Assembly (NCBI RefSeq): GCF_013283745.1
Contig: NZ_JABSTZ010000003.1
Location: 124,001 to 188,000 of the forward strand
DNA from: Aeromicrobium stalagmiti
GTDB taxonomy: Bacteria > Actinomycetota > Actinomycetes > Propionibacteriales > Nocardioidaceae
Reading direction: 5' to 3'
DNA length: 64,000 nt
Shown here piece by piece: positions 1 to 64,000 of the stretch. The notes under the pieces were generated by a model. That model searched no databases. It saw only the letters and a list, made by a program, of their open reading frames with translations, and was not told where the DNA came from. Both the position numbers and the translations under genes were made by a program. Each line of letters starts with the position of its first letter. The first letter of the stretch is position 1.

Positions 1-2
1 GG

Positions 3-326
3 TGGACGATCCCGGTCCTCATCCTCGCCGCGCTGCAGAACGCGATCCTCGAGGAGGTCGTCGTCATCGGCTACCTGATGACGCGCCTCAAGCAGATCGG
101 CTGGACCACGACGTCGACGATCGTCGCCGCGGCAGCGTTGCGCGGCAGCTATCACCTCTATCAGGGCGTCGGCCCCGGCATCGGCAACTTCGTGATGGGC
201 CTGGTGTTCGGCTACTGGTTCCACCGGACGAAGCGCGTCATGCCCCTCGTCATCGCCCACACCTTGCTCGACGTCGTAGCCTTTGTCGGCTACCTCCTGT
301 TCGCCGATGCACTGGGCCTGAAGTGA
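3..326 (+). CDS. CPBP family intramembrane metalloprotease-like protein (C-terminal part)
   Basis: The reading frame enters from the left edge and stops at the TGA at 324-326, so only about the last 107 residues are visible. They include the Glu-Glu pair of the CPBP (CAAX protease and bacteriocin-processing) family near residue 17 of the fragment (EEVVVIGYL), then two hydrophobic segments and two His-containing positions (SYHLYQG and IAHTLLD) at the spacing expected for the other metal-ligand motifs. The Arg of the usual EExxxR motif is Ile here. Known members are polytopic membrane proteins; the substrate cannot be inferred. The stop overlaps the start of the helicase gene (GTGA), so the two are probably co-transcribed. 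Confidence 0.8.
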   Translation, partial: WTIPVLILAALQNAILEEVVVIGYLMTRLKQIGWTTTSTIVAAAALRGSYHLYQGVGPGIGNFVMGLVFGYWFHRTKRVMPLVIAHTLLDVVAFVGYLLFADALGLK

Positions 327-3300
327 AGATCTCGTACGACCCCGCGCTGCCGATCACCGATCGGCACGACGACATCGCTGCTGCCATCCGCGACCACCAG
401 GTGGTCGTCGTGGCCGGCGAGACCGGCTCCGGCAAGACCACACAGCTGCCCAAGATCGCGTACGAGCTCGGTCGCCGGACCATCGCGCACACCCAGCCCC
501 GTCGCATCGCGGCCCGGTCGGTCGCCAAGCGCATCGCCGACGAGTGCGAGGTCGAGCTGGGGGCCGAGGTCGGCTATGCCGTGCGGTTCGACGACCAGTC
601 GGGCGCCGACACCGCGATCAAGCTCGTCACCGACGGCCTGCTGCTCGCCGAGCTGCAGCGCGACCGACGGCTGTCGCGCTACGACACGATCATCATCGAC
701 GAGGCGCACGAGCGATCGTTGTCGATCGACTTCCTGCTCGGCTACCTCAAGCAGCTGCTCCCCCGACGACCTGACCTCAAGGTCGTCATCACGTCGGCGA
801 CGATCGACGTCGAACGCTTCGCGGAGATGTTCGATGCCCCGATCATCGAGGTCAGCGGACGGACGTTCCCCGTCGAGGTGCGCTACAGGCCCGCCGCCGA
901 GACCGGCGCCGACGACGAGCTCGACGCGATCGCCCAGGCCGTCTCCGAGCTGCCGTCCGAGGGCGACATCCTCGTCTTCATGTCGGGCGAGCGCGAGATC
1001 CGCGACGCGACGGACTACCTCAACGGCAAGAAGTATCCGCGCACCGAGATCCTCCCGCTCTACGGCCGGCTTGCCGCGGCCGACCAGCAGAAGATCTTCA
1101 GCAGTCACCCGGGCCGCCGCATCGTGCTGGCGACCAACGTCGCCGAGACGTCCCTGACCGTGCCGGGCATCCGCTACGTCATCGATCCCGGGTTCGCCCG
1201 CATCTCGCGGTTCAGCCAGCGGCTCAAGGTGCAGCGGCTGCCGATCGAGCCGATCTCGCAGGCCAGCGCCTCGCAGCGCGCCGGCCGTTGCGGCCGCGTC
1301 GCCGACGGCATCTGCATCCGGCTGTACTCCGAGGAGGACCACGACGGTCGTCCCGAGTTCACCGACCCCGAGATCCAGCGCACCAACCTGGCCTCGGTGC
1401 TGCTGCAGATGTCCTCGCTCGATCTCGGCGACATCACCGACTTTCCGTTCCTCGACCCGCCCGACTCCCGATCCGTCAGTGACGGCCTCAACCTGCTCTA
1501 CGAGCTCGGGGCCCTCGACGCCCGCAAGGCCGGCCGCGGTGGCCTCACCCAGATCGGTCGACGCATGTCGACCCTGCCGACCGACCCGCGCCTGGCCCGC
1601 ATGCTGCTGGCAGCCGACCGCCTCGGCTGCCTCGGGGACGTCCTGGTGATCGTGTCGGCGATGTCGATCCAGGATCCGCGCGAGCGTCCCCTGGAGCACC
1701 AGCAGTCCGCCGACGAGAAGCACCGCAGGTTCCGTGAGCCCGACTCGGACTTCCTGTCGTACCTGACCCTGTGGAAGTACATCCGCGAGATGCGTGACGA
1801 GCTCTCCAGCTCGGCGTTCCGCAGGCTGTGCCGCGACGAGTTCCTGCACTGGCTGCGCATCCGCGAGTGGCAAGACGTCCACTCCCAGCTGCGTCGCACG
1901 GCCAAGGAGCTCGGGCTCAAGCCGGGCGCCGTGGGCGCAGACCCCGACCGCATCCACCAGGCGCTGCTCGCCGGCCTGCTCTCGCACGTCGGCCTGCGCG
2001 ACACCGACGGTCGGGAGTTCCTCGGCGCCCGCGGCGCCAAGTTCATGGTCTTCCCCGGGTCGGGGCTCGCCAAGAAGCCCCCGCGCATGGTCATGGTCGG
2101 CGAGCTTGTCGAGACGGGCCGACTGTGGGGTCGCACCGCGGCGAAGATCCAGCCGGAGTGGGTCGAGGCGGTCGGCGAGCACCTCATCAACCGCATCTAC
2201 AGCGAGCCGCACTGGTCGCGGCGTCGTGGCGCGGTGATGGCCCGCGAGAAGCTGCTGCTCTACGGCATCCCGCTGGTGGCCGACCGGCTCGTGCAGTTCG
2301 GCCGCATCGACCCGGTCGTGTCGCGCGACCTCTTCATCCGCCACGCCCTCGTGCAGGGCGAGTGGCGCACGCAGCACGCCTTCTTCGCAGCCAACCAGCG
2401 CCTGATCGCCGGCGTCGAGGAGCTCGAGGAGCGACTGCGTCGCCGCGACCTGCGCGTCGACGACGAGACGCTCTACGCGTTCTACGACCAGCACGTGCCC
2501 GCCGACGTCGTGTCGACCCGCCACTTCGACTCGTGGTGGAAGAAGGCCAGGCACCGCGACCCCGACCTCCTGACGTTCGACCCGGCGATGCTCAGCAACG
2601 GACCGGACGACGCCGACGAGGAGTTCCCGCGGGAGTGGCACTCCGACGGCGAGTCCTACCCGCTGACGTACGCCTTCGAGCCCGGCATGACCGACGACGG
2701 TGTCACGGTCGACCTGCCCGTCGAGCGGCTGCTGAGCGTCGACGACCGTGCGTTCGACTGGCACGTGCCGGGGCATCGGGTCGAGCTCGTCACCGAGCTC
2801 ATCCGATCGATGCCCAAGCGGCTGCGGCGCGAGTTCGTGCCCGCCGGCCAGTTCGCACCGCGCCTCGTCGAGGCCATGGACCCGGGCGCTTCCGACCTCA
2901 GCGAGGAGCTCGCCCGGCAGATGCGGATGCTCAACGGCACCGTGGTGTCGCCGGACGACTTCGACTTCACGGCCCTGCCGTCGCACCTGCGCGTCACGTT
3001 CCGGGTCGTCGAGGACGGTGCCGAGATCGGGCGCGGCAAGGACCTCGCGACGCTGCGGTCCGAGCTCAGCAGCCATGTGCGCAAGGACCTCACCAAGGTC
3101 GCTCGCCAGGAGGAACGCGCCGGGCTCAGGCGCTGGGAGGTCGGCACGATCGACCCGACCATCACGGCCGGACAGGTCACGGGTTATCCGGCGCTCGTCG
3201 ACGAGGGCACCTCGGTGGCGCTCCGCGTGCTCGACAGCGCGGCGGAGCAGGCGGTCGCCATGGTCAGGGGCCAGGCCCGGCTGCTCTCATACGCGCTGGC

Positions 3301-3922
3301 GACACCGGTCCCGCAGATGGGACGCTCACTCGACCTGCACGCCAAGCTCCTGCTCTCGACCGGTCCACACCAGGACGCGGCGGCGGTCATCGAGGAGTGC
3401 TGGCTCGCGGCGCTCGACTCGCTCGTCGTCAAGCACGGCGGGCCCGTGTGGGACGAGGCGACGTTCGGCCTGCTGCACGACACCGTCCGGGCCGAGGCGT
3501 ACGACGAGACCGAGCAGGCGGTGCACGCCGTCATCGGGACACTCCAGGCGCTCGGCGAGGTCACTCCCCTGCCGTCGACCGAAGCCGGCGAGGACGTCCG
3601 GGTGCAGCTGTCGTGGCTGATCTACCCGGGCTTCATCCGCGACGCGGGTCTGGCGCAGCTGCGCCGTCTGCCGCTCTACCTGCAGGCCGCCAGGCGGCGT
3701 CTGGACGCACCCCTGACCGACGACCTGCTCGCCACGCAGGGCCTCGAGGCGAGGTTCCACGAGCGGACGGCGTCACTGACGCCGTGGGCGCGACTGTCGC
3801 CCGAGGTGCAGCACGTCCGCTGGGCGCTCGAGGAGCTGCGCCTGAGCCTGCTGGCGCAGAACCTGCGGACGGCGTTCCCGGTGTCGGTCAAGCGCGTGAC
3901 GGCGCTGGTCGACGGTCTCTGA
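323..3922 (+). CDS. hrpA: ATP-dependent RNA helicase HrpA (DEAH box)
   Basis: This encodes 1199 residues, close to the family length of about 1300. The GTG start at 323 overlaps the upstream stop by four bases. DEAH-helicase motifs are clear: GETGSGKT at residues 32-39, DEAH at 126-129, SAT at 158-160 and QRAGRCGR at 318-325, followed by the helicase-associated and OB-fold region. The last 550 or so residues match the DUF3418 extension typical of bacterial HrpA. The protein is a cytoplasmic NTP-driven RNA helicase; in E. coli HrpA has been linked to mRNA processing and rescue of collided ribosomes. The physiological target here is unknown. It ends before a long palindrome shared with the convergent FKBP gene. 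Confidence 0.95.
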   Translation: MKISYDPALPITDRHDDIAAAIRDHQVVVVAGETGSGKTTQLPKIAYELGRRTIAHTQPRRIAARSVAKRIADECEVELGAEVGYAVRFDDQSGADTAIKLVTDGLLLAELQRDRRLSRYDTIIIDEAHERSLSIDFLLGYLKQLLPRRPDLKVVITSATIDVERFAEMFDAPIIEVSGRTFPVEVRYRPAAETGADDELDAIAQAVSELPSEGDILVFMSGEREIRDATDYLNGKKYPRTEILPLYGRLAAADQQKIFSSHPGRRIVLATNVAETSLTVPGIRYVIDPGFARISRFSQRLKVQRLPIEPISQASASQRAGRCGRVADGICIRLYSEEDHDGRPEFTDPEIQRTNLASVLLQMSSLDLGDITDFPFLDPPDSRSVSDGLNLLYELGALDARKAGRGGLTQIGRRMSTLPTDPRLARMLLAADRLGCLGDVLVIVSAMSIQDPRERPLEHQQSADEKHRRFREPDSDFLSYLTLWKYIREMRDELSSSAFRRLCRDEFLHWLRIREWQDVHSQLRRTAKELGLKPGAVGADPDRIHQALLAGLLSHVGLRDTDGREFLGARGAKFMVFPGSGLAKKPPRMVMVGELVETGRLWGRTAAKIQPEWVEAVGEHLINRIYSEPHWSRRRGAVMAREKLLLYGIPLVADRLVQFGRIDPVVSRDLFIRHALVQGEWRTQHAFFAANQRLIAGVEELEERLRRRDLRVDDETLYAFYDQHVPADVVSTRHFDSWWKKARHRDPDLLTFDPAMLSNGPDDADEEFPREWHSDGESYPLTYAFEPGMTDDGVTVDLPVERLLSVDDRAFDWHVPGHRVELVTELIRSMPKRLRREFVPAGQFAPRLVEAMDPGASDLSEELARQMRMLNGTVVSPDDFDFTALPSHLRVTFRVVEDGAEIGRGKDLATLRSELSSHVRKDLTKVARQEERAGLRRWEVGTIDPTITAGQVTGYPALVDEGTSVALRVLDSAAEQAVAMVRGQARLLSYALATPVPQMGRSLDLHAKLLLSTGPHQDAAAVIEECWLAALDSLVVKHGGPVWDEATFGLLHDTVRAEAYDETEQAVHAVIGTLQALGEVTPLPSTEAGEDVRVQLSWLIYPGFIRDAGLAQLRRLPLYLQAARRRLDAPLTDDLLATQGLEARFHERTASLTPWARLSPEVQHVRWALEELRLSLLAQNLRTAFPVSVKRVTALVDGL

Positions 3923-3926
3923 CGCC

Positions 3927-4005
3927 GAGCGGCGCAGACCGGTCCGCGAGTGGCGCAGAAGTGGACGACACGCCGTCCATTTCTGCTGGTTCTGCGCCAC
4001 TCGCG
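3927..4005. repeat. nested palindrome between convergent hrpA and FKBP genes
   Basis: Perfect 16-base arms (3945-3960 and 3990-4005, CGCGAGTGGCGCAGAA and its complement) enclose a second 6-bp hairpin (3962-3967 with 3974-3979). A further direct copy of the core GAGYGGCGCAGA lies at 3927-3938. It fills the gap between two converging genes and could act as a bidirectional terminator; it has no U tract. Confidence 0.8.
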
Positions 4006-4014
4006 GGTTCGGGG

Positions 4015-4374
4015 TCAGACTCCGAGGAGGTCGATCACGAAGACGAGCGTCTTGCCCGAGAGGCGGTGTCCACCGCCGGCGGGGCCGTAGGCGAGCTCCG
4101 GCGGGCAGATGAGCTGGCGACGTCCGCCGACCTTCATGCCCGGGATGCCCTCCTGCCAGGCCTTGATCAGCTGCGGCAGCGGGAACTTCGCGGACTGGCC
4201 ACGGTCCCAGGAGGCGTCGAACTGCTCGCCGGTGTCGAACTCGACGCCGACGTAGTGGACGTCCACGAGTCCGCCGGGAACGGCCTCGGGGCCGTCGCCG
4301 ACGATCAGGTCGGTGATGGTGAGCTCGGTGGGCGCGGGGCCCTCGATGAAGTCGATTTCAGGCTTGTCAGTCAT
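4015..4374 (-). CDS. FKBP-type peptidyl-prolyl cis-trans isomerase
   Basis: This is a 119-residue single-domain FKBP that would catalyse cis-trans isomerisation of X-Pro bonds in the cytoplasm; no signal peptide is visible. Hallmarks of the FK506-binding fold are present: VHYVG at 39-43, FDAS at 52-55, the pocket Trp at 73, the IPGMKVGGRRQL stretch at 77-88 and ELAYGPAG at 93-100. The ATG at 4374 was chosen over upstream in-frame codons because a GGAAGG ribosome site lies about 9 bases before it and the protein then starts like typical actinobacterial FKBPs. It converges on hrpA. Confidence 0.93.
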   Translation of the reverse strand: MTDKPEIDFIEGPAPTELTITDLIVGDGPEAVPGGLVDVHYVGVEFDTGEQFDASWDRGQSAKFPLPQLIKAWQEGIPGMKVGGRRQLICPPELAYGPAGGGHRLSGKTLVFVIDLLGV

Positions 4375-4415
4375 GGCTCGATCCTTCCACATGGCGCCAC
4401 TGCAACAATGGGCCC

Positions 4416-5462
4416 ATGCGTGCCACCGTCCTCCATGCCCCCCGTGACATCCGCCTCGACGACGTCGCCGATCCCGAGCTGCACGTCGACACCGACGCCA
4501 TCGTGCGCGTCGTCGCGGCATGCGTGTGCGGGTCCGACCTGTGGCCCTACCGGGGCATCAACGACGTCAAGGAGCCCCTGCACATCGGCCACGAGTTCGT
4601 CGGCGTCGTCGAGCAGGTCGGCAGCGCAGTCTCGACGGTGCAGCCGGGTGACTTCGTCATCTCGCCGTTCACCTACTCCGACAACACGTGCGCCCTTTGC
4701 GAGCGCGGCGTCCACACGTCGTGCCGCAACGGGGGGTTCTGGGGCGCCCCCGACCGCGCCGGGCACCGCGTCGACGGCGGCCAGGGCGAGCTCGTCCGCG
4801 TGCCCCTCGCCGACGGCACGCTCGTCGCCACCCCGGGCGAGCCCGACGCCGCCCTCGTCCCCCACCTGCTGACCCTGTCCGACGTCTTCCCCACCGGCCA
4901 CCACGCCGCGGTCCTCGCCGGTGTCACGGCGGGCAGCACCGTCGCGGTCGTCGGCGACGGGGCCGTTGGCCTGAGCGCAGTGTTGGCCGCCAAGCGGATC
5001 GGCGCCGGGCGGATCGTCGCCATGTCACGCCACGAGGACCGCCAGCGCGTCGCCACGAGCTTCGGTGCCGACGAGATCGTCTCGACCCGCGGCAAGGAGG
5101 GCGCCAAGGAGGTCCGCGAGATGCTCGACGGGATCGGCGCCGACTTCGTCCTCGAGTGCGTCGGCACCAACGACAGCTTCGCCCAGGCCATGCAGTGCGC
5201 GCGGCCGGGCGGTCGCGTCGGCTTCGTCGGCGTGCCGCACGGCGTCGAGGTCGACGTGCCGGGCATGTTCTACCGCAACATCGGCATCGCCGGTGGGGTG
5301 GCGCCCGTGCGGGCCTATCTCGAGGAGCTGCTGCCCGACGTGTGGTCCGGCGCGCTGACCCCCGGCGACGTGTTCGACCTCAGCCTGCCGCTCGACCAGG
5401 TCGCCGAGGGCTACCGCGCGATGGACGAGCGCCGCGCGATCAAGACGCTGCTCACGCTCTGA
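4416..5462 (+). CDS. zinc-dependent alcohol dehydrogenase family oxidoreductase
   Basis: This 348-residue medium-chain dehydrogenase/reductase has the catalytic-zinc Cys38 (CGSD), His59-Glu60 (GHEF) and a Rossmann dinucleotide site (VVGDGAVGLSAV, about residues 178-189). The structural-zinc loop has Cys92, Cys95 and Cys103, but the first of the usual four cysteines is Asp89. That variant occurs in some family members, so the structural site may be altered rather than lost. The substrate is unknown. A possible -10 (AACAAT, 4404-4409) sits six bases before the ATG, so the mRNA may be leaderless. Its end overlaps the convergent DUF952 gene by 11 bases. Confidence 0.88.
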   Translation: MRATVLHAPRDIRLDDVADPELHVDTDAIVRVVAACVCGSDLWPYRGINDVKEPLHIGHEFVGVVEQVGSAVSTVQPGDFVISPFTYSDNTCALCERGVHTSCRNGGFWGAPDRAGHRVDGGQGELVRVPLADGTLVATPGEPDAALVPHLLTLSDVFPTGHHAAVLAGVTAGSTVAVVGDGAVGLSAVLAAKRIGAGRIVAMSRHEDRQRVATSFGADEIVSTRGKEGAKEVREMLDGIGADFVLECVGTNDSFAQAMQCARPGGRVGFVGVPHGVEVDVPGMFYRNIGIAGGVAPVRAYLEELLPDVWSGALTPGDVFDLSLPLDQVAEGYRAMDERRAIKTLLTL

Positions 5463-5769
5463 ACGGCTCCGCGGCGACGACGGCATCGGTGTTGAGCGGT
5501 CCGTAGACGTGCGGGAAGGGCATCGCCTGCCCGGGGACGTCGTCGAGCTGCCACGGGGACGTCAGCAGGTCGGTGTCGATCGTCAGCAGGACGACGGGCT
5601 CGGTGACCTCGCCGTAGAACCGGTCGAACACGCCGTCGACCTGCTCGGCCTGCGAGCAGTGGATGAAGCCGACCTCGTCGAGACCCAGACCCAGGGTCGA
5701 CACGGTGTAGGTGCCGGTGGCCTGCGCCGCGGACCAGGCGGGCTCGGTCGCCAGGTGGAAGATCCTCAC
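5452..5769 (-). CDS. DUF952 domain-containing protein
   Basis: This 105-residue protein matches the DUF952 family: an N-terminal IFHLATEPAW, the conserved GFIHCSQAEQ at about 34-43 and a C-terminal FPHVYGPLN. The family has no established function. Structures of relatives resemble glutathione S-transferase-like or ADP-ribosyl-type folds, but I would not assign an activity. The GTG start at 5769 lies 10 bases after the marR stop, so it is probably the second gene of a marR operon. The 3' end overlaps the alcohol dehydrogenase gene by 11 bases on the opposite strand. Confidence 0.85.
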   Translation of the reverse strand: MRIFHLATEPAWSAAQATGTYTVSTLGLGLDEVGFIHCSQAEQVDGVFDRFYGEVTEPVVLLTIDTDLLTSPWQLDDVPGQAMPFPHVYGPLNTDAVVAAEPFRA

Positions 5770-5779
5770 GCTGCGTCGC

Positions 5780-6229
5780 TCAGAAGTCGCGCTCGGCGCG
5801 GTCGTTGAGGCGCGTCAGGCTGCGGGCGAACACCTCGACCTCCTCGGGCGTCCAGTCGTCGATCAGCGTCACGAGCCGCTCGTGGCTCTTGCGGCGGTAC
5901 TCGGCGACCTTCGCCTGCGTCTCGGGCAGCGCGAGCAGCAGCTGGGCCCGCCCGTCGTCGGGGTCGGGCACACGTGTGATGAGGCCGATCCGCTCCATCG
6001 AGGCGATGGCCCGGCTCGCGGTCGACTTGTGCACGCCGAGCTCCTCGGCGAGCTCGGACCCACGGATGCCCTCGGGCGAGTCGCAGATCGACAGCAGGAA
6101 GGTGAACATCCCGTAGTCGAGCTTGGGGTGGATCTCCCCCAGGGTGCGCAGGCTGCGGGCGCGGACCCGGCGGATGAATCGGGTCAGCTCGAAGTCGACG
6201 TCGAGGCCGGCTGGGAGTTCACTCGTCAT
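5780..6229 (-). CDS. MarR family transcriptional regulator
   Basis: This 149-residue winged-helix protein shows the MarR layout: an N-terminal dimerisation helix, a recognition helix in GVHKSTASRAIASMERIGL (about 86-104) and a wing (RVPDPDDGRAQLLLAL). Regulators of this family usually repress a neighbouring gene and release DNA on binding a small phenolic or lipid ligand. The target is unknown, but it is transcribed with DUF952 and faces away from the acyl-CoA dehydrogenases. A -10 element TAGGGT six bases upstream of the ATG predicts a leaderless mRNA. Confidence 0.9.
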   Translation of the reverse strand: MTSELPAGLDVDFELTRFIRRVRARSLRTLGEIHPKLDYGMFTFLLSICDSPEGIRGSELAEELGVHKSTASRAIASMERIGLITRVPDPDDGRAQLLLALPETQAKVAEYRRKSHERLVTLIDDWTPEEVEVFARSLTRLNDRAERDF

Positions 6230-6235
6230 GCATGA

Positions 6236-6241
6236 ACCCTA
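6236..6241 (-). promoter_or_regulatory. -10 element of marR, leaderless type
   Basis: TAGGGT on the minus strand lies six bases before the ATG at 6229. Confidence 0.6.
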
Positions 6242-6251
6242 TAGAACGACA

Positions 6252-6282
6252 CCGCACTCCCCGTGCAGGACGGGGAGTGCGG
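6252..6282 (-). terminator. strong hairpin after the acyl-CoA dehydrogenase operon
   Basis: A perfect 12-bp stem (CCGCACTCCCCG, 6252-6263, with 6271-6282) has a 7-base loop. It lies 27 bases beyond the stop of the downstream acyl-CoA dehydrogenase gene and just upstream of the marR promoter. There is no clear U tract, as is usual for actinobacterial terminators. Confidence 0.7.
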
Positions 6283-6308
6283 CGGCGGACAGGGTGCGGG
6301 AGGGACGC

Positions 6309-7532
6309 TCAGCGCAGCTGTGCCGAGCTGAGGTTGAGCAGACGACGCGCCACGATCAGCTGCTGGATCTGCTGCGTCCCCTCGAAGATGTCGAGGATCT
6401 TGGAGTCGCGCGACCACTTCTCCACCAGCTCATTCTCGCTGTAGCCCAGCGTGCCGGCCAGCTCGACGCACCGCAGGGTGATGTCGTTGCCGACGCGGCC
6501 GGCCTTGGCCTTGGCCATCGACGCCTCCATCGAGTTGGGCTTGCGGTTGTCCGCGAGCCACGCGGCCTCGAGGGTCAGCAGCAGCGCTGCCTCCCAGTCG
6601 GCCTCCATCGCGATGAACGTCGCGGCCGCGTAGGACTGCGTCTGCGCGGGACGGTCGTAGTCGATGACGACTCCGGCCTTCGCGAGCATCTCGCGGGTGT
6701 CCTCGAGGGCCGCCCGCGCGCAGCCGACGGCCATGCCGGCGACCAACGGACGCGTGTTGTCGAACGTCGCCATCGCGCCGGCGAAGCCCTGCTTGACGTC
6801 GATCTCCGGGTTGCCCAGGAGGTTCTCGGCCGGCACGCGGCAGTTCTCGAGCAGGATGACGGCCGTGTCGGACGCGCGGATGCCGAGCTTGTGCTCCAGT
6901 CGCTCGACCCGGATGCCGGGCAGGCTCTTGGGCACCAGGAACGACTTGATCGCCGCGCGGCCGAGGCTCTTGTCGAGCGTCGCCCACACCACGACGGAGT
7001 CGGCCCGCTCGCCCGACGTGACGTAGATCTTCTCGCCGTTGAGGATGTAGGCGTCGCCGTCCTTGACCGCGGTCGTGGTGATGGCGGCGGAGTCCGAGCC
7101 GGTCGAGGGCTCGGTGATCGCCATCGCGGCCCACGTGCCCTTGAAGCGCTCGAGCTGCTCGTCGTTGGCGACGGACGCGATGGCGGAGTTGCCGAGTCCC
7201 TGGCGGGGCATCGACAGCAGCAGGCCCACGTCGGCCCAGCACATCTCGATGATGGAGAGGACCGACGACATGTTGGTGCCGTTCTTGACCTTGCCCTTGC
7301 CGGCCTGGTCGTCCTTCTCGTCGCGGCTGCCGACCGCGCTGGCACCGGCGCCCTGGCCCTGGCCGGAGTCGCCCATGCCGTCGACGAGGGACGCGAGGAG
7401 GTCGAGCTCCTTGGGGTAGGAGTGCTCGGCGAGGTCGTACTTGCGGGAGTTGGCGCGGAGGAACTCCTCGGCGACCTGGTGGGCCTGCTTGATGAACGGC
7501 CGGAACTTGCGGGGTGTCTCGAGATTGATCAT
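6309..7532 (-). CDS. acyl-CoA dehydrogenase (FadE-type), second gene of pair
   Basis: This 407-residue FAD enzyme would oxidise an acyl-CoA at the alpha-beta bond. The substrate-binding motif ITEPSTGSDSAAI, the flavin-site region and the catalytic-base segment ILDIFEGTQQIQ near the C-terminus (Glu as base in the medium-chain type) are all present. A Gly/Gln/Lys-rich insertion of about 30 residues (GMGDSGQGQGAGASAVGSRD onwards, about 52-80) interrupts the N-terminal helical domain. The ATG at 7532 lies 14 bases past the stop of the preceding dehydrogenase and has a GAGGGC ribosome site, so the two are one transcript and may form a mixed complex, as several actinobacterial FadE pairs do. Confidence 0.88.
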   Translation of the reverse strand: MINLETPRKFRPFIKQAHQVAEEFLRANSRKYDLAEHSYPKELDLLASLVDGMGDSGQGQGAGASAVGSRDEKDDQAGKGKVKNGTNMSSVLSIIEMCWADVGLLLSMPRQGLGNSAIASVANDEQLERFKGTWAAMAITEPSTGSDSAAITTTAVKDGDAYILNGEKIYVTSGERADSVVVWATLDKSLGRAAIKSFLVPKSLPGIRVERLEHKLGIRASDTAVILLENCRVPAENLLGNPEIDVKQGFAGAMATFDNTRPLVAGMAVGCARAALEDTREMLAKAGVVIDYDRPAQTQSYAAATFIAMEADWEAALLLTLEAAWLADNRKPNSMEASMAKAKAGRVGNDITLRCVELAGTLGYSENELVEKWSRDSKILDIFEGTQQIQQLIVARRLLNLSSAQLR

Positions 7533-7546
7533 GACTGTGTCCGCCC

Positions 7547-8863
7547 TCAGACGAGGACTGCTCCTTCCATCAGGCCGACGGCCCGCAGGTCGCGGTACCA
7601 CCGCTCCACCGGGTGCTCCTTGACGAAGCCGTGTCCACCGAGCAGCTGGACGCCGTCGGTGCCGATCTTCATGCCGTATTCCGAGGTGAGACGGCGGGCC
7701 AGCGCGACCTCGCGGGCGAAGTCGAGGCCCTGCTCGGCGCGCGAGGCGGCCTTGAGGGTCACCAGGCGCATGCCCTCGAGCTCGATCGCGATGTTGGCGA
7801 CCATGAACGCGACTGCCTGCCGGTGCGCGATGGGCTCGCCGAACGCCGAGCGCGTCTTGACGTAGTCGGACACGTAGTCGAGCACGGCGCGGCCGGTGCC
7901 GAGCGCGAGACCGGCCCACGCCAGGCGCGACAGCCGGATGCACTCGCGGTAGTCGGCGGCGTCGCCGTCGCCGAGGATCGCGTCGGCCGAGACCTCGACG
8001 TCCTGCAGGATCAGGCGGCTCAGCCCGGCGGCGCGCAGACCCATGCTCGGGTCGGCCTCGATCGTCACGCCGGCGGTGCTGGACTCGACGAGCACGAGGG
8101 TCGGGCCCTGGCCCTCGACGTCGACACCGACGACGAAGAGCTCGGCCTCGCTGCCGCGGACGACGCCGGACTTGACGCCGTTGAGCACGTACCCGCTCTC
8201 GGTCTTGACCGCGGTGGTCTGCAGCTCGAACGGGTCGAACAGTGCCCGCGGCTCGGCGATCGCCAGGGCGGACGCCGGGATGTCGTCGCCGGCGAAGTCG
8301 GGCAGGTAGGTCTGCTGCTGGGCGTCGGAGCCCCACAGCGAGATCGCGGTGGCGACGGCCGCGGGTGCCAGGCAGGCGACGGCCTGGCCCATGTCGCCCT
8401 CGGCCAGTGCCTCGGCGACCAGGACGCCGGTGACGGCCGAGCGGTCCTCGGACAGCCCGCCGAGGCTCTCGGGGATGTTGAGCAGCGTCAGGCCGAACTC
8501 GCTGGTCTGCGCGAGCACCTCCTTGGAGGTGTCGTTGACGTTCTCGGCGTCGGACGCCGCGGGACGCAGCACCTCGGCCGAGAACTCCTTGATGACACCG
8601 ACGATCATCTGCTGGTCCTCGGTCGGCTCGAGGTCGAACACGCCGCTGTCGGACGTCCGCGCGAGGCGGGTCGGCTTGCCGCTGCCCTTGACGCGCTTGA
8701 AGACGCGACCGGAGGCACCGGCGACGCGGAAGCCGCTCTTGGCTCCCTCGTACACGGCCTTCTCGGTCGTCTTGCGCAGCTTGAGCTTGTCGATGGTCGG
8801 CGAGCTGGCGATGCGGTTGAGCACCGCCAGGCCGATGCCCATGGGATCTCGACGAGTGGCCAC
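7547..8863 (-). CDS. acyl-CoA dehydrogenase family protein, first gene of pair
   Basis: This 438-residue protein has acyl-CoA dehydrogenase N-terminal, middle and C-terminal domains, plus a basic N-terminal extension of about 65 residues before the helical domain starts at FDLEPTEDQQ. The usual ITEPxxGS substrate motif is degraded (IAEPRALFDPFELQ). The protein ends only five residues after the LMEG that occupies the catalytic-base position, so the final helix is missing. This suggests a structural or partner subunit for the following dehydrogenase, though activity cannot be excluded. The start at 8863 is preceded by an AGGAAC ribosome site. The promoter lies in the operator-bearing gap shared with def. 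Confidence 0.85.
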   Translation of the reverse strand: MATRRDPMGIGLAVLNRIASSPTIDKLKLRKTTEKAVYEGAKSGFRVAGASGRVFKRVKGSGKPTRLARTSDSGVFDLEPTEDQQMIVGVIKEFSAEVLRPAASDAENVNDTSKEVLAQTSEFGLTLLNIPESLGGLSEDRSAVTGVLVAEALAEGDMGQAVACLAPAAVATAISLWGSDAQQQTYLPDFAGDDIPASALAIAEPRALFDPFELQTTAVKTESGYVLNGVKSGVVRGSEAELFVVGVDVEGQGPTLVLVESSTAGVTIEADPSMGLRAAGLSRLILQDVEVSADAILGDGDAADYRECIRLSRLAWAGLALGTGRAVLDYVSDYVKTRSAFGEPIAHRQAVAFMVANIAIELEGMRLVTLKAASRAEQGLDFAREVALARRLTSEYGMKIGTDGVQLLGGHGFVKEHPVERWYRDLRAVGLMEGAVLV

Positions 8864-8915
8864 AGGAACTCCTAGGACTATGACTCGGGTTGGACTTGGT
8901 TGCCCACCACGCCCA

Positions 8916-8938
8916 AAGTGTAACTCTCAGTTGCACTT
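8916..8938. promoter_or_regulatory. candidate operator between acyl-CoA dehydrogenase operon and def
   Basis: AAGTGTAACT and AGTTGCACTT form a 10-base inverted repeat with one mismatch and a 3-base centre. A minus-strand -10 candidate (TACACT) and a plus-strand -35 candidate (TTGCAC) lie inside it. Spacing fits a dimeric TetR-like repressor, but no regulator gene is adjacent. Confidence 0.5.
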
Positions 8939-9007
8939 CGAGATACCCATGGTATTCCACCTCACATCCAGGGGCCAGCACCCTGCCCAACTTCTCGGGC
9001 TGGATAA

Positions 9008-9032
9008 CCTTGGGGCTCCACGCCCCAAGGAG
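9008..9032 (+). promoter_or_regulatory. hairpin covering the ribosome-binding site of def
   Basis: A perfect 9-bp stem, CCTTGGGGC (9008-9016) with GCCCCAAGG (9022-9030), has a 5-base loop. Its 3' arm contains most of the AAGGAG ribosome site (9027-9032) that decides the GTG start at 9042. In the mRNA this would hide the site. Confidence 0.6.
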
Positions 9033-9041
9033 TTCGTTCAC

Positions 9042-9653
9042 GTGTCCAGCACCGTCTCGCAGTCCCGTCCCCTGCCCGATGGAGGCGCCGTCCGCCCCAT
9101 CACGCGCTGGGGCACCCCGGTGATGCACCACGAGCTGGCCGACGTCACCGACTTCGGCGACGAGCTGCAGACCCTGGTCCGCGACATGGTCGCCACGATG
9201 TATGCGGCACGCGGCGTCGGCCTTGCCGCCAACCAGGTCGGCGTCGACCTCAAGGTCTTCGTGTTCGACTGCCCCGACGACGACAACGTCCAGGTCACCG
9301 GCGTGGTCTGCAACCCCGTCCTGACCCTCCCGGAAGGCCGAGAGCGCAACCTCGAGGACGATGACGAGGGCTGCCTCTCGCTGCCCGGCGCGTTCACGGG
9401 CTGCGCGCGGCCCGACCTGGCCCACGTCTCAGGCGTCGACGAGCACGGTGACCCGGTCGAGTTCCACGGCACCGGCCTGCTCGCACGCTGCCTGCAGCAC
9501 GAGACCGACCACCTGTTCGGCACCGTCTTCGGGGACCGGGTGCCGGAGCGCGCCCGCAAGAAGCTCTACAAGCAGCACCAGGAGCTGGCCGACAACTACC
9601 CCGACGACTGGCCCGTCACGATCCTCGTCGACGATGACGTCATCGAGCGCTGA
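9042..9653 (+). CDS. def: peptide deformylase
   Basis: This 203-residue metalloenzyme removes the formyl group from the N-terminal methionine of new proteins. All three signature motifs are present: GVGLAANQVG at 58-67, EGCLSLPG at 109-116 (metal ligand Cys111) and QHETDH at 152-157 (ligands His153 and His157, catalytic Glu154). The GTG start at 9042 is favoured by AAGGAG nine bases upstream. An in-frame ATG at 8949 would add 31 residues but has no ribosome site. The family is about 170-220 residues. Expression may be controlled by the hairpin over the ribosome site. It converges with the L7/L12-like gene 13 bases away. Confidence 0.95.
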   Translation: MSSTVSQSRPLPDGGAVRPITRWGTPVMHHELADVTDFGDELQTLVRDMVATMYAARGVGLAANQVGVDLKVFVFDCPDDDNVQVTGVVCNPVLTLPEGRERNLEDDDEGCLSLPGAFTGCARPDLAHVSGVDEHGDPVEFHGTGLLARCLQHETDHLFGTVFGDRVPERARKKLYKQHQELADNYPDDWPVTILVDDDVIER

Positions 9654-9666
9654 CGGACCTCGCTGA

Positions 9667-10167
9667 TCAGTCGACGCCGAGCGCGTCCACGTAGGCCTTG
9701 GCCTCGGCCAGGCCCCACCCCGTCTGCTCGCGCACGTGCTTGATCGCGGTGATCGCGCCCGAGGTCCGCGCGATCGCCCGTGCCTCGATGGCGAGGTCGT
9801 CGAGGCCGGCACCGGAGAGATCTGTGCCGGAGAGATCCGTGCCAGACGTCGCCGGCGGAGCCGACGCGCGTGCGTCCGGCGGGCCTGCAGCTGCTGCTGC
9901 GGGGTCCCAGCTCTCGACCCAGTCCTTCGACTCCTTCAGGGTCAGGCCCGTGGCGGTGCGCAGGACCTTGATGGCCTGGATCTTCTTGTCCTGGGCAATC
10001 AGGTCCGAGATCGACCGGATCGTCTCGGCGTCGAGCCTGACGCTGGTCGCCGGACGGGCCACCCCCGTCGTGGGGGTGGTGCGCATCGTCCGACTGAGCA
10101 CGAACGCGACCACCACCAGCACCACGAGCACGATGACCACGACTTCGAGGACGCCGAGAGAAGACAT
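9667..10167 (-). CDS. membrane-anchored protein with two ribosomal L7/L12 C-terminal-like domains
   Basis: This 166-residue protein starts with one hydrophobic helix (residues 5-25, rich in Val and Leu) followed by two short alpha-beta segments that resemble the C-terminal domain of ribosomal protein L7/L12: IQAIKVLRTATGLTLKESKD at about 63-82 and a second, AITAIKHVREQTGWGLAEAK, near 138-157. A Ser/Gly/Asp-rich linker joins them. In L7/L12 this domain recruits translation GTPases. A tethered double version could bind ribosomes or translation factors at the membrane, but this is inference. A TAGGGT -10 six bases before the ATG suggests a leaderless mRNA. Confidence 0.75.
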   Translation of the reverse strand: MSSLGVLEVVVIVLVVLVVVAFVLSRTMRTTPTTGVARPATSVRLDAETIRSISDLIAQDKKIQAIKVLRTATGLTLKESKDWVESWDPAAAAAGPPDARASAPPATSGTDLSGTDLSGAGLDDLAIEARAIARTSGAITAIKHVREQTGWGLAEAKAYVDALGVD

Positions 10168-10173
10168 GACCTC

Positions 10174-10179
10174 ACCCTA
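10174..10179 (-). promoter_or_regulatory. -10 element of the L7/L12-like gene, leaderless type
   Basis: TAGGGT on the minus strand lies six bases before the ATG at 10167. Confidence 0.55.
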
Positions 10180-10240
10180 GGGTGCGCGAATCGCGACTCG
10201 ATAGATTGGCCTCTCCACCACTCGGCCCCAGGGGAGATCA

Positions 10241-11143
10241 ATGCCGGGCATGCCCCACACGACGGTCCCGACGTCGATCCCCGTCGCGTTGAGGGCCGTG
10301 CAGGGGGCCACCGTGCCCGGCAAGGTGACGGGAGCGTTCCTGGAGTCCAACGGCGTCCCTGCCGGTGAGGGCAACCACCTGGTCGGCCTGCTGCGCGCCC
10401 TCGGCTTCGTCGACGGGGCGGGCCGCCCGACCCTCACGTGGAACCGCTATCGCCGCCCCGACCAGTCGGCCGTCGTGCTGGCGACCGCCGTCCGAGCCGC
10501 GTACGCACCCCTGTTCGAGCGTCACGCCGACGCCTACGCCCACTCCGCGACGACCCTCGCCAAGGTCGTGCGCCGTCACACCGAGTACGCCGAGCACCAC
10601 GTCGAGCGCACCGCCGAGTGCTTCCTGGTGCTGTGCGCCTACGCGGACTTCTCCGTCCCCGTGCTCTCACCGGCGCGCGAGCCGTCCTCAGATGTCGTGC
10701 AGCTGACCACACGTGAGCGCCTGACCGCGGTGCGGCGCCTCGTCGCCGCCCACACCGAGGCGCTCGACTGCCTGCACCACGACCTCACCCGGCCCGCGTA
10801 CGTCTCGGCCTGGAACGGCTTCGCGGCCATGGCCCTCACGATCCTCGCGGCCGGCGACTTCTCCGCGGCACGGGCCGTCAGGCCGTCGTGGAAGGGCGCG
10901 ACCGTCGAGGACCTCTCGATGCACACCAGCGGCGCGCTGCTGCTGGAGATGCTGTCGCGGCTGGGGCTGTGCGACCTGGCCGAGGTCGATGACCTCGGCA
11001 TCCTGCTGCAGCGCCGCCACGACTGCGCCCACCCGACGTTCTTCACCCCGACCCCCGACGAGGCGGCGATCTACCTCAGCGAGGTCGTGGCAGCCGCCCT
11101 GGTGCTGCTCGGCCGGACCCAGCAAGGGCCTACCGCGCCCTGA
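10241..11143 (+). CDS. DUF5343 domain protein with C-terminal HEPN-like region
   Basis: This is a 300-residue protein. Residues 1-90 match the DUF5343 pattern (HTTVPTSI near the start, GAFLESNG, HLVGLLRALGF), which is probably a DNA- or RNA-binding winged-helix unit found in some defence-associated proteins. The C-terminal half is all-helical and contains RHDCAH at about 270-275, an R-x4-H motif of the kind that forms the active site of HEPN ribonucleases. The nuclease reading is inference; the motif is short. The ATG follows a GGGGA ribosome site (about 10232-10236). The gene stands alone and overlaps the convergent methyltransferase gene by 14 bases. The function is unknown. Confidence 0.65.
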   Translation: MPGMPHTTVPTSIPVALRAVQGATVPGKVTGAFLESNGVPAGEGNHLVGLLRALGFVDGAGRPTLTWNRYRRPDQSAVVLATAVRAAYAPLFERHADAYAHSATTLAKVVRRHTEYAEHHVERTAECFLVLCAYADFSVPVLSPAREPSSDVVQLTTRERLTAVRRLVAAHTEALDCLHHDLTRPAYVSAWNGFAAMALTILAAGDFSAARAVRPSWKGATVEDLSMHTSGALLLEMLSRLGLCDLAEVDDLGILLQRRHDCAHPTFFTPTPDEAAIYLSEVVAAALVLLGRTQQGPTAP

Positions 11144-11933
11144 GCTCCCAGCACGCCACGGCGACGGACGACGCGACGTTGAGCGAGTCGATGTCGGCGG
11201 CCATCGGGATCGTCACGCGGTGGTCGGCGGCCTGCTCCCAGTGCGACGTGAGCCCATGGCCCTCCGACCCGACGACGAGGGCGAGGCGCTCCACGTCGTG
11301 GCCGACCTCGTCGATCGGCACCGAGTCGTCGGCCAGCGTCATGGCGTACGTCGTGTAGCCGGCGTCGCGCAGCAGGGACGGCGCGGCGTACCAGTCGTCG
11401 ACCCGGGCGTAGGGCAGCCAGAACACCGAGCCCATCGACACCTTGATCGCGCGCCGGTAGAGCGGGTCGGCGCACCGCGGAGAAAGCAGCACCGCGTCGA
11501 AGCCGAGCGCCGCGACGCTGCGGAAGATCGCACCGACGTTGGTGTGGTCGGCGAGGTCCTCGACGACCACGACCCGCCGGGCGGCGGCGAGCACCGACTC
11601 CGGTGACGGCAGGTCGGGCCGCTCGAGGGCCGCGAGCGAGCCTCGGTGGACGTGGAACCCGGTCAGCTGCTCGATCGCGTCGTCGTCGAGCACGAAGCAC
11701 GGCGCGTCGCTGGCGTCGAGGATGTCGGCGAGACCGTCGAGCCACCGCGGAGACATCAGGAACGACCGCGGCGTGTGCCCGGACTCGACGGCCCGCCGCA
11801 CGACCTTCTCGCCCTCGGCGAGGAAGAGACCACGCTCGGACTCCAGCCTCAGACGCAGCTGGACGTCGCGCAGATCGGTGTAGTCGCGGAGCCGCGGATC
11901 GTCGAGGTCGTCGAGTCGTACGATCTGGGCCAC
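11130..11933 (-). CDS. TrmH/SpoU family RNA 2'-O-methyltransferase
   Basis: This 267-residue SAM-dependent methyltransferase has an N-terminal substrate-binding segment (about 1-95) and a SPOUT catalytic domain with its three motifs: [14 protein letters not shown] (about 141-154), [10 protein letters not shown] and [15 protein letters not shown] at the C-terminus. Such enzymes methylate ribose in rRNA or tRNA; the target nucleotide cannot be told from sequence. The GTG start at 11933 was chosen because TACGCT lies six bases upstream, typical of a leaderless promoter, and no ribosome site is visible. It is divergent from the PEBP gene with only 18 bases between the start codons. Confidence 0.9.
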
Positions 11934-11951
11934 CGGGCTAGCGTAGAGGGC
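11934..11951. promoter_or_regulatory. overlapping divergent leaderless promoters
   Basis: Eighteen bases separate two divergent starts. TAGCGT (11939-11944, plus) lies seven bases before the ATG at 11952, and TACGCT (11940-11945, minus) lies six bases before the GTG at 11933. The two -10 hexamers share five base pairs. Confidence 0.6.
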
Positions 11952-12479
11952 ATGAGCCTCGACCGACCCGTCACACCCGATCCCTACCCGCTGCTGCCCG
12001 CCACGGCCTCGTTCTCGGTGACGAGCGACGACGTGACCGACGGCCAGCCCCTCAAGGACGACCAGGTCAACGCGCACGGCGACACGTCGCCTCAGCTGTC
12101 GTGGAGCGGCGCCCCCGAGGGCACGAAGTCGTACGTCGTGACCTGCTTCGACCCTGACGCGCCGATCGTCTCCGGCTTCTGGCACTGGGTCGTCGCCGAC
12201 ATCCCGGCCGACGTCACCGAGCTGGCCGCAGGCGCCGGTGCGTCCGACGAGACCCTGCCGGGCGCGGCGTTCCACGTCCGCAACGACGGCGGCGGCCTCG
12301 GCTTCATGGGGGCTGCTCCCCCGGCCGGTGACCAGGTGCACCGCTACTTCTTCGTCGTGCACGCGGTCGGTGAGGAGACCCTCGGAGTCGACGGATCGGC
12401 CACTCCGGCCGTCGTCGGGTTCAACCTGGCGTTCAAGACCCTGGGCCGCGCGATCATCCACGGCACCTACGCCCACTGA
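11952..12479 (+). CDS. YbhB/YbcL family PEBP-like protein
   Basis: This 175-residue protein belongs to the phosphatidylethanolamine-binding protein family (bacterial Raf-kinase-inhibitor-like group). The ligand-site signature is present: [20 protein letters not shown] at about 48-67, then [14 protein letters not shown] and the [10 protein letters not shown] segment. No signal peptide is seen, so it is likely cytoplasmic. Bacterial members have no firmly assigned role. The mRNA is predicted to be leaderless, with an AGAGGG sequence just before the ATG that could also serve as a ribosome site. Confidence 0.9.
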
Positions 12480-12491
12480 CCGCCTGCTCGG

Positions 12492-13317
12492 TCAGCCCCC
12501 CGCGAGGGCCGCGTAGCGGTTGGCCCCGTCCAGCACGCTGCGGACGTACGCGTCGGAGTGGTTGTAGGAGAACACCGCCTGTGTCCAGCCGGCGCCGGTC
12601 GTGAGATCGGCGCCGGACGCACACAGGTAGCGCCCGGCCGCGTAGGCCGCGTCGTAGATGTTGTGGGGGTCGGCCGTGCCGTCGTCGCTGCCGTCGGACT
12701 CCCACCGCTCCCACGTCGACGGGATGAACTGCATGGGCCCCATCGCGTGGTCCCACCGCTCGTCGCCGTGCCATCGCACGGACCTGGAGTCGGACCGGAT
12801 GGCCGCGAGCCCGGCCGAGCCGTCGAGGGCGGGGCCGAGGACCTTGCGCGACGTCGTGCCGCCGGTGCGCAGCCGTGCACCGTCCGAGGTGCCGTGGCCC
12901 GACTCGACGCGGCCGATGCCGGCCAGCGTGGTCCAGCCCAGGCGGCACGCCGGGCTGTCGTCCGCGATCCGCAGCGACGCGGCGCCATAGGCGTCGACGG
13001 CCACCCGGCTGATCCCCGTGGATCGCGACACGTCGTCGACCCACGCGGCCGACACGCCGGACGACGACGGCTCGGCCCCGGCTGACTCGTCGTCCGGCCG
13101 CACCGGCGACATCGTCGTGGACGGCACGGGCGGGGCGGTCGGTGCGGGCTGAGCTGACGGTGCGGACCGACCTGGCTGGGCCGAGGTGGTCGTCTGCGGC
13201 CGCGCCGCGAAGGAGGCCACCGCGATCAGCGCCGCGACGCCGGCCAGCGCGACGGCGACCCCCAGCAGCAGCCCGGACGTCGACCGGTCGTCGTGGGAGT
13301 GGTCAGGGACGTCTCAC
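12492..13317 (-). CDS. lytic transglycosylase-like protein, N-terminus in a different frame (+1 shift)
   Basis: The main frame (12492-13313) encodes a secreted muramidase-like protein. A hydrophobic signal (GLLLGVAVALAGVAALIAVA) is followed by a Pro/Ser/Thr-rich linker and a transglycosylase domain with the likely catalytic Glu in GRVESGHG, plus AMGPMQFIPSTWERW and a C-terminal AVFSYNHSDAYV. That frame has no ATG, GTG or TTG before the signal peptide; the first is an internal GTG at 13220 without a ribosome site. A GTG at 13317 reads four codons (GTG AGA CGT CCC) and then TGA. A +1 shift at CCC-TGA-C joins it to the main frame and gives a normal N-terminus, MRRPDHSHDDRS. Either this is programmed frameshifting or a one-base indel. 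Confidence 0.75.
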
Positions 13318-13326
13318 CTCGGCAGT

Positions 13327-13360
13327 GCGAGGAGCCCGGGTCTGTCCCGGGACTCCTCGC
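13327..13360 (-). terminator. hairpin after the SPFH-NfeD-ABC operon
   Basis: GCGAGGAG and CCCGGG pair with CCCGGG and CTCCTCGC around an ACAGA loop: a 14-bp stem with a one-base bulge. It lies 14 bases beyond the SPFH stop and before the transglycosylase start. No U tract. Confidence 0.65.
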
Positions 13361-13373
13361 CCAGCTCGACGGA

Positions 13374-14489
13374 TCAGGCCTGCGGAGGCGTCCCGCCGGC
13401 CGGCGGGGGCGGCGGCGCCTGCTCCTGGGTCGGCAGGTCAGCAGCCGACGTGGCGGGGTTCTCGGCGGCCTTGGCGGCGTTGAGCGCCTCCTGGACGGCC
13501 TCGTTGGTCGCCGCGTCCTGCTCAGTGACGTCGTCCTCGATCTCCGAGTCGTAGTCGACGCGCGTCTTGCTGCCGCCGCCGTCCATCGGGATCGAGCCGA
13601 TCGTGCCACCGAGGGTGCCCAGCGCCTTGGTGAGCTCGGCCGGGATGATCCAGGTCGTCGCGTTGTCGCCCTCGGCGATCTTCGGCAGCATCTGGAGGTA
13701 CTGGTAGGACAGCAGCTTCTGGTCGGGGTTGCCGTCGTGGATCGCCTGGAAGACGGTCTGGATGGCCTGCGCCTCACCCTGGGCGCGCAGGATCTGCGCC
13801 TGACGGTCGGCCTGCGCGGTCAGGATCTGCGCCTGGCGCTCACCCTCGGCGGTGAGGATCGCCGACTGCTTCTGGCCCTCGGCCGTGAGGATCGCCGACT
13901 GGCGCTCACCCTCGGCAGTCAGGATCGCGGCGCGCTTGTTGCGCTCGGCGCGCATCTGCTGCTCCATCGCGTCGATGATCGACGGCGGCGGGTCGATGCC
14001 CTTGAGCTCGACACGGTTGACGCGGATGCCCCACTTGCCGGTCGCGGAGTCGAGCTCGCCGCGCAGGCCCGAGTTGATCTGGTCACGGCTGGTCAGCGCG
14101 TGCTCGAGCGTCATGCCACCGGTGATGTTGCGCAGCGTGGTCATCGTGAGCTGCTCGATGGCCTGGATGTAGTTGGCGATCTCGTACGTCGCGGCGACCG
14201 GGTCGGTCACCTGGAAGTAGATGACCGTGTCGATCGAGACGACCAGGTTGTCCTCGGTGATGACGGGCTGCGGCGGGAACGACACGACCTGCTCACGCAG
14301 GTCGATGACGTAGCGCACCTTATCGATGAACGGCATCACGATGTTCAGGCCGGCCGACAGGGTCGTGCGGTACTTGCCGAATCGCTCGACGATCCCCGAT
14401 CGCGCCTGGGGCACGATCTTGACCGTCATCGAGACGACCACGATCGCCAGGACGGCGAGCAGGACGAGCACGATCAGTGCTGCGGACAT
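13374..14489 (-). CDS. SPFH/Band 7 (stomatin-like) membrane protein
   Basis: This 371-residue protein has one N-terminal membrane helix (residues 3-24), an SPFH domain (about 25-190, including VPQARSGIVERFGKY, VSIDTVIYFQVTDP and LRNITGGMTLEHALTSRDQI) and a long coiled coil built from five 11-residue repeats of the AILTAEGERQS type at about 190-245. A Pro-rich tail follows. Stomatin-like proteins form ring scaffolds in membranes and often act with NfeD partners, here the gene directly upstream (TGATG overlap). The AAGGAG ribosome site supports the ATG at 14489. The likely role is membrane microdomain organisation or protein quality control. Confidence 0.92.
   Translation of the reverse strand: MSAALIVLVLLAVLAIVVVSMTVKIVPQARSGIVERFGKYRTTLSAGLNIVMPFIDKVRYVIDLREQVVSFPPQPVITEDNLVVSIDTVIYFQVTDPVAATYEIANYIQAIEQLTMTTLRNITGGMTLEHALTSRDQINSGLRGELDSATGKWGIRVNRVELKGIDPPPSIIDAMEQQMRAERNKRAAILTAEGERQSAILTAEGQKQSAILTAEGERQAQILTAQADRQAQILRAQGEAQAIQTVFQAIHDGNPDQKLLSYQYLQMLPKIAEGDNATTWIIPAELTKALGTLGGTIGSIPMDGGGSKTRVDYDSEIEDDVTEQDAATNEAVQEALNAAKAAENPATSAADLPTQEQAPPPPPAGGTPPQA
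13789..13953 (-). repeat. five 33-bp in-frame repeats in the SPFH coiled coil
   Basis: AGGATC on the plus strand recurs exactly every 33 bases (13789, 13822, 13855, 13888, 13921), matching five hendecad units of the coiled coil. Recent DNA-level similarity suggests the units can expand or contract by recombination. Confidence 0.75.
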
Positions 14490-14962
14490 CAGGACTCCTT
14501 GGAGACAGGTGTGGACTGGCTGGGAAGCGTGACGACGGCGGTGGCGCCGTCGATCTGGGTGACACGGACCTCGTGGCCGGTGTCGAACGTGCTGTCGTCG
14601 GACGCCCGTGCGGACCACAGCTCACCGTGGAGCTGCACGCGGCCGCCGAGCTTGGTGACCGGCTCGACGACGATCGCCGACGCGCCCACCAGGTTGGCGT
14701 GACCGGTGGTGAGGGTCGGCCCGGCGTGCAGCTTCGCGACGATCGAGGGCCGCACGAGGAACAGCAGCAGGAGCGACACGACGGCGAACAGCACGATCGC
14801 GAGCCACACCGGGCCGTTGAGGCCGGCGACGATCGCCGCGGCGAGTGCACCGACGGCGAACATCAGCAGCACGAGGTCGAGGCTGGCGAGCTCGACGAGG
14901 GCGAGGATCACCGCCAGACCGAGCCAGCTCGCCCATGCGTGGTCCTGGATCCACTCGATCAT
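14489..14962 (-). CDS. NfeD family membrane protein
   Basis: This 157-residue protein has three hydrophobic segments (about 12-33, 34-50 and 51-70) followed by a small C-terminal OB-fold domain (about 85-145: LVGASAIVVEPVTKLGGRVQ and SARASDDSTFDTGHEVRVTQ). This is the short NfeD type that partners SPFH proteins. Its stop overlaps the SPFH start (TGATG) and its own start overlaps the upstream ABC gene by four bases, so all three are translationally coupled. In other bacteria NfeD-stomatin pairs stabilise membrane assemblies; the client here is not known. Confidence 0.9.
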   Translation of the reverse strand: MIEWIQDHAWASWLGLAVILALVELASLDLVLLMFAVGALAAAIVAGLNGPVWLAIVLFAVVSLLLLFLVRPSIVAKLHAGPTLTTGHANLVGASAIVVEPVTKLGGRVQLHGELWSARASDDSTFDTGHEVRVTQIDGATAVVTLPSQSTPVSKES

Positions 14963-15798
14963 GTGCTCTCCCCTGAGTCCCCTGTGACGCGGCTGCGGTC
15001 GGCCCGTCGTCCGTATGCTGCCCGACGCGCCGCATAACGTCCACCGTCGTGGTCGAGCTGGATGCGCTGGCCGAAGGTCGCGCCGAGGTTGTCGGCGGTC
15101 AGCGTGGACGCGAGCGGTCCCTGTGCGACGACCCTGCCGTCGCGCATCATCAGCACGTGGGTGAAGCCGACCGGGATCTCCTCGACGTGGTGCGACACCA
15201 TCACCAGGACGGGTGAGTCGTCGGCGTTCGAGAGCATCTCGAGGCTCGCGAGGAGGTCCTCGCGCGCGCCGAGGTCGAGCCCGGCGCCGGGCTCGTCGAG
15301 CAGCAGCAGCTCGGGGTCGGTCATGAGGGCACGGGCGATCAGCACGCGCTTGCGCTCACCCTCCGAGAGCGTCCCGAACGTCCGGCCGGCGAGCCCGGCG
15401 ATGCCCCACTCCCCCATGATCTGCTTGGCGCGGAGGTGGTCCTGCTCGTCGTACTCCTCCTGCCAGCGGCCGGTCACGGCGTAGGCGGCCGACAGCACGG
15501 TGTCTCGCACCGACTCCGCCGGCGGGATGCGGTCGGCGATCTTGGTGCTCGTGTGGCCGATGCGGGTGCGGAGCTCGGCGACGACGACCTTGCCGAGCTT
15601 CTCGCCGAGGATCCGGACCTTGCCGGTGGTCGGGTGGAGGTGCGCGCCGATGATCTGCAGCAGCGTCGTCTTGCCGGCGCCGTTGGGACCGAGGACGACC
15701 CAGCGCTCGCCCTCGGCGACGGTCCAGCTGACGTCGTCGAGCAGCATCTTGCCGGGGCGCACCACGCTCACGTTCGAGAGCTCGAAAGCTGCAGACAT
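14959..15798 (-). CDS. ABC transporter ATP-binding protein (standalone type)
   Basis: This 279-residue ATPase has Walker A GPNGAGKTTLL at about 38-48, the signature LSEGERKRV at about 142-150 and Walker B LLLLDEPGAGLD. No permease gene adjoins; it heads the NfeD-SPFH operon. Relatives of the ModF/YlmA type also lack a membrane partner. Its tail is basic (YAARRAAYGRRADRSR). The ATG at 15798 has an AGGAGAG ribosome site. The role is uncertain: either it energises an unlinked permease or it serves a non-transport function with the SPFH-NfeD pair. Confidence 0.85.
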   Translation of the reverse strand: MSAAFELSNVSVVRPGKMLLDDVSWTVAEGERWVVLGPNGAGKTTLLQIIGAHLHPTTGKVRILGEKLGKVVVAELRTRIGHTSTKIADRIPPAESVRDTVLSAAYAVTGRWQEEYDEQDHLRAKQIMGEWGIAGLAGRTFGTLSEGERKRVLIARALMTDPELLLLDEPGAGLDLGAREDLLASLEMLSNADDSPVLVMVSHHVEEIPVGFTHVLMMRDGRVVAQGPLASTLTADNLGATFGQRIQLDHDGGRYAARRAAYGRRADRSRVTGDSGEST

Positions 15799-15878
15799 GC
15801 ACTCTCCTGGTCGACGTGCGGGGCGGTGGTGTCAACCTATCGCGACGACCATCAGCGTCAGCGATAGCCTCGGGTGCG

Positions 15879-17084
15879 ATGACCGAGCCCGTGCCCACGT
15901 TGCACTTCACCGATCCCACCGTCCTCGTCACCCTCACGGGTCCTGACCAGAGCGGTGTGACGACGCGCCTCTTCGCCGATCTCGCGCCCTTCGGCGTCGA
16001 GGTCATCGACATCGAGCAGCTCGTCGTCCGCGGCCGCCTGATCCTCAGCGCCCTGCTGACGGTCCCCGACGACATGGCCGGGCTCGAGGCGACGGTCAAC
16101 GCCGTCGGCGCGTCGTTCGGCCTCGAGGTGACCGTCGAGCACGGCACCGGCGACAACCGGGCCCGGCGTGTCGGTCGGTCCCAGGTCGTGGTGCTCGGCG
16201 CCCCGCTGCGACCGGCCGCGATGGCGGCGCTCGCCCAGCGCATCAAGGACGACGGCGGCAACATCGACCGCATCGTGCGGATGGCCCGCTATCCCGTGAC
16301 GGCGATCCGCATGGAGGTCTCGGGCGCCGACCCCGACCAGCTGCAGGCCGATCTCGCCGCGGTCGCCTACGAGCAGGGCGTCGACGTCGCCGTGCAGGAG
16401 AACGGCATCCTGCGCCACGCGCAGCGCCTGGTCGTGATGGACGTCGACTCGACCCTCATCCAGGGCGAGGTCATCGAGATGATCGCCGCCCACGCCGGCT
16501 GCGAGGACGAGGTCGCGCGCATCACGGAGTCGGCCATGCGCGGCGAGCTCGACTTCGCCGAGTCGCTCCTGGCGCGCGTCGCGCTGCTGGAGGGCGTCGA
16601 GGCGGCCTCGCTCGACGCAGTCTACGACTCGCTGGCGTACGCGCCGGGCGCCCGCACGATGATCCGCACGCTCAAGCGTCTCGGCTACAAGTTCGCACTG
16701 GTCAGCGGCGGCTTCACGCACATCATCGAGAAGATCGCTGACGAGCTCGGCATCGACTACTACGCGGCCAACGAGCTCGAGGTCGTCGACGGACGCCTCA
16801 CCGGTCGTGTGGTCGGGCGGATCGTCGACCGGGCCGGCAAGGCGGAGTCGCTGCGGGCGTTCGCCGAGGAGGCGCGCATCCCGGTCAAGAACACCGTGGC
16901 GATCGGCGACGGCGCCAACGACCTCGACATGCTGGCCGCCGCCGGACTGGGCATCGCGTTCAACGCCAAGCCTGTCGTGCGCGACCAGGCCCGCACCTCG
17001 GTCAACGTGCCCTATCTCGACGCCATCATCTACCTGCTCGGCATCACCCGCGAAGAGGTCGAGGCCGCAGACGCTGCGGACTAG
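15879..17084 (+). CDS. serB: phosphoserine phosphatase SerB with N-terminal ACT domains
   Basis: This 401-residue enzyme hydrolyses phosphoserine to serine, the last step of serine synthesis. Residues 1-180 form two ACT-like regulatory modules (VLVTLTGPDQSGVTTRLFAD in the first), which usually bind serine for feedback. The HAD catalytic domain follows with motif I MDVDSTL at about 187-193, motif II VSGGF and motif IV GDGANDLDML. The start ATG at 15879 lies eight bases after a TAGCCT -10 candidate (15865-15870), so the mRNA may be leaderless. The stop region overlaps the convergent ArsR gene by four bases. Confidence 0.95.
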   Translation: MTEPVPTLHFTDPTVLVTLTGPDQSGVTTRLFADLAPFGVEVIDIEQLVVRGRLILSALLTVPDDMAGLEATVNAVGASFGLEVTVEHGTGDNRARRVGRSQVVVLGAPLRPAAMAALAQRIKDDGGNIDRIVRMARYPVTAIRMEVSGADPDQLQADLAAVAYEQGVDVAVQENGILRHAQRLVVMDVDSTLIQGEVIEMIAAHAGCEDEVARITESAMRGELDFAESLLARVALLEGVEAASLDAVYDSLAYAPGARTMIRTLKRLGYKFALVSGGFTHIIEKIADELGIDYYAANELEVVDGRLTGRVVGRIVDRAGKAESLRAFAEEARIPVKNTVAIGDGANDLDMLAAAGLGIAFNAKPVVRDQARTSVNVPYLDAIIYLLGITREEVEAADAAD

Positions 17085-17410
17085 CCGACGGGGTCGGTCC
17101 GCGCGCCCAGCACGGACTCGAGCAGCCCGGGGAACGCCTCGTCGAGCTCGCTCCGTCGCAGCGACAGCACCCGACGGCGTCCGTCGGGCTCGTTGCGGAC
17201 GACGCCCGCCTCGCGCAGCACCTTCATGAGGTGTGACTTGGTCGACTTCGGCAGGTCGGGGTTGGTGGCGCCGCACTCGGCCATGCTGAGCGGACCGTCC
17301 GCCAGCTCGCGGACGATCTCGAGCCGCGCGGGATCGCTCAGCGCGAAGAGCACGTCGGTCAGGCGGACGTCCTCGATCGCCGGATGGGGAAGCGATGTGA
17401 TGGCCGTCAT
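17081..17410 (-). CDS. ArsR family transcriptional regulator
   Basis: This 109-residue winged-helix repressor has LSDPARLEIVRELADGPLS at about 24-42 and a recognition helix near LPKSTKSHLMKVLREAGVV. The classic ELCVCD metal-binding motif is absent (the equivalent helix has MAECGATNPD, one Cys only), so it probably senses something other than arsenite, or senses by a single thiol. It is divergent from an MFS exporter gene, and two near-identical inverted repeats lie in the gap. It most likely represses itself and the exporter. Confidence 0.9.
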   Translation of the reverse strand: MTAITSLPHPAIEDVRLTDVLFALSDPARLEIVRELADGPLSMAECGATNPDLPKSTKSHLMKVLREAGVVRNEPDGRRRVLSLRRSELDEAFPGLLESVLGARTDPVG

Positions 17411-17430
17411 GGTTCCATAATAGTTGAACC
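17411..17430. promoter_or_regulatory. ArsR operator 1
   Basis: GGTTC-N10-GAACC, directly abutting the ArsR start codon. Its complement, GGTTCAACTATTATGGAACC, matches operator 2 at most positions. Confidence 0.65.
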
Positions 17431-17457
17431 ATCCTGGGATTCGCGTATCGTCGTCTC

Positions 17458-17477
17458 AGTTCCACTATTTTCGAACC
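17458..17477. promoter_or_regulatory. ArsR operator 2
   Basis: AGTTCCACTATTTTCGAACC, the second copy of the same inverted repeat, ends 19 bases before the MFS start codon. Shared core: GTTC-N-ACTATT-N-T-N-GAAC. Confidence 0.65.
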
Positions 17478-17496
17478 GATCGAGCTCCGAGGCGCC

Positions 17497-18702
17497 ATGT
17501 CGACCACCACCGAGACCACCCCGGTCCGCCGCACCACCGGCACCGCCGGGTTCGCGCTCGCCGTCCTGGCCGTGCTGGCCCTCATGGCCGGGGCCAGCGC
17601 CCCGTCGCCGTTCTATCCCGTGCTGCAGCAGGAGCTCGGCTTCTCGGCGGCCACGATGACCGGCATCTTCGCGGTCTACGCGGTCGCGCTGCTCGTGACG
17701 CTGCTGTTCGCCGGATCGGTCTCCGACCACCTCGGGCGCCGTCCCGTCGTGTCGGCAGGACTGATCGTCCTCGCCGTCAGCATGCTGGCGTTCTGGCACG
17801 CCGACAGCGTCTCGATGCTGTTCACCGCCCGTGTCGTCCAGGGCGTCGCCGCGGGGCTCCTGATGTCGTCGCTCTCGGCCATGGTCGTCGACCTGGAGCC
17901 GCCTCACCTCGCTGGCCTCGCCGCGACGCTCAACAGCGTCAGCCCCCTGGCCGGTCTGGCACTCGGGGCCCTGGCGTCCGGGCTGCTCATGGACCACACC
18001 TCGTCCGCCCTCGCGTGGGTGTTCGCGTCGCTGACGGCGCTGTTCGTCCTGCTGGCCGCCGTCGTGTGGCTGGTGCCCGAGACCGCTCCGCGCCAGGAGG
18101 GGCTGCTCAGCTCGCTGAAGCCCCGCGTGGGCATCCCGGCGGTGGCGCTGCCCGCGTTCCTGCGCAGCGCCCCCGCGCTGCTCGCCGGCTGGGCCACCGG
18201 AGGCCTCTACCTGTCGCTCGGCGCCCCTCTGGTCGCCCAGGAGCTCGGGCGGTCGCTGCACGTCGAGCAGGGCCTGGTCGTCACGGTGCTGACCGGCAGC
18301 GGGGCCGCCGCCTGCTTCGTCGTCCGCGGGTGGACGTCACGTCGCATCACGATCATCGGCACCGTCGCCCTGTCCGTCGGCACGGCGCTCACGCTCGCGG
18401 CGCTCGCCGCCGGGTCCTACGTCGGCTTCGTCGCCGCCGGGCTCGTCGCAGGCATCGGGTTCGGCATGAGCTTCCTCGGCATCATGCGATCCATCACCCC
18501 GCTCGCACCGCCGCACGAGCGCGGCGAGCTGTTCGCCTCGGTCTTCGTGATCAGCTACCTGGCGTTCGGCATCCCCGCGGTCGCGGCAGGCATCGCCGCG
18601 CCGCACATCGGGCTCGCCGAGACCACGTACGTCTACGGCGGCACCGTGGTGGTCCTGTCGGCCGTCGCGGCGCTGCTGCGCAGGTTCGCGTCGAACGACT
18701 GA
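17497..18702 (+). CDS. MFS transporter
   Basis: This 401-residue protein has about twelve hydrophobic segments and the major facilitator loop motif between helices 2 and 3 (GSVSDHLGRRPV at about 74-85), as in drug:proton antiporters of the DHA1 type. The ATG at 17497 is preceded by a GAGG ribosome site. The divergent ArsR repressor and the twin operators suggest it is induced by the regulator's ligand and exports it or a related compound. The substrate is not predictable from sequence. It ends 10 bases before the convergent dodecin gene. Confidence 0.9.
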   Translation: MSTTTETTPVRRTTGTAGFALAVLAVLALMAGASAPSPFYPVLQQELGFSAATMTGIFAVYAVALLVTLLFAGSVSDHLGRRPVVSAGLIVLAVSMLAFWHADSVSMLFTARVVQGVAAGLLMSSLSAMVVDLEPPHLAGLAATLNSVSPLAGLALGALASGLLMDHTSSALAWVFASLTALFVLLAAVVWLVPETAPRQEGLLSSLKPRVGIPAVALPAFLRSAPALLAGWATGGLYLSLGAPLVAQELGRSLHVEQGLVVTVLTGSGAAACFVVRGWTSRRITIIGTVALSVGTALTLAALAAGSYVGFVAAGLVAGIGFGMSFLGIMRSITPLAPPHERGELFASVFVISYLAFGIPAVAAGIAAPHIGLAETTYVYGGTVVVLSAVAALLRRFASND

Positions 18703-18712
18703 GCCGTCGGGC

Positions 18713-18928
18713 CTACTCGTCGTCCTCGAGGCGGAAGCCGATCTTCATCGTCACCTGGTAGTGCGACACGTCGGTGTCCGTGATCTGGCCGCGGATGCCG
18801 GTGACCTCGAACCAGTCGAGGTGGCGCAGAGTCTTGCCAGCGCGCTTGATGCCGTTGTCGACGGCCTCGGTGACGCCGTCCGGGGAGGTGCCGACGATCT
18901 CGGTGATGCGGTATGTGCGGTCAGTCAT
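18713..18928 (-). CDS. dodecin family flavin-binding protein
   Basis: This 71-residue protein has the dodecin beta-alpha-beta-beta pattern (YRITEIVGTSPDGVTEAVDN, then LDWFEVTGIRGQI). Trp39 sits where dodecins stack the isoalloxazine ring. Dodecins form hollow dodecamers that store or buffer FMN, riboflavin or CoA in the cytoplasm. The length matches the family (65-75). It is divergent from the DUF3099 gene; only 43 bases separate the starts, so the promoters are close together. Confidence 0.93.
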   Translation of the reverse strand: MTDRTYRITEIVGTSPDGVTEAVDNGIKRAGKTLRHLDWFEVTGIRGQITDTDVSHYQVTMKIGFRLEDDE

Positions 18929-18959
18929 GAGTCCATCATGCAGCCTGTGAGCAGCGACG

Positions 18960-18965
18960 TAGAGT
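18960..18965 (+). promoter_or_regulatory. -10 element of the DUF3099 gene, leaderless type
   Basis: TAGAGT lies six bases before the GTG at 18972. Confidence 0.6.
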
Positions 18966-18971
18966 AGTAGG

Positions 18972-19313
18972 GTGCCCGATTCTCGCGAACCACGTCAGCA
19001 GCAGGTCTTCTCGATCACGTCTGCCGCGGAGTCGCAGACCGACGATCGCATGCGGCGCGAGAAGCGTTATGCCATCTCGATGCTGGTCCGCACGCTGTGC
19101 TTCCTCGGTGGTGTCGTGCTGGTCATGCAGCCCATGCCCTGGGCCGTCGCCGGGTGGCTCATGTTCGTCGGTGCGGTCTTCCTGCCCTACGCCGCAGTGA
19201 TCTTCGCCAACGCCGGTGTTCGCAAGAAGGGCGCGGGGCCCTCGCCGTTCGGGCCCGAGCCGGGCAAGCAGCTCGAGCCCGCGCCGCGCACTCCCCCGGT
19301 CAACGGTGTCTGA
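18972..19313 (+). CDS. DUF3099 domain-containing membrane protein
   Basis: This 113-residue protein fits the actinobacterial DUF3099 family: an N-terminal VFSITSAAESQTDDRMRREK, two membrane helices (about 38-56 and 58-80) joined by a short PMPW turn, and a Pro-rich hydrophilic tail. The function is unknown; the arrangement suggests a small inner-membrane protein with both ends on one side. The GTG start is supported by the leaderless-type promoter. The stop overlaps the next gene by eight bases, so the two are co-translated. Confidence 0.85.
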   Translation: MPDSREPRQQQVFSITSAAESQTDDRMRREKRYAISMLVRTLCFLGGVVLVMQPMPWAVAGWLMFVGAVFLPYAAVIFANAGVRKKGAGPSPFGPEPGKQLEPAPRTPPVNGV

Positions 19314-19500
19314 CGACCTGATCTGCTCGGCCAAGGGGTGCACGGCCACCGCCCTGCACCAGGTCAAGTGGAACAACCCCAAGCTCCACACGCCTGACCG
19401 CCGCAAGGTCTGGCTGGCGTGCGACGAGCACGAGGAGTCGCTGCGCGCGTTCCTCGGCGCGCGCGGCTTCTTCAAGGAGACCGTGCCGGTCGACGCCTGA
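19306..19500 (+). CDS. small conserved protein with zinc-ribbon-like Cys/His pattern
   Basis: This 64-residue protein overlaps the DUF3099 gene by eight bases. Cys6 and Cys11 (ICSAKGCTATA) plus Cys and two nearby acidic/His residues in WLACDEHEESL could bind one metal ion. The middle (KWNNPKLHTPDRRKVW) is strongly patterned and looks conserved. Similar actinobacterial proteins are sometimes labelled acetone carboxylase without evidence, and I do not support that name. The function is unknown. The GTG at 19306 is the only start giving the overlap typical of coupled genes. Confidence 0.75.
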   Translation: MSDDLICSAKGCTATALHQVKWNNPKLHTPDRRKVWLACDEHEESLRAFLGARGFFKETVPVDA

Positions 19501-19508
19501 GCGGGCCG

Positions 19509-20495
19509 TCAGCCGCCGATGGCCGACATCGGTCGGGCCGACTGCAGGAACGTCGGGTCGTCGATGCCGTGACCCGGCAGCTTGGTCATCATGGCCGCTG
19601 CCCAACGCTCGGCGATCTCGTGATCGGTGGCGCCGGACCGCATCGCCTTGCGGAGGTCTGACTCGTCGCGGGCGAACAGGCAGTTCAGGATCTGGCCGTC
19701 GGCCGTGAGCCGGACGCGGTTGCAGTCGCCGCAGAACGGTCGCGTGACCGATCCGATGATGCCCACGGTGTGCGGTCCGTCGTCGATGCGGAACTTCTCG
19801 GCAGGCGCCGATCCTCGTCCGTCGAGGCCCGTGAGGGTGAAGTGCTCAGCCAGCAGCGACAGCGTCTCGTCGGCGGTGACCATCGCTTCACGGTTCCAGC
19901 CGTGCTGGGCGTCGAGCGGCATCTGCTCGATGAACCGCAGCTCGTAGCCCTGCTTCATGCACCAGCGGAGCAGGTCGGGCGCCTCGAGGTCGTTGATGCC
20001 GCGCAGCAGGACGGCGTTGACCTTGACCGGCCGCAGTCCCGCGTCGTGCGCGGCGGCCAGCCCGTCGATGACGTCGTGCAGGCGGTCGCGACGGGTGATC
20101 TTCTCGAACGTCGCCGGATCGGTCGTGTCGAGGCTGATGTTGACCCGGTCGAGGCCGGCCTCGGCCAGGGCGCGGGCGGTGTGCTTGAGACCGAGGCCGT
20201 TGGACGTCATGGCGGTGCGCGGGTTGGACGGCAGGGCCTTGGTGGCGGCGATGATCGCCGGCAGGCTGCGGCGCAGCAGCGGCTCGCCGCCGGTGAAGCG
20301 CACGTCGCGGATGCCGAGCACCTCGACGCCGATCGTGATGAGGCGCACCAGCTCGTCGTCGGTCAGCGTGTCCTCGGTGGGCAGCCAGTCGAGCCCCTCG
20401 GCCGGCATGCAGTACTGGCAGCGCAGGTTGCACCGATCGGTCAGCGAGACGCGCAGATCGGTGGCCACTCGCCCGTGTCCGTCGATCAGCTCCAT
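19509..20495 (-). CDS. moaA: GTP 3',8-cyclase MoaA
   Basis: This 328-residue radical SAM enzyme converts GTP to 3',8-cyclo-GTP, the first step of molybdenum cofactor synthesis. The SAM-cluster cysteines are Cys22, Cys26 and Cys29 (RCNLRCQYC). The second 4Fe-4S site lies in FCGDCNRVRL and NCLF near the C-terminus, and the protein ends in the conserved Gly-Gly. No other moa genes adjoin. The ATG at 20495 has TACGAT six bases upstream, a leaderless promoter. It is divergent from the SURF1 gene. Its clusters would come from the suf system encoded 3-10 kb away. Confidence 0.96.
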   Translation of the reverse strand: MELIDGHGRVATDLRVSLTDRCNLRCQYCMPAEGLDWLPTEDTLTDDELVRLITIGVEVLGIRDVRFTGGEPLLRRSLPAIIAATKALPSNPRTAMTSNGLGLKHTARALAEAGLDRVNISLDTTDPATFEKITRRDRLHDVIDGLAAAHDAGLRPVKVNAVLLRGINDLEAPDLLRWCMKQGYELRFIEQMPLDAQHGWNREAMVTADETLSLLAEHFTLTGLDGRGSAPAEKFRIDDGPHTVGIIGSVTRPFCGDCNRVRLTADGQILNCLFARDESDLRKAMRSGATDHEIAERWAAAMMTKLPGHGIDDPTFLQSARPMSAIGG

Positions 20496-20501
20496 ACCCC
20501 C

Positions 20502-20507
20502 ATCGTA
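20502..20507 (-). promoter_or_regulatory. -10 element of moaA, leaderless type
   Basis: TACGAT on the minus strand lies six bases before the ATG at 20495. Confidence 0.55.
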
Positions 20508-20552
20508 GGCGCCCGGGCCCAGCCCGGCTGCCTCATCCTTGGGTCGTGCAAC

Positions 20553-20558
20553 TACCGT
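20553..20558 (+). promoter_or_regulatory. -10 element of the SURF1 gene, leaderless type
   Basis: TACCGT lies six bases before the GTG at 20565. Confidence 0.55.
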
Positions 20559-20564
20559 CGTGGT

Positions 20565-21347
20565 GTGTACCGCTTCATGCTGAGCGCACGGTGGATCGGT
20601 TTTGCGGTCTTCGTGGTCCTGCTCGCCGCCGTCTGCACCCGTCTGGGCCTCTGGCAGATGCACAAGCTCGAGCTGCGGCTCGACCGCAACGACGTCATCA
20701 CCCGGCACTTCACGACCGACCCCGTCGATCTCGCCGAGGCCCTTCCTGACGGAGCGGAGGTCGACCGCACCAGCGAGTGGACCCGCGTCCGGGCCACCGG
20801 CACGTACGACCTCGACCACCAGGTCACGGTGAAGTTCACGACCCGCGACGGGGCGCCCGGGGCCGACGTCGTCACGCCGCTCGTCCTCGACTCCGGCACG
20901 GCGGTCCTCGTCGACCGCGGGTGGATCGAGACGCAGAACAACGTGACACGCCCCGACGTGCCGGCTCCGCCGTCGGGCGAGGTCACGATCGAGGGCTGGC
21001 TCCGGCAGAACAACGGCGCCGGCGACGACGCCGTGGTGCCCCGCGACGGCCAGATCCGCGCCGTCTCGAGCGAGGGCATGGCCGACTTCGTGCCGTACGA
21101 CCTCACCAACGGCTACGTGAACCTGCAGAAGGAGACCCCGGCGCCTGCCACTGCGCTCGAGGCAGAGCCGAAGCCCGAGCTCGGGCAGGGCCCGCACTTC
21201 TTCTACGCCCTGCAGTGGTGGTTCTTCGCGCTGCTGGCGGTCGTCGGCTACTTCTGGTTCGCCCGGGCCGAGGCCAAGGAGCGCCGCAACCCGACCCGCA
21301 TCGACGGCTTCGCCGGTGAGCCCGACAGGACCCCCGCCACCACCTGA
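20565..21347 (+). CDS. SURF1 family cytochrome oxidase assembly protein
   Basis: This 260-residue protein has the SURF1 plan: one membrane helix at each end (about 10-30 and 215-235) flanking an extracytoplasmic domain. Family motifs are visible in LGLWQMHKLELR, VLVDRGWIE and GPHFFYALQWWFFA. SURF1 proteins help insert heme A during cytochrome c oxidase assembly, which fits the heme A and heme O synthase genes elsewhere in this window. The GTG at 20565 is favoured by the leaderless-type promoter; an ATG four codons later (20577) is an alternative. It converges on the ABC-F gene across a tandem array. Confidence 0.9.
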   Translation: MYRFMLSARWIGFAVFVVLLAAVCTRLGLWQMHKLELRLDRNDVITRHFTTDPVDLAEALPDGAEVDRTSEWTRVRATGTYDLDHQVTVKFTTRDGAPGADVVTPLVLDSGTAVLVDRGWIETQNNVTRPDVPAPPSGEVTIEGWLRQNNGAGDDAVVPRDGQIRAVSSEGMADFVPYDLTNGYVNLQKETPAPATALEAEPKPELGQGPHFFYALQWWFFALLAVVGYFWFARAEAKERRNPTRIDGFAGEPDRTPATT

Positions 21348-21361
21348 CCCGGTCCCCGGGT

Positions 21362-21609
21362 CCACGGATCCTGAGACATTCAGGTCACCAGAACGGCCGA
21401 ACGCCTCAAGACCCGGCAACGACCCACGAAGCCTGAGACATTCAGGTCACCAGAACGGCCAAACGCCTCAAGACCCGGCAACGACCCACGAAGCCTGAGA
21501 CATTCAGGTCACCAGAACGGCCCAACGCCTCAAGACCCGTCAACGCCCCACGGATCCTGAGACATTCAGGTCACCAGAACGGCCGAATGCCTCAAGATCC
21601 GTCGGCGAG
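21362..21609. repeat. tandem array of four 62-bp units
   Basis: Units start at 21362, 21424, 21486 and 21548, exactly 62 bases apart. Each carries CCTGAGACATTCAGG, a 5-bp hairpin with a 5-base loop, then TCACCAGAACGGCC and GCCTCAAGA. Units differ by point changes only (for instance G, A, C, G after AACGGCC). The array fills the whole gap between the convergent SURF1 and ABC-F genes, from 15 bases after one stop to 6 bases before the other. Confidence 0.95.
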
Positions 21610-21614
21610 CGGGG

Positions 21615-23213
<1,599 letters not shown>

Positions 23214-23242
23214 GGAAGAACTTTCGGATATGGGTGAGTGGG

Positions 23243-23278
23243 GTCGACGGAGCATGACCTGCAGAGGCAGGGCTCGAC
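23243..23278 (-). promoter_or_regulatory. hairpin in the ABC-F mRNA leader
   Basis: GTCGA right after the leader ORF stop pairs with TCGAC (23243-23247), enclosing CCTGC-CTCT-GCAGG (23258-23271). It sits where a ribosome stalled on the leader ORF could change folding. Confidence 0.4.
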
Positions 23279-23279
23279 G

Positions 23280-23303
23280 TCATTCCCGCTGGTAGAAGCT
23301 CAC
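23280..23303 (-). CDS. seven-codon leaderless leader peptide upstream of the ABC-F gene
   Basis: GTG AGC TTC TAC CAG CGG GAA TGA encodes MSFYQRE. The GTG lies exactly six bases after a TAGACT -10 (23310-23315), the spacing seen at leaderless starts throughout this window. The stop is 66 bases before the ABC-F start. Short leader ORFs control several antibiotic-responsive ABC-F genes by ribosome stalling, so an attenuation role is a reasonable inference. Chance occurrence cannot be excluded for so short an ORF. Confidence 0.5.
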   Translation of the reverse strand: MSFYQRE

Positions 23304-23309
23304 TCCCCC

Positions 23310-23315
23310 AGTCTA
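23310..23315 (-). promoter_or_regulatory. -10 element of the ABC-F transcript
   Basis: TAGACT on the minus strand, about 100 bases before the ABC-F start and six before the leader GTG. Confidence 0.55.
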
Positions 23316-23321
23316 AGCCAC

Positions 23322-23428
23322 CGCTGACGAGAGGGTTGCCGCCCCATGAGGAGACCGTTGGTGCCGTTGGTCACAGCCCTGCAGGGCGAAAACCCTCTCC
23401 TCGAGGGGCGGGAGCGCTCTCGTCAGCG
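23322..23428 (-). terminator. long imperfect palindrome after the suf operon
   Basis: Outer arms CGCTGACGAGAG (23322-23333) and CTCTCGTCAGCG (23417-23428) are perfect. Inside them CCGCCCC-AT-GAGGAGA pairs with TCTCCTC-GA-GGGGCGG, and the centre holds GCCCTGCAGGGC. The element begins six bases past the last suf stop and also lies upstream of the ABC-F promoter. Confidence 0.65.
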
Positions 23429-23434
23429 AACCGG

Positions 23435-23809
23435 TCAGCCGATGTTGAAGCCGAGGGCGCGCAGCATCTCGCGGCCGTCGTCGGTGATCTTGTCGGGGCC
23501 CCACGGCGGCATCCAGACCCACTCGATGCGGAAGTCGTTGACGATGCCGTCGAGCGCCGCGCGGGTCTGGTCCTCGATGACGTCGGTCAGCGGGCAGGCC
23601 GCGGACGTCAGCGTCATCGAGAGCACGGTGTTGCTGTGCTCGTCGACGTCGGCGCCGTAGACCAGTCCGAGGTCGACGACGTTGATGCCGAGCTCGGGGT
23701 CGACGACGTCCTTCATGGCCTCGAGGACGTCTTCCTTGGTCGTCGCGCCGGCCGGGGCCGAGGCTGCTGCAAGATCGACCTCGGGGAGGTCGGAGTGATC
23801 GGTGGTCAT
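23435..23809 (-). CDS. sufT: SufT-like iron-sulfur assembly factor (MIP18/DUF59)
   Basis: This 124-residue DUF59-domain protein has the family core VLEAMKDVVDPELGINVVDLGLVYG at about 25-49 (split here by position) and the reactive-Cys segment TSAACPLTD near residue 72. SufT proteins help mature 4Fe-4S proteins downstream of the SufBCD scaffold. An Ala/Ser-rich tail of about 20 residues precedes the domain. It is the last gene of the operon; its ATG overlaps the sufU stop by four bases. The gene order matches the mycobacterial suf operon. Confidence 0.9.
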   Translation of the reverse strand: MTTDHSDLPEVDLAAASAPAGATTKEDVLEAMKDVVDPELGINVVDLGLVYGADVDEHSNTVLSMTLTSAACPLTDVIEDQTRAALDGIVNDFRIEWVWMPPWGPDKITDDGREMLRALGFNIG

Positions 23810-24288
23810 GCGGGATCTCCCGTGGTTGACGCTGATGGGGTGGACGCGTTGTTGGTGACGAGGGCCTGCGAGACGGCGTCCTTCCAGGCCATCCAGCCGA
23901 GCAGCGCGCACTTCACGCGCGCCGGGAACTGGGCGACGCCGGCGAAGGCGATGCCGTCCTCGAGGACGTCCTCGTCGGGCTCGACCTTGCCCTTGCCCTG
24001 CATGAGCTCGGTGAAGGTGTCGAGCACCGCCATGCCCTCGTCGACGCTCTTGCCGATGATGAGGTCGTTGAGCACCGAGACCGAGGCCTGGCTGATCGAG
24101 CAGCCCTGCGCGGCGTAGGACACGTCGGACACGGTCTCGCCGTCGAGGTGCACGCGCAGCGTGATCTCGTCGCCGCAGGTCGGGTTGACGTGGTGGACCT
24201 CGGCCTCGAAGGGCTCACGCAGTCCGGCACCGTGCGGGTGCTTGTAGTGGTCCAGGATGATCTCCTGGTAGAGCGAGTCGACGTTCAC
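23806..24288 (-). CDS. sufU: SufU zinc-dependent sulfurtransferase
   Basis: This 160-residue NifU-like protein takes sulfur from SufS and passes it to the SufBCD scaffold. The zinc/sulfur ligands are Cys38 with Asp40 (NPTCGD), Cys63 (GCSIS) and Cys127 (VKCALLGW). The insertion between the second and third cysteines (about 80-120) is the feature that separates SufU from IscU. It lies 11 bases after sufS and overlaps sufT by four bases, so all three are co-expressed. Confidence 0.95.
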   Translation of the reverse strand: MNVDSLYQEIILDHYKHPHGAGLREPFEAEVHHVNPTCGDEITLRVHLDGETVSDVSYAAQGCSISQASVSVLNDLIIGKSVDEGMAVLDTFTELMQGKGKVEPDEDVLEDGIAFAGVAQFPARVKCALLGWMAWKDAVSQALVTNNASTPSASTTGDPA

Positions 24289-24299
24289 CAGATCTCCCC

Positions 24300-25556
24300 T
24301 CAGGCTCCGAAGTACTTCTTCGTGTGGTGCAACGCCTCGACCAGCGCATCAATTTCCTGCTCGGTCGTGTAGAGGTAGAACGACGCACGTGTCGTCGACT
24401 GCACCCCGAACCGCAGGTGCAGGGGCTTGGCGCAGTGGTGGCCGGCCCGCACGGCGACGCCGCGCGAGTCGAGCAGCTGCGAGACGTCGTGCGGGTGCAC
24501 GCCGTCGAGCGTGAAGCTGATCGCTCCGCCGCGGTCGACGGCCTCCTTGGGACCGATGACCGTCAGCCCGTCGATCTCCTGCATCGCACCCAGCGCGTAG
24601 GCCGTGATGGTCTGCTCGTGCGCGGCGATCTCGGCCATGCCGATCGAGCTCAGGTAGTCGACCGCTGCACCGATGCCGACGGACTCGGCGATCGGCGGCG
24701 TGCCGGCCTCGAAGCGTGACGGCGGCGCGGCGTACGTCGAGCCCTGCATCGTGACCGTCTCGATCATCTCGCCGCCACCGAGGAACGGCGGCAGCTCGGC
24801 GAGGAGGTCGTAGCGGCCCCAGAGCACGCCGATGCCCGTCGGCCCGACGAGCTTGTGACCCGTGAACGCGACGAAGTCGGCGCCGAGCGCGGCCACGTCG
24901 ACCGGGATCTGCGGGACGGCCTGCGACGCGTCGACCACGACGAGCGCGCCGACCGCGTGCGCCTTGGCGATCACGACGTCGAGCGGGTTGATCGTGCCGA
25001 GCATGTTGGACACCCAGGTCAGCGAGACGACCTTGGTGCGCTCGGTGATCAGGGTGTTGATGTCGTCGAGGTCGAGTCGGCCCTCGTCGGTGACGCCGAA
25101 CCAGCGGAGCGTCGCTCCGGTGCGCTGGGTCAGCTGCTGCCACGGCACGATGTTGGAGTGGTGCTCCATCTCGGTGATGACGACCTCGTCGCCGGCACCG
25201 ACCCGACCCGCGTCGCCCAGCACGCGGGCCACGAGGTTGAGCGCCTCGGAGGCATTCTTGGTGTAGACGACCTCGTCGCGGCTCGGGGCGCCGATGAACG
25301 CCGCCACCTTGTCGCGACCGAGCTCGAAGGCCTCGCTCGCCTCGGCACCGAGCTGGTGCATCGCCCGGGCCACGTTGGCGTTGTGGTGCCGGTAGTGGTC
25401 ATCGATCGCGTCGATGACCTGCCGCGGCTTCTGCGAGGTGTTGGCGCTGTCGAGGTAGACCAGGGGGAGGTCGCCGGACAGACGACGGCCCAGGATCGGG
25501 AAGTCCCCCCGGATCCTCGCCACGTCGTACGTGGTCGTGCCCTCGACGACGGTCAC
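24300..25556 (-). CDS. sufS: cysteine desulfurase SufS
   Basis: This 418-residue PLP enzyme mobilises sulfur from cysteine as a persulfide. The PLP Lys is in TGHKLVGPTG, the PLP-site His in TEMEHHSNIVPWQ and the persulfide Cys in RAGHHCAKP near residue 361, the short active-site loop typical of group II desulfurases that need SufU. The GTG start at 25556 overlaps the sufC stop by four bases. It is the sulfur donor of the operon. Confidence 0.96.
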   Translation of the reverse strand: MTVVEGTTTYDVARIRGDFPILGRRLSGDLPLVYLDSANTSQKPRQVIDAIDDHYRHHNANVARAMHQLGAEASEAFELGRDKVAAFIGAPSRDEVVYTKNASEALNLVARVLGDAGRVGAGDEVVITEMEHHSNIVPWQQLTQRTGATLRWFGVTDEGRLDLDDINTLITERTKVVSLTWVSNMLGTINPLDVVIAKAHAVGALVVVDASQAVPQIPVDVAALGADFVAFTGHKLVGPTGIGVLWGRYDLLAELPPFLGGGEMIETVTMQGSTYAAPPSRFEAGTPPIAESVGIGAAVDYLSSIGMAEIAAHEQTITAYALGAMQEIDGLTVIGPKEAVDRGGAISFTLDGVHPHDVSQLLDSRGVAVRAGHHCAKPLHLRFGVQSTTRASFYLYTTEQEIDALVEALHHTKKYFGA

Positions 25557-26329
25557 GCCGGTGTCACTGCCTCTGCCGCGGCCTTGACGTACTTGTCGTA
25601 GCCGTTGGCCTCGAGCTCGTCGGCGAGCTCGGGTCCACCCTGGTCGGCGACGCGACCGGCGACGAACACGTGCACGTAGTCGGGCTTGATGTAGCGCAGG
25701 ATGCGCGTGTAGTGCGTGATGAGCAGCACGCCGCGGTCACCCTGCTCGCTGAAGCGGTTGACGCCCTCGGAGACGACCCGCAGGGCGTCGATGTCGAGGC
25801 CGGAGTCGGTCTCGTCGAGCACCGCGAACTTGGGGTTGAGCAGCTCGAGCTGCGCGATCTCGTGGCGCTTCTTCTCGCCGCCGGAGAAGCCCTCGTTGAC
25901 GCTGCGCTGGGCGAAGTCCTTGTCGAGCGTGACGCGCTCGAGCGCCTCGTTGACGTCCTTGACCCAGGTTCGGAGCTTGGGCGCCTCGCCGTCGATGGCC
26001 GTCTTGGCCGTGCGCAGGAAGTTGGCGACCGAGACGCCGGGGACCTCGACGGGGTACTGCATCGCGAGGAACAGGCCGGCGCGGGCGCGCTGGTCGACCG
26101 TCATCGACAAGATGTCGACGCCGTCGAGGGTCACGCTGCCACCGGTGATGTTGTACTTCGGGTGACCTGCGATGGAGTAGGCGAGGGTCGACTTGCCCGA
26201 GCCGTTGGGGCCCATGATCGCGTGGACCTCGCCGGTCTTGACGGTCAGGTCGACGCCCTTGAGGATCTCCTTCTCGCCCTCCTCGGTGGTGACCGAGACG
26301 TGCAGGTCCTTGATCTCGAGTGTTGCCAT
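25553..26329 (-). CDS. sufC: Fe-S cluster assembly ATPase SufC
   Basis: This 258-residue ABC-type ATPase drives the SufB-SufD scaffold. Walker A is GPNGSGKS at about 40-47; the signature is FSGGEKKRHEIAQ and Walker B is FAVLDETDSGLD, all characteristic of SufC. The ATG at 26329 lies two bases after the Rieske stop, with an AGGAG-like site overlapping that gene's end. Its stop overlaps sufS. It is soluble and cytoplasmic. Confidence 0.97.
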   Translation of the reverse strand: MATLEIKDLHVSVTTEEGEKEILKGVDLTVKTGEVHAIMGPNGSGKSTLAYSIAGHPKYNITGGSVTLDGVDILSMTVDQRARAGLFLAMQYPVEVPGVSVANFLRTAKTAIDGEAPKLRTWVKDVNEALERVTLDKDFAQRSVNEGFSGGEKKRHEIAQLELLNPKFAVLDETDSGLDIDALRVVSEGVNRFSEQGDRGVLLITHYTRILRYIKPDYVHVFVAGRVADQGGPELADELEANGYDKYVKAAAEAVTPA

Positions 26330-26331
26330 GT

Positions 26332-26652
26332 TCAGCTCCTGGGGGTGGAGAGATCGACCATCACGGTGTCTCCCTCGATCTGGGTGGAATAGGTCGGGAC
26401 GGCCTCGGTGGCCGGGTAGTTGAGCGGCTTGCCCGTGCGGACGTCGAAGCGTGATCCGTGCAGCCAGCACTCGATCTCGCAGCCCTCGACATCGCCCTCG
26501 GACAGCGGGATGGACGCATGCGAGCACTCGTCGCGGATCGCGTAGACGTCGTCGCCGTCGCGCACGAGGGCGATCTCCTGGCCGTCGACCTCGACTGCCA
26601 GGGCACCCCCGTCCGGGACGTCGGCGAGTGGCGCCGCCTGTACGAACGTCAC
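26332..26652 (-). CDS. Rieske 2Fe-2S ferredoxin-like protein in the suf operon
   Basis: This 106-residue protein is a single Rieske domain with ligands Cys43-His45 (CSH) and Cys62-His65 (CWLHG). It resembles the small ferredoxins of non-heme iron oxygenase systems. Its GTG start overlaps the sufD stop by four bases and sufC follows after two bases, so it is embedded in the assembly operon. It may supply electrons for cluster formation or be a dedicated client; either is inference. It is absent from the E. coli suf operon but common in actinobacterial ones. Confidence 0.92.
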   Translation of the reverse strand: MTFVQAAPLADVPDGGALAVEVDGQEIALVRDGDDVYAIRDECSHASIPLSEGDVEGCEIECWLHGSRFDVRTGKPLNYPATEAVPTYSTQIEGDTVMVDLSTPRS

Positions 26653-27808
26653 AGCTCGAGACGTCCTACGTGCTCGGCGAGCTCCTCCTCGATCGACTCG
26701 GTGAGTCGCTCCTGGAGGGCCGGGACGCCGATGCGGCGGATGATGTCGTTGAAGAAGCCATGGACGACGAGGCGACGTGCTTCCTCGGCGGGAATGCCGC
26801 GGCTCTGCAGGTAGAACAGGTGCTGGTCGTCGAAGCGGCCGGTCGTGGACGCGTGACCTGCACCCTCGATGTCGCCGGTCTCGATCTCCAGGTTGGGCAC
26901 CGAGTCGGCCTTGGCGCCGTCGGTCAGCACGAGGTTGTCGTTCTGCTCGAACGTCTCGATGCCCTCGGCCTCCTTGCGGATGAGGACGTTGCCGATCCAG
27001 ACCGTGTGGGCGTCCTGCCCCTGCAGCGCGCCCTTGTAGAGGACGTCGCTCTTGGTGCGGGGCGCCGTGTGGTCCGCGAAGAGGCGGTGCTCGATGTGCT
27101 GGCCCTGGTCGGCGAAGTAGACGCCGAGCATCTCGACGCTGCCACCGCTGCCGACGTAGTCGGCCGAGGTGCTGGCGCGCAGCACGTCGCCGCCGAGCGA
27201 GACCGCGACGTGCTTGAACGTCGCGTCGCGCCCGACCCGGGCGTGCTGGGTGACGACGTGCACGCTGTCGTCGTTCCAGTCCTGGACCGTCACGAACGTC
27301 AGCTGGGCGCCGTCCTCGAGGACGACCTCGATGTTCTCGGCCCAGGTGGCCGATCCGACGTAGTCGACAATGACGACCGCGCGGCTGAACCGTCCGGCGC
27401 GCACCAGCAGGTGGCCGGCGCCGGCCTTCTCGACTCCCCCGCCGTGCAGGCGGATCGTCGTGGGCTGCTCGACCTCGGCGTCGGCCGGGATCGTGACCTC
27501 GAACACCGACGTCGCGGCGTCCCAGGCGCGGGCGGAGACCCGGTCGACCGGGACGTAGCCGGAGACTCCGCGGGCGGAGTCGGCGGCGGGCACCGACACG
27601 GCGGTCACCTCGGGTGCGGAGTCGACCTCGATCTTGACGTCGCCGCCGTCGAGCGGGGCGTCCTTGTGCAGGTCGCGGAGGCGCTTGAGCGGGGTGAACC
27701 GCCAGATCTCCTCACGACCCGTGGGGATCTCGTGGTCGGCGAGGTCGAACGACCCCTCCGGGTGCAGGTGGCTCTCGACGGGAGCCAGCTCCAGGGCTTC
27801 TGCGATGC

Positions 27809-27812
<4 letters not shown>
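26649..27812 (-). CDS. sufD: Fe-S cluster assembly protein SufD
   Basis: This 387-residue scaffold subunit pairs with SufB and binds SufC. It has the SufBD beta-helix core (about 110-330) with [15 protein letters not shown] and the C-terminal helical SufC-binding region [21 protein letters not shown]. The N-terminal [16 protein letters not shown] is typical of SufD. The ATG at 27812 overlaps the sufB stop by four bases. SufD is needed for iron loading of the complex in other bacteria. Confidence 0.95.
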
Positions 27813-29250
<1,438 letters not shown>

Positions 29251-29254
<4 letters not shown>

Positions 29255-29967
29255 GACGGCAACCTCTCTGCAGTGGGGGAACTCGTGGTGTCTGGGGTGT
29301 GAGGCAGGTGCGTCGTGCACACGCCGTCGCCGTGGGCGATCGTCGCGAGCCGTTGCACGTGAGTGCCGAGCAGCCGAGCGAACATCTCGGTCTCGGCCTC
29401 ACACATCTGGGGGAACTCCTCGGCCACGTGGGCGACCGGGCAGTGGTGCTGGCACATCTGGGCGCCGGCGGGGGTGGTGCTGACGGAGGCCGCGAAGCCG
29501 TCCTTGCTCAGCGCCTCGGCGAGCACGCGGGGGCGCTGCACGGGGTCGGCGGTCTGGAGCAGCGGGCGGTAGCGCTCCTCGAGGTCGACCAGGCGGTGGC
29601 GGGCGAAGGCCATGACGGCCTCGTCCCCTCCGGTCTCGGCGAGGTAGCGCAGGGCGCCGGCGGCGAGCTCGTCGTAGGCATGGGCGAAGTGGTCGCGGCC
29701 GGAGTCGGTGATGACGAAGACCTTGGCGGGACGTCCGCGGCCGCGCTGGCCGGTGATGCGCTGGTCGCGCGCCTCGAGCACGCCGTCGGCGAGCAGCTGG
29801 TCGAGGTGACGACGCACCGCGGCCGGCGTTAGGCCGAGCTGGACGGCGAGGTCGGCAGCCGTCGACGGGCCGTTCTCGAGGATCGTCGTGGCCACGCGCT
29901 CACGGGTCGGCGCGTCGTCCACTGCCGGGTCGGCAGCGGGCGCGTCAGGCGACCCGTTGTATTTCAC
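29251..29967 (-). CDS. sufR: SufR-type iron-sulfur-sensing repressor of the suf operon
   Basis: This 238-residue regulator has a DeoR/ArsR-like winged helix (about 22-90, [20 protein letters not shown]) and four C-terminal cysteines, Cys172, Cys176, Cys189 and Cys217, of which three could hold a 4Fe-4S cluster. It is first in the suf operon, as in mycobacteria, and would repress it when cluster-loaded. Its GTG start lies inside the candidate operator, and a CACACT -10 six bases upstream predicts a leaderless mRNA, giving tight autoregulation. Confidence 0.93.
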
Positions 29968-29979
29968 AAGACAAGTGTG
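29964..29979 (-). promoter_or_regulatory. candidate SufR operator overlapping the -10 and start codon of sufR
   Basis: On the minus strand ACACT-TGTCT-TGTGA spans 29964-29978; it fits the ACACT-N5-TGTGA pattern I recall for mycobacterial SufR. CACACT (29974-29979) is a -10 candidate six bases before the GTG at 29967; TTGAAA lies about 18 bases further upstream as a -35. Confidence 0.6.
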
Positions 29980-30113
29980 CCTTTAATCGCCAAACGCTTT
30001 CAACGAAGGTCAACCTTAGTGAGCGCGGCCTCTTCGCCGGTCCTAACGACGTCTTCCGTGGCGTTGGAGACCGGGCCGGACGCCGTCGTGACACGCGTCA
30101 CGTGGGCGTGTCG

Positions 30114-31427
30114 TCAGGACTCGACCATGCCCGAGGGCAGGACGGCCGCGTCGGCGGCGCGAAGACCCTCCTCCCACCCCCGGGCGTCGAACCGGGTGCG
30201 GCGCGACCCGGTGGTGACGTGAGGGAAGAGTCGCTCGAACTCCTCGTCGATCGCGGCGGCCTGGCGCCTCAGGACGGGCAGGAGGCCTCCCCCGTAGTCG
30301 GCCACCGCCTCGTCCGTCGACGCGGTGAGACGCTCGCCGATGCGCGACGCGTAGGCCGTGAGGAAGGCCTTGCGGAACGCCGTCGACCGGTCGGGACCCG
30401 ACCGCCCGGGTACCTGGCCGGCGTGGGTCATGGCAGTGGTCGCCTGCACGAGGGTCGAGGTGAACAGCATCTCGACCTGCACGAGGTCGGTCGGGACGCC
30501 GACGATCGTCATGCAGCTCGCGAAGTCGTTCCAGACCGCGCGCGTGCGGTTGGCCCGGGCGACGACGTCGAGAAGTCCCGCCTTCTCCATCGCGTAGGGG
30601 TGGTGGATCAGCACCCGGACGCCCTGGACCACGAGCGACTCCCCCGCCTCGTCGGCCAGCAGCGCCTCGTCGATCGAGTGACGGGTCATGAGGTCCTGGG
30701 CCTTGGCGGTGAACGCCTCGGCCTCGGCGGTGAACTCCGTGGACTCGGCCTTGGCCAGCAGCGCGCGGACGCGGGTGAGGGTCTTGGCCTGGGCCCCGGT
30801 GGGCCGCGGCGAGGACGATGCGACCCGGTGCGGTCGCCCCCACCCGGACGGGGGCGGCATGAGCAGCTGCGACCGGGGCAGCCGCCGGACGAGGTCGAGC
30901 ACCGTGAGCGCGGCGACCCAGTCGGCGGTGGAGGCCTGTCCGCGCAGCGCCAGCAGATCATCGGCGCCCTCGAGTGCACCGTGCCGCGACGCCACGATGC
31001 GCAGCTGCTCGACCCAGGCCTGCGGCGCGCGACGCTCGGCCGCCGACCGGTCGGCCTCGATCAGCACCGCCTGGGCGATCCAGCGTGCGGCCGGGGCCGA
31101 CGTACGGCGACGGGTGGCGTGGACGAGCTCGAGCGGCTGCCAGCCGTGCTCCCACGCAGCGCCGATCCGGGCCAGCACCTCGTCGACGACCAGCCGTGCC
31201 GGATCGAGCGCCGGGTCGTCGGCGGCGGCACCGATGTCGTTGAGCGTCGCGATCCGCGGGCCGGCGACCTGGGCCGAGACGAGGGCGTGGCGCACGGCCA
31301 CCTCGACGAGGGTCATGATCTCCGCCCGGGACAGCGCGGTGCGTCCCGTCGCGGGAGGTGCGACGCGGGCCGATCGCGGGTGCGCCTGCCGTCTGGCGTC
31401 GCGGCGTCGTCGGCTGTCCTGTCCCAT
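30114..31427 (-). CDS. DUF2786 domain-containing protein
   Basis: This 437-residue protein has a basic N-terminus, a helical middle region and, at about 238-280, the DUF2786 signature (KTLTRVRALLAKAESTEFTAEAEAFTAKAQDLMTRHSID split across the motif). A C-terminal domain with HHPYAMEKAGLLDVVARANR follows, as in other actinobacterial members. The function is unknown; phage and mycobacterial relatives are likewise uncharacterised. The predicted start has only a weak -10 candidate (AAGGAT) six bases upstream. It is divergent from the LigD-type polymerase gene, 77 bases apart. Confidence 0.8.
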   Translation of the reverse strand: MGQDSRRRRDARRQAHPRSARVAPPATGRTALSRAEIMTLVEVAVRHALVSAQVAGPRIATLNDIGAAADDPALDPARLVVDEVLARIGAAWEHGWQPLELVHATRRRTSAPAARWIAQAVLIEADRSAAERRAPQAWVEQLRIVASRHGALEGADDLLALRGQASTADWVAALTVLDLVRRLPRSQLLMPPPSGWGRPHRVASSSPRPTGAQAKTLTRVRALLAKAESTEFTAEAEAFTAKAQDLMTRHSIDEALLADEAGESLVVQGVRVLIHHPYAMEKAGLLDVVARANRTRAVWNDFASCMTIVGVPTDLVQVEMLFTSTLVQATTAMTHAGQVPGRSGPDRSTAFRKAFLTAYASRIGERLTASTDEAVADYGGGLLPVLRRQAAAIDEEFERLFPHVTTGSRRTRFDARGWEEGLRAADAAVLPSGMVES

Positions 31428-31492
31428 GACCCCATCCTTGCAAGGTCTGGCGACAACGACGAGCGAGCATCCACAGGGGCCTGTCGCCGTCC

Positions 31493-31498
31493 TAGAGT
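31493..31498 (+). promoter_or_regulatory. -10 element of the LigD-type polymerase gene, leaderless type
   Basis: TAGAGT lies six bases before the ATG at 31505. Confidence 0.6.
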
Positions 31499-31504
31499 GT
31501 CGTC

Positions 31505-32548
31505 ATGGCGAGCGACGCGGTGCACATCGACGCAGGGGGCCGGCAGGTACGGGTCTCGAGCCCGACGCGGGTGATCTACGAGGCGACCGACTTCTCCGCC
31601 GAGGTCACCAAGGTGATGGTCGCCGAGTACTACGTCGCCGTCGCCGACGGGCTGATGCGGGCGCTCCGCGAGCGTCCGGTCGCGCTGGAGCGCTGGCCCA
31701 AGGGCATCCGCGAGGGGATGGTCATGTCGACCCGTTCCGACGGGCACGGCGACGCCTTCTATCAAAAGAGGATGATGCGCGGCGCGCCCGACTACGTCGA
31801 GAGCACCCGCGTGCTGTTCCCCTCCGGACGTCCTGCCGACGAGATGTGCATGACGGAGGTCGCGGTCGCCGCGTGGGCGGCGCACATGGGAGCGGTCACC
31901 TTTCACCCCTGGCCGACGCGGCGCGCCGACAACGACCGCCCCGACGAGCTGCGCATCGACCTCGACCCGTTCGGCACCGCCACGTTCGCCGACGCCGTGC
32001 GCGTCGCCGCGGTCGCGCGGGACCTGTTCGCCGAGCACGGCATCCGTGCCTTCGCCAAGACGAGCGGCAAGCGCGGCGTCCACGTCTATGCCCGCATCGA
32101 GCCGTCGTGGACGTTCACGGACGTCCGGCACGCCGCGATCGCCTTCGCCCGCGAGCTCGAGCGCCGCACCGACGGGGTCACCACCCACTGGTGGAAGGAG
32201 GAGCGGGGCGACAACATCTTCATCGACTTCAACCAGAACTGCCGCGACCGCACCATCGCCTCGGCATACAGCCTGCGTCCCTCCCCCGGCGCCACCGTCT
32301 CGATGCCGGTGACCTGGGACGAGCTCGCGGCCCTCGACGACCCGCGCGCCTTCACACTGCACACCGTCCCGGCCAAGCTCGCCACCGACGGTGACGCGTG
32401 GGCCGAGATCGACGACGTCGCGCACTCCCTCGACCCGCTGCTCGAGCTGTGGGCGGCCGACCCGACCGAGATGCCGTACCCGCCGGAGTACCCCAAGATG
32501 CCGGGCGAGCCGAAGCGGGTGCAGCCCAGCAAGGCGAAGAAGGACTGA
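31505..32548 (+). CDS. standalone LigD-type polymerase (archaeo-eukaryotic primase family)
   Basis: This 347-residue protein matches the polymerase domain of the end-joining enzyme LigD. The catalytic pair Asp152/Asp154 lies in LRIDLDPFG, and family motifs RWPKGI, FAKTSGKRGVHVYARI and SAYSLRP are present. Such enzymes add nucleotides, preferentially ribonucleotides, at broken DNA ends. Ligase and nuclease domains are absent; a LigC-like ligase gene lies 2 kb downstream. No ku gene is in the window. The role is therefore inferred as gap filling in end joining or excision repair. Confidence 0.92.
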   Translation: MASDAVHIDAGGRQVRVSSPTRVIYEATDFSAEVTKVMVAEYYVAVADGLMRALRERPVALERWPKGIREGMVMSTRSDGHGDAFYQKRMMRGAPDYVESTRVLFPSGRPADEMCMTEVAVAAWAAHMGAVTFHPWPTRRADNDRPDELRIDLDPFGTATFADAVRVAAVARDLFAEHGIRAFAKTSGKRGVHVYARIEPSWTFTDVRHAAIAFARELERRTDGVTTHWWKEERGDNIFIDFNQNCRDRTIASAYSLRPSPGATVSMPVTWDELAALDDPRAFTLHTVPAKLATDGDAWAEIDDVAHSLDPLLELWAADPTEMPYPPEYPKMPGEPKRVQPSKAKKD

Positions 32549-32565
32549 CTCCGCCAACGGCCGGG

Positions 32566-33495
32566 TCAGCCTCTCAGCGGTGGCCCGCCCTGCCAGCGAC
32601 CGCGACCTGCGTGCTTGGCGTCGTACATCCTGCGGTCTGCCTCGCGCATCAGTGCCGCAGCCGTGAGGCGTCCTCCACGGGTCGAGGGGCCCGTGACGAC
32701 CACGCCGACGCTGCCGCCGACCGACATCGGCTCGGCGACGTCGGGCAGGACGAGGTGCTGCCCCAGCACGTCGACCAGACGATCGGCCAGGTCGCCGACC
32801 TCGTCGGGTCCGGTGATCTCGGGGCAGAGCACGACGAACTCGTCGCCGCCGACCCGTGCGACCACGTCGGTCTGACGCACGGCTGATCGCAGGCGGGCCG
32901 CCACCTCGACGAGCAGCACGTCACCGGCCGCATGGCCGTGCTGGTCGTTCACCGGCTTGAAGTGGTCGAGGTCGATCATCAGCAGGGCGATGGCCGATCC
33001 GTTTCGAGCGCGGGCGGTCACCGCCTGCTCGAGGCGCTCCTCCAGCAGGGCGCGGTTGAACAGGCCGGTCAAGGCGTCCGTCGTGGCTCGGCGCGCCATC
33101 TCCGCGTGCGCCGCGGCGAGCTCCCGCTCGGCCCGCACCCGGGGCGACACGTCGACCACCAGGACGAAGAAGCCGTTGACCTGCTCGGATTCGTCGATGT
33201 CGGGGATGTAGTAGGCCTGCGAGAACCTCAGGACCCCGGACGCGTCGACGATCTCGCGGTCGAACAGCTGCGGCTCCCCTGCGAGTGCTGCCTTGATGAA
33301 CGGGAGGTTCTTGGCGAACAGGTCCTCGCCGATGACCTCGCGGATGTGCAGTCCCAGCATCTGCTCCGGCGACATGCCGAACCACTCGACGTACGCGTCG
33401 TTGGCCAGGACGTTGAGCAGGTCGCGATCCCAGTAGCCGACCATGGCCGGGATGTTGTCGACCAGGGTGCGGAGAAGACGCGCGGTGTCCTTCAC
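32566..33495 (-). CDS. diguanylate cyclase with N-terminal PAS domain
   Basis: This 309-residue cytoplasmic enzyme has a PAS sensor domain (about 5-120, with NIPAMVGYWDRDLLNVLAND and a PAC-type GFFVLVVDVS end) and a GGDEF domain (about 135-300). The active site is intact, GGDEF at 216-220, and an RxxD inhibitory site sits five residues before it (RQTD at 207-210). It should make c-di-GMP with product feedback. The signal read by the PAS domain is unknown. A TACATT -10 six bases before the GTG predicts a leaderless mRNA. Confidence 0.94.
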   Translation of the reverse strand: MKDTARLLRTLVDNIPAMVGYWDRDLLNVLANDAYVEWFGMSPEQMLGLHIREVIGEDLFAKNLPFIKAALAGEPQLFDREIVDASGVLRFSQAYYIPDIDESEQVNGFFVLVVDVSPRVRAERELAAAHAEMARRATTDALTGLFNRALLEERLEQAVTARARNGSAIALLMIDLDHFKPVNDQHGHAAGDVLLVEVAARLRSAVRQTDVVARVGGDEFVVLCPEITGPDEVGDLADRLVDVLGQHLVLPDVAEPMSVGGSVGVVVTGPSTRGGRLTAAALMREADRRMYDAKHAGRGRWQGGPPLRG

Positions 33496-33501
33496 CCGGC
33501 C

Positions 33502-33507
33502 AATGTA
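33502..33507 (-). promoter_or_regulatory. -10 element of the PAS-GGDEF gene, leaderless type
   Basis: TACATT on the minus strand lies six bases before the GTG at 33495. Confidence 0.55.
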
Positions 33508-33567
33508 GGGCTGCGAAGGTGCAGCAGCGGCCGAGAGACCTCACAGCCGCGTCATGGACACCCTGTC

Positions 33568-33573
33568 TAGAGT
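33568..33573 (+). promoter_or_regulatory. -10 element of the alarmone synthetase gene, leaderless type
   Basis: TAGAGT lies seven bases before the GTG at 33581; this selects that start over ATG codons at 33554 and 33602. Confidence 0.6.
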
Positions 33574-33580
33574 GACACTC

Positions 33581-34360
33581 GTGGACCCCACGCCTGCACG
33601 GATGGATCTCGGCCGTCTCATCGAGCAGCCCTCCGGCGACTTCTCGTCCGAGGAGTCCCAGCAGCTCCGCCAGGACTTCACGCGTTTCATGATGCGATAC
33701 AAGTTCGGCATGGAGGAGATCGTCACCAAGCTGTCGATCCTGCGTGACGAGTTCGCCCACCTCCACGACACCAACCCCATCGAGAACATCTCGTCGAGGC
33801 TCAAGAACCCCGACAGCATCCTGGAGAAGATGGGCCGCAAGAACTGCGAGCCCACCTTCGAGTCGATCACCGAGAAGATCACCGACATCGCAGGGGTGCG
33901 GGTGACCTGCAGCTTCGTGTCGGACGTCTATCACGTGTTCGAGCTGCTCACGAGCCAGTCGGACGTCAACGTCGTCGACATCCGCGACTACATCACCGAC
34001 CCCAAGCCCAACGGCTACCGCAGCCTGCACGCCCTGATCGAGGTGCCGGTGTTCATGAGCGACGGCGAGGTGCCGGTGCTCGTGGAGGTGCAGATGCGCA
34101 CGATCGCGATGGACTTCTGGGCGAGCCTGGAGCACAAGATCCACTACAAGTACCGCGAAGAGGTGCCCGAGTCGCTGCTCGAGGGCCTGCGACAGGCGGC
34201 GGAGACCGCCGGCGAGCTCGACACGACGATGGAGCGCCTGCACACCGAGGTCAAGACCGCCGGTGAGCTGTCGGTCGAGCTGCAGCGCAAGCTCCGCGCC
34301 TCGGGCGACGTCGTGCCCGACGAGGCCTTCGTCGAGCGTCTCCGCGGCCTCTCCCCCTAG
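33581..34360 (+). CDS. small alarmone synthetase (RelA/SpoT synthetase domain only)
   Basis: This 259-residue protein carries only the (p)ppGpp synthetase domain. Landmarks are the RLKNPDSILEKMGRK segment (RxKxxxSxxxK type), DIAGVRVTCSFVSDVYHV, DYITDPKPNGYRSLHALIEV and VEVQMRTIAMDFWASLEHKIHYK. No HD hydrolase or TGS/ACT domains are present, so it is the SAS type, which adds to the alarmone pool in response to specific stress. A C-terminal helix probably mediates tetramer assembly. It is divergent from the c-di-GMP synthase gene. Confidence 0.94.
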   Translation: MDPTPARMDLGRLIEQPSGDFSSEESQQLRQDFTRFMMRYKFGMEEIVTKLSILRDEFAHLHDTNPIENISSRLKNPDSILEKMGRKNCEPTFESITEKITDIAGVRVTCSFVSDVYHVFELLTSQSDVNVVDIRDYITDPKPNGYRSLHALIEVPVFMSDGEVPVLVEVQMRTIAMDFWASLEHKIHYKYREEVPESLLEGLRQAAETAGELDTTMERLHTEVKTAGELSVELQRKLRASGDVVPDEAFVERLRGLSP

Positions 34361-34389
34361 CCGGGGCGGTGGATCCTCCACCCCATCGT

Positions 34390-34497
34390 GCCCCGACCCC
34401 GCCGCGGCGGTGGAAGCTCAACCTCAAGGACCGCCAGAAGGTTGAGCATCGACCTGCGATGGCAGGGTGAGGTTGCAGATCCACCTGCAGCGGGGCG
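34390..34497. repeat. imperfect palindrome with competing stems between convergent genes
   Basis: GCCCCG, GGTGGA and CAACCTCA pair in order with CGGGGC, TCCACC and TGAGGTTG (34468-34475). The same CTCAACCT (34417-34424) can instead pair with AGGTTGAG at 34439-34446, so two folds exclude each other. A separate hairpin GGTGGA-TCC-TCCACC lies just before it (about 34368-34382). Confidence 0.65.
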
Positions 34498-34507
34498 TGA
34501 CGCTGCG

Positions 34508-35593
34508 TCAGGTCAGGATGTCGCCGAGGTCGTACTTCGCGACCTCCTCGAGCTGCTCGTACGTGCAGCTCTGCGGCTCGCGATCGGGCCTCCACCGCTT
34601 GAACTGTGCGGTGTGGCGGAAGCGGTCGCCCTCCATGTGCTCGTAGCCGACCTCGGCGACGAGATCGGGCGAGAGCGTCACGAACGACAGGTCCTTGGTG
34701 CCGGTCCACCGACTCTGACCGCCGGGCAGCCGCGACGACGCCTGCGCGTCCGCGTCCTGCCACTGACCCCATGGGTGATCGGCCGTGTCGACGACCAGTG
34801 GCGCGAGCTGCTCGACCAGCTCGGCGCGTCGGACGTCGGAGAACGACGCCGCGACGCCCACGTGCTGCAGCCGTCCGTCGTCGGCGTAGAGGCCCAGCAG
34901 CAACGAGCCGAGCAGCGGACGTTCGGCGGTGGACGTCTTGTGCAGCCGATAGCCGGCGACCACGACGTCGGCGGTGCGGGCGTGCTTGATCTTGAGCATC
35001 GTGCGGCCGTTGGGCGCGTACGCCTTCGCGAGCGGCTTGGCGACGACGCCGTCGAGCCCTGCCCCCTCGAAGATGCCGAACCACTCCTCAGCGACCGAAG
35101 CGTCGGTCGTCGTGCGGGTCACGTGGATCGGCGCGGAGGCCGACGCCAACGCCTCCTCCAGCCGCGCACGGCGTACGGAGAACGGCTCGTCCATCAACGA
35201 CTCGTCGCCCAGCGCCAGCAGGTCGAACGCCACGAACGACGCCGGGGTCTGCTCGGCCAGCATCGTGACCCGCGAGGCTGCCGGGTGGATCCGCTGCGAC
35301 AGGACGTCGAACTCCAGCCGCCCCTCGACGGCCAGGAAGATCTCGCCGTCGAGCACGCACCGATCGGGCGTCTCGGCCAGGACCGCCTCGACGATCTCGG
35401 GGAAGTAGCGGGTCAGCTCCTTGGTCGACCGGCTCGCCAGCGCGACCTCGTCGCCGTCGCGGAAGACGATGCAGCGAAAGCCGTCCCACTTGGGCTCGTA
35501 CGACAGCCCGCCGTCGACCGAGTCGGCAGCCGGCACGCCCTTCACCGACTTCGCCAGCATCGGCTTGACCGGCGGCATCACGGGGAGATCCAT
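34508..35593 (-). CDS. ATP-dependent DNA ligase (LigC-like)
   Basis: This 361-residue ligase has the adenylation Lys35 in EPKWDGFRCIV, motif III-like FVAFDLLAL, motif IV GLDGVVAKP and motif V MLKIKHARTADVVV, followed by an OB-fold (about 215-350). This two-domain architecture is that of mycobacterial LigC, which can seal nicks and support end joining or base-excision repair as a backup. It likely works with the nearby LigD-type polymerase. A TAGGCT -10 seven bases before the ATG suggests a leaderless mRNA. Confidence 0.93.
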   Translation of the reverse strand: MDLPVMPPVKPMLAKSVKGVPAADSVDGGLSYEPKWDGFRCIVFRDGDEVALASRSTKELTRYFPEIVEAVLAETPDRCVLDGEIFLAVEGRLEFDVLSQRIHPAASRVTMLAEQTPASFVAFDLLALGDESLMDEPFSVRRARLEEALASASAPIHVTRTTTDASVAEEWFGIFEGAGLDGVVAKPLAKAYAPNGRTMLKIKHARTADVVVAGYRLHKTSTAERPLLGSLLLGLYADDGRLQHVGVAASFSDVRRAELVEQLAPLVVDTADHPWGQWQDADAQASSRLPGGQSRWTGTKDLSFVTLSPDLVAEVGYEHMEGDRFRHTAQFKRWRPDREPQSCTYEQLEEVAKYDLGDILT

Positions 35594-35600
35594 GCAGCAC

Positions 35601-35606
35601 AGCCTA
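35601..35606 (-). promoter_or_regulatory. -10 element of the DNA ligase gene, leaderless type
   Basis: TAGGCT on the minus strand lies seven bases before the ATG at 35593. Confidence 0.55.
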
Positions 35607-35631
35607 AGACGAGCGGCGTTCGTGCGACACC

Positions 35632-35637
35632 TACACT
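35632..35637 (+). promoter_or_regulatory. -10 element of the ABC exporter operon, leaderless type
   Basis: TACACT lies six bases before the GTG at 35644. Confidence 0.6.
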
Positions 35638-35643
35638 GGATGG

Positions 35644-36560
<917 letters not shown>

Positions 36561-36564
<4 letters not shown>

Positions 36565-37334
36565 GCCTCGACCTGAGCCCGCGTCCCGGCTCCGCGCCGC
36601 GGTCGGCGATGCTGCGCGCCCAGACCGTGATGGAGCTGCGCCTGCAGTGCCGCAACGGCGAGCAGGTGCTGCTCACGATGGTCATCCCGCTGGTGCTGCT
36701 CATCCTGGGAGCCAAGGCCAACCAGGTCGTCGACCTCGGGCCGGGCCGCACGATCGACATCATCACGCCCGGCATCCTCGCGCTCGCGGTGCTGTCGACC
36801 TCGTTCACCTCGCTGGCGATCGCGACCGGCTTCGAGCGCCGCTACGGCATCATCAAGCGCCTCGGCGCCTCTCCGTTGCCGCGCTGGGGCCTGCTGTTCG
36901 GCAAGGTCGGCGCCGTCGTGATCGTCGAGGCCGTCCAGCTCTCGGTCCTGTCGGGTGTCGGGCTCCTGCTCGGCTGGGAGCCCCACGGCGGACTCACCGC
37001 CTTCGGCCAGGTGCTGCTGCTTGTGGTGCTCGGCACGGCGGCCTTCGGCGCCCTCGGCCTGCTCATCGCCGGCACGCTGCGCGCCGAGGCGACGCTCGCA
37101 GTCGCCAACCTCGTCTACGTCCTCCTCCTGGTCGGCGGCGGGCTGCTGGTGCCGCTGAGCCGCTACCCGGAGGCCGCCCGTCACGTGCTCGAGCTGCTGC
37201 CGTCGGGCGCGCTCGGGCAGGGTCTGCGCGACACGTTCGCCGGCGACGGCCCCACCGCCTTCACCACCGTCGTGCTGCTGCTCTGGACGGTGTGCGCCAG
37301 CCTGTTGGTCTCGAGGACGTTCAAGTGGGAGTGA
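36561..37334 (+). CDS. ABC-2 type exporter permease
   Basis: This 257-residue protein has six hydrophobic segments in the ABC-2 arrangement, with the family motifs in TPGILALAVLSTSFTSLAIA and FERRYGIIKRLGASPLPRW (the cytoplasmic loop that contacts the ATPase). The start overlaps the ATPase stop by four bases and ctaA starts four bases after its stop, so all are translated from one mRNA. It would work as a dimer with two copies of the ATPase. The substrate is unknown. Confidence 0.9.
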
Positions 37335-37338
37335 TCTG

Positions 37339-38238
37339 ATGGCAGTGACACTGGGCCTGCGCGACCCCGACCGCACCGCCGTCGAGCGGTGGGCGTGGGC
37401 TGCGGTGGTGGCCAACACCGTGATCGTGCTGACGGGCGGGCTGGTCCGCCTGACCGGCTCCGGCCTCGGCTGCCCGACGTGGCCCAAGTGCACCGACGAG
37501 TCGTTCGTGCCGCACCGCGAGCTCGGGCTGCACGGCGTCATCGAGTTCGGCAACCGCATGCTCACGTACGTGCTGATCGCCGTCGTCGTCGCCACGTTCG
37601 TGGCCGTGTGGCGCTGGTCGGGCACCAGCCGCGAGCTGCGCCGCCTGACAGCCCTGATCGCCCTCGGCGTGCCGTTCCAGGGCGTCATCGGCGGCATCAC
37701 CGTGCTCACCGACCTCAACCCGTGGATCGTGTCGCTGCACCTGATCCTCTCGATGCTGCTGATCGCCGCGTCGATGCTGCTGGTCGTCCGCGTCCGCGGC
37801 GAGGAGGGGCGTCCGTCCCGCGGCCCGCTCGTGCTGGCGACCTACCTGTCGGCCTGGGTCACGGTCTACCTCGGCACCGTGGTCACCGGATCCGGACCGC
37901 ACGCGGGCGACGACGAGGCGCCCCGCAACATGCTCGACCCCCAGGTCATGAGCCACGTCCACGCGGTCAGCGTCTATGTGCTCGTGGCGCTGACGCTCCT
38001 GCTGATCTGGCGCTCGACCGGCCGCGTGCGGTCTGCCGCGGTCGTCCTGCTCGTCGTCGAGCTCGCCCAAGGCGTCATCGGGTTCGTGCAGTACTTCACC
38101 GACCTGCCGATCGCGCTCGTCGCGACGCACCTGGTCGGCGCGGCCGTCCTGGTGGCCGTCGCCACGCGCCTGCTGCTCACGCCGGACGACGCGGCACCCG
38201 CGACTCCCCTGCCCCGCGACCACGCGACGAAGGTCTGA
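37339..38238 (+). CDS. ctaA: heme A synthase CtaA
   Basis: This 299-residue membrane protein has about eight hydrophobic segments. It oxidises the C8 methyl of heme O to the formyl group of heme A. Conserved features are GGLVRLTGSGLGCPTWPKC (with the Cys pair of the first extracytoplasmic loop), HGVIEFGNRM and the heme-ligand histidines in HLILSM, HVHAVSV and THLVGA. It follows the ABC permease directly. The heme O synthase is encoded 3.4 kb away on the other strand. Confidence 0.95.
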   Translation: MAVTLGLRDPDRTAVERWAWAAVVANTVIVLTGGLVRLTGSGLGCPTWPKCTDESFVPHRELGLHGVIEFGNRMLTYVLIAVVVATFVAVWRWSGTSRELRRLTALIALGVPFQGVIGGITVLTDLNPWIVSLHLILSMLLIAASMLLVVRVRGEEGRPSRGPLVLATYLSAWVTVYLGTVVTGSGPHAGDDEAPRNMLDPQVMSHVHAVSVYVLVALTLLLIWRSTGRVRSAAVVLLVVELAQGVIGFVQYFTDLPIALVATHLVGAAVLVAVATRLLLTPDDAAPATPLPRDHATKV

Positions 38239-38242
38239 GCCC

Positions 38243-39001
38243 GTGGACGACCTCCGCCTCGCCGAGCAGCTCGTCACCGAGGCCGGGGCTCTCGCTGCCA
38301 CGATGCGCGCTGCGGGGCTCGACGCCCAGCAGAAGACGTCCGTCAGCGACGTGGTCACGGCGGCCGACCACGCCGCCGAGGAGCTCGTGACGACGACGCT
38401 GCAGCACGAGCGTCCCGACGACGGCATCCTCGGCGAGGAGGGCACCCAGCACGACGGCACCACGGGTCGCCGTTGGGTCATCGACCCCGTCGACGGCACC
38501 TACAACTTCTTCTCCGGCCTCGCCTACTGGTGCAGCGCCCTGGCGCTCGAGGACGCCGACGGCACCGTGCTCGGGGCGGTGCACCAGCCCGTGACCGGCG
38601 AGACCTGGCTCGGTGGACGTGATCACCCCACCACGCTCGACGGTGTCCCGGTCACCCGGCTCGTCGACCGCCCGCTCGCCGAGTGCAGCCTCGCGACCTA
38701 CGTCCACCCGACGACGCTCACCGACCCGGACGTCCGTGAGGTCTGGCTCGCGATCGTCGGCGGCGTCGCGACACCGCGGATGCTCGGATCGGGCTCCTGC
38801 GACCTCGCCGGTGTCGCCGGCGGCCGCGTCGGGGTGTGGGCCCAGCACTCGTGCCCCGACTGGGACTGGCTCCCCGGCCAGGCGCTCGTCCGCGCGGCGG
38901 GCGGTCGGGCCGAGGTCGTCGAGCATCGCGGACACCGGTGGCACGTCGCCGGCAACGCCCGGGCGGTCGGCGAGCTGCTCGACCTGCTCCTCGGCGCCTG
39001 A
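38243..39001 (+). CDS. inositol monophosphatase family protein
   Basis: This 252-residue metal-dependent phosphatase has both family signatures: the first metal-binding Glu in GILGEEG (about 61-67) and DPVDGTYNF (about 81-89), then a variant of the C-terminal motif, HSCPDWDWLPGQALVRAAGG. Family members act on inositol phosphates, histidinol phosphate or PAP, and I cannot choose among them. The GTG start at 38243 lies five bases after the ctaA stop, so it is probably the last gene of that operon. Confidence 0.88.
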   Translation: MDDLRLAEQLVTEAGALAATMRAAGLDAQQKTSVSDVVTAADHAAEELVTTTLQHERPDDGILGEEGTQHDGTTGRRWVIDPVDGTYNFFSGLAYWCSALALEDADGTVLGAVHQPVTGETWLGGRDHPTTLDGVPVTRLVDRPLAECSLATYVHPTTLTDPDVREVWLAIVGGVATPRMLGSGSCDLAGVAGGRVGVWAQHSCPDWDWLPGQALVRAAGGRAEVVEHRGHRWHVAGNARAVGELLDLLLGA

Positions 39002-39046
39002 CACCTGATCTCCGCGTCTCCCGTTGCCACGGGTCCGTGGTGCCCC

Positions 39047-39052
39047 TACGGT
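39047..39052 (+). promoter_or_regulatory. -10 element of the gene at 39059, leaderless type
   Basis: TACGGT lies six bases before the GTG at 39059. Confidence 0.5.
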
Positions 39053-39058
39053 TCGTCT

Positions 39059-39739
39059 GTGTCCTCCACGCTCACCGCCACGCGCCACGGCCTCGGGCCC
39101 GTCGTCGCCGTCCATGTCGCCCTCGGACTCGCCGGAGCGGTGGTGCTCTCGCTCGACGCCCCCGCGAAGGGCTGGGGCGTGCTGCTCACCGTCGTGGCGT
39201 ACGTCGTCGCGCTGCAGGTCGCGTGCCGTCGCGCCGGACGTCCCGACCTGGCTGCGCTGGCCGCGTTCCTCGTGGCGGTCTCGGTCTTCCAGGTGCTGCC
39301 CGACTGGGTGCTGGCCGACCTCGTCGGCACGTTGCGGTTCCCTGACACCGGAAGCATCCGGGTCGACGACGTCATCCCCGTGGCGATGGCGGGGATGTGG
39401 GTCGCGCCGCTCTTCGTGGCCGTCGCGCTCGCGGGCGGGCACCCGGGTCGGGCCGCGCTGCTGGCAGCCGTCGTGTTCCTCGGCAGCGAGCTCGCAGCAC
39501 CGGGGCTCGGGCTGTGGGAGCCGACGGGAGACACGCATCGCATCGCCGGCGTCGCGGTGTACGTCCTCCCCGCCGAGGCCGCCCTCGGCTGGGCGACCGC
39601 CTACGCGTTCCGCGAGACCCGCGACCGCGGGGTCGCGCAGCGGATCGCCGCGGCGCTGGCCGTCTCGACGTTCTACCTCGGTGCGCTCGTGCTCGCGCAC
39701 TTCCTCATCGACGTGGCCGGCTGGCGGCTCACGGCGTGA
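39059..39739 (+). CDS. uncharacterised integral membrane protein
   Basis: This 226-residue protein has six or seven hydrophobic segments, no signal peptide and no recognisable catalytic motif. A conserved-looking loop, PDTGSIRVDDVIPVAMAGMW (about 95-114), and LGLWEPTGDTHRIAGVAVYVLPAEAALGW in the second half stand out; the latter distantly resembles lycopene-cyclase-type membrane enzymes, which is too weak to name it. I do not recognise a function. It is transcribed from its own leaderless-type promoter and converges with DUF1330. Confidence 0.75.
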   Translation: MSSTLTATRHGLGPVVAVHVALGLAGAVVLSLDAPAKGWGVLLTVVAYVVALQVACRRAGRPDLAALAAFLVAVSVFQVLPDWVLADLVGTLRFPDTGSIRVDDVIPVAMAGMWVAPLFVAVALAGGHPGRAALLAAVVFLGSELAAPGLGLWEPTGDTHRIAGVAVYVLPAEAALGWATAYAFRETRDRGVAQRIAAALAVSTFYLGALVLAHFLIDVAGWRLTA

Positions 39740-39742
39740 CCG

Positions 39743-40108
39743 TCAGCGGCCGCGCGGCGAGGTGGCCTGCAGCACCGCGTCGGACAGCGCCTCGGTGCGC
39801 AGGTGGGTGATGGCCTGGTAGTCCGGGTCGGCGACCATCGCGCTGAACGCCGCCCGGCTCGGGTACTCGACCAGCAGCACGGCGTCCCAGTCGAAGCCGT
39901 CGGGCGCGACCAGCGCCGTCGAGGTGTCGCCGATGTAGACGACCCGTCCGCCGACCTTCTGCAGGAACGGCAGGATCTCGCGGGCGTACTCGTCGTAGGA
40001 CGGCCGACCGGTCGGCGTGAACTTCAGCAGGTTGAGCATGACGACCGGGCCGCCGCCGTCCTCGGCGAGATAACGCTTCAGGTCGTGTCCGGTGGGGTCG
40101 ACGCTCAT
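39743..40108 (-). CDS. DUF1330 domain-containing protein
   Basis: This 121-residue protein matches the DUF1330 ferredoxin-like (dimeric alpha-beta barrel) family: VVMLNLLKF at about 22-30, YDEYAREILPFLQKVGGRVVYIGD and DAVLLVEYPSRAAFSAMVADPDYQAI. The function is unknown; relatives may bind or oxidise small aromatic compounds. Its ATG overlaps the GNAT-fusion stop by four bases, so it is the third gene of the ctaB transcript. Confidence 0.9.
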   Translation of the reverse strand: MSVDPTGHDLKRYLAEDGGGPVVMLNLLKFTPTGRPSYDEYAREILPFLQKVGGRVVYIGDTSTALVAPDGFDWDAVLLVEYPSRAAFSAMVADPDYQAITHLRTEALSDAVLQATSPRGR

Positions 40109-41619
40109 GGGCTCTCCTGGGTGGTGTCGGTGCTGCGGGTCTGATCGAACCACCGATCGGCCTCGATCGCATAGACCCACCGTCGCCCCGGCCACTCGGT
40201 GAGTGACCAGAGCTGGCGGCGCTGGGGCAGGTAGGTGATGTCCTCGGGGCCCGTCGGCAGCACGCCGCGGTGCCGGGTGAACGCCCCGGGCGAACCGACC
40301 CACAGGTCGCCCGGCAGGCCCTCGCCGTTGCTGGACGTCACGACCCAGCGCCCGTCGGCGACCACCGCGCCCTGCATGCGGGCGACCTGGCGGTCGTGCA
40401 TCTCGGTGGCGACCGACGTGCCTCGGTCGTCGCTGCGCAGCAGCCCGGTCCCGCGGTCGATCGCATAGCTGATGAGCCGGTGGCTGCCGCCCTTGCGGCC
40501 GTACTCCCCCGCCACCAGGTGGTCGTCGGTGCCGGCGCGGTCGAGCGACATGAACGAGTAGGTCAGCGGCCCGGCGCCGGAGTCGTGCTCGGCGGCGTAG
40601 ACCGTGAGCTGCGGCAGGACGTAGCGATATCCCGCGGCGCGAAGCCTGTTGCCCACCCGGACGAGGTCGTCGAGGCGGAACACCCGGATGCCCGACGAGC
40701 TGCCGGCCACGAAGAGGTGGTCGCCGTACCAGACGATGCCGCCGGCGTGGATCTTGACGCGGCGCAGCCACAGGAACCCCCAGCGACGCCGAGGCTCCAC
40801 CAGCAGGACGTGGCGGTAGCGAGGTGGCTGGTCGTCGTGCCAGTCGATCACCGAGAGGCGCGACCCGAGCCGTCGACCCAGACGACCCTTGCCGTACCAG
40901 CTCGCCAGCACGACGTCGTGGCCCTCGAACATGCCACCGGTCGGCTCCGGGCCGTAGGCGTCGGCCGACGTCGTGATGCCCTGCGGGAACCACCGCTCGG
41001 TGGTCTGGTCGTCGTGCTGCCACGCCATGCCGTACGCCGCGGCCTCGGCCGGCACGTCGGTGTGGCTCGCCGTGCGGTTGAGGTCGGACAGCACGCCGCG
41101 CAGCCCCACCTGCCTGAACCGGCCGAGGAACGTCGTCGCGAACCTCAGGTCGGCCGACCTCACCAGCCGGTAGGGCACCCGCGGCCGCACCATGTGTCGA
41201 CAGCCCTCGTGGTCGACGCCGTCCTGCAGGACGAAGCCGGCTGCCTCGTAGGCCGTGATCGCCGGGGTGTTGCCGTCGATGACCCGCAGGCTCAGCTCGC
41301 GACCTGCGGCCCACCGCACCACCGCAGCGATCAGCCCGCGGCCGATGCCCTGGCGCCTCGCCTCGGGTGCCACCCACATCGAGATCAGGGCGACGCGGTC
41401 ACCCTCGACGTCGCCGGCGGCCATGCCGACCGGCACCCCGTCGTCGTAGGCCACGAAGCACGGCCCGTCGGCGATGCGCGACCGCCAGCGATCCTCGGTG
41501 TCGGCGTCGCCCGTCCACATCACCGTGGACGACGAGAAGGCCGCCGGATCCTCGCGCAGGGACCGCTGCCGGAGCAGACGCCAGTCGGCCCAGTCGTCGG
41601 GCTCGAGCTGCCGGATCAC
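40105..41619 (-). CDS. fusion of a GNAT acetyltransferase domain with a beta-propeller-like domain
   Basis: This is one uninterrupted 504-codon frame. Residues 1-145 form a GNAT N-acetyltransferase domain with the acetyl-CoA loop RRQGIGRG at 88-95 and AYEAAGF near 123-129. Residues 150-504 resemble a separate actinobacterial family that is usually found alone, with repeated short beta segments (QGITTSADAYG, RYRHVLLVEP, IHAGGIVWYGDHLFVA, GPEDITYLPQRRQLWSLTE), consistent with a beta-propeller. The GTG at 41619 lies two bases after the ctaB stop (TAG-GC-GTG). The fusion looks genuine because no stop or shift separates the parts. The substrate is unknown. Confidence 0.75.
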   Translation of the reverse strand: MIRQLEPDDWADWRLLRQRSLREDPAAFSSSTVMWTGDADTEDRWRSRIADGPCFVAYDDGVPVGMAAGDVEGDRVALISMWVAPEARRQGIGRGLIAAVVRWAAGRELSLRVIDGNTPAITAYEAAGFVLQDGVDHEGCRHMVRPRVPYRLVRSADLRFATTFLGRFRQVGLRGVLSDLNRTASHTDVPAEAAAYGMAWQHDDQTTERWFPQGITTSADAYGPEPTGGMFEGHDVVLASWYGKGRLGRRLGSRLSVIDWHDDQPPRYRHVLLVEPRRRWGFLWLRRVKIHAGGIVWYGDHLFVAGSSSGIRVFRLDDLVRVGNRLRAAGYRYVLPQLTVYAAEHDSGAGPLTYSFMSLDRAGTDDHLVAGEYGRKGGSHRLISYAIDRGTGLLRSDDRGTSVATEMHDRQVARMQGAVVADGRWVVTSSNGEGLPGDLWVGSPGAFTRHRGVLPTGPEDITYLPQRRQLWSLTEWPGRRWVYAIEADRWFDQTRSTDTTQESP

Positions 41620-41621
41620 GC

Positions 41622-42560
41622 CTAGCGCAGGAACGGATCGACCGCTGCGGCGACGAACAGCAGCGCGAGGTAGGCGTTGGAGTAGTGGAACAGGCGCATC
41701 GGCTTGAGGACCGACAACTCCTCGGTGTCCTGGGCGCGCGACTTGAGGTCGTAGGCCTCGATCAGGAAGACGATGCCCAGCACGATCGCGACGGCCGGGT
41801 AGAACCAACCCGTCGGCGTGAGCGGCCACAGCAGCAGCGACGTGCCGACCATGACCCACGTGTAGATGACGATCTGGCGAGCGACCTCGGCCGAGCCGAC
41901 GACCGACGGGAGCATCGGCACGCTGGCCGCGGCGTAGTCCTCGCGGTAGCGCATCGCGAGCGACCAGAAGTGCGGCGGCGTCCAGAAGAACACCACGAGG
42001 AACAGCACGACCGGCGCCAGGGCGAGCTCACCGGTGACGGCGGTCCAGCCGATCATCGCCGGGAAGCAGCCGGCGGCGCCGCCCCACACGATGTTCTGGG
42101 TCGTGCGGCGCTTGAGGATCATCGTGTAGCCGATGACGTAGAAGACGTTGGCCGCCAGCGCGAGGCCGGCCGAGAGCCAGTTGACCCAGAAGCCGAGGAT
42201 CGCGGTCGACACGACGCCGAGCACGAGCCCGAAGATCAAGGCGTTGCGCGTCGGGATCTGGTGGCGGGCCAGCGGGCGACGCGAGGTGCGGCGCATCAGC
42301 TGGTCGATGTCGGCGTCGACGACACAGTTGAGCGCGTTGGCGCTTCCGGCCGACAGCGCACCTCCGACGAAGGTCGCGATGACGAGCCAGAACGACGGGA
42401 CGCCCTGCTCCGCGAGGAACATGACAGGCACCGTCGTCAGGAGCAGCAGCTCGATGATGCGCGGCTTGGTCAGGGCCACATAGCCCTTGACGACATCGCT
42501 GAACGAGGGAGATGTGGGTACGTCCGCAGGGTGGGCGGAGTTCACATCAACGGCAGTCAC
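41622..42560 (-). CDS. ctaB: protoheme IX farnesyltransferase (heme O synthase)
   Basis: This UbiA-family membrane prenyltransferase, about 312 residues, adds a farnesyl group to heme B to make heme O for CtaA. The first Asp-rich motif is [15 protein letters not shown] and the second lies in [13 protein letters not shown]; about nine hydrophobic segments follow [14 protein letters not shown] favour the GTG at 42560, seven bases after a TAGACT -10 (leaderless), over the ATG two codons earlier (42566). It is divergent from tkt, an arrangement common in actinobacteria. Confidence 0.94.
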
Positions 42561-42567
42561 GTGCATC

Positions 42568-42573
42568 AGTCTA
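42568..42573 (-). promoter_or_regulatory. -10 element of the ctaB operon
   Basis: TAGACT on the minus strand lies seven bases before the GTG at 42560. Confidence 0.55.
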
Positions 42574-42584
42574 AAGGACGCGAG

Positions 42585-42590
42585 TAGGCT
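42585..42590 (+). promoter_or_regulatory. -10 element of the pentose phosphate operon
   Basis: TAGGCT, with an expected start of transcription near 42595-42598 and a 55-60 base leader before tkt. It lies 12 bases from the divergent ctaB -10. Confidence 0.5.
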
Positions 42591-42653
42591 CGGCGTGACG
42601 GCCTGCGAAGCCCGTCGACCACCATCGTCGAACGACCCTCAGGAGCCACCGCT

Positions 42654-44825
42654 GTGACGTCCGAAACCCCCGCGCTGGAGTGGACAGACACCGACAAGAA
42701 GGCCGTGGACACCGTCCGTCTCCTGGCCGCCGACGCCGTGCAGAAGGTCGGCAACGGTCATCCCGGGACGGCGATGAGCCTGGCCCCCGTGGCCTACCTG
42801 CACTACCAGAAGCTGATGCGCCACGACCCGAGCGATCCGCACTGGGTCGGCCGTGACCGGTTCGTGCTGTCGTGCGGCCACTCGAGCCTCACCCAGTACA
42901 TCCAGCTCTACCTCGCTGGCTACCCGATGACGCTCGACGACCTCAAGAGCCTGCGCACGTGGGGCAGCCAGACCCCCGGCCACCCCGAGTACCGCCACAC
43001 GCCCGGCGTCGAGGTCACCACCGGTCCCCTCGGCCAGGGCATCGCCAACGCGGTCGGCATGGCCATGGCGGCCCGCCGTGAGCGTGGCCTGCTCGACCCG
43101 AGCACCGGCGCCGGCGAGAGCCCGTTCGACCACCACGTCTACGTCATCGCCTCCGACGGCGACCTGCAGGAGGGTGTCTCGGCCGAGGCGTCGTCGCTCG
43201 CGGGCACGCAGCAGCTCGGCAACCTGACGCTCCTGTGGGACGACAACCGCATCTCGATCGAGGACGACACCAACGTCGCGTTCACCGAGGACGTCGCCGC
43301 GCGCTACGAGGCGTACGGCTGGCACGTGCAGACCGTCGACTGGACCAACGGCGGCACCGGCTACGCCGAGGACGTCCAGGCCCTGTGGGACGCCTACCAG
43401 GCCGCCGCGGCCGTCACCGACCGCCCGAGCTTCATCCGCCTGCGCACGATCATCGCCTGGCCCGCCCCGACCGCCCAGAACACCGGCGGCTCGCACGGCT
43501 CGGCCCTCGGCGACGACGAGATCAAGGCGACCAAGACGCTGCTCGGCTTCGACCCCGAGAAGACGTTCATCGTCGACGACGACGTCATCGAGCACACCCA
43601 CGGCGCCCGCACCCGCGGCGAGCAGGCCCACGCCGAGTGGCAGTCTTCCTTCGACGCGTGGCGCACCGCCTCGCCCGAGGGTGCGGCACTGCTCGAGCGC
43701 CTCGCGTCGCGCGACCTGCCCGAGGGCTGGGACGCCGACCTGCCGGTCTACGAGGCCAGCGAGAAGGGTGTCGCGACCCGCGTCGCGTCCGGCGAGTTCC
43801 TCTCCGCCGCCGTCGCCGGCCTCCCCGAGCTGTGGGGCGGCTCGGCCGACCTCGCCGGCTCCAACAACACGACGCCCAAGGGCGAGCCGTCGTTCCTCCC
43901 GCCCGAGCGCTCGACCGCGAAGTTCCAGGGCGACTGGTACGGCCGCGTGCTGCACTTCGGCATCCGCGAGCACGCCATGGGCGCGATCATGAACGGCATC
44001 GTCCAGCACGGGCTCACGCGCCCCTACGGCGGCACGTTCCTCGTGTTCAGCGACTACATGCGCCCGTCGGTCCGCCTCGCGGCCCTGCAGGAGCTGCCGG
44101 TCACCTACGTCTGGACGCACGACTCGATCGGTCTCGGCGAGGACGGACCGACGCACCAGCCGGTCGAGCACCTCGCCGCGCTGCGGGCGATCCCCGGGCT
44201 CGACGTCATCCGTCCGGCCGACGCCAACGAGACGATCGAGGCGTGGCGCACCATCCTCGGCCACACCGACCGTCCGTCCGCCCTCGCGCTGAGCCGGCAG
44301 AACCTGCCGACGTTCCCGCGCGGCACCGACGGCTGGGCCACGGCCGACCAGACGGCCAGGGGCGCCTACACGCTGATCGATGCCGACGGCGAGCCCGACG
44401 TCATCTTGTTCGGCACCGGGTCCGAGGTGCAGATCGCGGTCAAGGCCCGCGAGCTGCTCGCCGCCGAGGGCATCGCTGCCCGGGTGGTCTCGATGCCGAG
44501 CCGCGAGTGGTTCGAGGAGCAGGACGCCGCCTACCGCGACGAGGTCATCCCGCCGTCGCTGCGGGCGCGCGTGTCGGTCGAGGCCGGCATCTCGCTCGGC
44601 TGGCGCGACGTGGTCGGCGATGCCGGTCGCATCGTGAGCCTCGAGCACTTCGGCGCCTCCGCCGACTACCAGACGCTCTACGACAAGTTCGGCATCACCG
44701 CCGACGCCGTCGTCGCAGCTGCCAAGGACTCGATCGCGGCTGCCGCCGGCGAGCCCTCCGCCCCGTTCCACGCCCGCCCGTCAGGACCTGTCGGCCCGGG
44801 TGACAACGCAGACGCGCCGCACTGA
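42654..44825 (+). CDS. tkt: transketolase
   Basis: This 723-residue thiamine-diphosphate enzyme transfers two-carbon units between sugar phosphates. It shows GNGHPGTAMSLAPVAYLHYQ at about 34-53, the TPP motif GDGDLQEGVSAE (here SDGDLQEG) through DDNRISIE, and the transketolase signature GEDGPTHQPVEHLAALRAIP. A 20-residue Pro-rich tail extends beyond the usual end. The GTG start at 42654 has AGGAG eight bases upstream. It heads tkt-tal-pgi-zwf-opcA-pgl, which carries both branches of the pentose phosphate pathway except gnd, rpe and rpi. Confidence 0.96.
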   Translation: MTSETPALEWTDTDKKAVDTVRLLAADAVQKVGNGHPGTAMSLAPVAYLHYQKLMRHDPSDPHWVGRDRFVLSCGHSSLTQYIQLYLAGYPMTLDDLKSLRTWGSQTPGHPEYRHTPGVEVTTGPLGQGIANAVGMAMAARRERGLLDPSTGAGESPFDHHVYVIASDGDLQEGVSAEASSLAGTQQLGNLTLLWDDNRISIEDDTNVAFTEDVAARYEAYGWHVQTVDWTNGGTGYAEDVQALWDAYQAAAAVTDRPSFIRLRTIIAWPAPTAQNTGGSHGSALGDDEIKATKTLLGFDPEKTFIVDDDVIEHTHGARTRGEQAHAEWQSSFDAWRTASPEGAALLERLASRDLPEGWDADLPVYEASEKGVATRVASGEFLSAAVAGLPELWGGSADLAGSNNTTPKGEPSFLPPERSTAKFQGDWYGRVLHFGIREHAMGAIMNGIVQHGLTRPYGGTFLVFSDYMRPSVRLAALQELPVTYVWTHDSIGLGEDGPTHQPVEHLAALRAIPGLDVIRPADANETIEAWRTILGHTDRPSALALSRQNLPTFPRGTDGWATADQTARGAYTLIDADGEPDVILFGTGSEVQIAVKARELLAAEGIAARVVSMPSREWFEEQDAAYRDEVIPPSLRARVSVEAGISLGWRDVVGDAGRIVSLEHFGASADYQTLYDKFGITADAVVAAAKDSIAAAAGEPSAPFHARPSGPVGPGDNADAPH

Positions 44826-44857
44826 CCTGACGCGCTGATCCTCACGAAGGAGCACAC

Positions 44858-45946
44858 ATGAACGACCGTCTCAAGGCCCTCGCCGACGCGGGAGTCTCCA
44901 TCTGGCTCGACGACCTGTCCCGCGAGCGCATCGAGACCGGCAACCTCGCCGAGCTCGTCGCGGAGTCCGGCGTCGTCGGCGTCACCACGAACCCGTCGAT
45001 CTTCGCCGCGGCCCTGTCCAAGGGCGAGAAGTACGCGCCGCAGGTCAAGGAGCTCAAGGAGTCCGGCGCCGACGTCGCCACGACCGTCTTCGAGCTGACG
45101 ACGACCGACGTCCAGAACGGCTGCGACATCCTCAAGCCGGTCTTCGACGCGACGAACGGCGTCGACGGTCGGGTCTCGATCGAGGTCGATCCCGACCTCG
45201 CCCGCGACACCGAGGGCACCATCAAGCTCGCGCACCGCCTCTGGGAGCGCGTCAGCCGGCCCAACCTGCTGATCAAGATCCCCGCGACCGTCGAGGGCCT
45301 CCCGGCCATCACGGCAGCCATCGCCGAGGGCATCAGCGTCAACGTCACGCTGATCTTCTCGCTCGAGCGCTACCGCGGCGTGATGGACGCCTACCTGACC
45401 GGTCTGGAGCAGGCGGCCGCCGCCGGCCGCGACCTGTCGACGATCCACTCGGTCGCATCGTTCTTCGTCAGCCGCGTCGACACCGAGGTCGACGGCCGTC
45501 TGCCCGACGACAGCCCGCTGCGGGGCACCGCGGCGCTCGCCAACGCCCGCCTGGCCTACGAGGCCTACGAGGACGTCTTCGGCTCCGACCGCTTCACCGC
45601 GCTCGAGGCCCAGGGCGCCAACGCGCAGCGTCCGCTGTGGGCGTCGACCGGCGTCAAGGACCCCAACCTGCCTGACACGCTCTACGTCACCGAGCTCGTC
45701 GTCGCCAACACCGTCAACACGATGCCGGAGAAGACCCTCCAGGCCGTCGCCGACCACGGTGAGATCATCGGCGACCGCGTGCACGGCACCTATGAGGAGT
45801 CGCGCGACGCGATCGCGGCGCTCGAGCGCGAGGGCATCTCGTACGACGAGGTCGTCAAGCTGCTGGAGGACGAGGGCCTCGAGAAGTTCGAGACCTCGTG
45901 GAACGAGCTGCTCGAGACGGTCGCCGCCGAGCTCGACAAGGCCTGA
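44858..45946 (+). CDS. tal: transaldolase
   Basis: This 362-residue enzyme transfers dihydroxyacetone units between sugar phosphates. The N-terminal motif [16 protein letters not shown] is at about 43-58 and the Schiff-base Lys lies in NLLIKIPAT (about 137). It is the longer transaldolase type shared by actinobacteria and cyanobacteria. The ATG has a strong AAGGAG ribosome site. It lies 32 bases after tkt and five before pgi. Confidence 0.95.
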
Positions 45947-45951
45947 GCCCG

Positions 45952-47529
45952 ATGATCGGGGTCGCCCTCACCGTCCCGTCGCAGTCCGAGTTCGACGAGG
46001 CGCTCCGGCGCGCCGTCGACGACCGTGTGGCGTCGCGCATCGACGCCCAGGATCCCACCCTGTGGGGTCCTGACGCGGAGTCGGAGGCGAGCATCCGGCT
46101 CAGCTGGACGCACCTGCCAGAGTCGTCGCGTCCCCTCGTCGCCGAGATCTCCGCGCTCCGCGAGGATCTCGTCGCGAAGGGGCTCGACCACATCGTCCTG
46201 TGCGGCATGGGCGGCTCGTCGCTCGCACCCGAGGTCATCTGCCACACCGCCGGCGTCGACCTGACGGTGCTCGACTCGTCGCAGCCCGACATGGTGCGGG
46301 CCGCGATCGCCGACCGCCTCGACCGGTCCGTCGTCGTGGTGTCGAGCAAGTCCGGCGGCACCGTCGAGACCGACAGCCAGCGGCGGGCGTACGAGCAGGC
46401 GTTCACCGAGGCGGGCATCGACCCGCTCGAGCGCATCGTGGTCGTCACCGATCCCGGGTCGCCCCTCGACGAGGAGGCCACCTCGACCGGCTACCGCGTC
46501 TTCCGGGCCGATCCCCACGTCGGCGGTCGCTACTCGGCCCTGACCGCCTTCGGCCTCGTGCCGAGCGGTCTCGCCGGTGTCGACATCGGGGCCCTGCTGG
46601 CCAGCGCCGAGACGGAGGAGTCGCGGCTCTACTCCGACGACGCCGACAACCCCGCGCTGCGCCTCGGCGTCATGCTGGGCGTCGCCAACGCGCACGACGT
46701 CGACAAGCTGGTCCTGGTCGACCAGACCCGGCACGGTGTCGGTGACTGGATCGAGCAGCTCGTCGCGGAGTCGACCGGCAAGCTCGGCAAGGGCATCCTG
46801 CCCGTCGTCGTGCCGTTCGAGAACGCGACCAACTTCAACCCCAGCACGGCCGACTCGGTGCTCGTGACGATCGGCGGCGACGGCCCGCCCGAGGCACAGT
46901 CCGGCTTCTCGGCCGACCTGCAGGGCGAGCTCGGCGCGCAGATGCTCCTGTGGGAGGTCGCGGTCGCCGTGGCCGGCCGCATCATCGGCATCGACCCGTT
47001 CGACCAGCCCGACGTCGAGAGCGCCAAGAAGGCCGCCCGCGAGCTGCTCGGTGGCGAGGGCTCCGTATCCTCCCCCGACTTCAGCGAGAACGGCATCGAC
47101 GTCTACGGCGCCGGCGCGACGCTCGCCGAGGCCGTGCAGACGCTGCTCGACCAGGTCGACCTCGACCACGGCTACCTCGCGATCCAGGTCTATCTCGACC
47201 GACTGGCCTACGCCGACTTCGCCGGCGTGCGCGAGGTCGCGGCCGAGCGGCTCGCCCGCCCGGTCACGTTCGGCTGGGGACCCCGGTTCCTGCACTCGAC
47301 CGGCCAGTACCACAAGGGCGGCACCCCCAACGGCGTGTTCCTGCAGGTCACGTGCGCACCCGCGGAGGATCTCGCCATCGCCGGACGCGACTTCACCTTC
47401 GGCTCGTTCATCGACTCGCAGGCCGCCGGTGATGCCGCCGTCCTGCGCGACCACGGACGTCCGGTGCTCCGCCTGCACCTGACCGACGTGCCGGCGGGCC
47501 TCGCGACGATCAGGGAGCTGCTGGCGTGA
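45952..47529 (+). CDS. pgi: glucose-6-phosphate isomerase
   Basis: This 525-residue protein has tandem SIS-type sugar isomerase domains (LCGMGGSSLAPEV at about 84-96 and VSSKSGGTVETDSQ at about 129-142). It is the form found between tal and zwf in many actinobacteria and links glycolysis to the pentose phosphate route. The ATG at 45952 lies five bases after the tal stop; the stop overlaps zwf by four bases. It is diverged from the E. coli enzyme, so a bifunctional or different sugar specificity is possible but not indicated. Confidence 0.88.
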   Translation: MIGVALTVPSQSEFDEALRRAVDDRVASRIDAQDPTLWGPDAESEASIRLSWTHLPESSRPLVAEISALREDLVAKGLDHIVLCGMGGSSLAPEVICHTAGVDLTVLDSSQPDMVRAAIADRLDRSVVVVSSKSGGTVETDSQRRAYEQAFTEAGIDPLERIVVVTDPGSPLDEEATSTGYRVFRADPHVGGRYSALTAFGLVPSGLAGVDIGALLASAETEESRLYSDDADNPALRLGVMLGVANAHDVDKLVLVDQTRHGVGDWIEQLVAESTGKLGKGILPVVVPFENATNFNPSTADSVLVTIGGDGPPEAQSGFSADLQGELGAQMLLWEVAVAVAGRIIGIDPFDQPDVESAKKAARELLGGEGSVSSPDFSENGIDVYGAGATLAEAVQTLLDQVDLDHGYLAIQVYLDRLAYADFAGVREVAAERLARPVTFGWGPRFLHSTGQYHKGGTPNGVFLQVTCAPAEDLAIAGRDFTFGSFIDSQAAGDAAVLRDHGRPVLRLHLTDVPAGLATIRELLA

Positions 47530-49058
47530 CCGGTACGACCCCCCACGTCAATCCCCTGCGCGACCCCAGTGATCGCCGGCTGCCCCGCATCGCGGGACCC
47601 TGCAGCCTGATCATGTTCGGCGTCACGGGCGACCTGGCCAAGAAGAAGCTCATCCCCGCGGTCTACGACCTCGCCAACCGGGGGCTCCTGCCGCCCGGGT
47701 TCGCCCTGGTCGGCTTCGCCCGCCAGGACTTCGGCGACAACACGTTCGCCAAGATGATCAGGCAGGCCGCCAAGGACGGTGCCCGCACCCCGTGGAGCGA
47801 GACCGTCTGGAAGCAGCTCGCGGCCGGCATCCGGTTCGTCCCGGGTGAGTTCGACGACGACGACGCGTGGGAGCGCCTCGCCGACACGATGGCCGAGCTC
47901 GACGAGCAGCAGGGCACGGGCGGCAACCACGCCTTCTACCTGTCGATCCCGCCGGGCCTGTTCCCGGTCGTGGTCTCACAGATCAAGAAGCATGGTCTGG
48001 CCGAGTCGACCCAGGGCTGGCGCCGCGTCGTGATCGAGAAGCCGTTCGGCCACGACCTCGCCTCGGCCGAGGAGCTCAACCGCATCGTCGCCGACGTGTT
48101 CGCCCGTGAGTCGGTCTTCCGCATCGACCACTACCTCGGCAAGGAGACGGTCCAGAACATCTTGGCCTTCCGCTTCGCCAACGGGATGTTCGAGCCGATC
48201 TGGAACAACCACTACGTCGACCACGTGCAGATCACGATGGCCGAGGACATCGGCATCGGCTCACGTGCGGGCTACTACGACGGCATCGGCGCGGCTCGCG
48301 ACGTCATCCAGAACCACCTGCTGCAGCTCATGGCGCTGATCGCGATGGAGGAGCCGGTCTCGTTCAACGCCTCGTCGCTGCGGCTGGAGAAGCAGAAGAT
48401 CCTGGCCAACGCCCGTCCCCCGGCGCGCATGGACCTGCACACGGCCCAGGCGCAGTACCTCGCCGGCTGGGCCGGCGGCGAGAAGGTCCGTGGCTACCTC
48501 GAGGAGGACGGCGTCCCCGACGGCTCGCGGGCCGAGACCTACGCGGCGATCCGCGTCGACGTCTCGACCCGTCGTTGGGCCGGAGTGCCGTTCTACCTGC
48601 GCACCGGCAAGCGCCTCGGACGCCGCGTCACCGAGGTCGCGGTCGTCTTCAAGCGGGCGCCCCACCAGCCGTTCAGCAAGAACGACGTCGAGGAGCTCGG
48701 CCAGAACGCCCTCGTGATGCGCATCCAGCCCGACGAGGGCGTCACGCTGCGCTTCGGCGCCAAGGTGCCCGGCACGACGATGGAGATCCGCGACGTCAAC
48801 ATGGACTTCGCCTATGGCGGGGCCTTCGTCGAGAGCAGCCCCGAGGCGTACGAGCGCCTCATCCTCGACGTGCTGCTGGGCGATCCGCCGCTCTTCCCGC
48901 AGCACGAGGAGGTCGAGCTGGCCTGGAAGATCCTCGACCCGGTCATCCAGCACTGGCGCAAGGACAAGACCATCGACACCTATGCGTCCGGCACGTGGGG
49001 ACCCCCGTCCGCCGACGCGATGATGGCCCGCGACGGCCGCACCTGGAGGCGCCCGTAA
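47526..49058 (+). CDS. zwf: glucose-6-phosphate 1-dehydrogenase
   Basis: This 510-residue enzyme makes 6-phosphogluconolactone with NAD(P)+. The cofactor site FGVTGDLAKKKLIPAVYDL is at about 36-54, and the substrate signature RIDHYLGKETVQN contains the key Asp-His pair (about 199-211). The GTG start overlaps pgi (GTGA) and the stop overlaps opcA by one base. OpcA from the next gene is needed for full activity in other actinobacteria. Confidence 0.97.
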   Translation: MTGTTPHVNPLRDPSDRRLPRIAGPCSLIMFGVTGDLAKKKLIPAVYDLANRGLLPPGFALVGFARQDFGDNTFAKMIRQAAKDGARTPWSETVWKQLAAGIRFVPGEFDDDDAWERLADTMAELDEQQGTGGNHAFYLSIPPGLFPVVVSQIKKHGLAESTQGWRRVVIEKPFGHDLASAEELNRIVADVFARESVFRIDHYLGKETVQNILAFRFANGMFEPIWNNHYVDHVQITMAEDIGIGSRAGYYDGIGAARDVIQNHLLQLMALIAMEEPVSFNASSLRLEKQKILANARPPARMDLHTAQAQYLAGWAGGEKVRGYLEEDGVPDGSRAETYAAIRVDVSTRRWAGVPFYLRTGKRLGRRVTEVAVVFKRAPHQPFSKNDVEELGQNALVMRIQPDEGVTLRFGAKVPGTTMEIRDVNMDFAYGGAFVESSPEAYERLILDVLLGDPPLFPQHEEVELAWKILDPVIQHWRKDKTIDTYASGTWGPPSADAMMARDGRTWRRP

Positions 49059-49963
49059 TGGAGATCGCACTCGAGAACACCAACTCGGCGAAGATCGCCC
49101 GCGCGCTCGTCAAGGCCCGGTCGGCCGCCGGCAGCCCGGCGATGGACATGGTGCTGACCCTGCTGGTCGTCACCGACGACCACACCGTCAGCGAGGCGCT
49201 CAAGACCGCCACGACCCTGTCGCGCGAGCACCCGTCCCGCGTGATCGGCGTCATCCTCGGCGACGGACGCGGCTCGGCCGCGCTCGACGCCAAGGTGCGC
49301 GTCGGTGAGAACTCGTCGGGCGAGTCCATCCTGCTGCGCATCTCCGGTGAGCTCACGAAGCACGCCGAGTCGGTCGTCCTGCCGCTGCTGCTCCCCGACT
49401 CCCCCGTCGTGGTGTGGTGGCCCGGCAAGCCGCCGACCCAGCCGTCGCAGGACGCGATCGGGCAGCTCGCCCGACGCCGGCTCACCGACGCCGAGGCCAC
49501 CGACTCCCCGATCCGGTCGCTCAAGGCGGTTGCCCGCACCTACGAGCCCGGTGACACCGACCTGTCGTGGACCCGCCTCACGCCGTGGCGCGCCCTGCTC
49601 GCCGCGGCGCTCGACCAGACGACCGGCACGGTCACCAGCGGCACGGTCGTCGCCGGCACCGCCAACCCGGCCGCGGCGCTGCTCGTGGCGTGGCTGGAGA
49701 GCCGGCTCAAGGTGCCGATCACCGCCAAGCGCAGCGACACCGAGCAGATCGCGTCGGTCGTGCTGCGGACCACCGAGGGCGACGTCGTGATCGAGCGGAT
49801 CGACTCCGTGTCGTGCCACTTCAGCGTGCCCGGCTCCTCGCCCCGCGAGGTGCCGCTCGGCGCCCGCTCGCTCGCCGAGCTGCTGGCCGAGGACCTGCGC
49901 CGTCTCGACGCCGACGACATCTATGCCGCGACGATCCGCCACATGCTCAAGGAGAAGGCATGA
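49058..49963 (+). CDS. opcA: glucose-6-phosphate dehydrogenase assembly protein OpcA
   Basis: This 301-residue protein belongs to the OpcA family that activates or assembles glucose-6-phosphate dehydrogenase oligomers. Family features include RSLTxxxx-like PSRVIGVILGDG and LPLLLPDSPVVVWWPGKPP (about 110-128). It lies between zwf and pgl, as in corynebacteria and mycobacteria. The ATG shares a base with the zwf stop (TAATG), and the stop overlaps pgl by four. Confidence 0.94.
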   Translation: MEIALENTNSAKIARALVKARSAAGSPAMDMVLTLLVVTDDHTVSEALKTATTLSREHPSRVIGVILGDGRGSAALDAKVRVGENSSGESILLRISGELTKHAESVVLPLLLPDSPVVVWWPGKPPTQPSQDAIGQLARRRLTDAEATDSPIRSLKAVARTYEPGDTDLSWTRLTPWRALLAAALDQTTGTVTSGTVVAGTANPAAALLVAWLESRLKVPITAKRSDTEQIASVVLRTTEGDVVIERIDSVSCHFSVPGSSPREVPLGARSLAELLAEDLRRLDADDIYAATIRHMLKEKA

Positions 49964-50661
49964 CGGTCGAGGTCTGGCCGAGCTCGGAGGCCCTGGCGAC
50001 CGCGATCGCCGAGCGCATCGCCGATCGCCTGGCCCACGTGCAGCGCACGGGCCGCCGTCCCAGCGTCGTCCTCACCGGCGGCACCGTGGCGGCCGCCGCC
50101 TACGAGCAGCTGCAGGCCGGTGACGTCGACTGGACCGACGTCGACTTCTTCTGGGGCGACGAGCGCTTCGTCCCCGAGGGGCATGCCGACCGCAACGACC
50201 AGCAGGCCCGTGACAGCTTCCTCAGCCGTCTGGGCGTGCCCGACGATCGCGTCCACGCCATGCCGGCGCACGGGTGCGACCTCAGCATGGCCGAGGCTGC
50301 CGACAGCTATGCGGCCGTCCTTCCCGACGAGCCCTTCGACCTGGTGCTGCTCGGCATGGGTCCCGACGGCCACGTGGCCTCGCTGTTCCCCGGCCACCCG
50401 CAGCTGCGCGAGACGTCGCGGCGGGTCGTCGAGGTCTTCGACTCCCCCAAGCCCCCGCCGCAGCGCATCTCCCTGACGTTCCCCGCGCTCAACCACGCGC
50501 ACAGTGTCTGGCTGCTCGTCTCCGGCGCCGGCAAGGCCGAGGCCGTCGGGCGTGCGCACGGCGACGGCACGGTCGACGACACGCCGGCCGTCGGTGCCCG
50601 GGGCCTGACCGAGACCGTGTGGCTGCTCGACGAGGCAGCGGCGTCCGAGATCACGGCGTGA
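49960..50661 (+). CDS. pgl: 6-phosphogluconolactonase
   Basis: This 233-residue enzyme hydrolyses 6-phosphogluconolactone. The glucosamine-6-phosphate isomerase-like fold is evident from VVLTGGTVAAAAYEQL at about 36-51, VDFFWGDERFVPEGHADRN and LLGMGPDGHVASLFPGH (about 131-147). It is coupled to opcA (ATGA) and to the following hydrolase (GTGA). Confidence 0.95.
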   Translation: MTVEVWPSSEALATAIAERIADRLAHVQRTGRRPSVVLTGGTVAAAAYEQLQAGDVDWTDVDFFWGDERFVPEGHADRNDQQARDSFLSRLGVPDDRVHAMPAHGCDLSMAEAADSYAAVLPDEPFDLVLLGMGPDGHVASLFPGHPQLRETSRRVVEVFDSPKPPPQRISLTFPALNHAHSVWLLVSGAGKAEAVGRAHGDGTVDDTPAVGARGLTETVWLLDEAAASEITA

Positions 50662-51500
50662 GCCCCGAGACCGTCAAGCTCGCCGGCACGGCCGGCACGA
50701 TCGCTGCCGACCGCTGGGAGGGTGACGGCGACCGGGGCACGGTGCTGCTGCTCCACGGCGGCGGGCAGACCCGTCACTCGTGGAGCCGCAGCGGCGAGCG
50801 GTTCGCCGCGGCGGGCTGGACGACGTACGCGCTCGACTCCCGGGGCCACGGCGACAGCGACTGGGACCCGTCCGGCGACTACTCGATGGACCGGCTCGTC
50901 GCCGACCTGCGCAACGTGATCGACCAGATCGGTGCGTCACCCGTCCTGGTCGGCGCGTCGATGGGCGGCATCACGTCGCTCGTCGCCGAGGGCGAGAACG
51001 CGCCGCTGGCCAGGGCCCTGGTGCTCGTCGACATCGCGACCCGCATGGAGCCGGCCGGAGTCGACCGCATCCTGTCGTTCATGGCGTCCGCGCCCGACGG
51101 CTTCGCATCGCTGGAGGAGGTCGCCGACGCCGTTGCCGCCTACAACCCGCACCGACCCCGCCCTCAAAACCTTGACGGCCTGCGCAAGAACGTCCGCCAG
51201 GGCGATGACGGCCGCTGGCGGTGGCACTGGGACCCCGCCTTCCTCGACCGCGGCGACGAGCCCCGTCGCGAGGCACGCGAGGCACGCCTCGACGCGGCTG
51301 CCGCGGCGGTCGCCGTGCCGACGATGCTCGTGCGGGGCCAGTCGTCCGACGTCATCTCCGCCGACGGCGCGGCCCACCTGCAGTCGCTCATCCCGCACGC
51401 GGTCGTCCGCGAGGCTGCGGCCGGCCACATGGTCGCCGGTGACGACAACGACGTCTTCGTCACCCAGGTCGTCGAGTTCCTCGACGCCAAGCTGCCCTGA
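50658..51500 (+). CDS. alpha/beta hydrolase
   Basis: This 280-residue protein has an oxyanion segment LLLHGGGQTRHSW at about 30-42, a nucleophile elbow GASMGG near residue 98-103, a likely acid Asp in VRGQSSDVIS and His in AAGHMVAGDD. No signal peptide is present, so it is cytoplasmic. The substrate is unknown. Translational coupling to pgl suggests co-regulation with the pentose phosphate pathway, but a metabolic role there is not implied by sequence. It ends before a nested palindrome. Confidence 0.88.
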   Translation: MSPETVKLAGTAGTIAADRWEGDGDRGTVLLLHGGGQTRHSWSRSGERFAAAGWTTYALDSRGHGDSDWDPSGDYSMDRLVADLRNVIDQIGASPVLVGASMGGITSLVAEGENAPLARALVLVDIATRMEPAGVDRILSFMASAPDGFASLEEVADAVAAYNPHRPRPQNLDGLRKNVRQGDDGRWRWHWDPAFLDRGDEPRREAREARLDAAAAAVAVPTMLVRGQSSDVISADGAAHLQSLIPHAVVREAAAGHMVAGDDNDVFVTQVVEFLDAKLP

Positions 51501-51508
51501 CCCCCGCC

Positions 51509-51631
51509 ACGGTTTACCACGGTCCCTACGCAAACTGAACGGATCGGCCGTCCCCCCGGTGCAAACGTCGTCTGCCCGAGGGATATCTCCCTCGGGCAGA
51601 CGACACTTGCTGAGGGACCGTGGTAAACCGT
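51509..51631. repeat. nested perfect palindromes between convergent operons
   Basis: Outer perfect 19-base arms (51509-51527 and 51613-51631, ACGGTTTACCACGGTCCCT and complement) enclose an inner perfect 17-bp hairpin (51567-51583 with 51588-51604, GTCGTCTGCCCGAGGGA) that has a TATC loop. The element fills the gap between the pentose phosphate operon and the gap-rbpA operon and is probably a bidirectional terminator. Confidence 0.85.
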
Positions 51632-51641
51632 CCCTCGGGGT

Positions 51642-51995
51642 CTAGAAGATGACCTCGCCGGACTTGCGCTTGCTGCGCAGCATCTCGACGGCTTCCTTGA
51701 GGATCTCGTCGGCCTCGGTCTCGGAGCGGCGCTCCTTCACGTAGGCCAGGTGAGTCTTGTAGGGCTCGATCTTCTTGGCCGTCGGACGGTTGTCAGCGTC
51801 CACGCTGGACGGCATGCCGCACCGCGGGCAGTCCCACGACTCCGGCACCTCGGCCTCGATGGCGAACTGCAGCTCGGTCGTGTGGTTGTTGATGCAGAAG
51901 AACGTCACGAACTGCCGCGGGGCTGCTTCGCCGCGCTCGGCCTCGCCCATGGGGCCAGAACCGATGCGGCTGCCCCGGATTGCACCTGCTGCCAC
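51642..51995 (-). CDS. rbpA: RNA polymerase-binding protein RbpA
   Basis: This 117-residue actinobacterial transcription factor binds the group-1 sigma factor and promoter DNA and stabilises open complexes. It has an N-terminal tail (AIRGSRIGSGPMGEAE), the RbpA core with FFCINNHTTELQFAIEAEVPESWDCPRCG, whose cysteines form the zinc-like site, and a basic linker leading to the sigma-interacting C-terminus (YVKERRSETEADEILKEAVE). The GTG at 51995 shares a base with the secG stop (TAGTG), so it ends the glycolytic operon. Confidence 0.96.
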   Translation of the reverse strand: MAAGAIRGSRIGSGPMGEAERGEAAPRQFVTFFCINNHTTELQFAIEAEVPESWDCPRCGMPSSVDADNRPTAKKIEPYKTHLAYVKERRSETEADEILKEAVEMLRSKRKSGEVIF

Positions 51996-52231
51996 TAGTT
52001 ACTCACCTTCAGGAGCAGGCCGAGTGCGAAGATGCACACGACCCAGACGACTGCGATACCGACCGTGATCCGGTCGAGGTTGCGCTCGGCGACCGACGAG
52101 CCGCCCAGCGAGCTGGAGACGCCGCCACCGAACATGTCGGAGAGACCGCCACCGCGTCCCTTGTGCATGAGGACCAGGACGATCATCAGCACGCTGCTGA
52201 TCGCCAGGAGGATCGAGAATGTTGCAATCAC
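51995..52231 (-). CDS. secG: preprotein translocase subunit SecG
   Basis: This 78-residue protein has two membrane helices (about 3-22 and 55-74) flanking a Gly/Ser-rich loop with GGGLSDMFGGG, the typical SecG pattern. It is the auxiliary subunit of the SecYEG channel. The GTG at 52231 was chosen because it gives the family length and a hydrophobic N-terminus. It lies 16 bases after tpiA, a linkage widespread in bacteria. Confidence 0.94.
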   Translation of the reverse strand: MIATFSILLAISSVLMIVLVLMHKGRGGGLSDMFGGGVSSSLGGSSVAERNLDRITVGIAVVWVVCIFALGLLLKVSN

Positions 52232-52247
52232 TGTGGGGCCTTCGTTG

Positions 52248-53047
52248 TCAGGCGCCGGACAGGTCCGGCATGGCATAGAACCGGGCGATACCGGCGAACT
52301 CCTCCGCCTGGAGGCTTGCTCCGCCGACCAGGGCGCCGTCGACGTCCGACTTCGCCATGATGGCGGCGATGTTCGCCGCTTTGACCGATCCGCCGTAAAG
52401 AATACGCGTTGCGGCGGCAACCTCCGACGACCAGGTCTCCTCGACACGCCCACGGATCGCCGCACACACCTCCTGCGCGTCCTCGGGAGTGGCGACCTCA
52501 CCCGTCCCGATGGCCCAGACCGGCTCGTAAGCGATGACGACCGAGGCCATCTGCTCGGCGGTCAGACCGGTGAGCGAACCGTCGATCTGGTCGAGCGTGT
52601 AGGCGACGTGCTCGCCGGACTGGCGGACCTCGAGGCCCTCGCCGACGCACACGATCGGGCTCATGCCTGCTGCCAGGGCCTTGGTGGCCTTGACGTTGAC
52701 GAGCTGGTCGCTCTCGCCGTGGTACTCGCGACGCTCGGAGTGACCGACGACGACGTAGGAGCAGCCGAGCTTGGCCAGCATGGCCGCCGTGACCTCACCG
52801 GTGTAGGCGCCGCCGTCGTGCTCGGACACGTCCTGCGCGCCGTAGCGGATCGACAGGTGGTCACCGTCGACCAGCGTCTGGACGCTGCGCAGGTCGGTGA
52901 ACGGCGGGACGACGACGACCTCGGCGAGCTCGTAGTCGTGCTTCTTGTCCTGCAGCGTCCACGCGAGCTTCTGGACGAGCACCAGTGCTTCCTGGTGGTC
53001 GAGGTTGGACTTCCAGTTGCCGGCCATGAGGGGCTTGCGGGCGGAGG

Positions 53048-53051
<4 letters not shown>
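52248..53051 (-). CDS. tpiA: triose-phosphate isomerase
   Basis: This 267-residue TIM-barrel enzyme interconverts dihydroxyacetone phosphate and glyceraldehyde 3-phosphate. Key residues are Asn and Lys in GNWKSN (11-16), His in VVGHSERR (about 101-108), catalytic Glu in [11 protein letters not shown] and the phosphate loop GGSVKAAN and GALVGGASL. The ATG overlaps the pgk stop by four bases. Confidence 0.97.
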
Positions 53052-55314
<2,263 letters not shown>

Positions 55315-55362
55315 CCGAGAACGATCCCGTACCGGCGAGTCACCTCCCGGCCAGAAAGCCGG

Positions 55363-56346
55363 TCAGTCGGCCGCGAGGCTCTCGTCGCCGAGGCTGGACT
55401 CGGTGTCGGGGACGCCGAGCTCCTCGGCCCGCTTGTCGGCCATGGCCAGCAGACGTCGGATGCGGCCGGCGATCGCGTCCTTGGTGAGCGCCGGCTCGTG
55501 CAGCTGGCCGAGCTCCTCAAGGCTGGCCTGACGGTGCTCGACGCGCAGGCTGCCGGCCATCTTGAGGTGGTCGGGAACCTCCTCGCCGAGGATCTCGAGG
55601 GCGCGCTGCGCGCGGGCGCCGGCGGCCACCGCCGCGCGGGCCGAACGGCGCAGGTTGGCATCGTCGAAGTTGGCCAGGCGGTTGGCGGTGGCGCGGACCT
55701 CGCGGCGCATGCGGCGCTCCTCCCAGGCCAGCAGCGACTCGTGGGCACCGAGACGGGTCAGCAGCGCGCCGATGGCCTCGCCGTCACGGATGACGACGCG
55801 GTCGATGCCGCGCACCTCGCGGGCCTTGGCGCTGATGCCGACGCGGCGGGCGGCACCCACGAGGGCAAGTGCCGACTCGGGGCTGGGGCAGCTGACCTCG
55901 AGCGCCGACGACCGGCCGGGCTCCGTGAGCGATCCGTGGGCGAGGAACGACCCACGCCACGCCGCGACGGCGTCACACGACGAGCCGGACACGACCTGCG
56001 GCGGGAGGCCGCGGATCGGCCGTCCGCTGCCGTCGATGAGGCCGGTCTGGCGCGCCAGCGCCTCACCGTCCTTGGAGACCCGGACGACGTAGTGGGTGTC
56101 CTTGCGGATGCCGGCGTTCTGCATCACGAGGACCTCGCTGTCGTGGCCGTAGATCTCCGCAATGTCCTTGCGGAGCCTGCGGGCTGCTGCGCCGGTGTCG
56201 AGCTCGGCCTCGACGACGATGCGTCCCGAGACGATGTGGAGCCCGCCGGAGAAGCGCAGGATCGAGGAGACCTCTGCCTTGCGGCAGCATGACTTCGTGA
56301 TGGAGGTGTTGGCCAGCTCTGCCTTCACCTGGGCCGTCATCGCCAT
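55363..56346 (-). CDS. whiA: DNA-binding protein WhiA
   Basis: This 327-residue protein has the WhiA N-terminal domain ([22 protein letters not shown]), a LAGLIDADG-homing-endonuclease-like core without nuclease residues ([20 protein letters not shown]) and a C-terminal helix-turn-helix ([26 protein letters not shown]). In Streptomyces it controls sporulation septation; in other actinobacteria it affects cell division and is essential. It is the last gene of the uvrC-rapZ-yvcK-whiA run. A TAAAGT -10 candidate precedes it in the 39-base gap. Confidence 0.96.
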
Positions 56347-56385
56347 GCAGCGGGTCCCCTTCGGGTCGTCGAGAAAAAAGTCACT

Positions 56386-57363
56386 TTACGCCTGCCTCAT
56401 GACCTGTCCGAACGCGGCTGCGAGCCGTGCTGGGTCGTGCTGGTCTGAGCCGGGGCTCTCGGCCAGGTCGGACACGACCAGGCGCGCACCGAGCGATCGT
56501 GCAGTCGCCTCCAGCGTGCCACGCGTGTCAACGAGGCTCGTGTCGGCGATGACCGCATCGAGCCTCAGCTCGGGCGCGTGCGCGGCCAGCACCTCGAGGT
56601 GGTCGGTCGGGCTCAGCCCCTCGGTCTCGCCGTCCTGCTCGGTGAGGTTGAGGACGAGAGCGCGTCGGGCCGGAGTCGAGATCAGGGCGTCACGCAGCCC
56701 CGGCACGAGCAGCGTCGGCATGACGCTGGTGAACCACGAGCCCGGCCCGACCACGACCCAGTCGGCCGACTCGACGGCGGCGACGGCCTCGGGGCAGGCC
56801 GGCGGGTCGGCCGGATCGAGCCGCACGCTGACGACCTGGCCGTCGACCTGGGCGACCTGCACCTGGCCCCGGATGATGGTGATCCGGTCGGGCGCCGACG
56901 TCAGGTGCACCTCGGCCTCGATGTCGAGCGGCACGGCCGCCATCGGCAGCACCCTCCCCTGGGCGCCCAGCAGGTCACCGACGAGGTCGAGGCCCGCGAC
57001 GTGATCGTGCTGGTCCCACAGGGCGGCGATGAGCAGGTTGCCGACGGCGTGACCGTCGAGGGGCCCGCCGCTGGTGAAGCGGTGCTGCAGCAGGCTCGCC
57101 CATGTGCGACCCCACTCGTCGTCGCCGCACAGCGCAGCCAGCGCCATGCGCAGGTCACCCGGCGGCAGGCCGCCCAGCTCGTCGCGCAGGCGACCCGAGG
57201 AGCCACCGTTGTCGGCCACCGTGACGACGCCCGTGAGCTCGGTCGTGAGTCGCCGCAAGGCCGACAGGCTGGCAGCCAGGCCGTGCCCGCCACCGAGCGA
57301 CACGACCTTGAGATCTCCCTCGAACCGCTCGGGGCGTTCGGGGCGCGGGGGCCGAGTGATCAC
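56386..57363 (-). CDS. yvcK: YvcK family gluconeogenesis factor / UDP-sugar-binding protein
   Basis: This 325-residue protein of the CofD-like superfamily has LGGGHGLAASLSALRRL at about 18-34, VVTVADNGGSSGRLRDELGGLPPGD and VVVGPGSWFTSVMPTLLVPGLRDAL. Homologues bind UDP-GlcNAc and regulate peptidoglycan precursor supply in response to carbon source. The start overlaps rapZ by four bases. Linkage to rapZ and whiA is conserved across Gram-positive bacteria. Confidence 0.94.
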   Translation of the reverse strand: MITRPPRPERPERFEGDLKVVSLGGGHGLAASLSALRRLTTELTGVVTVADNGGSSGRLRDELGGLPPGDLRMALAALCGDDEWGRTWASLLQHRFTSGGPLDGHAVGNLLIAALWDQHDHVAGLDLVGDLLGAQGRVLPMAAVPLDIEAEVHLTSAPDRITIIRGQVQVAQVDGQVVSVRLDPADPPACPEAVAAVESADWVVVGPGSWFTSVMPTLLVPGLRDALISTPARRALVLNLTEQDGETEGLSPTDHLEVLAAHAPELRLDAVIADTSLVDTRGTLEATARSLGARLVVSDLAESPGSDQHDPARLAAAFGQVMRQA

Positions 57364-58223
57364 TCGCGCCCCAGGTCACGATGGACGACGAGCGTCCGCA
57401 CACCCCGCGATCGGAGCCGGTCGGCGAACGCCTCGGACATCGCGACGCTGCGGTGACGCCCGCCCGTGCAGCCGATCGCGATGGTCAGGAAGTGCTTGTC
57501 CTCGCGCAGGTAGCCGTCGGTGAGCAGCGCGACGAGGCGCTCGTACTGCTCGAGGAACTCGTCGGCACGGGGCTGGCTCAGGACGTACTCGCTGACGGGG
57601 ACGTCGAGACCGCTCAGGGGTCGCAGGTCGTCGACCCAGAACGGGTTGGGCAGGAAGCGCAGGTCGGCCACCATGTCGGCGTCGATCGGGATGCCGTACT
57701 TGAAGCCGAACGACATGACGGACGCACGCAGACCGCCGGAGTCGGCGTCCTCGAACGCCGCGCGCACCCGCTGGCCGAGCTGGTGGACGTTGAGGGTCGT
57801 GGTGTCGACGACGATGTCGGCCCGCCCGCGCAGCCGCCGCAGCAGCTCGCGCTCGCGGTCGAAGCCGTCCATCAGACGACCTTCGAGGCTGAGCGGGTGC
57901 GGACGTCGAGCCGCCTCCTGGCGACGCACGAGCACCTCGTCGGACGCCTCGAGATAGAGGATGCGGGTGTGCACACCCATGTCGCGCAGCGACTCGATGG
58001 ACTCGACGAGTCCGCCGAAGAACTGGCGCGACCGCGCATCGACGACGACCGCGAGCTTGTCGATGTCGTCGGACTTCTCGACCGTCTCTACCGCGCTCGA
58101 CAGCAGCCCCGGCGGGAGGTTGTCGATCACGTAGTAGCCGAGCTTCTCCAGCACCTTGGCCGCGGAGCCGCGTCCCGCGCCGGTCATGCCGGTCACCAGC
58201 ACGAACTGGCTGAGGGTCGTCAC
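57360..58223 (-). CDS. rapZ: RapZ family nucleotide-binding protein
   Basis: This 287-residue protein has a P-loop-like GMTGAGRGSAAK at about 12-23, where the usual Lys of Walker A is Arg-Gly, a variant often seen in actinobacterial members. VIDNLPPGLL and the C-terminal IGCTGGRHRSVAMSEAFADRL are clear family motifs. E. coli RapZ binds small RNAs and glucosamine-6-phosphate; the actinobacterial role is not settled but is linked to yvcK by synteny. The GTG at 58223 has GAGGA upstream. Confidence 0.93.
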   Translation of the reverse strand: MTTLSQFVLVTGMTGAGRGSAAKVLEKLGYYVIDNLPPGLLSSAVETVEKSDDIDKLAVVVDARSRQFFGGLVESIESLRDMGVHTRILYLEASDEVLVRRQEAARRPHPLSLEGRLMDGFDRERELLRRLRGRADIVVDTTTLNVHQLGQRVRAAFEDADSGGLRASVMSFGFKYGIPIDADMVADLRFLPNPFWVDDLRPLSGLDVPVSEYVLSQPRADEFLEQYERLVALLTDGYLREDKHFLTIAIGCTGGRHRSVAMSEAFADRLRSRGVRTLVVHRDLGRE

Positions 58224-58236
58224 GTGTCCTCGTCTC

Positions 58237-60177
58237 TCATGCTTCGATGATCTCGCCGGTGGCGGTGTTGATCGCGGGCGCGGTCTCGCCGGCCGCAAGC
58301 GCCTCCACGATGGATTGTGCCGTAGCCGCGCCGATCCCGGGCACGGATGCGATCTCCTCTGCCGTCGCTGCGCGGAGCTTCTTGACCGACCCGAACGACT
58401 TCAGAAGCGCCTTGCGACGCGTCGGCCCGAGCCCCGCGACCGGGTCGAGGACGCTCTCGATCATCGACTTGCTGCGCCGGCCACGGTGGTGGGTGATCGC
58501 GAAGCGGTGCGCCTCGTCACGCAGCCGCTGCAGCAGGTAGAGGCCCTCGCTGGTGCGCGGCAGGATCACGGGGTCCTCGTCGTCGGGCAGCCAGACCTCC
58601 TCGAGGCGCTTGGCCAGCCCCACCAGCGCGACGTCGGTGACGCCGAGCGCCTGCATGGCCTGGTGCGCCGCCGCGACCTGGGGCGGTCCGCCGTCGACCA
58701 CCACGAGGGACGGCGTGTAGGCGAAGCGCCGGGGCTTGCCGGTCTCGGGGTCGATGCCGGGCCCCTCGTCGTCGTTGTCGGTGCGCGCCTTGAGCAGCTG
58801 GGTGAAGCGACGCGTGATGACCTCGTGCATCGCCGCGACGTCGCTCTGCCCCTCGTTGCGGATCGTGAAGCGGCGGTACTCGGACTTGCGGGGCAACCCG
58901 TCCTCGAACACGACCATCGAGGCGACGGTCTCGGTGGCGCCGAGGTTGGAGATGTCGTAGCACTCGATGCGCAGCGGCGCGGACTCCAGGTCGAGGGCCT
59001 CCTGGATCTCCTCTAGCGCCAGGCTGCGCGCGGTGAGGTCGGACGTGCGCTTCATCTTGTGCCGCATGAGCGACTGCTTGGCGTTCTGCTCGACGGTCTG
59101 CATCAGGGCCCGCTTGTCGCCCCGCTGCGGGACGCGGATCGTGACCGGGCCCTCCCTGCGCTCGCTGAGCAGCTCGGTGACGGTGCCGGCGTCGAGCGGC
59201 ATGTGGGGCACGAGCACCTCGCGCGGGATCGCCGACGGCGCGGTGTCCTGGTAGAGCGTCATCAGTGCCCGCTGCACGAGCTCGGGGAACTCGGCCTCGT
59301 CGGCCTTCTCGGCGACCCAGCCGCGCTGGCCACGGATGCGTCCGCCACGGACCGAGAAGATCTGCACCGCGATCTCCAGCGGGTCGTCGACGAAGCCGAG
59401 GACGTCGGCGTCGGTGCCGTCGCCCAGGACGACGGTCTGCTTCTCGAGCACCCGCTGCAGGGCGCCGAGGTCGTCGCGCAGCTTGGCGGCGAGCTCGTAC
59501 TCCTCCCGCGCGGACGCCTCGAGCATCTTCTTCTCGATGCGCTTGGTGAAGCCGGCCGTCTGCCCGCCCATGAACGCCAGGAAGTCGTTGACGATCGCAC
59601 GGTGCTCGTCGGGGCTGACCCGGCCGACGCACGGAGCCGCGCACTTGCCGATGTCACCCAGCAGGCACGGGCGCCCGATGGCCTTGGAGCGCCGGAAGAC
59701 CCCGGCGGAGCACGACCGCATCGGGAAGACCCGCAGCAGCGTGTCGACGGTGTCGCGGATGGCCCACGCGTGGCCGTAGGGGCCGAAGTAGCGGACGCCC
59801 TTGCGCTGCGCCCCCCGCATGACCGTCACCCGGGGGAACTCCTCGCCCACCGTGACCGCCAGCCACGGGTAGGACTTGTCGTCGCGGTACTTGACGTTGA
59901 AGCGGGGGTCGAACTCCTTGATCCAGGAGTACTCCAGCGCCAGGGCCTCGACCTCGGTGCTGACGACCGTCCACTCGACCGACGACGCGGTGGTCACCAT
60001 CTGCTGCGTGCGCTGGTGCAGGTTGGTGATGTCCTGGAAGTACGAGCTCAGGCGCGGCCGGAGCGACTTGGCCTTGCCGACGTAGATGACGCGGCGCTCG
60101 TCGTCACGGAACCGGTAGACCCCCGGCTCGTTCGGGATCTCTCCCGGCGCCGGTCGATAGCTCGCTGGATCTGCCAC
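58237..60177 (-). CDS. uvrC: excinuclease ABC subunit C
   Basis: This 646-residue nuclease makes both incisions in nucleotide excision repair. Domains in order are GIY-YIG (about 15-95, [20 protein letters not shown]), a Cys-containing segment ([17 protein letters not shown]), UVR (about 205-240), the RNase H-like endonuclease domain ([20 protein letters not shown] and VVDGGPPQ) and C-terminal helix-hairpin-helix pairs ([19 protein letters not shown]). The GTG start at 60177 has a TAGACT -10 six bases upstream, so the mRNA is probably leaderless. Confidence 0.97.
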
Positions 60178-60183
60178 ACCGCA

Positions 60184-60189
60184 AGTCTA
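60184..60189 (-). promoter_or_regulatory. -10 element of uvrC, leaderless type
   Basis: TAGACT on the minus strand lies six bases before the GTG at 60177. Confidence 0.6.
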
Positions 60190-60206
60190 CGGCGTGGCGG
60201 TGACAC

Positions 60207-61157
60207 TCAGGCGTGCTCGGTGCCCTTGCCACGGCGTCGCGGGACGACGTGCATGACGGCGACGATGATCGCGCCCCAGACGGCGCCGATCAGGGCGGAC
60301 GCGAGCGTGTTGGTGAGCCAGCCGGCGACGGCACCGACCGAGCTGAGGGCGTCGTGGACGTCCTCCTCGAGGTGGTGCACCAGGTCGTACGGCCAGTGCC
60401 ATCCGAGGTCGTCGACACCGACCAGGATGATGTGCCCGCCGACCCACAGCATCGCGGCGATGCCGACCGTCGAGATCACGGCCAGCAGACGGGGCATGGC
60501 CTTGACCAGGCCGAGGCCGACCTTCTGCGAGAACGCCGATGCCCGCTGCGACAGGCTCAGGCCGACGTCGTCCATCTTGACGATCAGCGCCACGACGCCG
60601 TAGACCAGCGCCGTGATGGCGATCGCCACCACCAGCAGGATCGCGGCGCGGGAGAGGAACGGCTCGTCGGTGACCTCGTTGAGCGCGATGACCATGATCT
60701 CGCCGGAGAGGATGAAGTCGGTGCGGATCGCGCCTGAGACCATCGTGGCCTCCTGCTCGGGCCCCGACTCGGCCGCGGTCTCGCTGGCCTGCTCGTGGTG
60801 GCCGCTGATCCGCTCCCAGATCTTCTCGGCGCCCTCGAAGCACAGGTAGGTGCCGCCCAGCATCAGCAAGGGGGTCAGCAGCCACGGCAGGAACTGGCTG
60901 AGCAGCAGCGCCGCCGGCAGGATGAACAGCACCTTGTTGCGCAGCGAGCCGATCGCGATCTTCTTGATCATCGGCAGCTCGCGGTCGGCGGTCACGCCGT
61001 GGACGTACTGGGGGGTCACCGCGGTGTCGTCGACGACGACGCCCGCGGCCTTGACGCTCGCGCGCCCGGCCGCCGCAGCGACGTCGTCCACCGAGGCTGC
61101 TGCAGCGCGCGCGAGCACGGCTACGTCATCGAGCAGTGCAAAGAGTCCGCCGGCCAT
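60207..61157 (-). CDS. DUF808 domain-containing membrane protein
   Basis: This 316-residue protein matches DUF808: the N-terminal GGLFALLDDVAVLARAAAAS and DDTAVTPQYVHG, the conserved basic PMIKKIAIGSLRNK (about 58-71) and six or so membrane helices. Relatives, including E. coli YedI, have no known function. It lies between uvrA and uvrC on the same strand but has its own leaderless-type promoter (TATCGT, 61164-61169). Confidence 0.9.
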   Translation of the reverse strand: MAGGLFALLDDVAVLARAAAASVDDVAAAAGRASVKAAGVVVDDTAVTPQYVHGVTADRELPMIKKIAIGSLRNKVLFILPAALLLSQFLPWLLTPLLMLGGTYLCFEGAEKIWERISGHHEQASETAAESGPEQEATMVSGAIRTDFILSGEIMVIALNEVTDEPFLSRAAILLVVAIAITALVYGVVALIVKMDDVGLSLSQRASAFSQKVGLGLVKAMPRLLAVISTVGIAAMLWVGGHIILVGVDDLGWHWPYDLVHHLEEDVHDALSSVGAVAGWLTNTLASALIGAVWGAIIVAVMHVVPRRRGKGTEHA

Positions 61158-61163
61158 GCGAAC

Positions 61164-61169
61164 ACGATA
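61164..61169 (-). promoter_or_regulatory. -10 element of the DUF808 gene, leaderless type
   Basis: TATCGT on the minus strand lies six bases before the ATG at 61157. Confidence 0.5.
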
Positions 61170-61176
61170 CCGGCCG

Positions 61177-64000
<2,824 letters not shown>

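Follow-up and report, generated by a model that had tools for sequence, protein, structure and literature searches.

Warman, Grainger and co-workers have described bidirectional promoters in Escherichia coli and Salmonella, in which transcription starts on opposite strands lie 7-25 bp apart, usually 18, and the bases -7T and -11A are reciprocal (PMC10268837, in the accessible part of that article). According to the accessible part of a second article (PMC12825309), two polymerases cannot occupy such a promoter simultaneously, five out of five promoters tested in E. coli were too weak at the basal level for competition, and interference lowered cell-to-cell variation at the one promoter checked for noise. 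Bidirectional promoters are normally detected only through RNA-end mapping. A second body of work concerns leaderless genes, of which the hexamer TANNNT about 12 bp 5' of the start codon is a mark (PMC3160421, accessible part). In Mycobacterium tuberculosis, the accessible text of PMC5648196 describes the divergent genes lysG and lysE, which have overlapping promoters, an intergenic region of 108 bp that contains a site for a regulator, and one leaderless lysE transcript that starts from a second, non-overlapping promoter.

In this study, a window of 64,000 nucleotides from Aeromicrobium stalagmiti (contig NZ_JABSTZ010000003.1, positions 124,001-188,000) was analyzed, and positions below are those of the window. 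A SpoU/TrmH-type RNA methyltransferase gene (11130-11933, minus strand, 267 aa) and a PEBP gene of the YbhB/YbcL family (11952-12479, plus strand, 175 aa) stand back to back, and an initial annotation had proposed that they share one -10 box and may be expressed in mutually exclusive bursts.

The site resembles the E. coli and Salmonella promoters in having a putative -10 common to both strands, in its predicted 18-bp class and in the potential for polymerase competition (accessible parts of PMC12825309 and PMC10268837). By hexamer position, the base-paired -11A/-7T on opposite strands that defines the 18-bp class is present in its TAGCGTA, and the start separation predicted from the start codons is 18-19, the value being 19 rather than 18 if each transcript begins exactly with the first base of its start codon. 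Unlike those promoters, its predicted starts are the start codons themselves, without leaders, the intergenic region spans only 18 nt, and its -10, as read from sequence, has the degenerate form TANNNT typical of high-GC Actinobacteria. With the leaderless genes of PMC3160421 and of the Propionibacterium acnes maps (PMC3848588), it shares the signal, its position and the use of both GTG and ATG starts, but here one signal is common to two genes that point away from each other, an arrangement unmentioned in the accessible parts of both articles. It is like lysG-lysE in its divergent genes, its overlapping promoters and, by prediction, its leaderless transcription, and differs in the features of that intergenic region and second promoter given above. 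A literature search, mostly outside subscription journals, found no title or abstract opening on two leaderless genes with one -10; published start-site maps may contain such cases. The principle of a shared bidirectional -10 is already known, and the SpoU/PEBP site appears to be a very compact, recurrent and leaderless version of it.

Materials and methods

Genes were called by codon usage, ignoring promoter motifs, over 864 kb of the host genome (40 stretches and the window). Within Aeromicrobium, all 48 upstream regions of methyltransferase orthologues were read. The family test covered 15 genomes of 15 genera with the pattern CAY-N5-6-TANNNTA-N5-6-RTG and used all 33 TANNNTA and all 55 control ATNNNAT places found, and the phylum-wide search covered 60 genomes, in which 29 sites beyond the host genome were examined, one per genome.

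Partner genes were scored by an automatic test, which missed the PEBP partners of loci L127 and L158-L160 and the DinB partner of L216, all of which were found by tblastn. The test scored L148 as head-to-head through an alternative GTG; this locus was scored as split in the counts because its conserved PEBP start is 36 nt distant. The counts 42, 6 and 15 below rely on tblastn for L127, L158-L160 and L216, and on L148 as split.

Results

The identities assigned to the two genes in the initial annotation agree with Pfam, the methyltransferase product matching SpoU_methylase (PF00588, E=2.1e-36) and the PEBP product PF01161 (E=1e-37). Both start codons, ATG at 11952-11954 on the plus strand and GTG at 11933-11931 on the minus strand, are backed by N-terminal conservation among relatives as well as by the codon-usage gene call, and 18 bases (11934-11951) lie between them, as had been noted. 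Read directly from the sequence, the PEBP box TAGCGT (11939-11944, plus strand), whose first base is 13 nt 5' of the ATG, and the methyltransferase box TACGCT (11945-11940, minus strand), whose first base is 12 nt 5' of the GTG, overlap by the five base pairs originally reported (11940-11944), a core that can be read in either direction. Their union, TAGCGTA (11939-11945), is an instance of TANNNTA. The whole gap between the genes would be made up of this putative shared -10 and two short discriminators, and at 18 nt it justifies the earlier description of an extreme promoter compaction. None of the -35-like strings TTGAC, TTGCC, TTGANA or GNTTNG was found at -35 distance in either direction. 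A sigma-70 consensus scan of 10500-13500 found no promoter, an outcome that says little here because the scan was modelled on TTGACA/TATAAT and is hardly informative for this genome.

Among 753 sampled starts of the host genome, TANNNT began at -12 in 94 and at -13 in 33, together 127, the mean per position from -50 to -20 being 2.4. The PEBP box at -13 and the methyltransferase box at -12 occupy these two peak positions of the leaderless signal, and both mRNAs therefore probably begin at their start codons, a point that the initial annotation overlooked. The base following TANNNT at the 127 leaderless -10s was C in 54, G in 47, T in 21 and A in only five, among which is the window site; the symmetric TANNNTA is thus rare and is no by-product of the leaderless motif. 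The sample contained 113 divergent pairs, of which only three had a gap below 30 nt.

We infer the start sites, the two-way activity, the leaderless translation and the steric exclusion of two polymerases from this arrangement, and consider it very probable that TANNNTA is the single symmetric -10 of a bidirectional promoter with both mRNAs leaderless from their start codons. The RNA polymerase holoenzyme would load on TANNNTA in either orientation. The A (base 2) and T (base 6) of one hexamer, -11 and -7 in the usual numbering, would pair with the T (base 6) and A (base 2) of the other, so that the same melted base pairs would serve both directions. Rightward transcription would begin at ATG 11952 of the PEBP gene or within about one base, and leftward transcription at GTG 11933 of the methyltransferase gene. 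Leaderless mRNAs would need no Shine-Dalgarno site, which would leave the 18-nt gap all promoter, and any -35 contacts would fall within the first codons of the partner gene. Two polymerases at once should not fit on the site. The mutually exclusive bursts proposed initially find no support, since in E. coli the two directions did not compete at basal activity and interference lowered noise (PMC12825309, accessible part); mutual exclusion in time is neither shown nor would be expected at low activity.

A methyltransferase orthologue is present in 48 of the 49 genus genomes; the exception is G009, where the sole match was to a distant homologue. The gene appears in several partial matches in two genus genomes (G006:C2:647511-650466 and G024:C46:99770-110898), which suggests duplication or rearrangement.

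Comparison of the 48 loci showed that the motif is shared, where it lies with respect to the two starts, and that it is conserved. A head-to-head PEBP partner with a 17-18 nt spacer occurs at 42 of them, with 31 distinct spacers. Locus L007, from A. ginsengisoli, is arranged in this way too. The two TA steps are unchanged in all 42, and the methyltransferase TANNNT lies at -12 in every case; this constancy and a geometry that fits both starts uphold the proposal of one -10 common to both genes. Parsimony changes per column, counted on a midpoint-rooted tree built from proteins, some of them truncated, were 2, 13, 15, 13, 8 and 7 before the motif, 0, 0, 9, 5, 0, 0 and 0 within TANNNTA, and 6, 4, 11, 6 and 5 after it. 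Judged by this invariant TA...TA against repeatedly changing neighbouring columns, the shared motif is more than chance.

The symmetry of TANNNTA would also suit the operator of a regulator controlling both genes in place of a -10, and one other pair carrying the motif (PNP/TetR, below) has a longer conserved block, also where the TetR gene was not found. However, the inner letters of the SpoU/PEBP motif occur in five versions (TACGCTA, TAGGCTA, TAACCTA, TAGCCTA and TAATCTA) and its flanks vary freely, whereas the motif lies at the distance from either start that is usual for leaderless -10s of the genome, which makes the operator very unlikely.

It is also conceivable that TANNNTA serves one gene only, the other being transcribed from inside its neighbour. 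A rival -10-like site for the PEBP gene, TACGAT (11919-11924, plus strand), lies inside the methyltransferase gene and could provide a leader of about 20 nt, and TANNNT occurs at this position (-33) in 18 of the 42 paired loci. However, it is absent from the other 24, and the site lies within codons constrained by the protein sequence. In the opposite direction, -12 is the sole position within 160 nt upstream of the methyltransferase at which TANNNT occurs in at least five of the 42 loci. Furthermore, methyltransferases and PEBP genes that stand apart from each other retain TANNNT, as described next, and a one-way promoter is accordingly rated unlikely.

The close pair is absent from six of the 48 genus loci, and all six retain the methyltransferase TANNNT at -12. 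In L139, 85 nt separate the two start codons, and in L148, 36 nt; the stretches retrieved for L141, L143, L144 and L146 yielded no PEBP gene. Comparison with L148 revealed a separate -10 for each gene; in this locus, an in-frame GTG that could also start PEBP lies only 18 nt away from the start codon of the methyltransferase, and base 7 is T. Base 7, which corresponds to the first T of the partner's box, is G in five of the six split loci and T in one, and never A. The pairing state changed three times on the tree. Outside the genus, a PEBP gene is nearby in 58 of 68 named loci, and L079 is the sole locus in which it lies less than 100 nt from the methyltransferase (39 nt). These lone PEBP genes have TANNNT at -12/-13 in 37 of the 58 cases, followed by C in 26, G in eight, T in three and A in none, and TANNNTA within 45 nt upstream of PEBP was found in none of the 58. 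Sequence comparison with relatives thus gives indirect support for use in both directions, as TANNNT is retained at -12/-13 in six of six split methyltransferases and in 37 of the 58 lone PEBP genes.

In one Nocardioides locus that was translated (L047), a siroheme-synthase-like gene sits between PEBP and the methyltransferase. Simple loss of this intervening gene was rejected as the origin of the close pair, since a homologue is present in 49 of 49 genus genomes, some of them partial, with 45-51% identity for the full-length ones; in the host genome, the match is about 113 kb distant. The gene has therefore moved, or the matches are paralogues, and the history of the PEBP/methyltransferase locus is one of rearrangement, which may have gone in either direction.

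Recurrence was likewise established by sequence comparison. In the host genome, the pattern CAY-N4-8-TANNNTA-N4-8-RTG occurs at seven places, four of which are head-to-head coding genes: SpoU/PEBP, PNP/TetR, AidB-like/BrkB(YihY)-like and DinB-like/TrmB-like. The Pfam family of the last is Methyltransf_4, a protein that we take to be TrmB. With three further cases in the same genome, the SpoU/PEBP site is no singular oddity. An accidental letter match between abutting genes, without meaning, would be in keeping with the raw counts, in which TANNNTA is not enriched (seven, or ten with the pattern reversed, compared with 12 for ATNNNAT and 24 for AANNNTT), so that gene context had to be brought in. 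This context sets TANNNTA apart: the four of seven head-to-head places compare with one of 12 for ATNNNAT, itself with an antisense-looking frame, and, for AANNNTT, with a single site that was hit twice, 15 of its 24 places having been examined. In the family test, the strict rule gave head-to-head gene pairs at 12 of 33 TANNNTA places versus one of 55 ATNNNAT places (Fisher p=1.7e-5). Together with the unchanged TA...TA of the 42 paired loci, this renders chance overlap extremely unlikely.

The rule was relaxed because the strict version missed lower-GC genomes, and under the relaxed rule, fixed after the strict outcome was known, the figures were 17 of 33 (including the doubtful L322) versus one of 55, with two controls, L380 and L391, cut by contig ends and thus unable to pass the relaxed rule, although the strict rule was open to them. 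These 17 sites represent about 11 distinct pairs, YihY/AidB recurring in six genomes and SpoU/PEBP in two. The sites were picked by motif and hence yield an association, not the fraction of such gene pairs that use the motif. Among the 17, the PEBP/methyltransferase pair of L335, in a genome assigned to another genus, has a spacer identical to that of the named locus L009, and the two are probably from the same organism.

The AidB-like/BrkB(YihY)-like pair with TANNNTA was seen in the genus of the window (L083) and in five other genera (L325, L326, L329, L331 and L360), with 61-81% protein identity, and its site is a candidate for a deeply conserved two-way promoter. In L361 (G111, contig C6, about 164622-164646), two genes that we read from their sequences as rmlA-like and rmlB-like stand head-to-head, 19 nt apart, around TAAGGTA, an apparent two-way promoter for two enzymes of a single sugar pathway. 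In L085 (G000:C15:168056-168078), TAGGCTA adjoins the start of a gene that we read as M13-peptidase-like, on the leaderless side; on the other side is a gene that we read as siderophore-interacting-protein-like, with its ATG about 19 nt past TAGGCTA. The two genes may thus have a -10 in common, with a leader on one side.

In the phylum-wide search, three of the 29 examined sites had open frames of at least 100 codons on both sides, one of which looks non-coding by base composition; as AT-rich genomes swamp the pattern and only these three qualify, no general claim is made beyond the family. A divergent pair in L166 (15171-15194), 24 nt apart around ACACTAGTGT, has two TAGTGT boxes with a 2-bp overlap, each lying 7 nt away from a start codon, and resembles the published 23-bp class.

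Base 7 was then compared as a marker of pairing in the four pair families. It is A in 42 of 42 paired versus none of six unpaired SpoU/PEBP loci of the genus. For the other three families, also within the genus, 30 loci each were examined, out of 46 (TrmB), 48 (YihY) and 49 (PNP) genomes with any match; among these, A is found in 15 of 15 paired versus one of 15 unpaired TrmB/DinB loci, in 16 of 16 versus 11 of 14 YihY/AidB loci, where some loci scored as unpaired may have partners missed by the automatic test, and in 13 of 13 versus ten of 17 PNP/TetR loci. A strict rule in which A occurs only when paired fails in two of the four families (YihY/AidB and PNP/TetR), and since A is kept there without a recognised partner, TANNNTA alone is no proof of two-way use. 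In L292-L308, the block TCGTAATGTACGGCAG 5' of the gene for purine nucleoside phosphorylase hardly varies, also where a divergent TetR gene was not found; it might be an operator that overlaps with the -10.

Discussion

For the family Nocardioidaceae, we tentatively propose, as a possibility at somewhat short of even chances, a recurrent module of the form start codon-N5-6-TANNNTA-N5-6-start codon, which would fuse two leaderless genes back to back on a single -10. The A at base 7 would act in it as an evolutionary switch, acquired or retained once a second gene adjoins and dispensable after the partner has left, and two-way promoters and their evolution might then be readable from sequence. 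Provided that neither transcript has a leader, each start codon indicates a start site, and promoters of this kind could be traced together with their evolution in DNA. The model, if true, also assigns distinct roles to the bases of the window site: T11939 would matter for the PEBP gene only, A11945 for the methyltransferase only, and A11940 and T11944 for both. In addition, the arrangement suggests a route of promoter gain, in which a gene lands on the back of its neighbour's -10.
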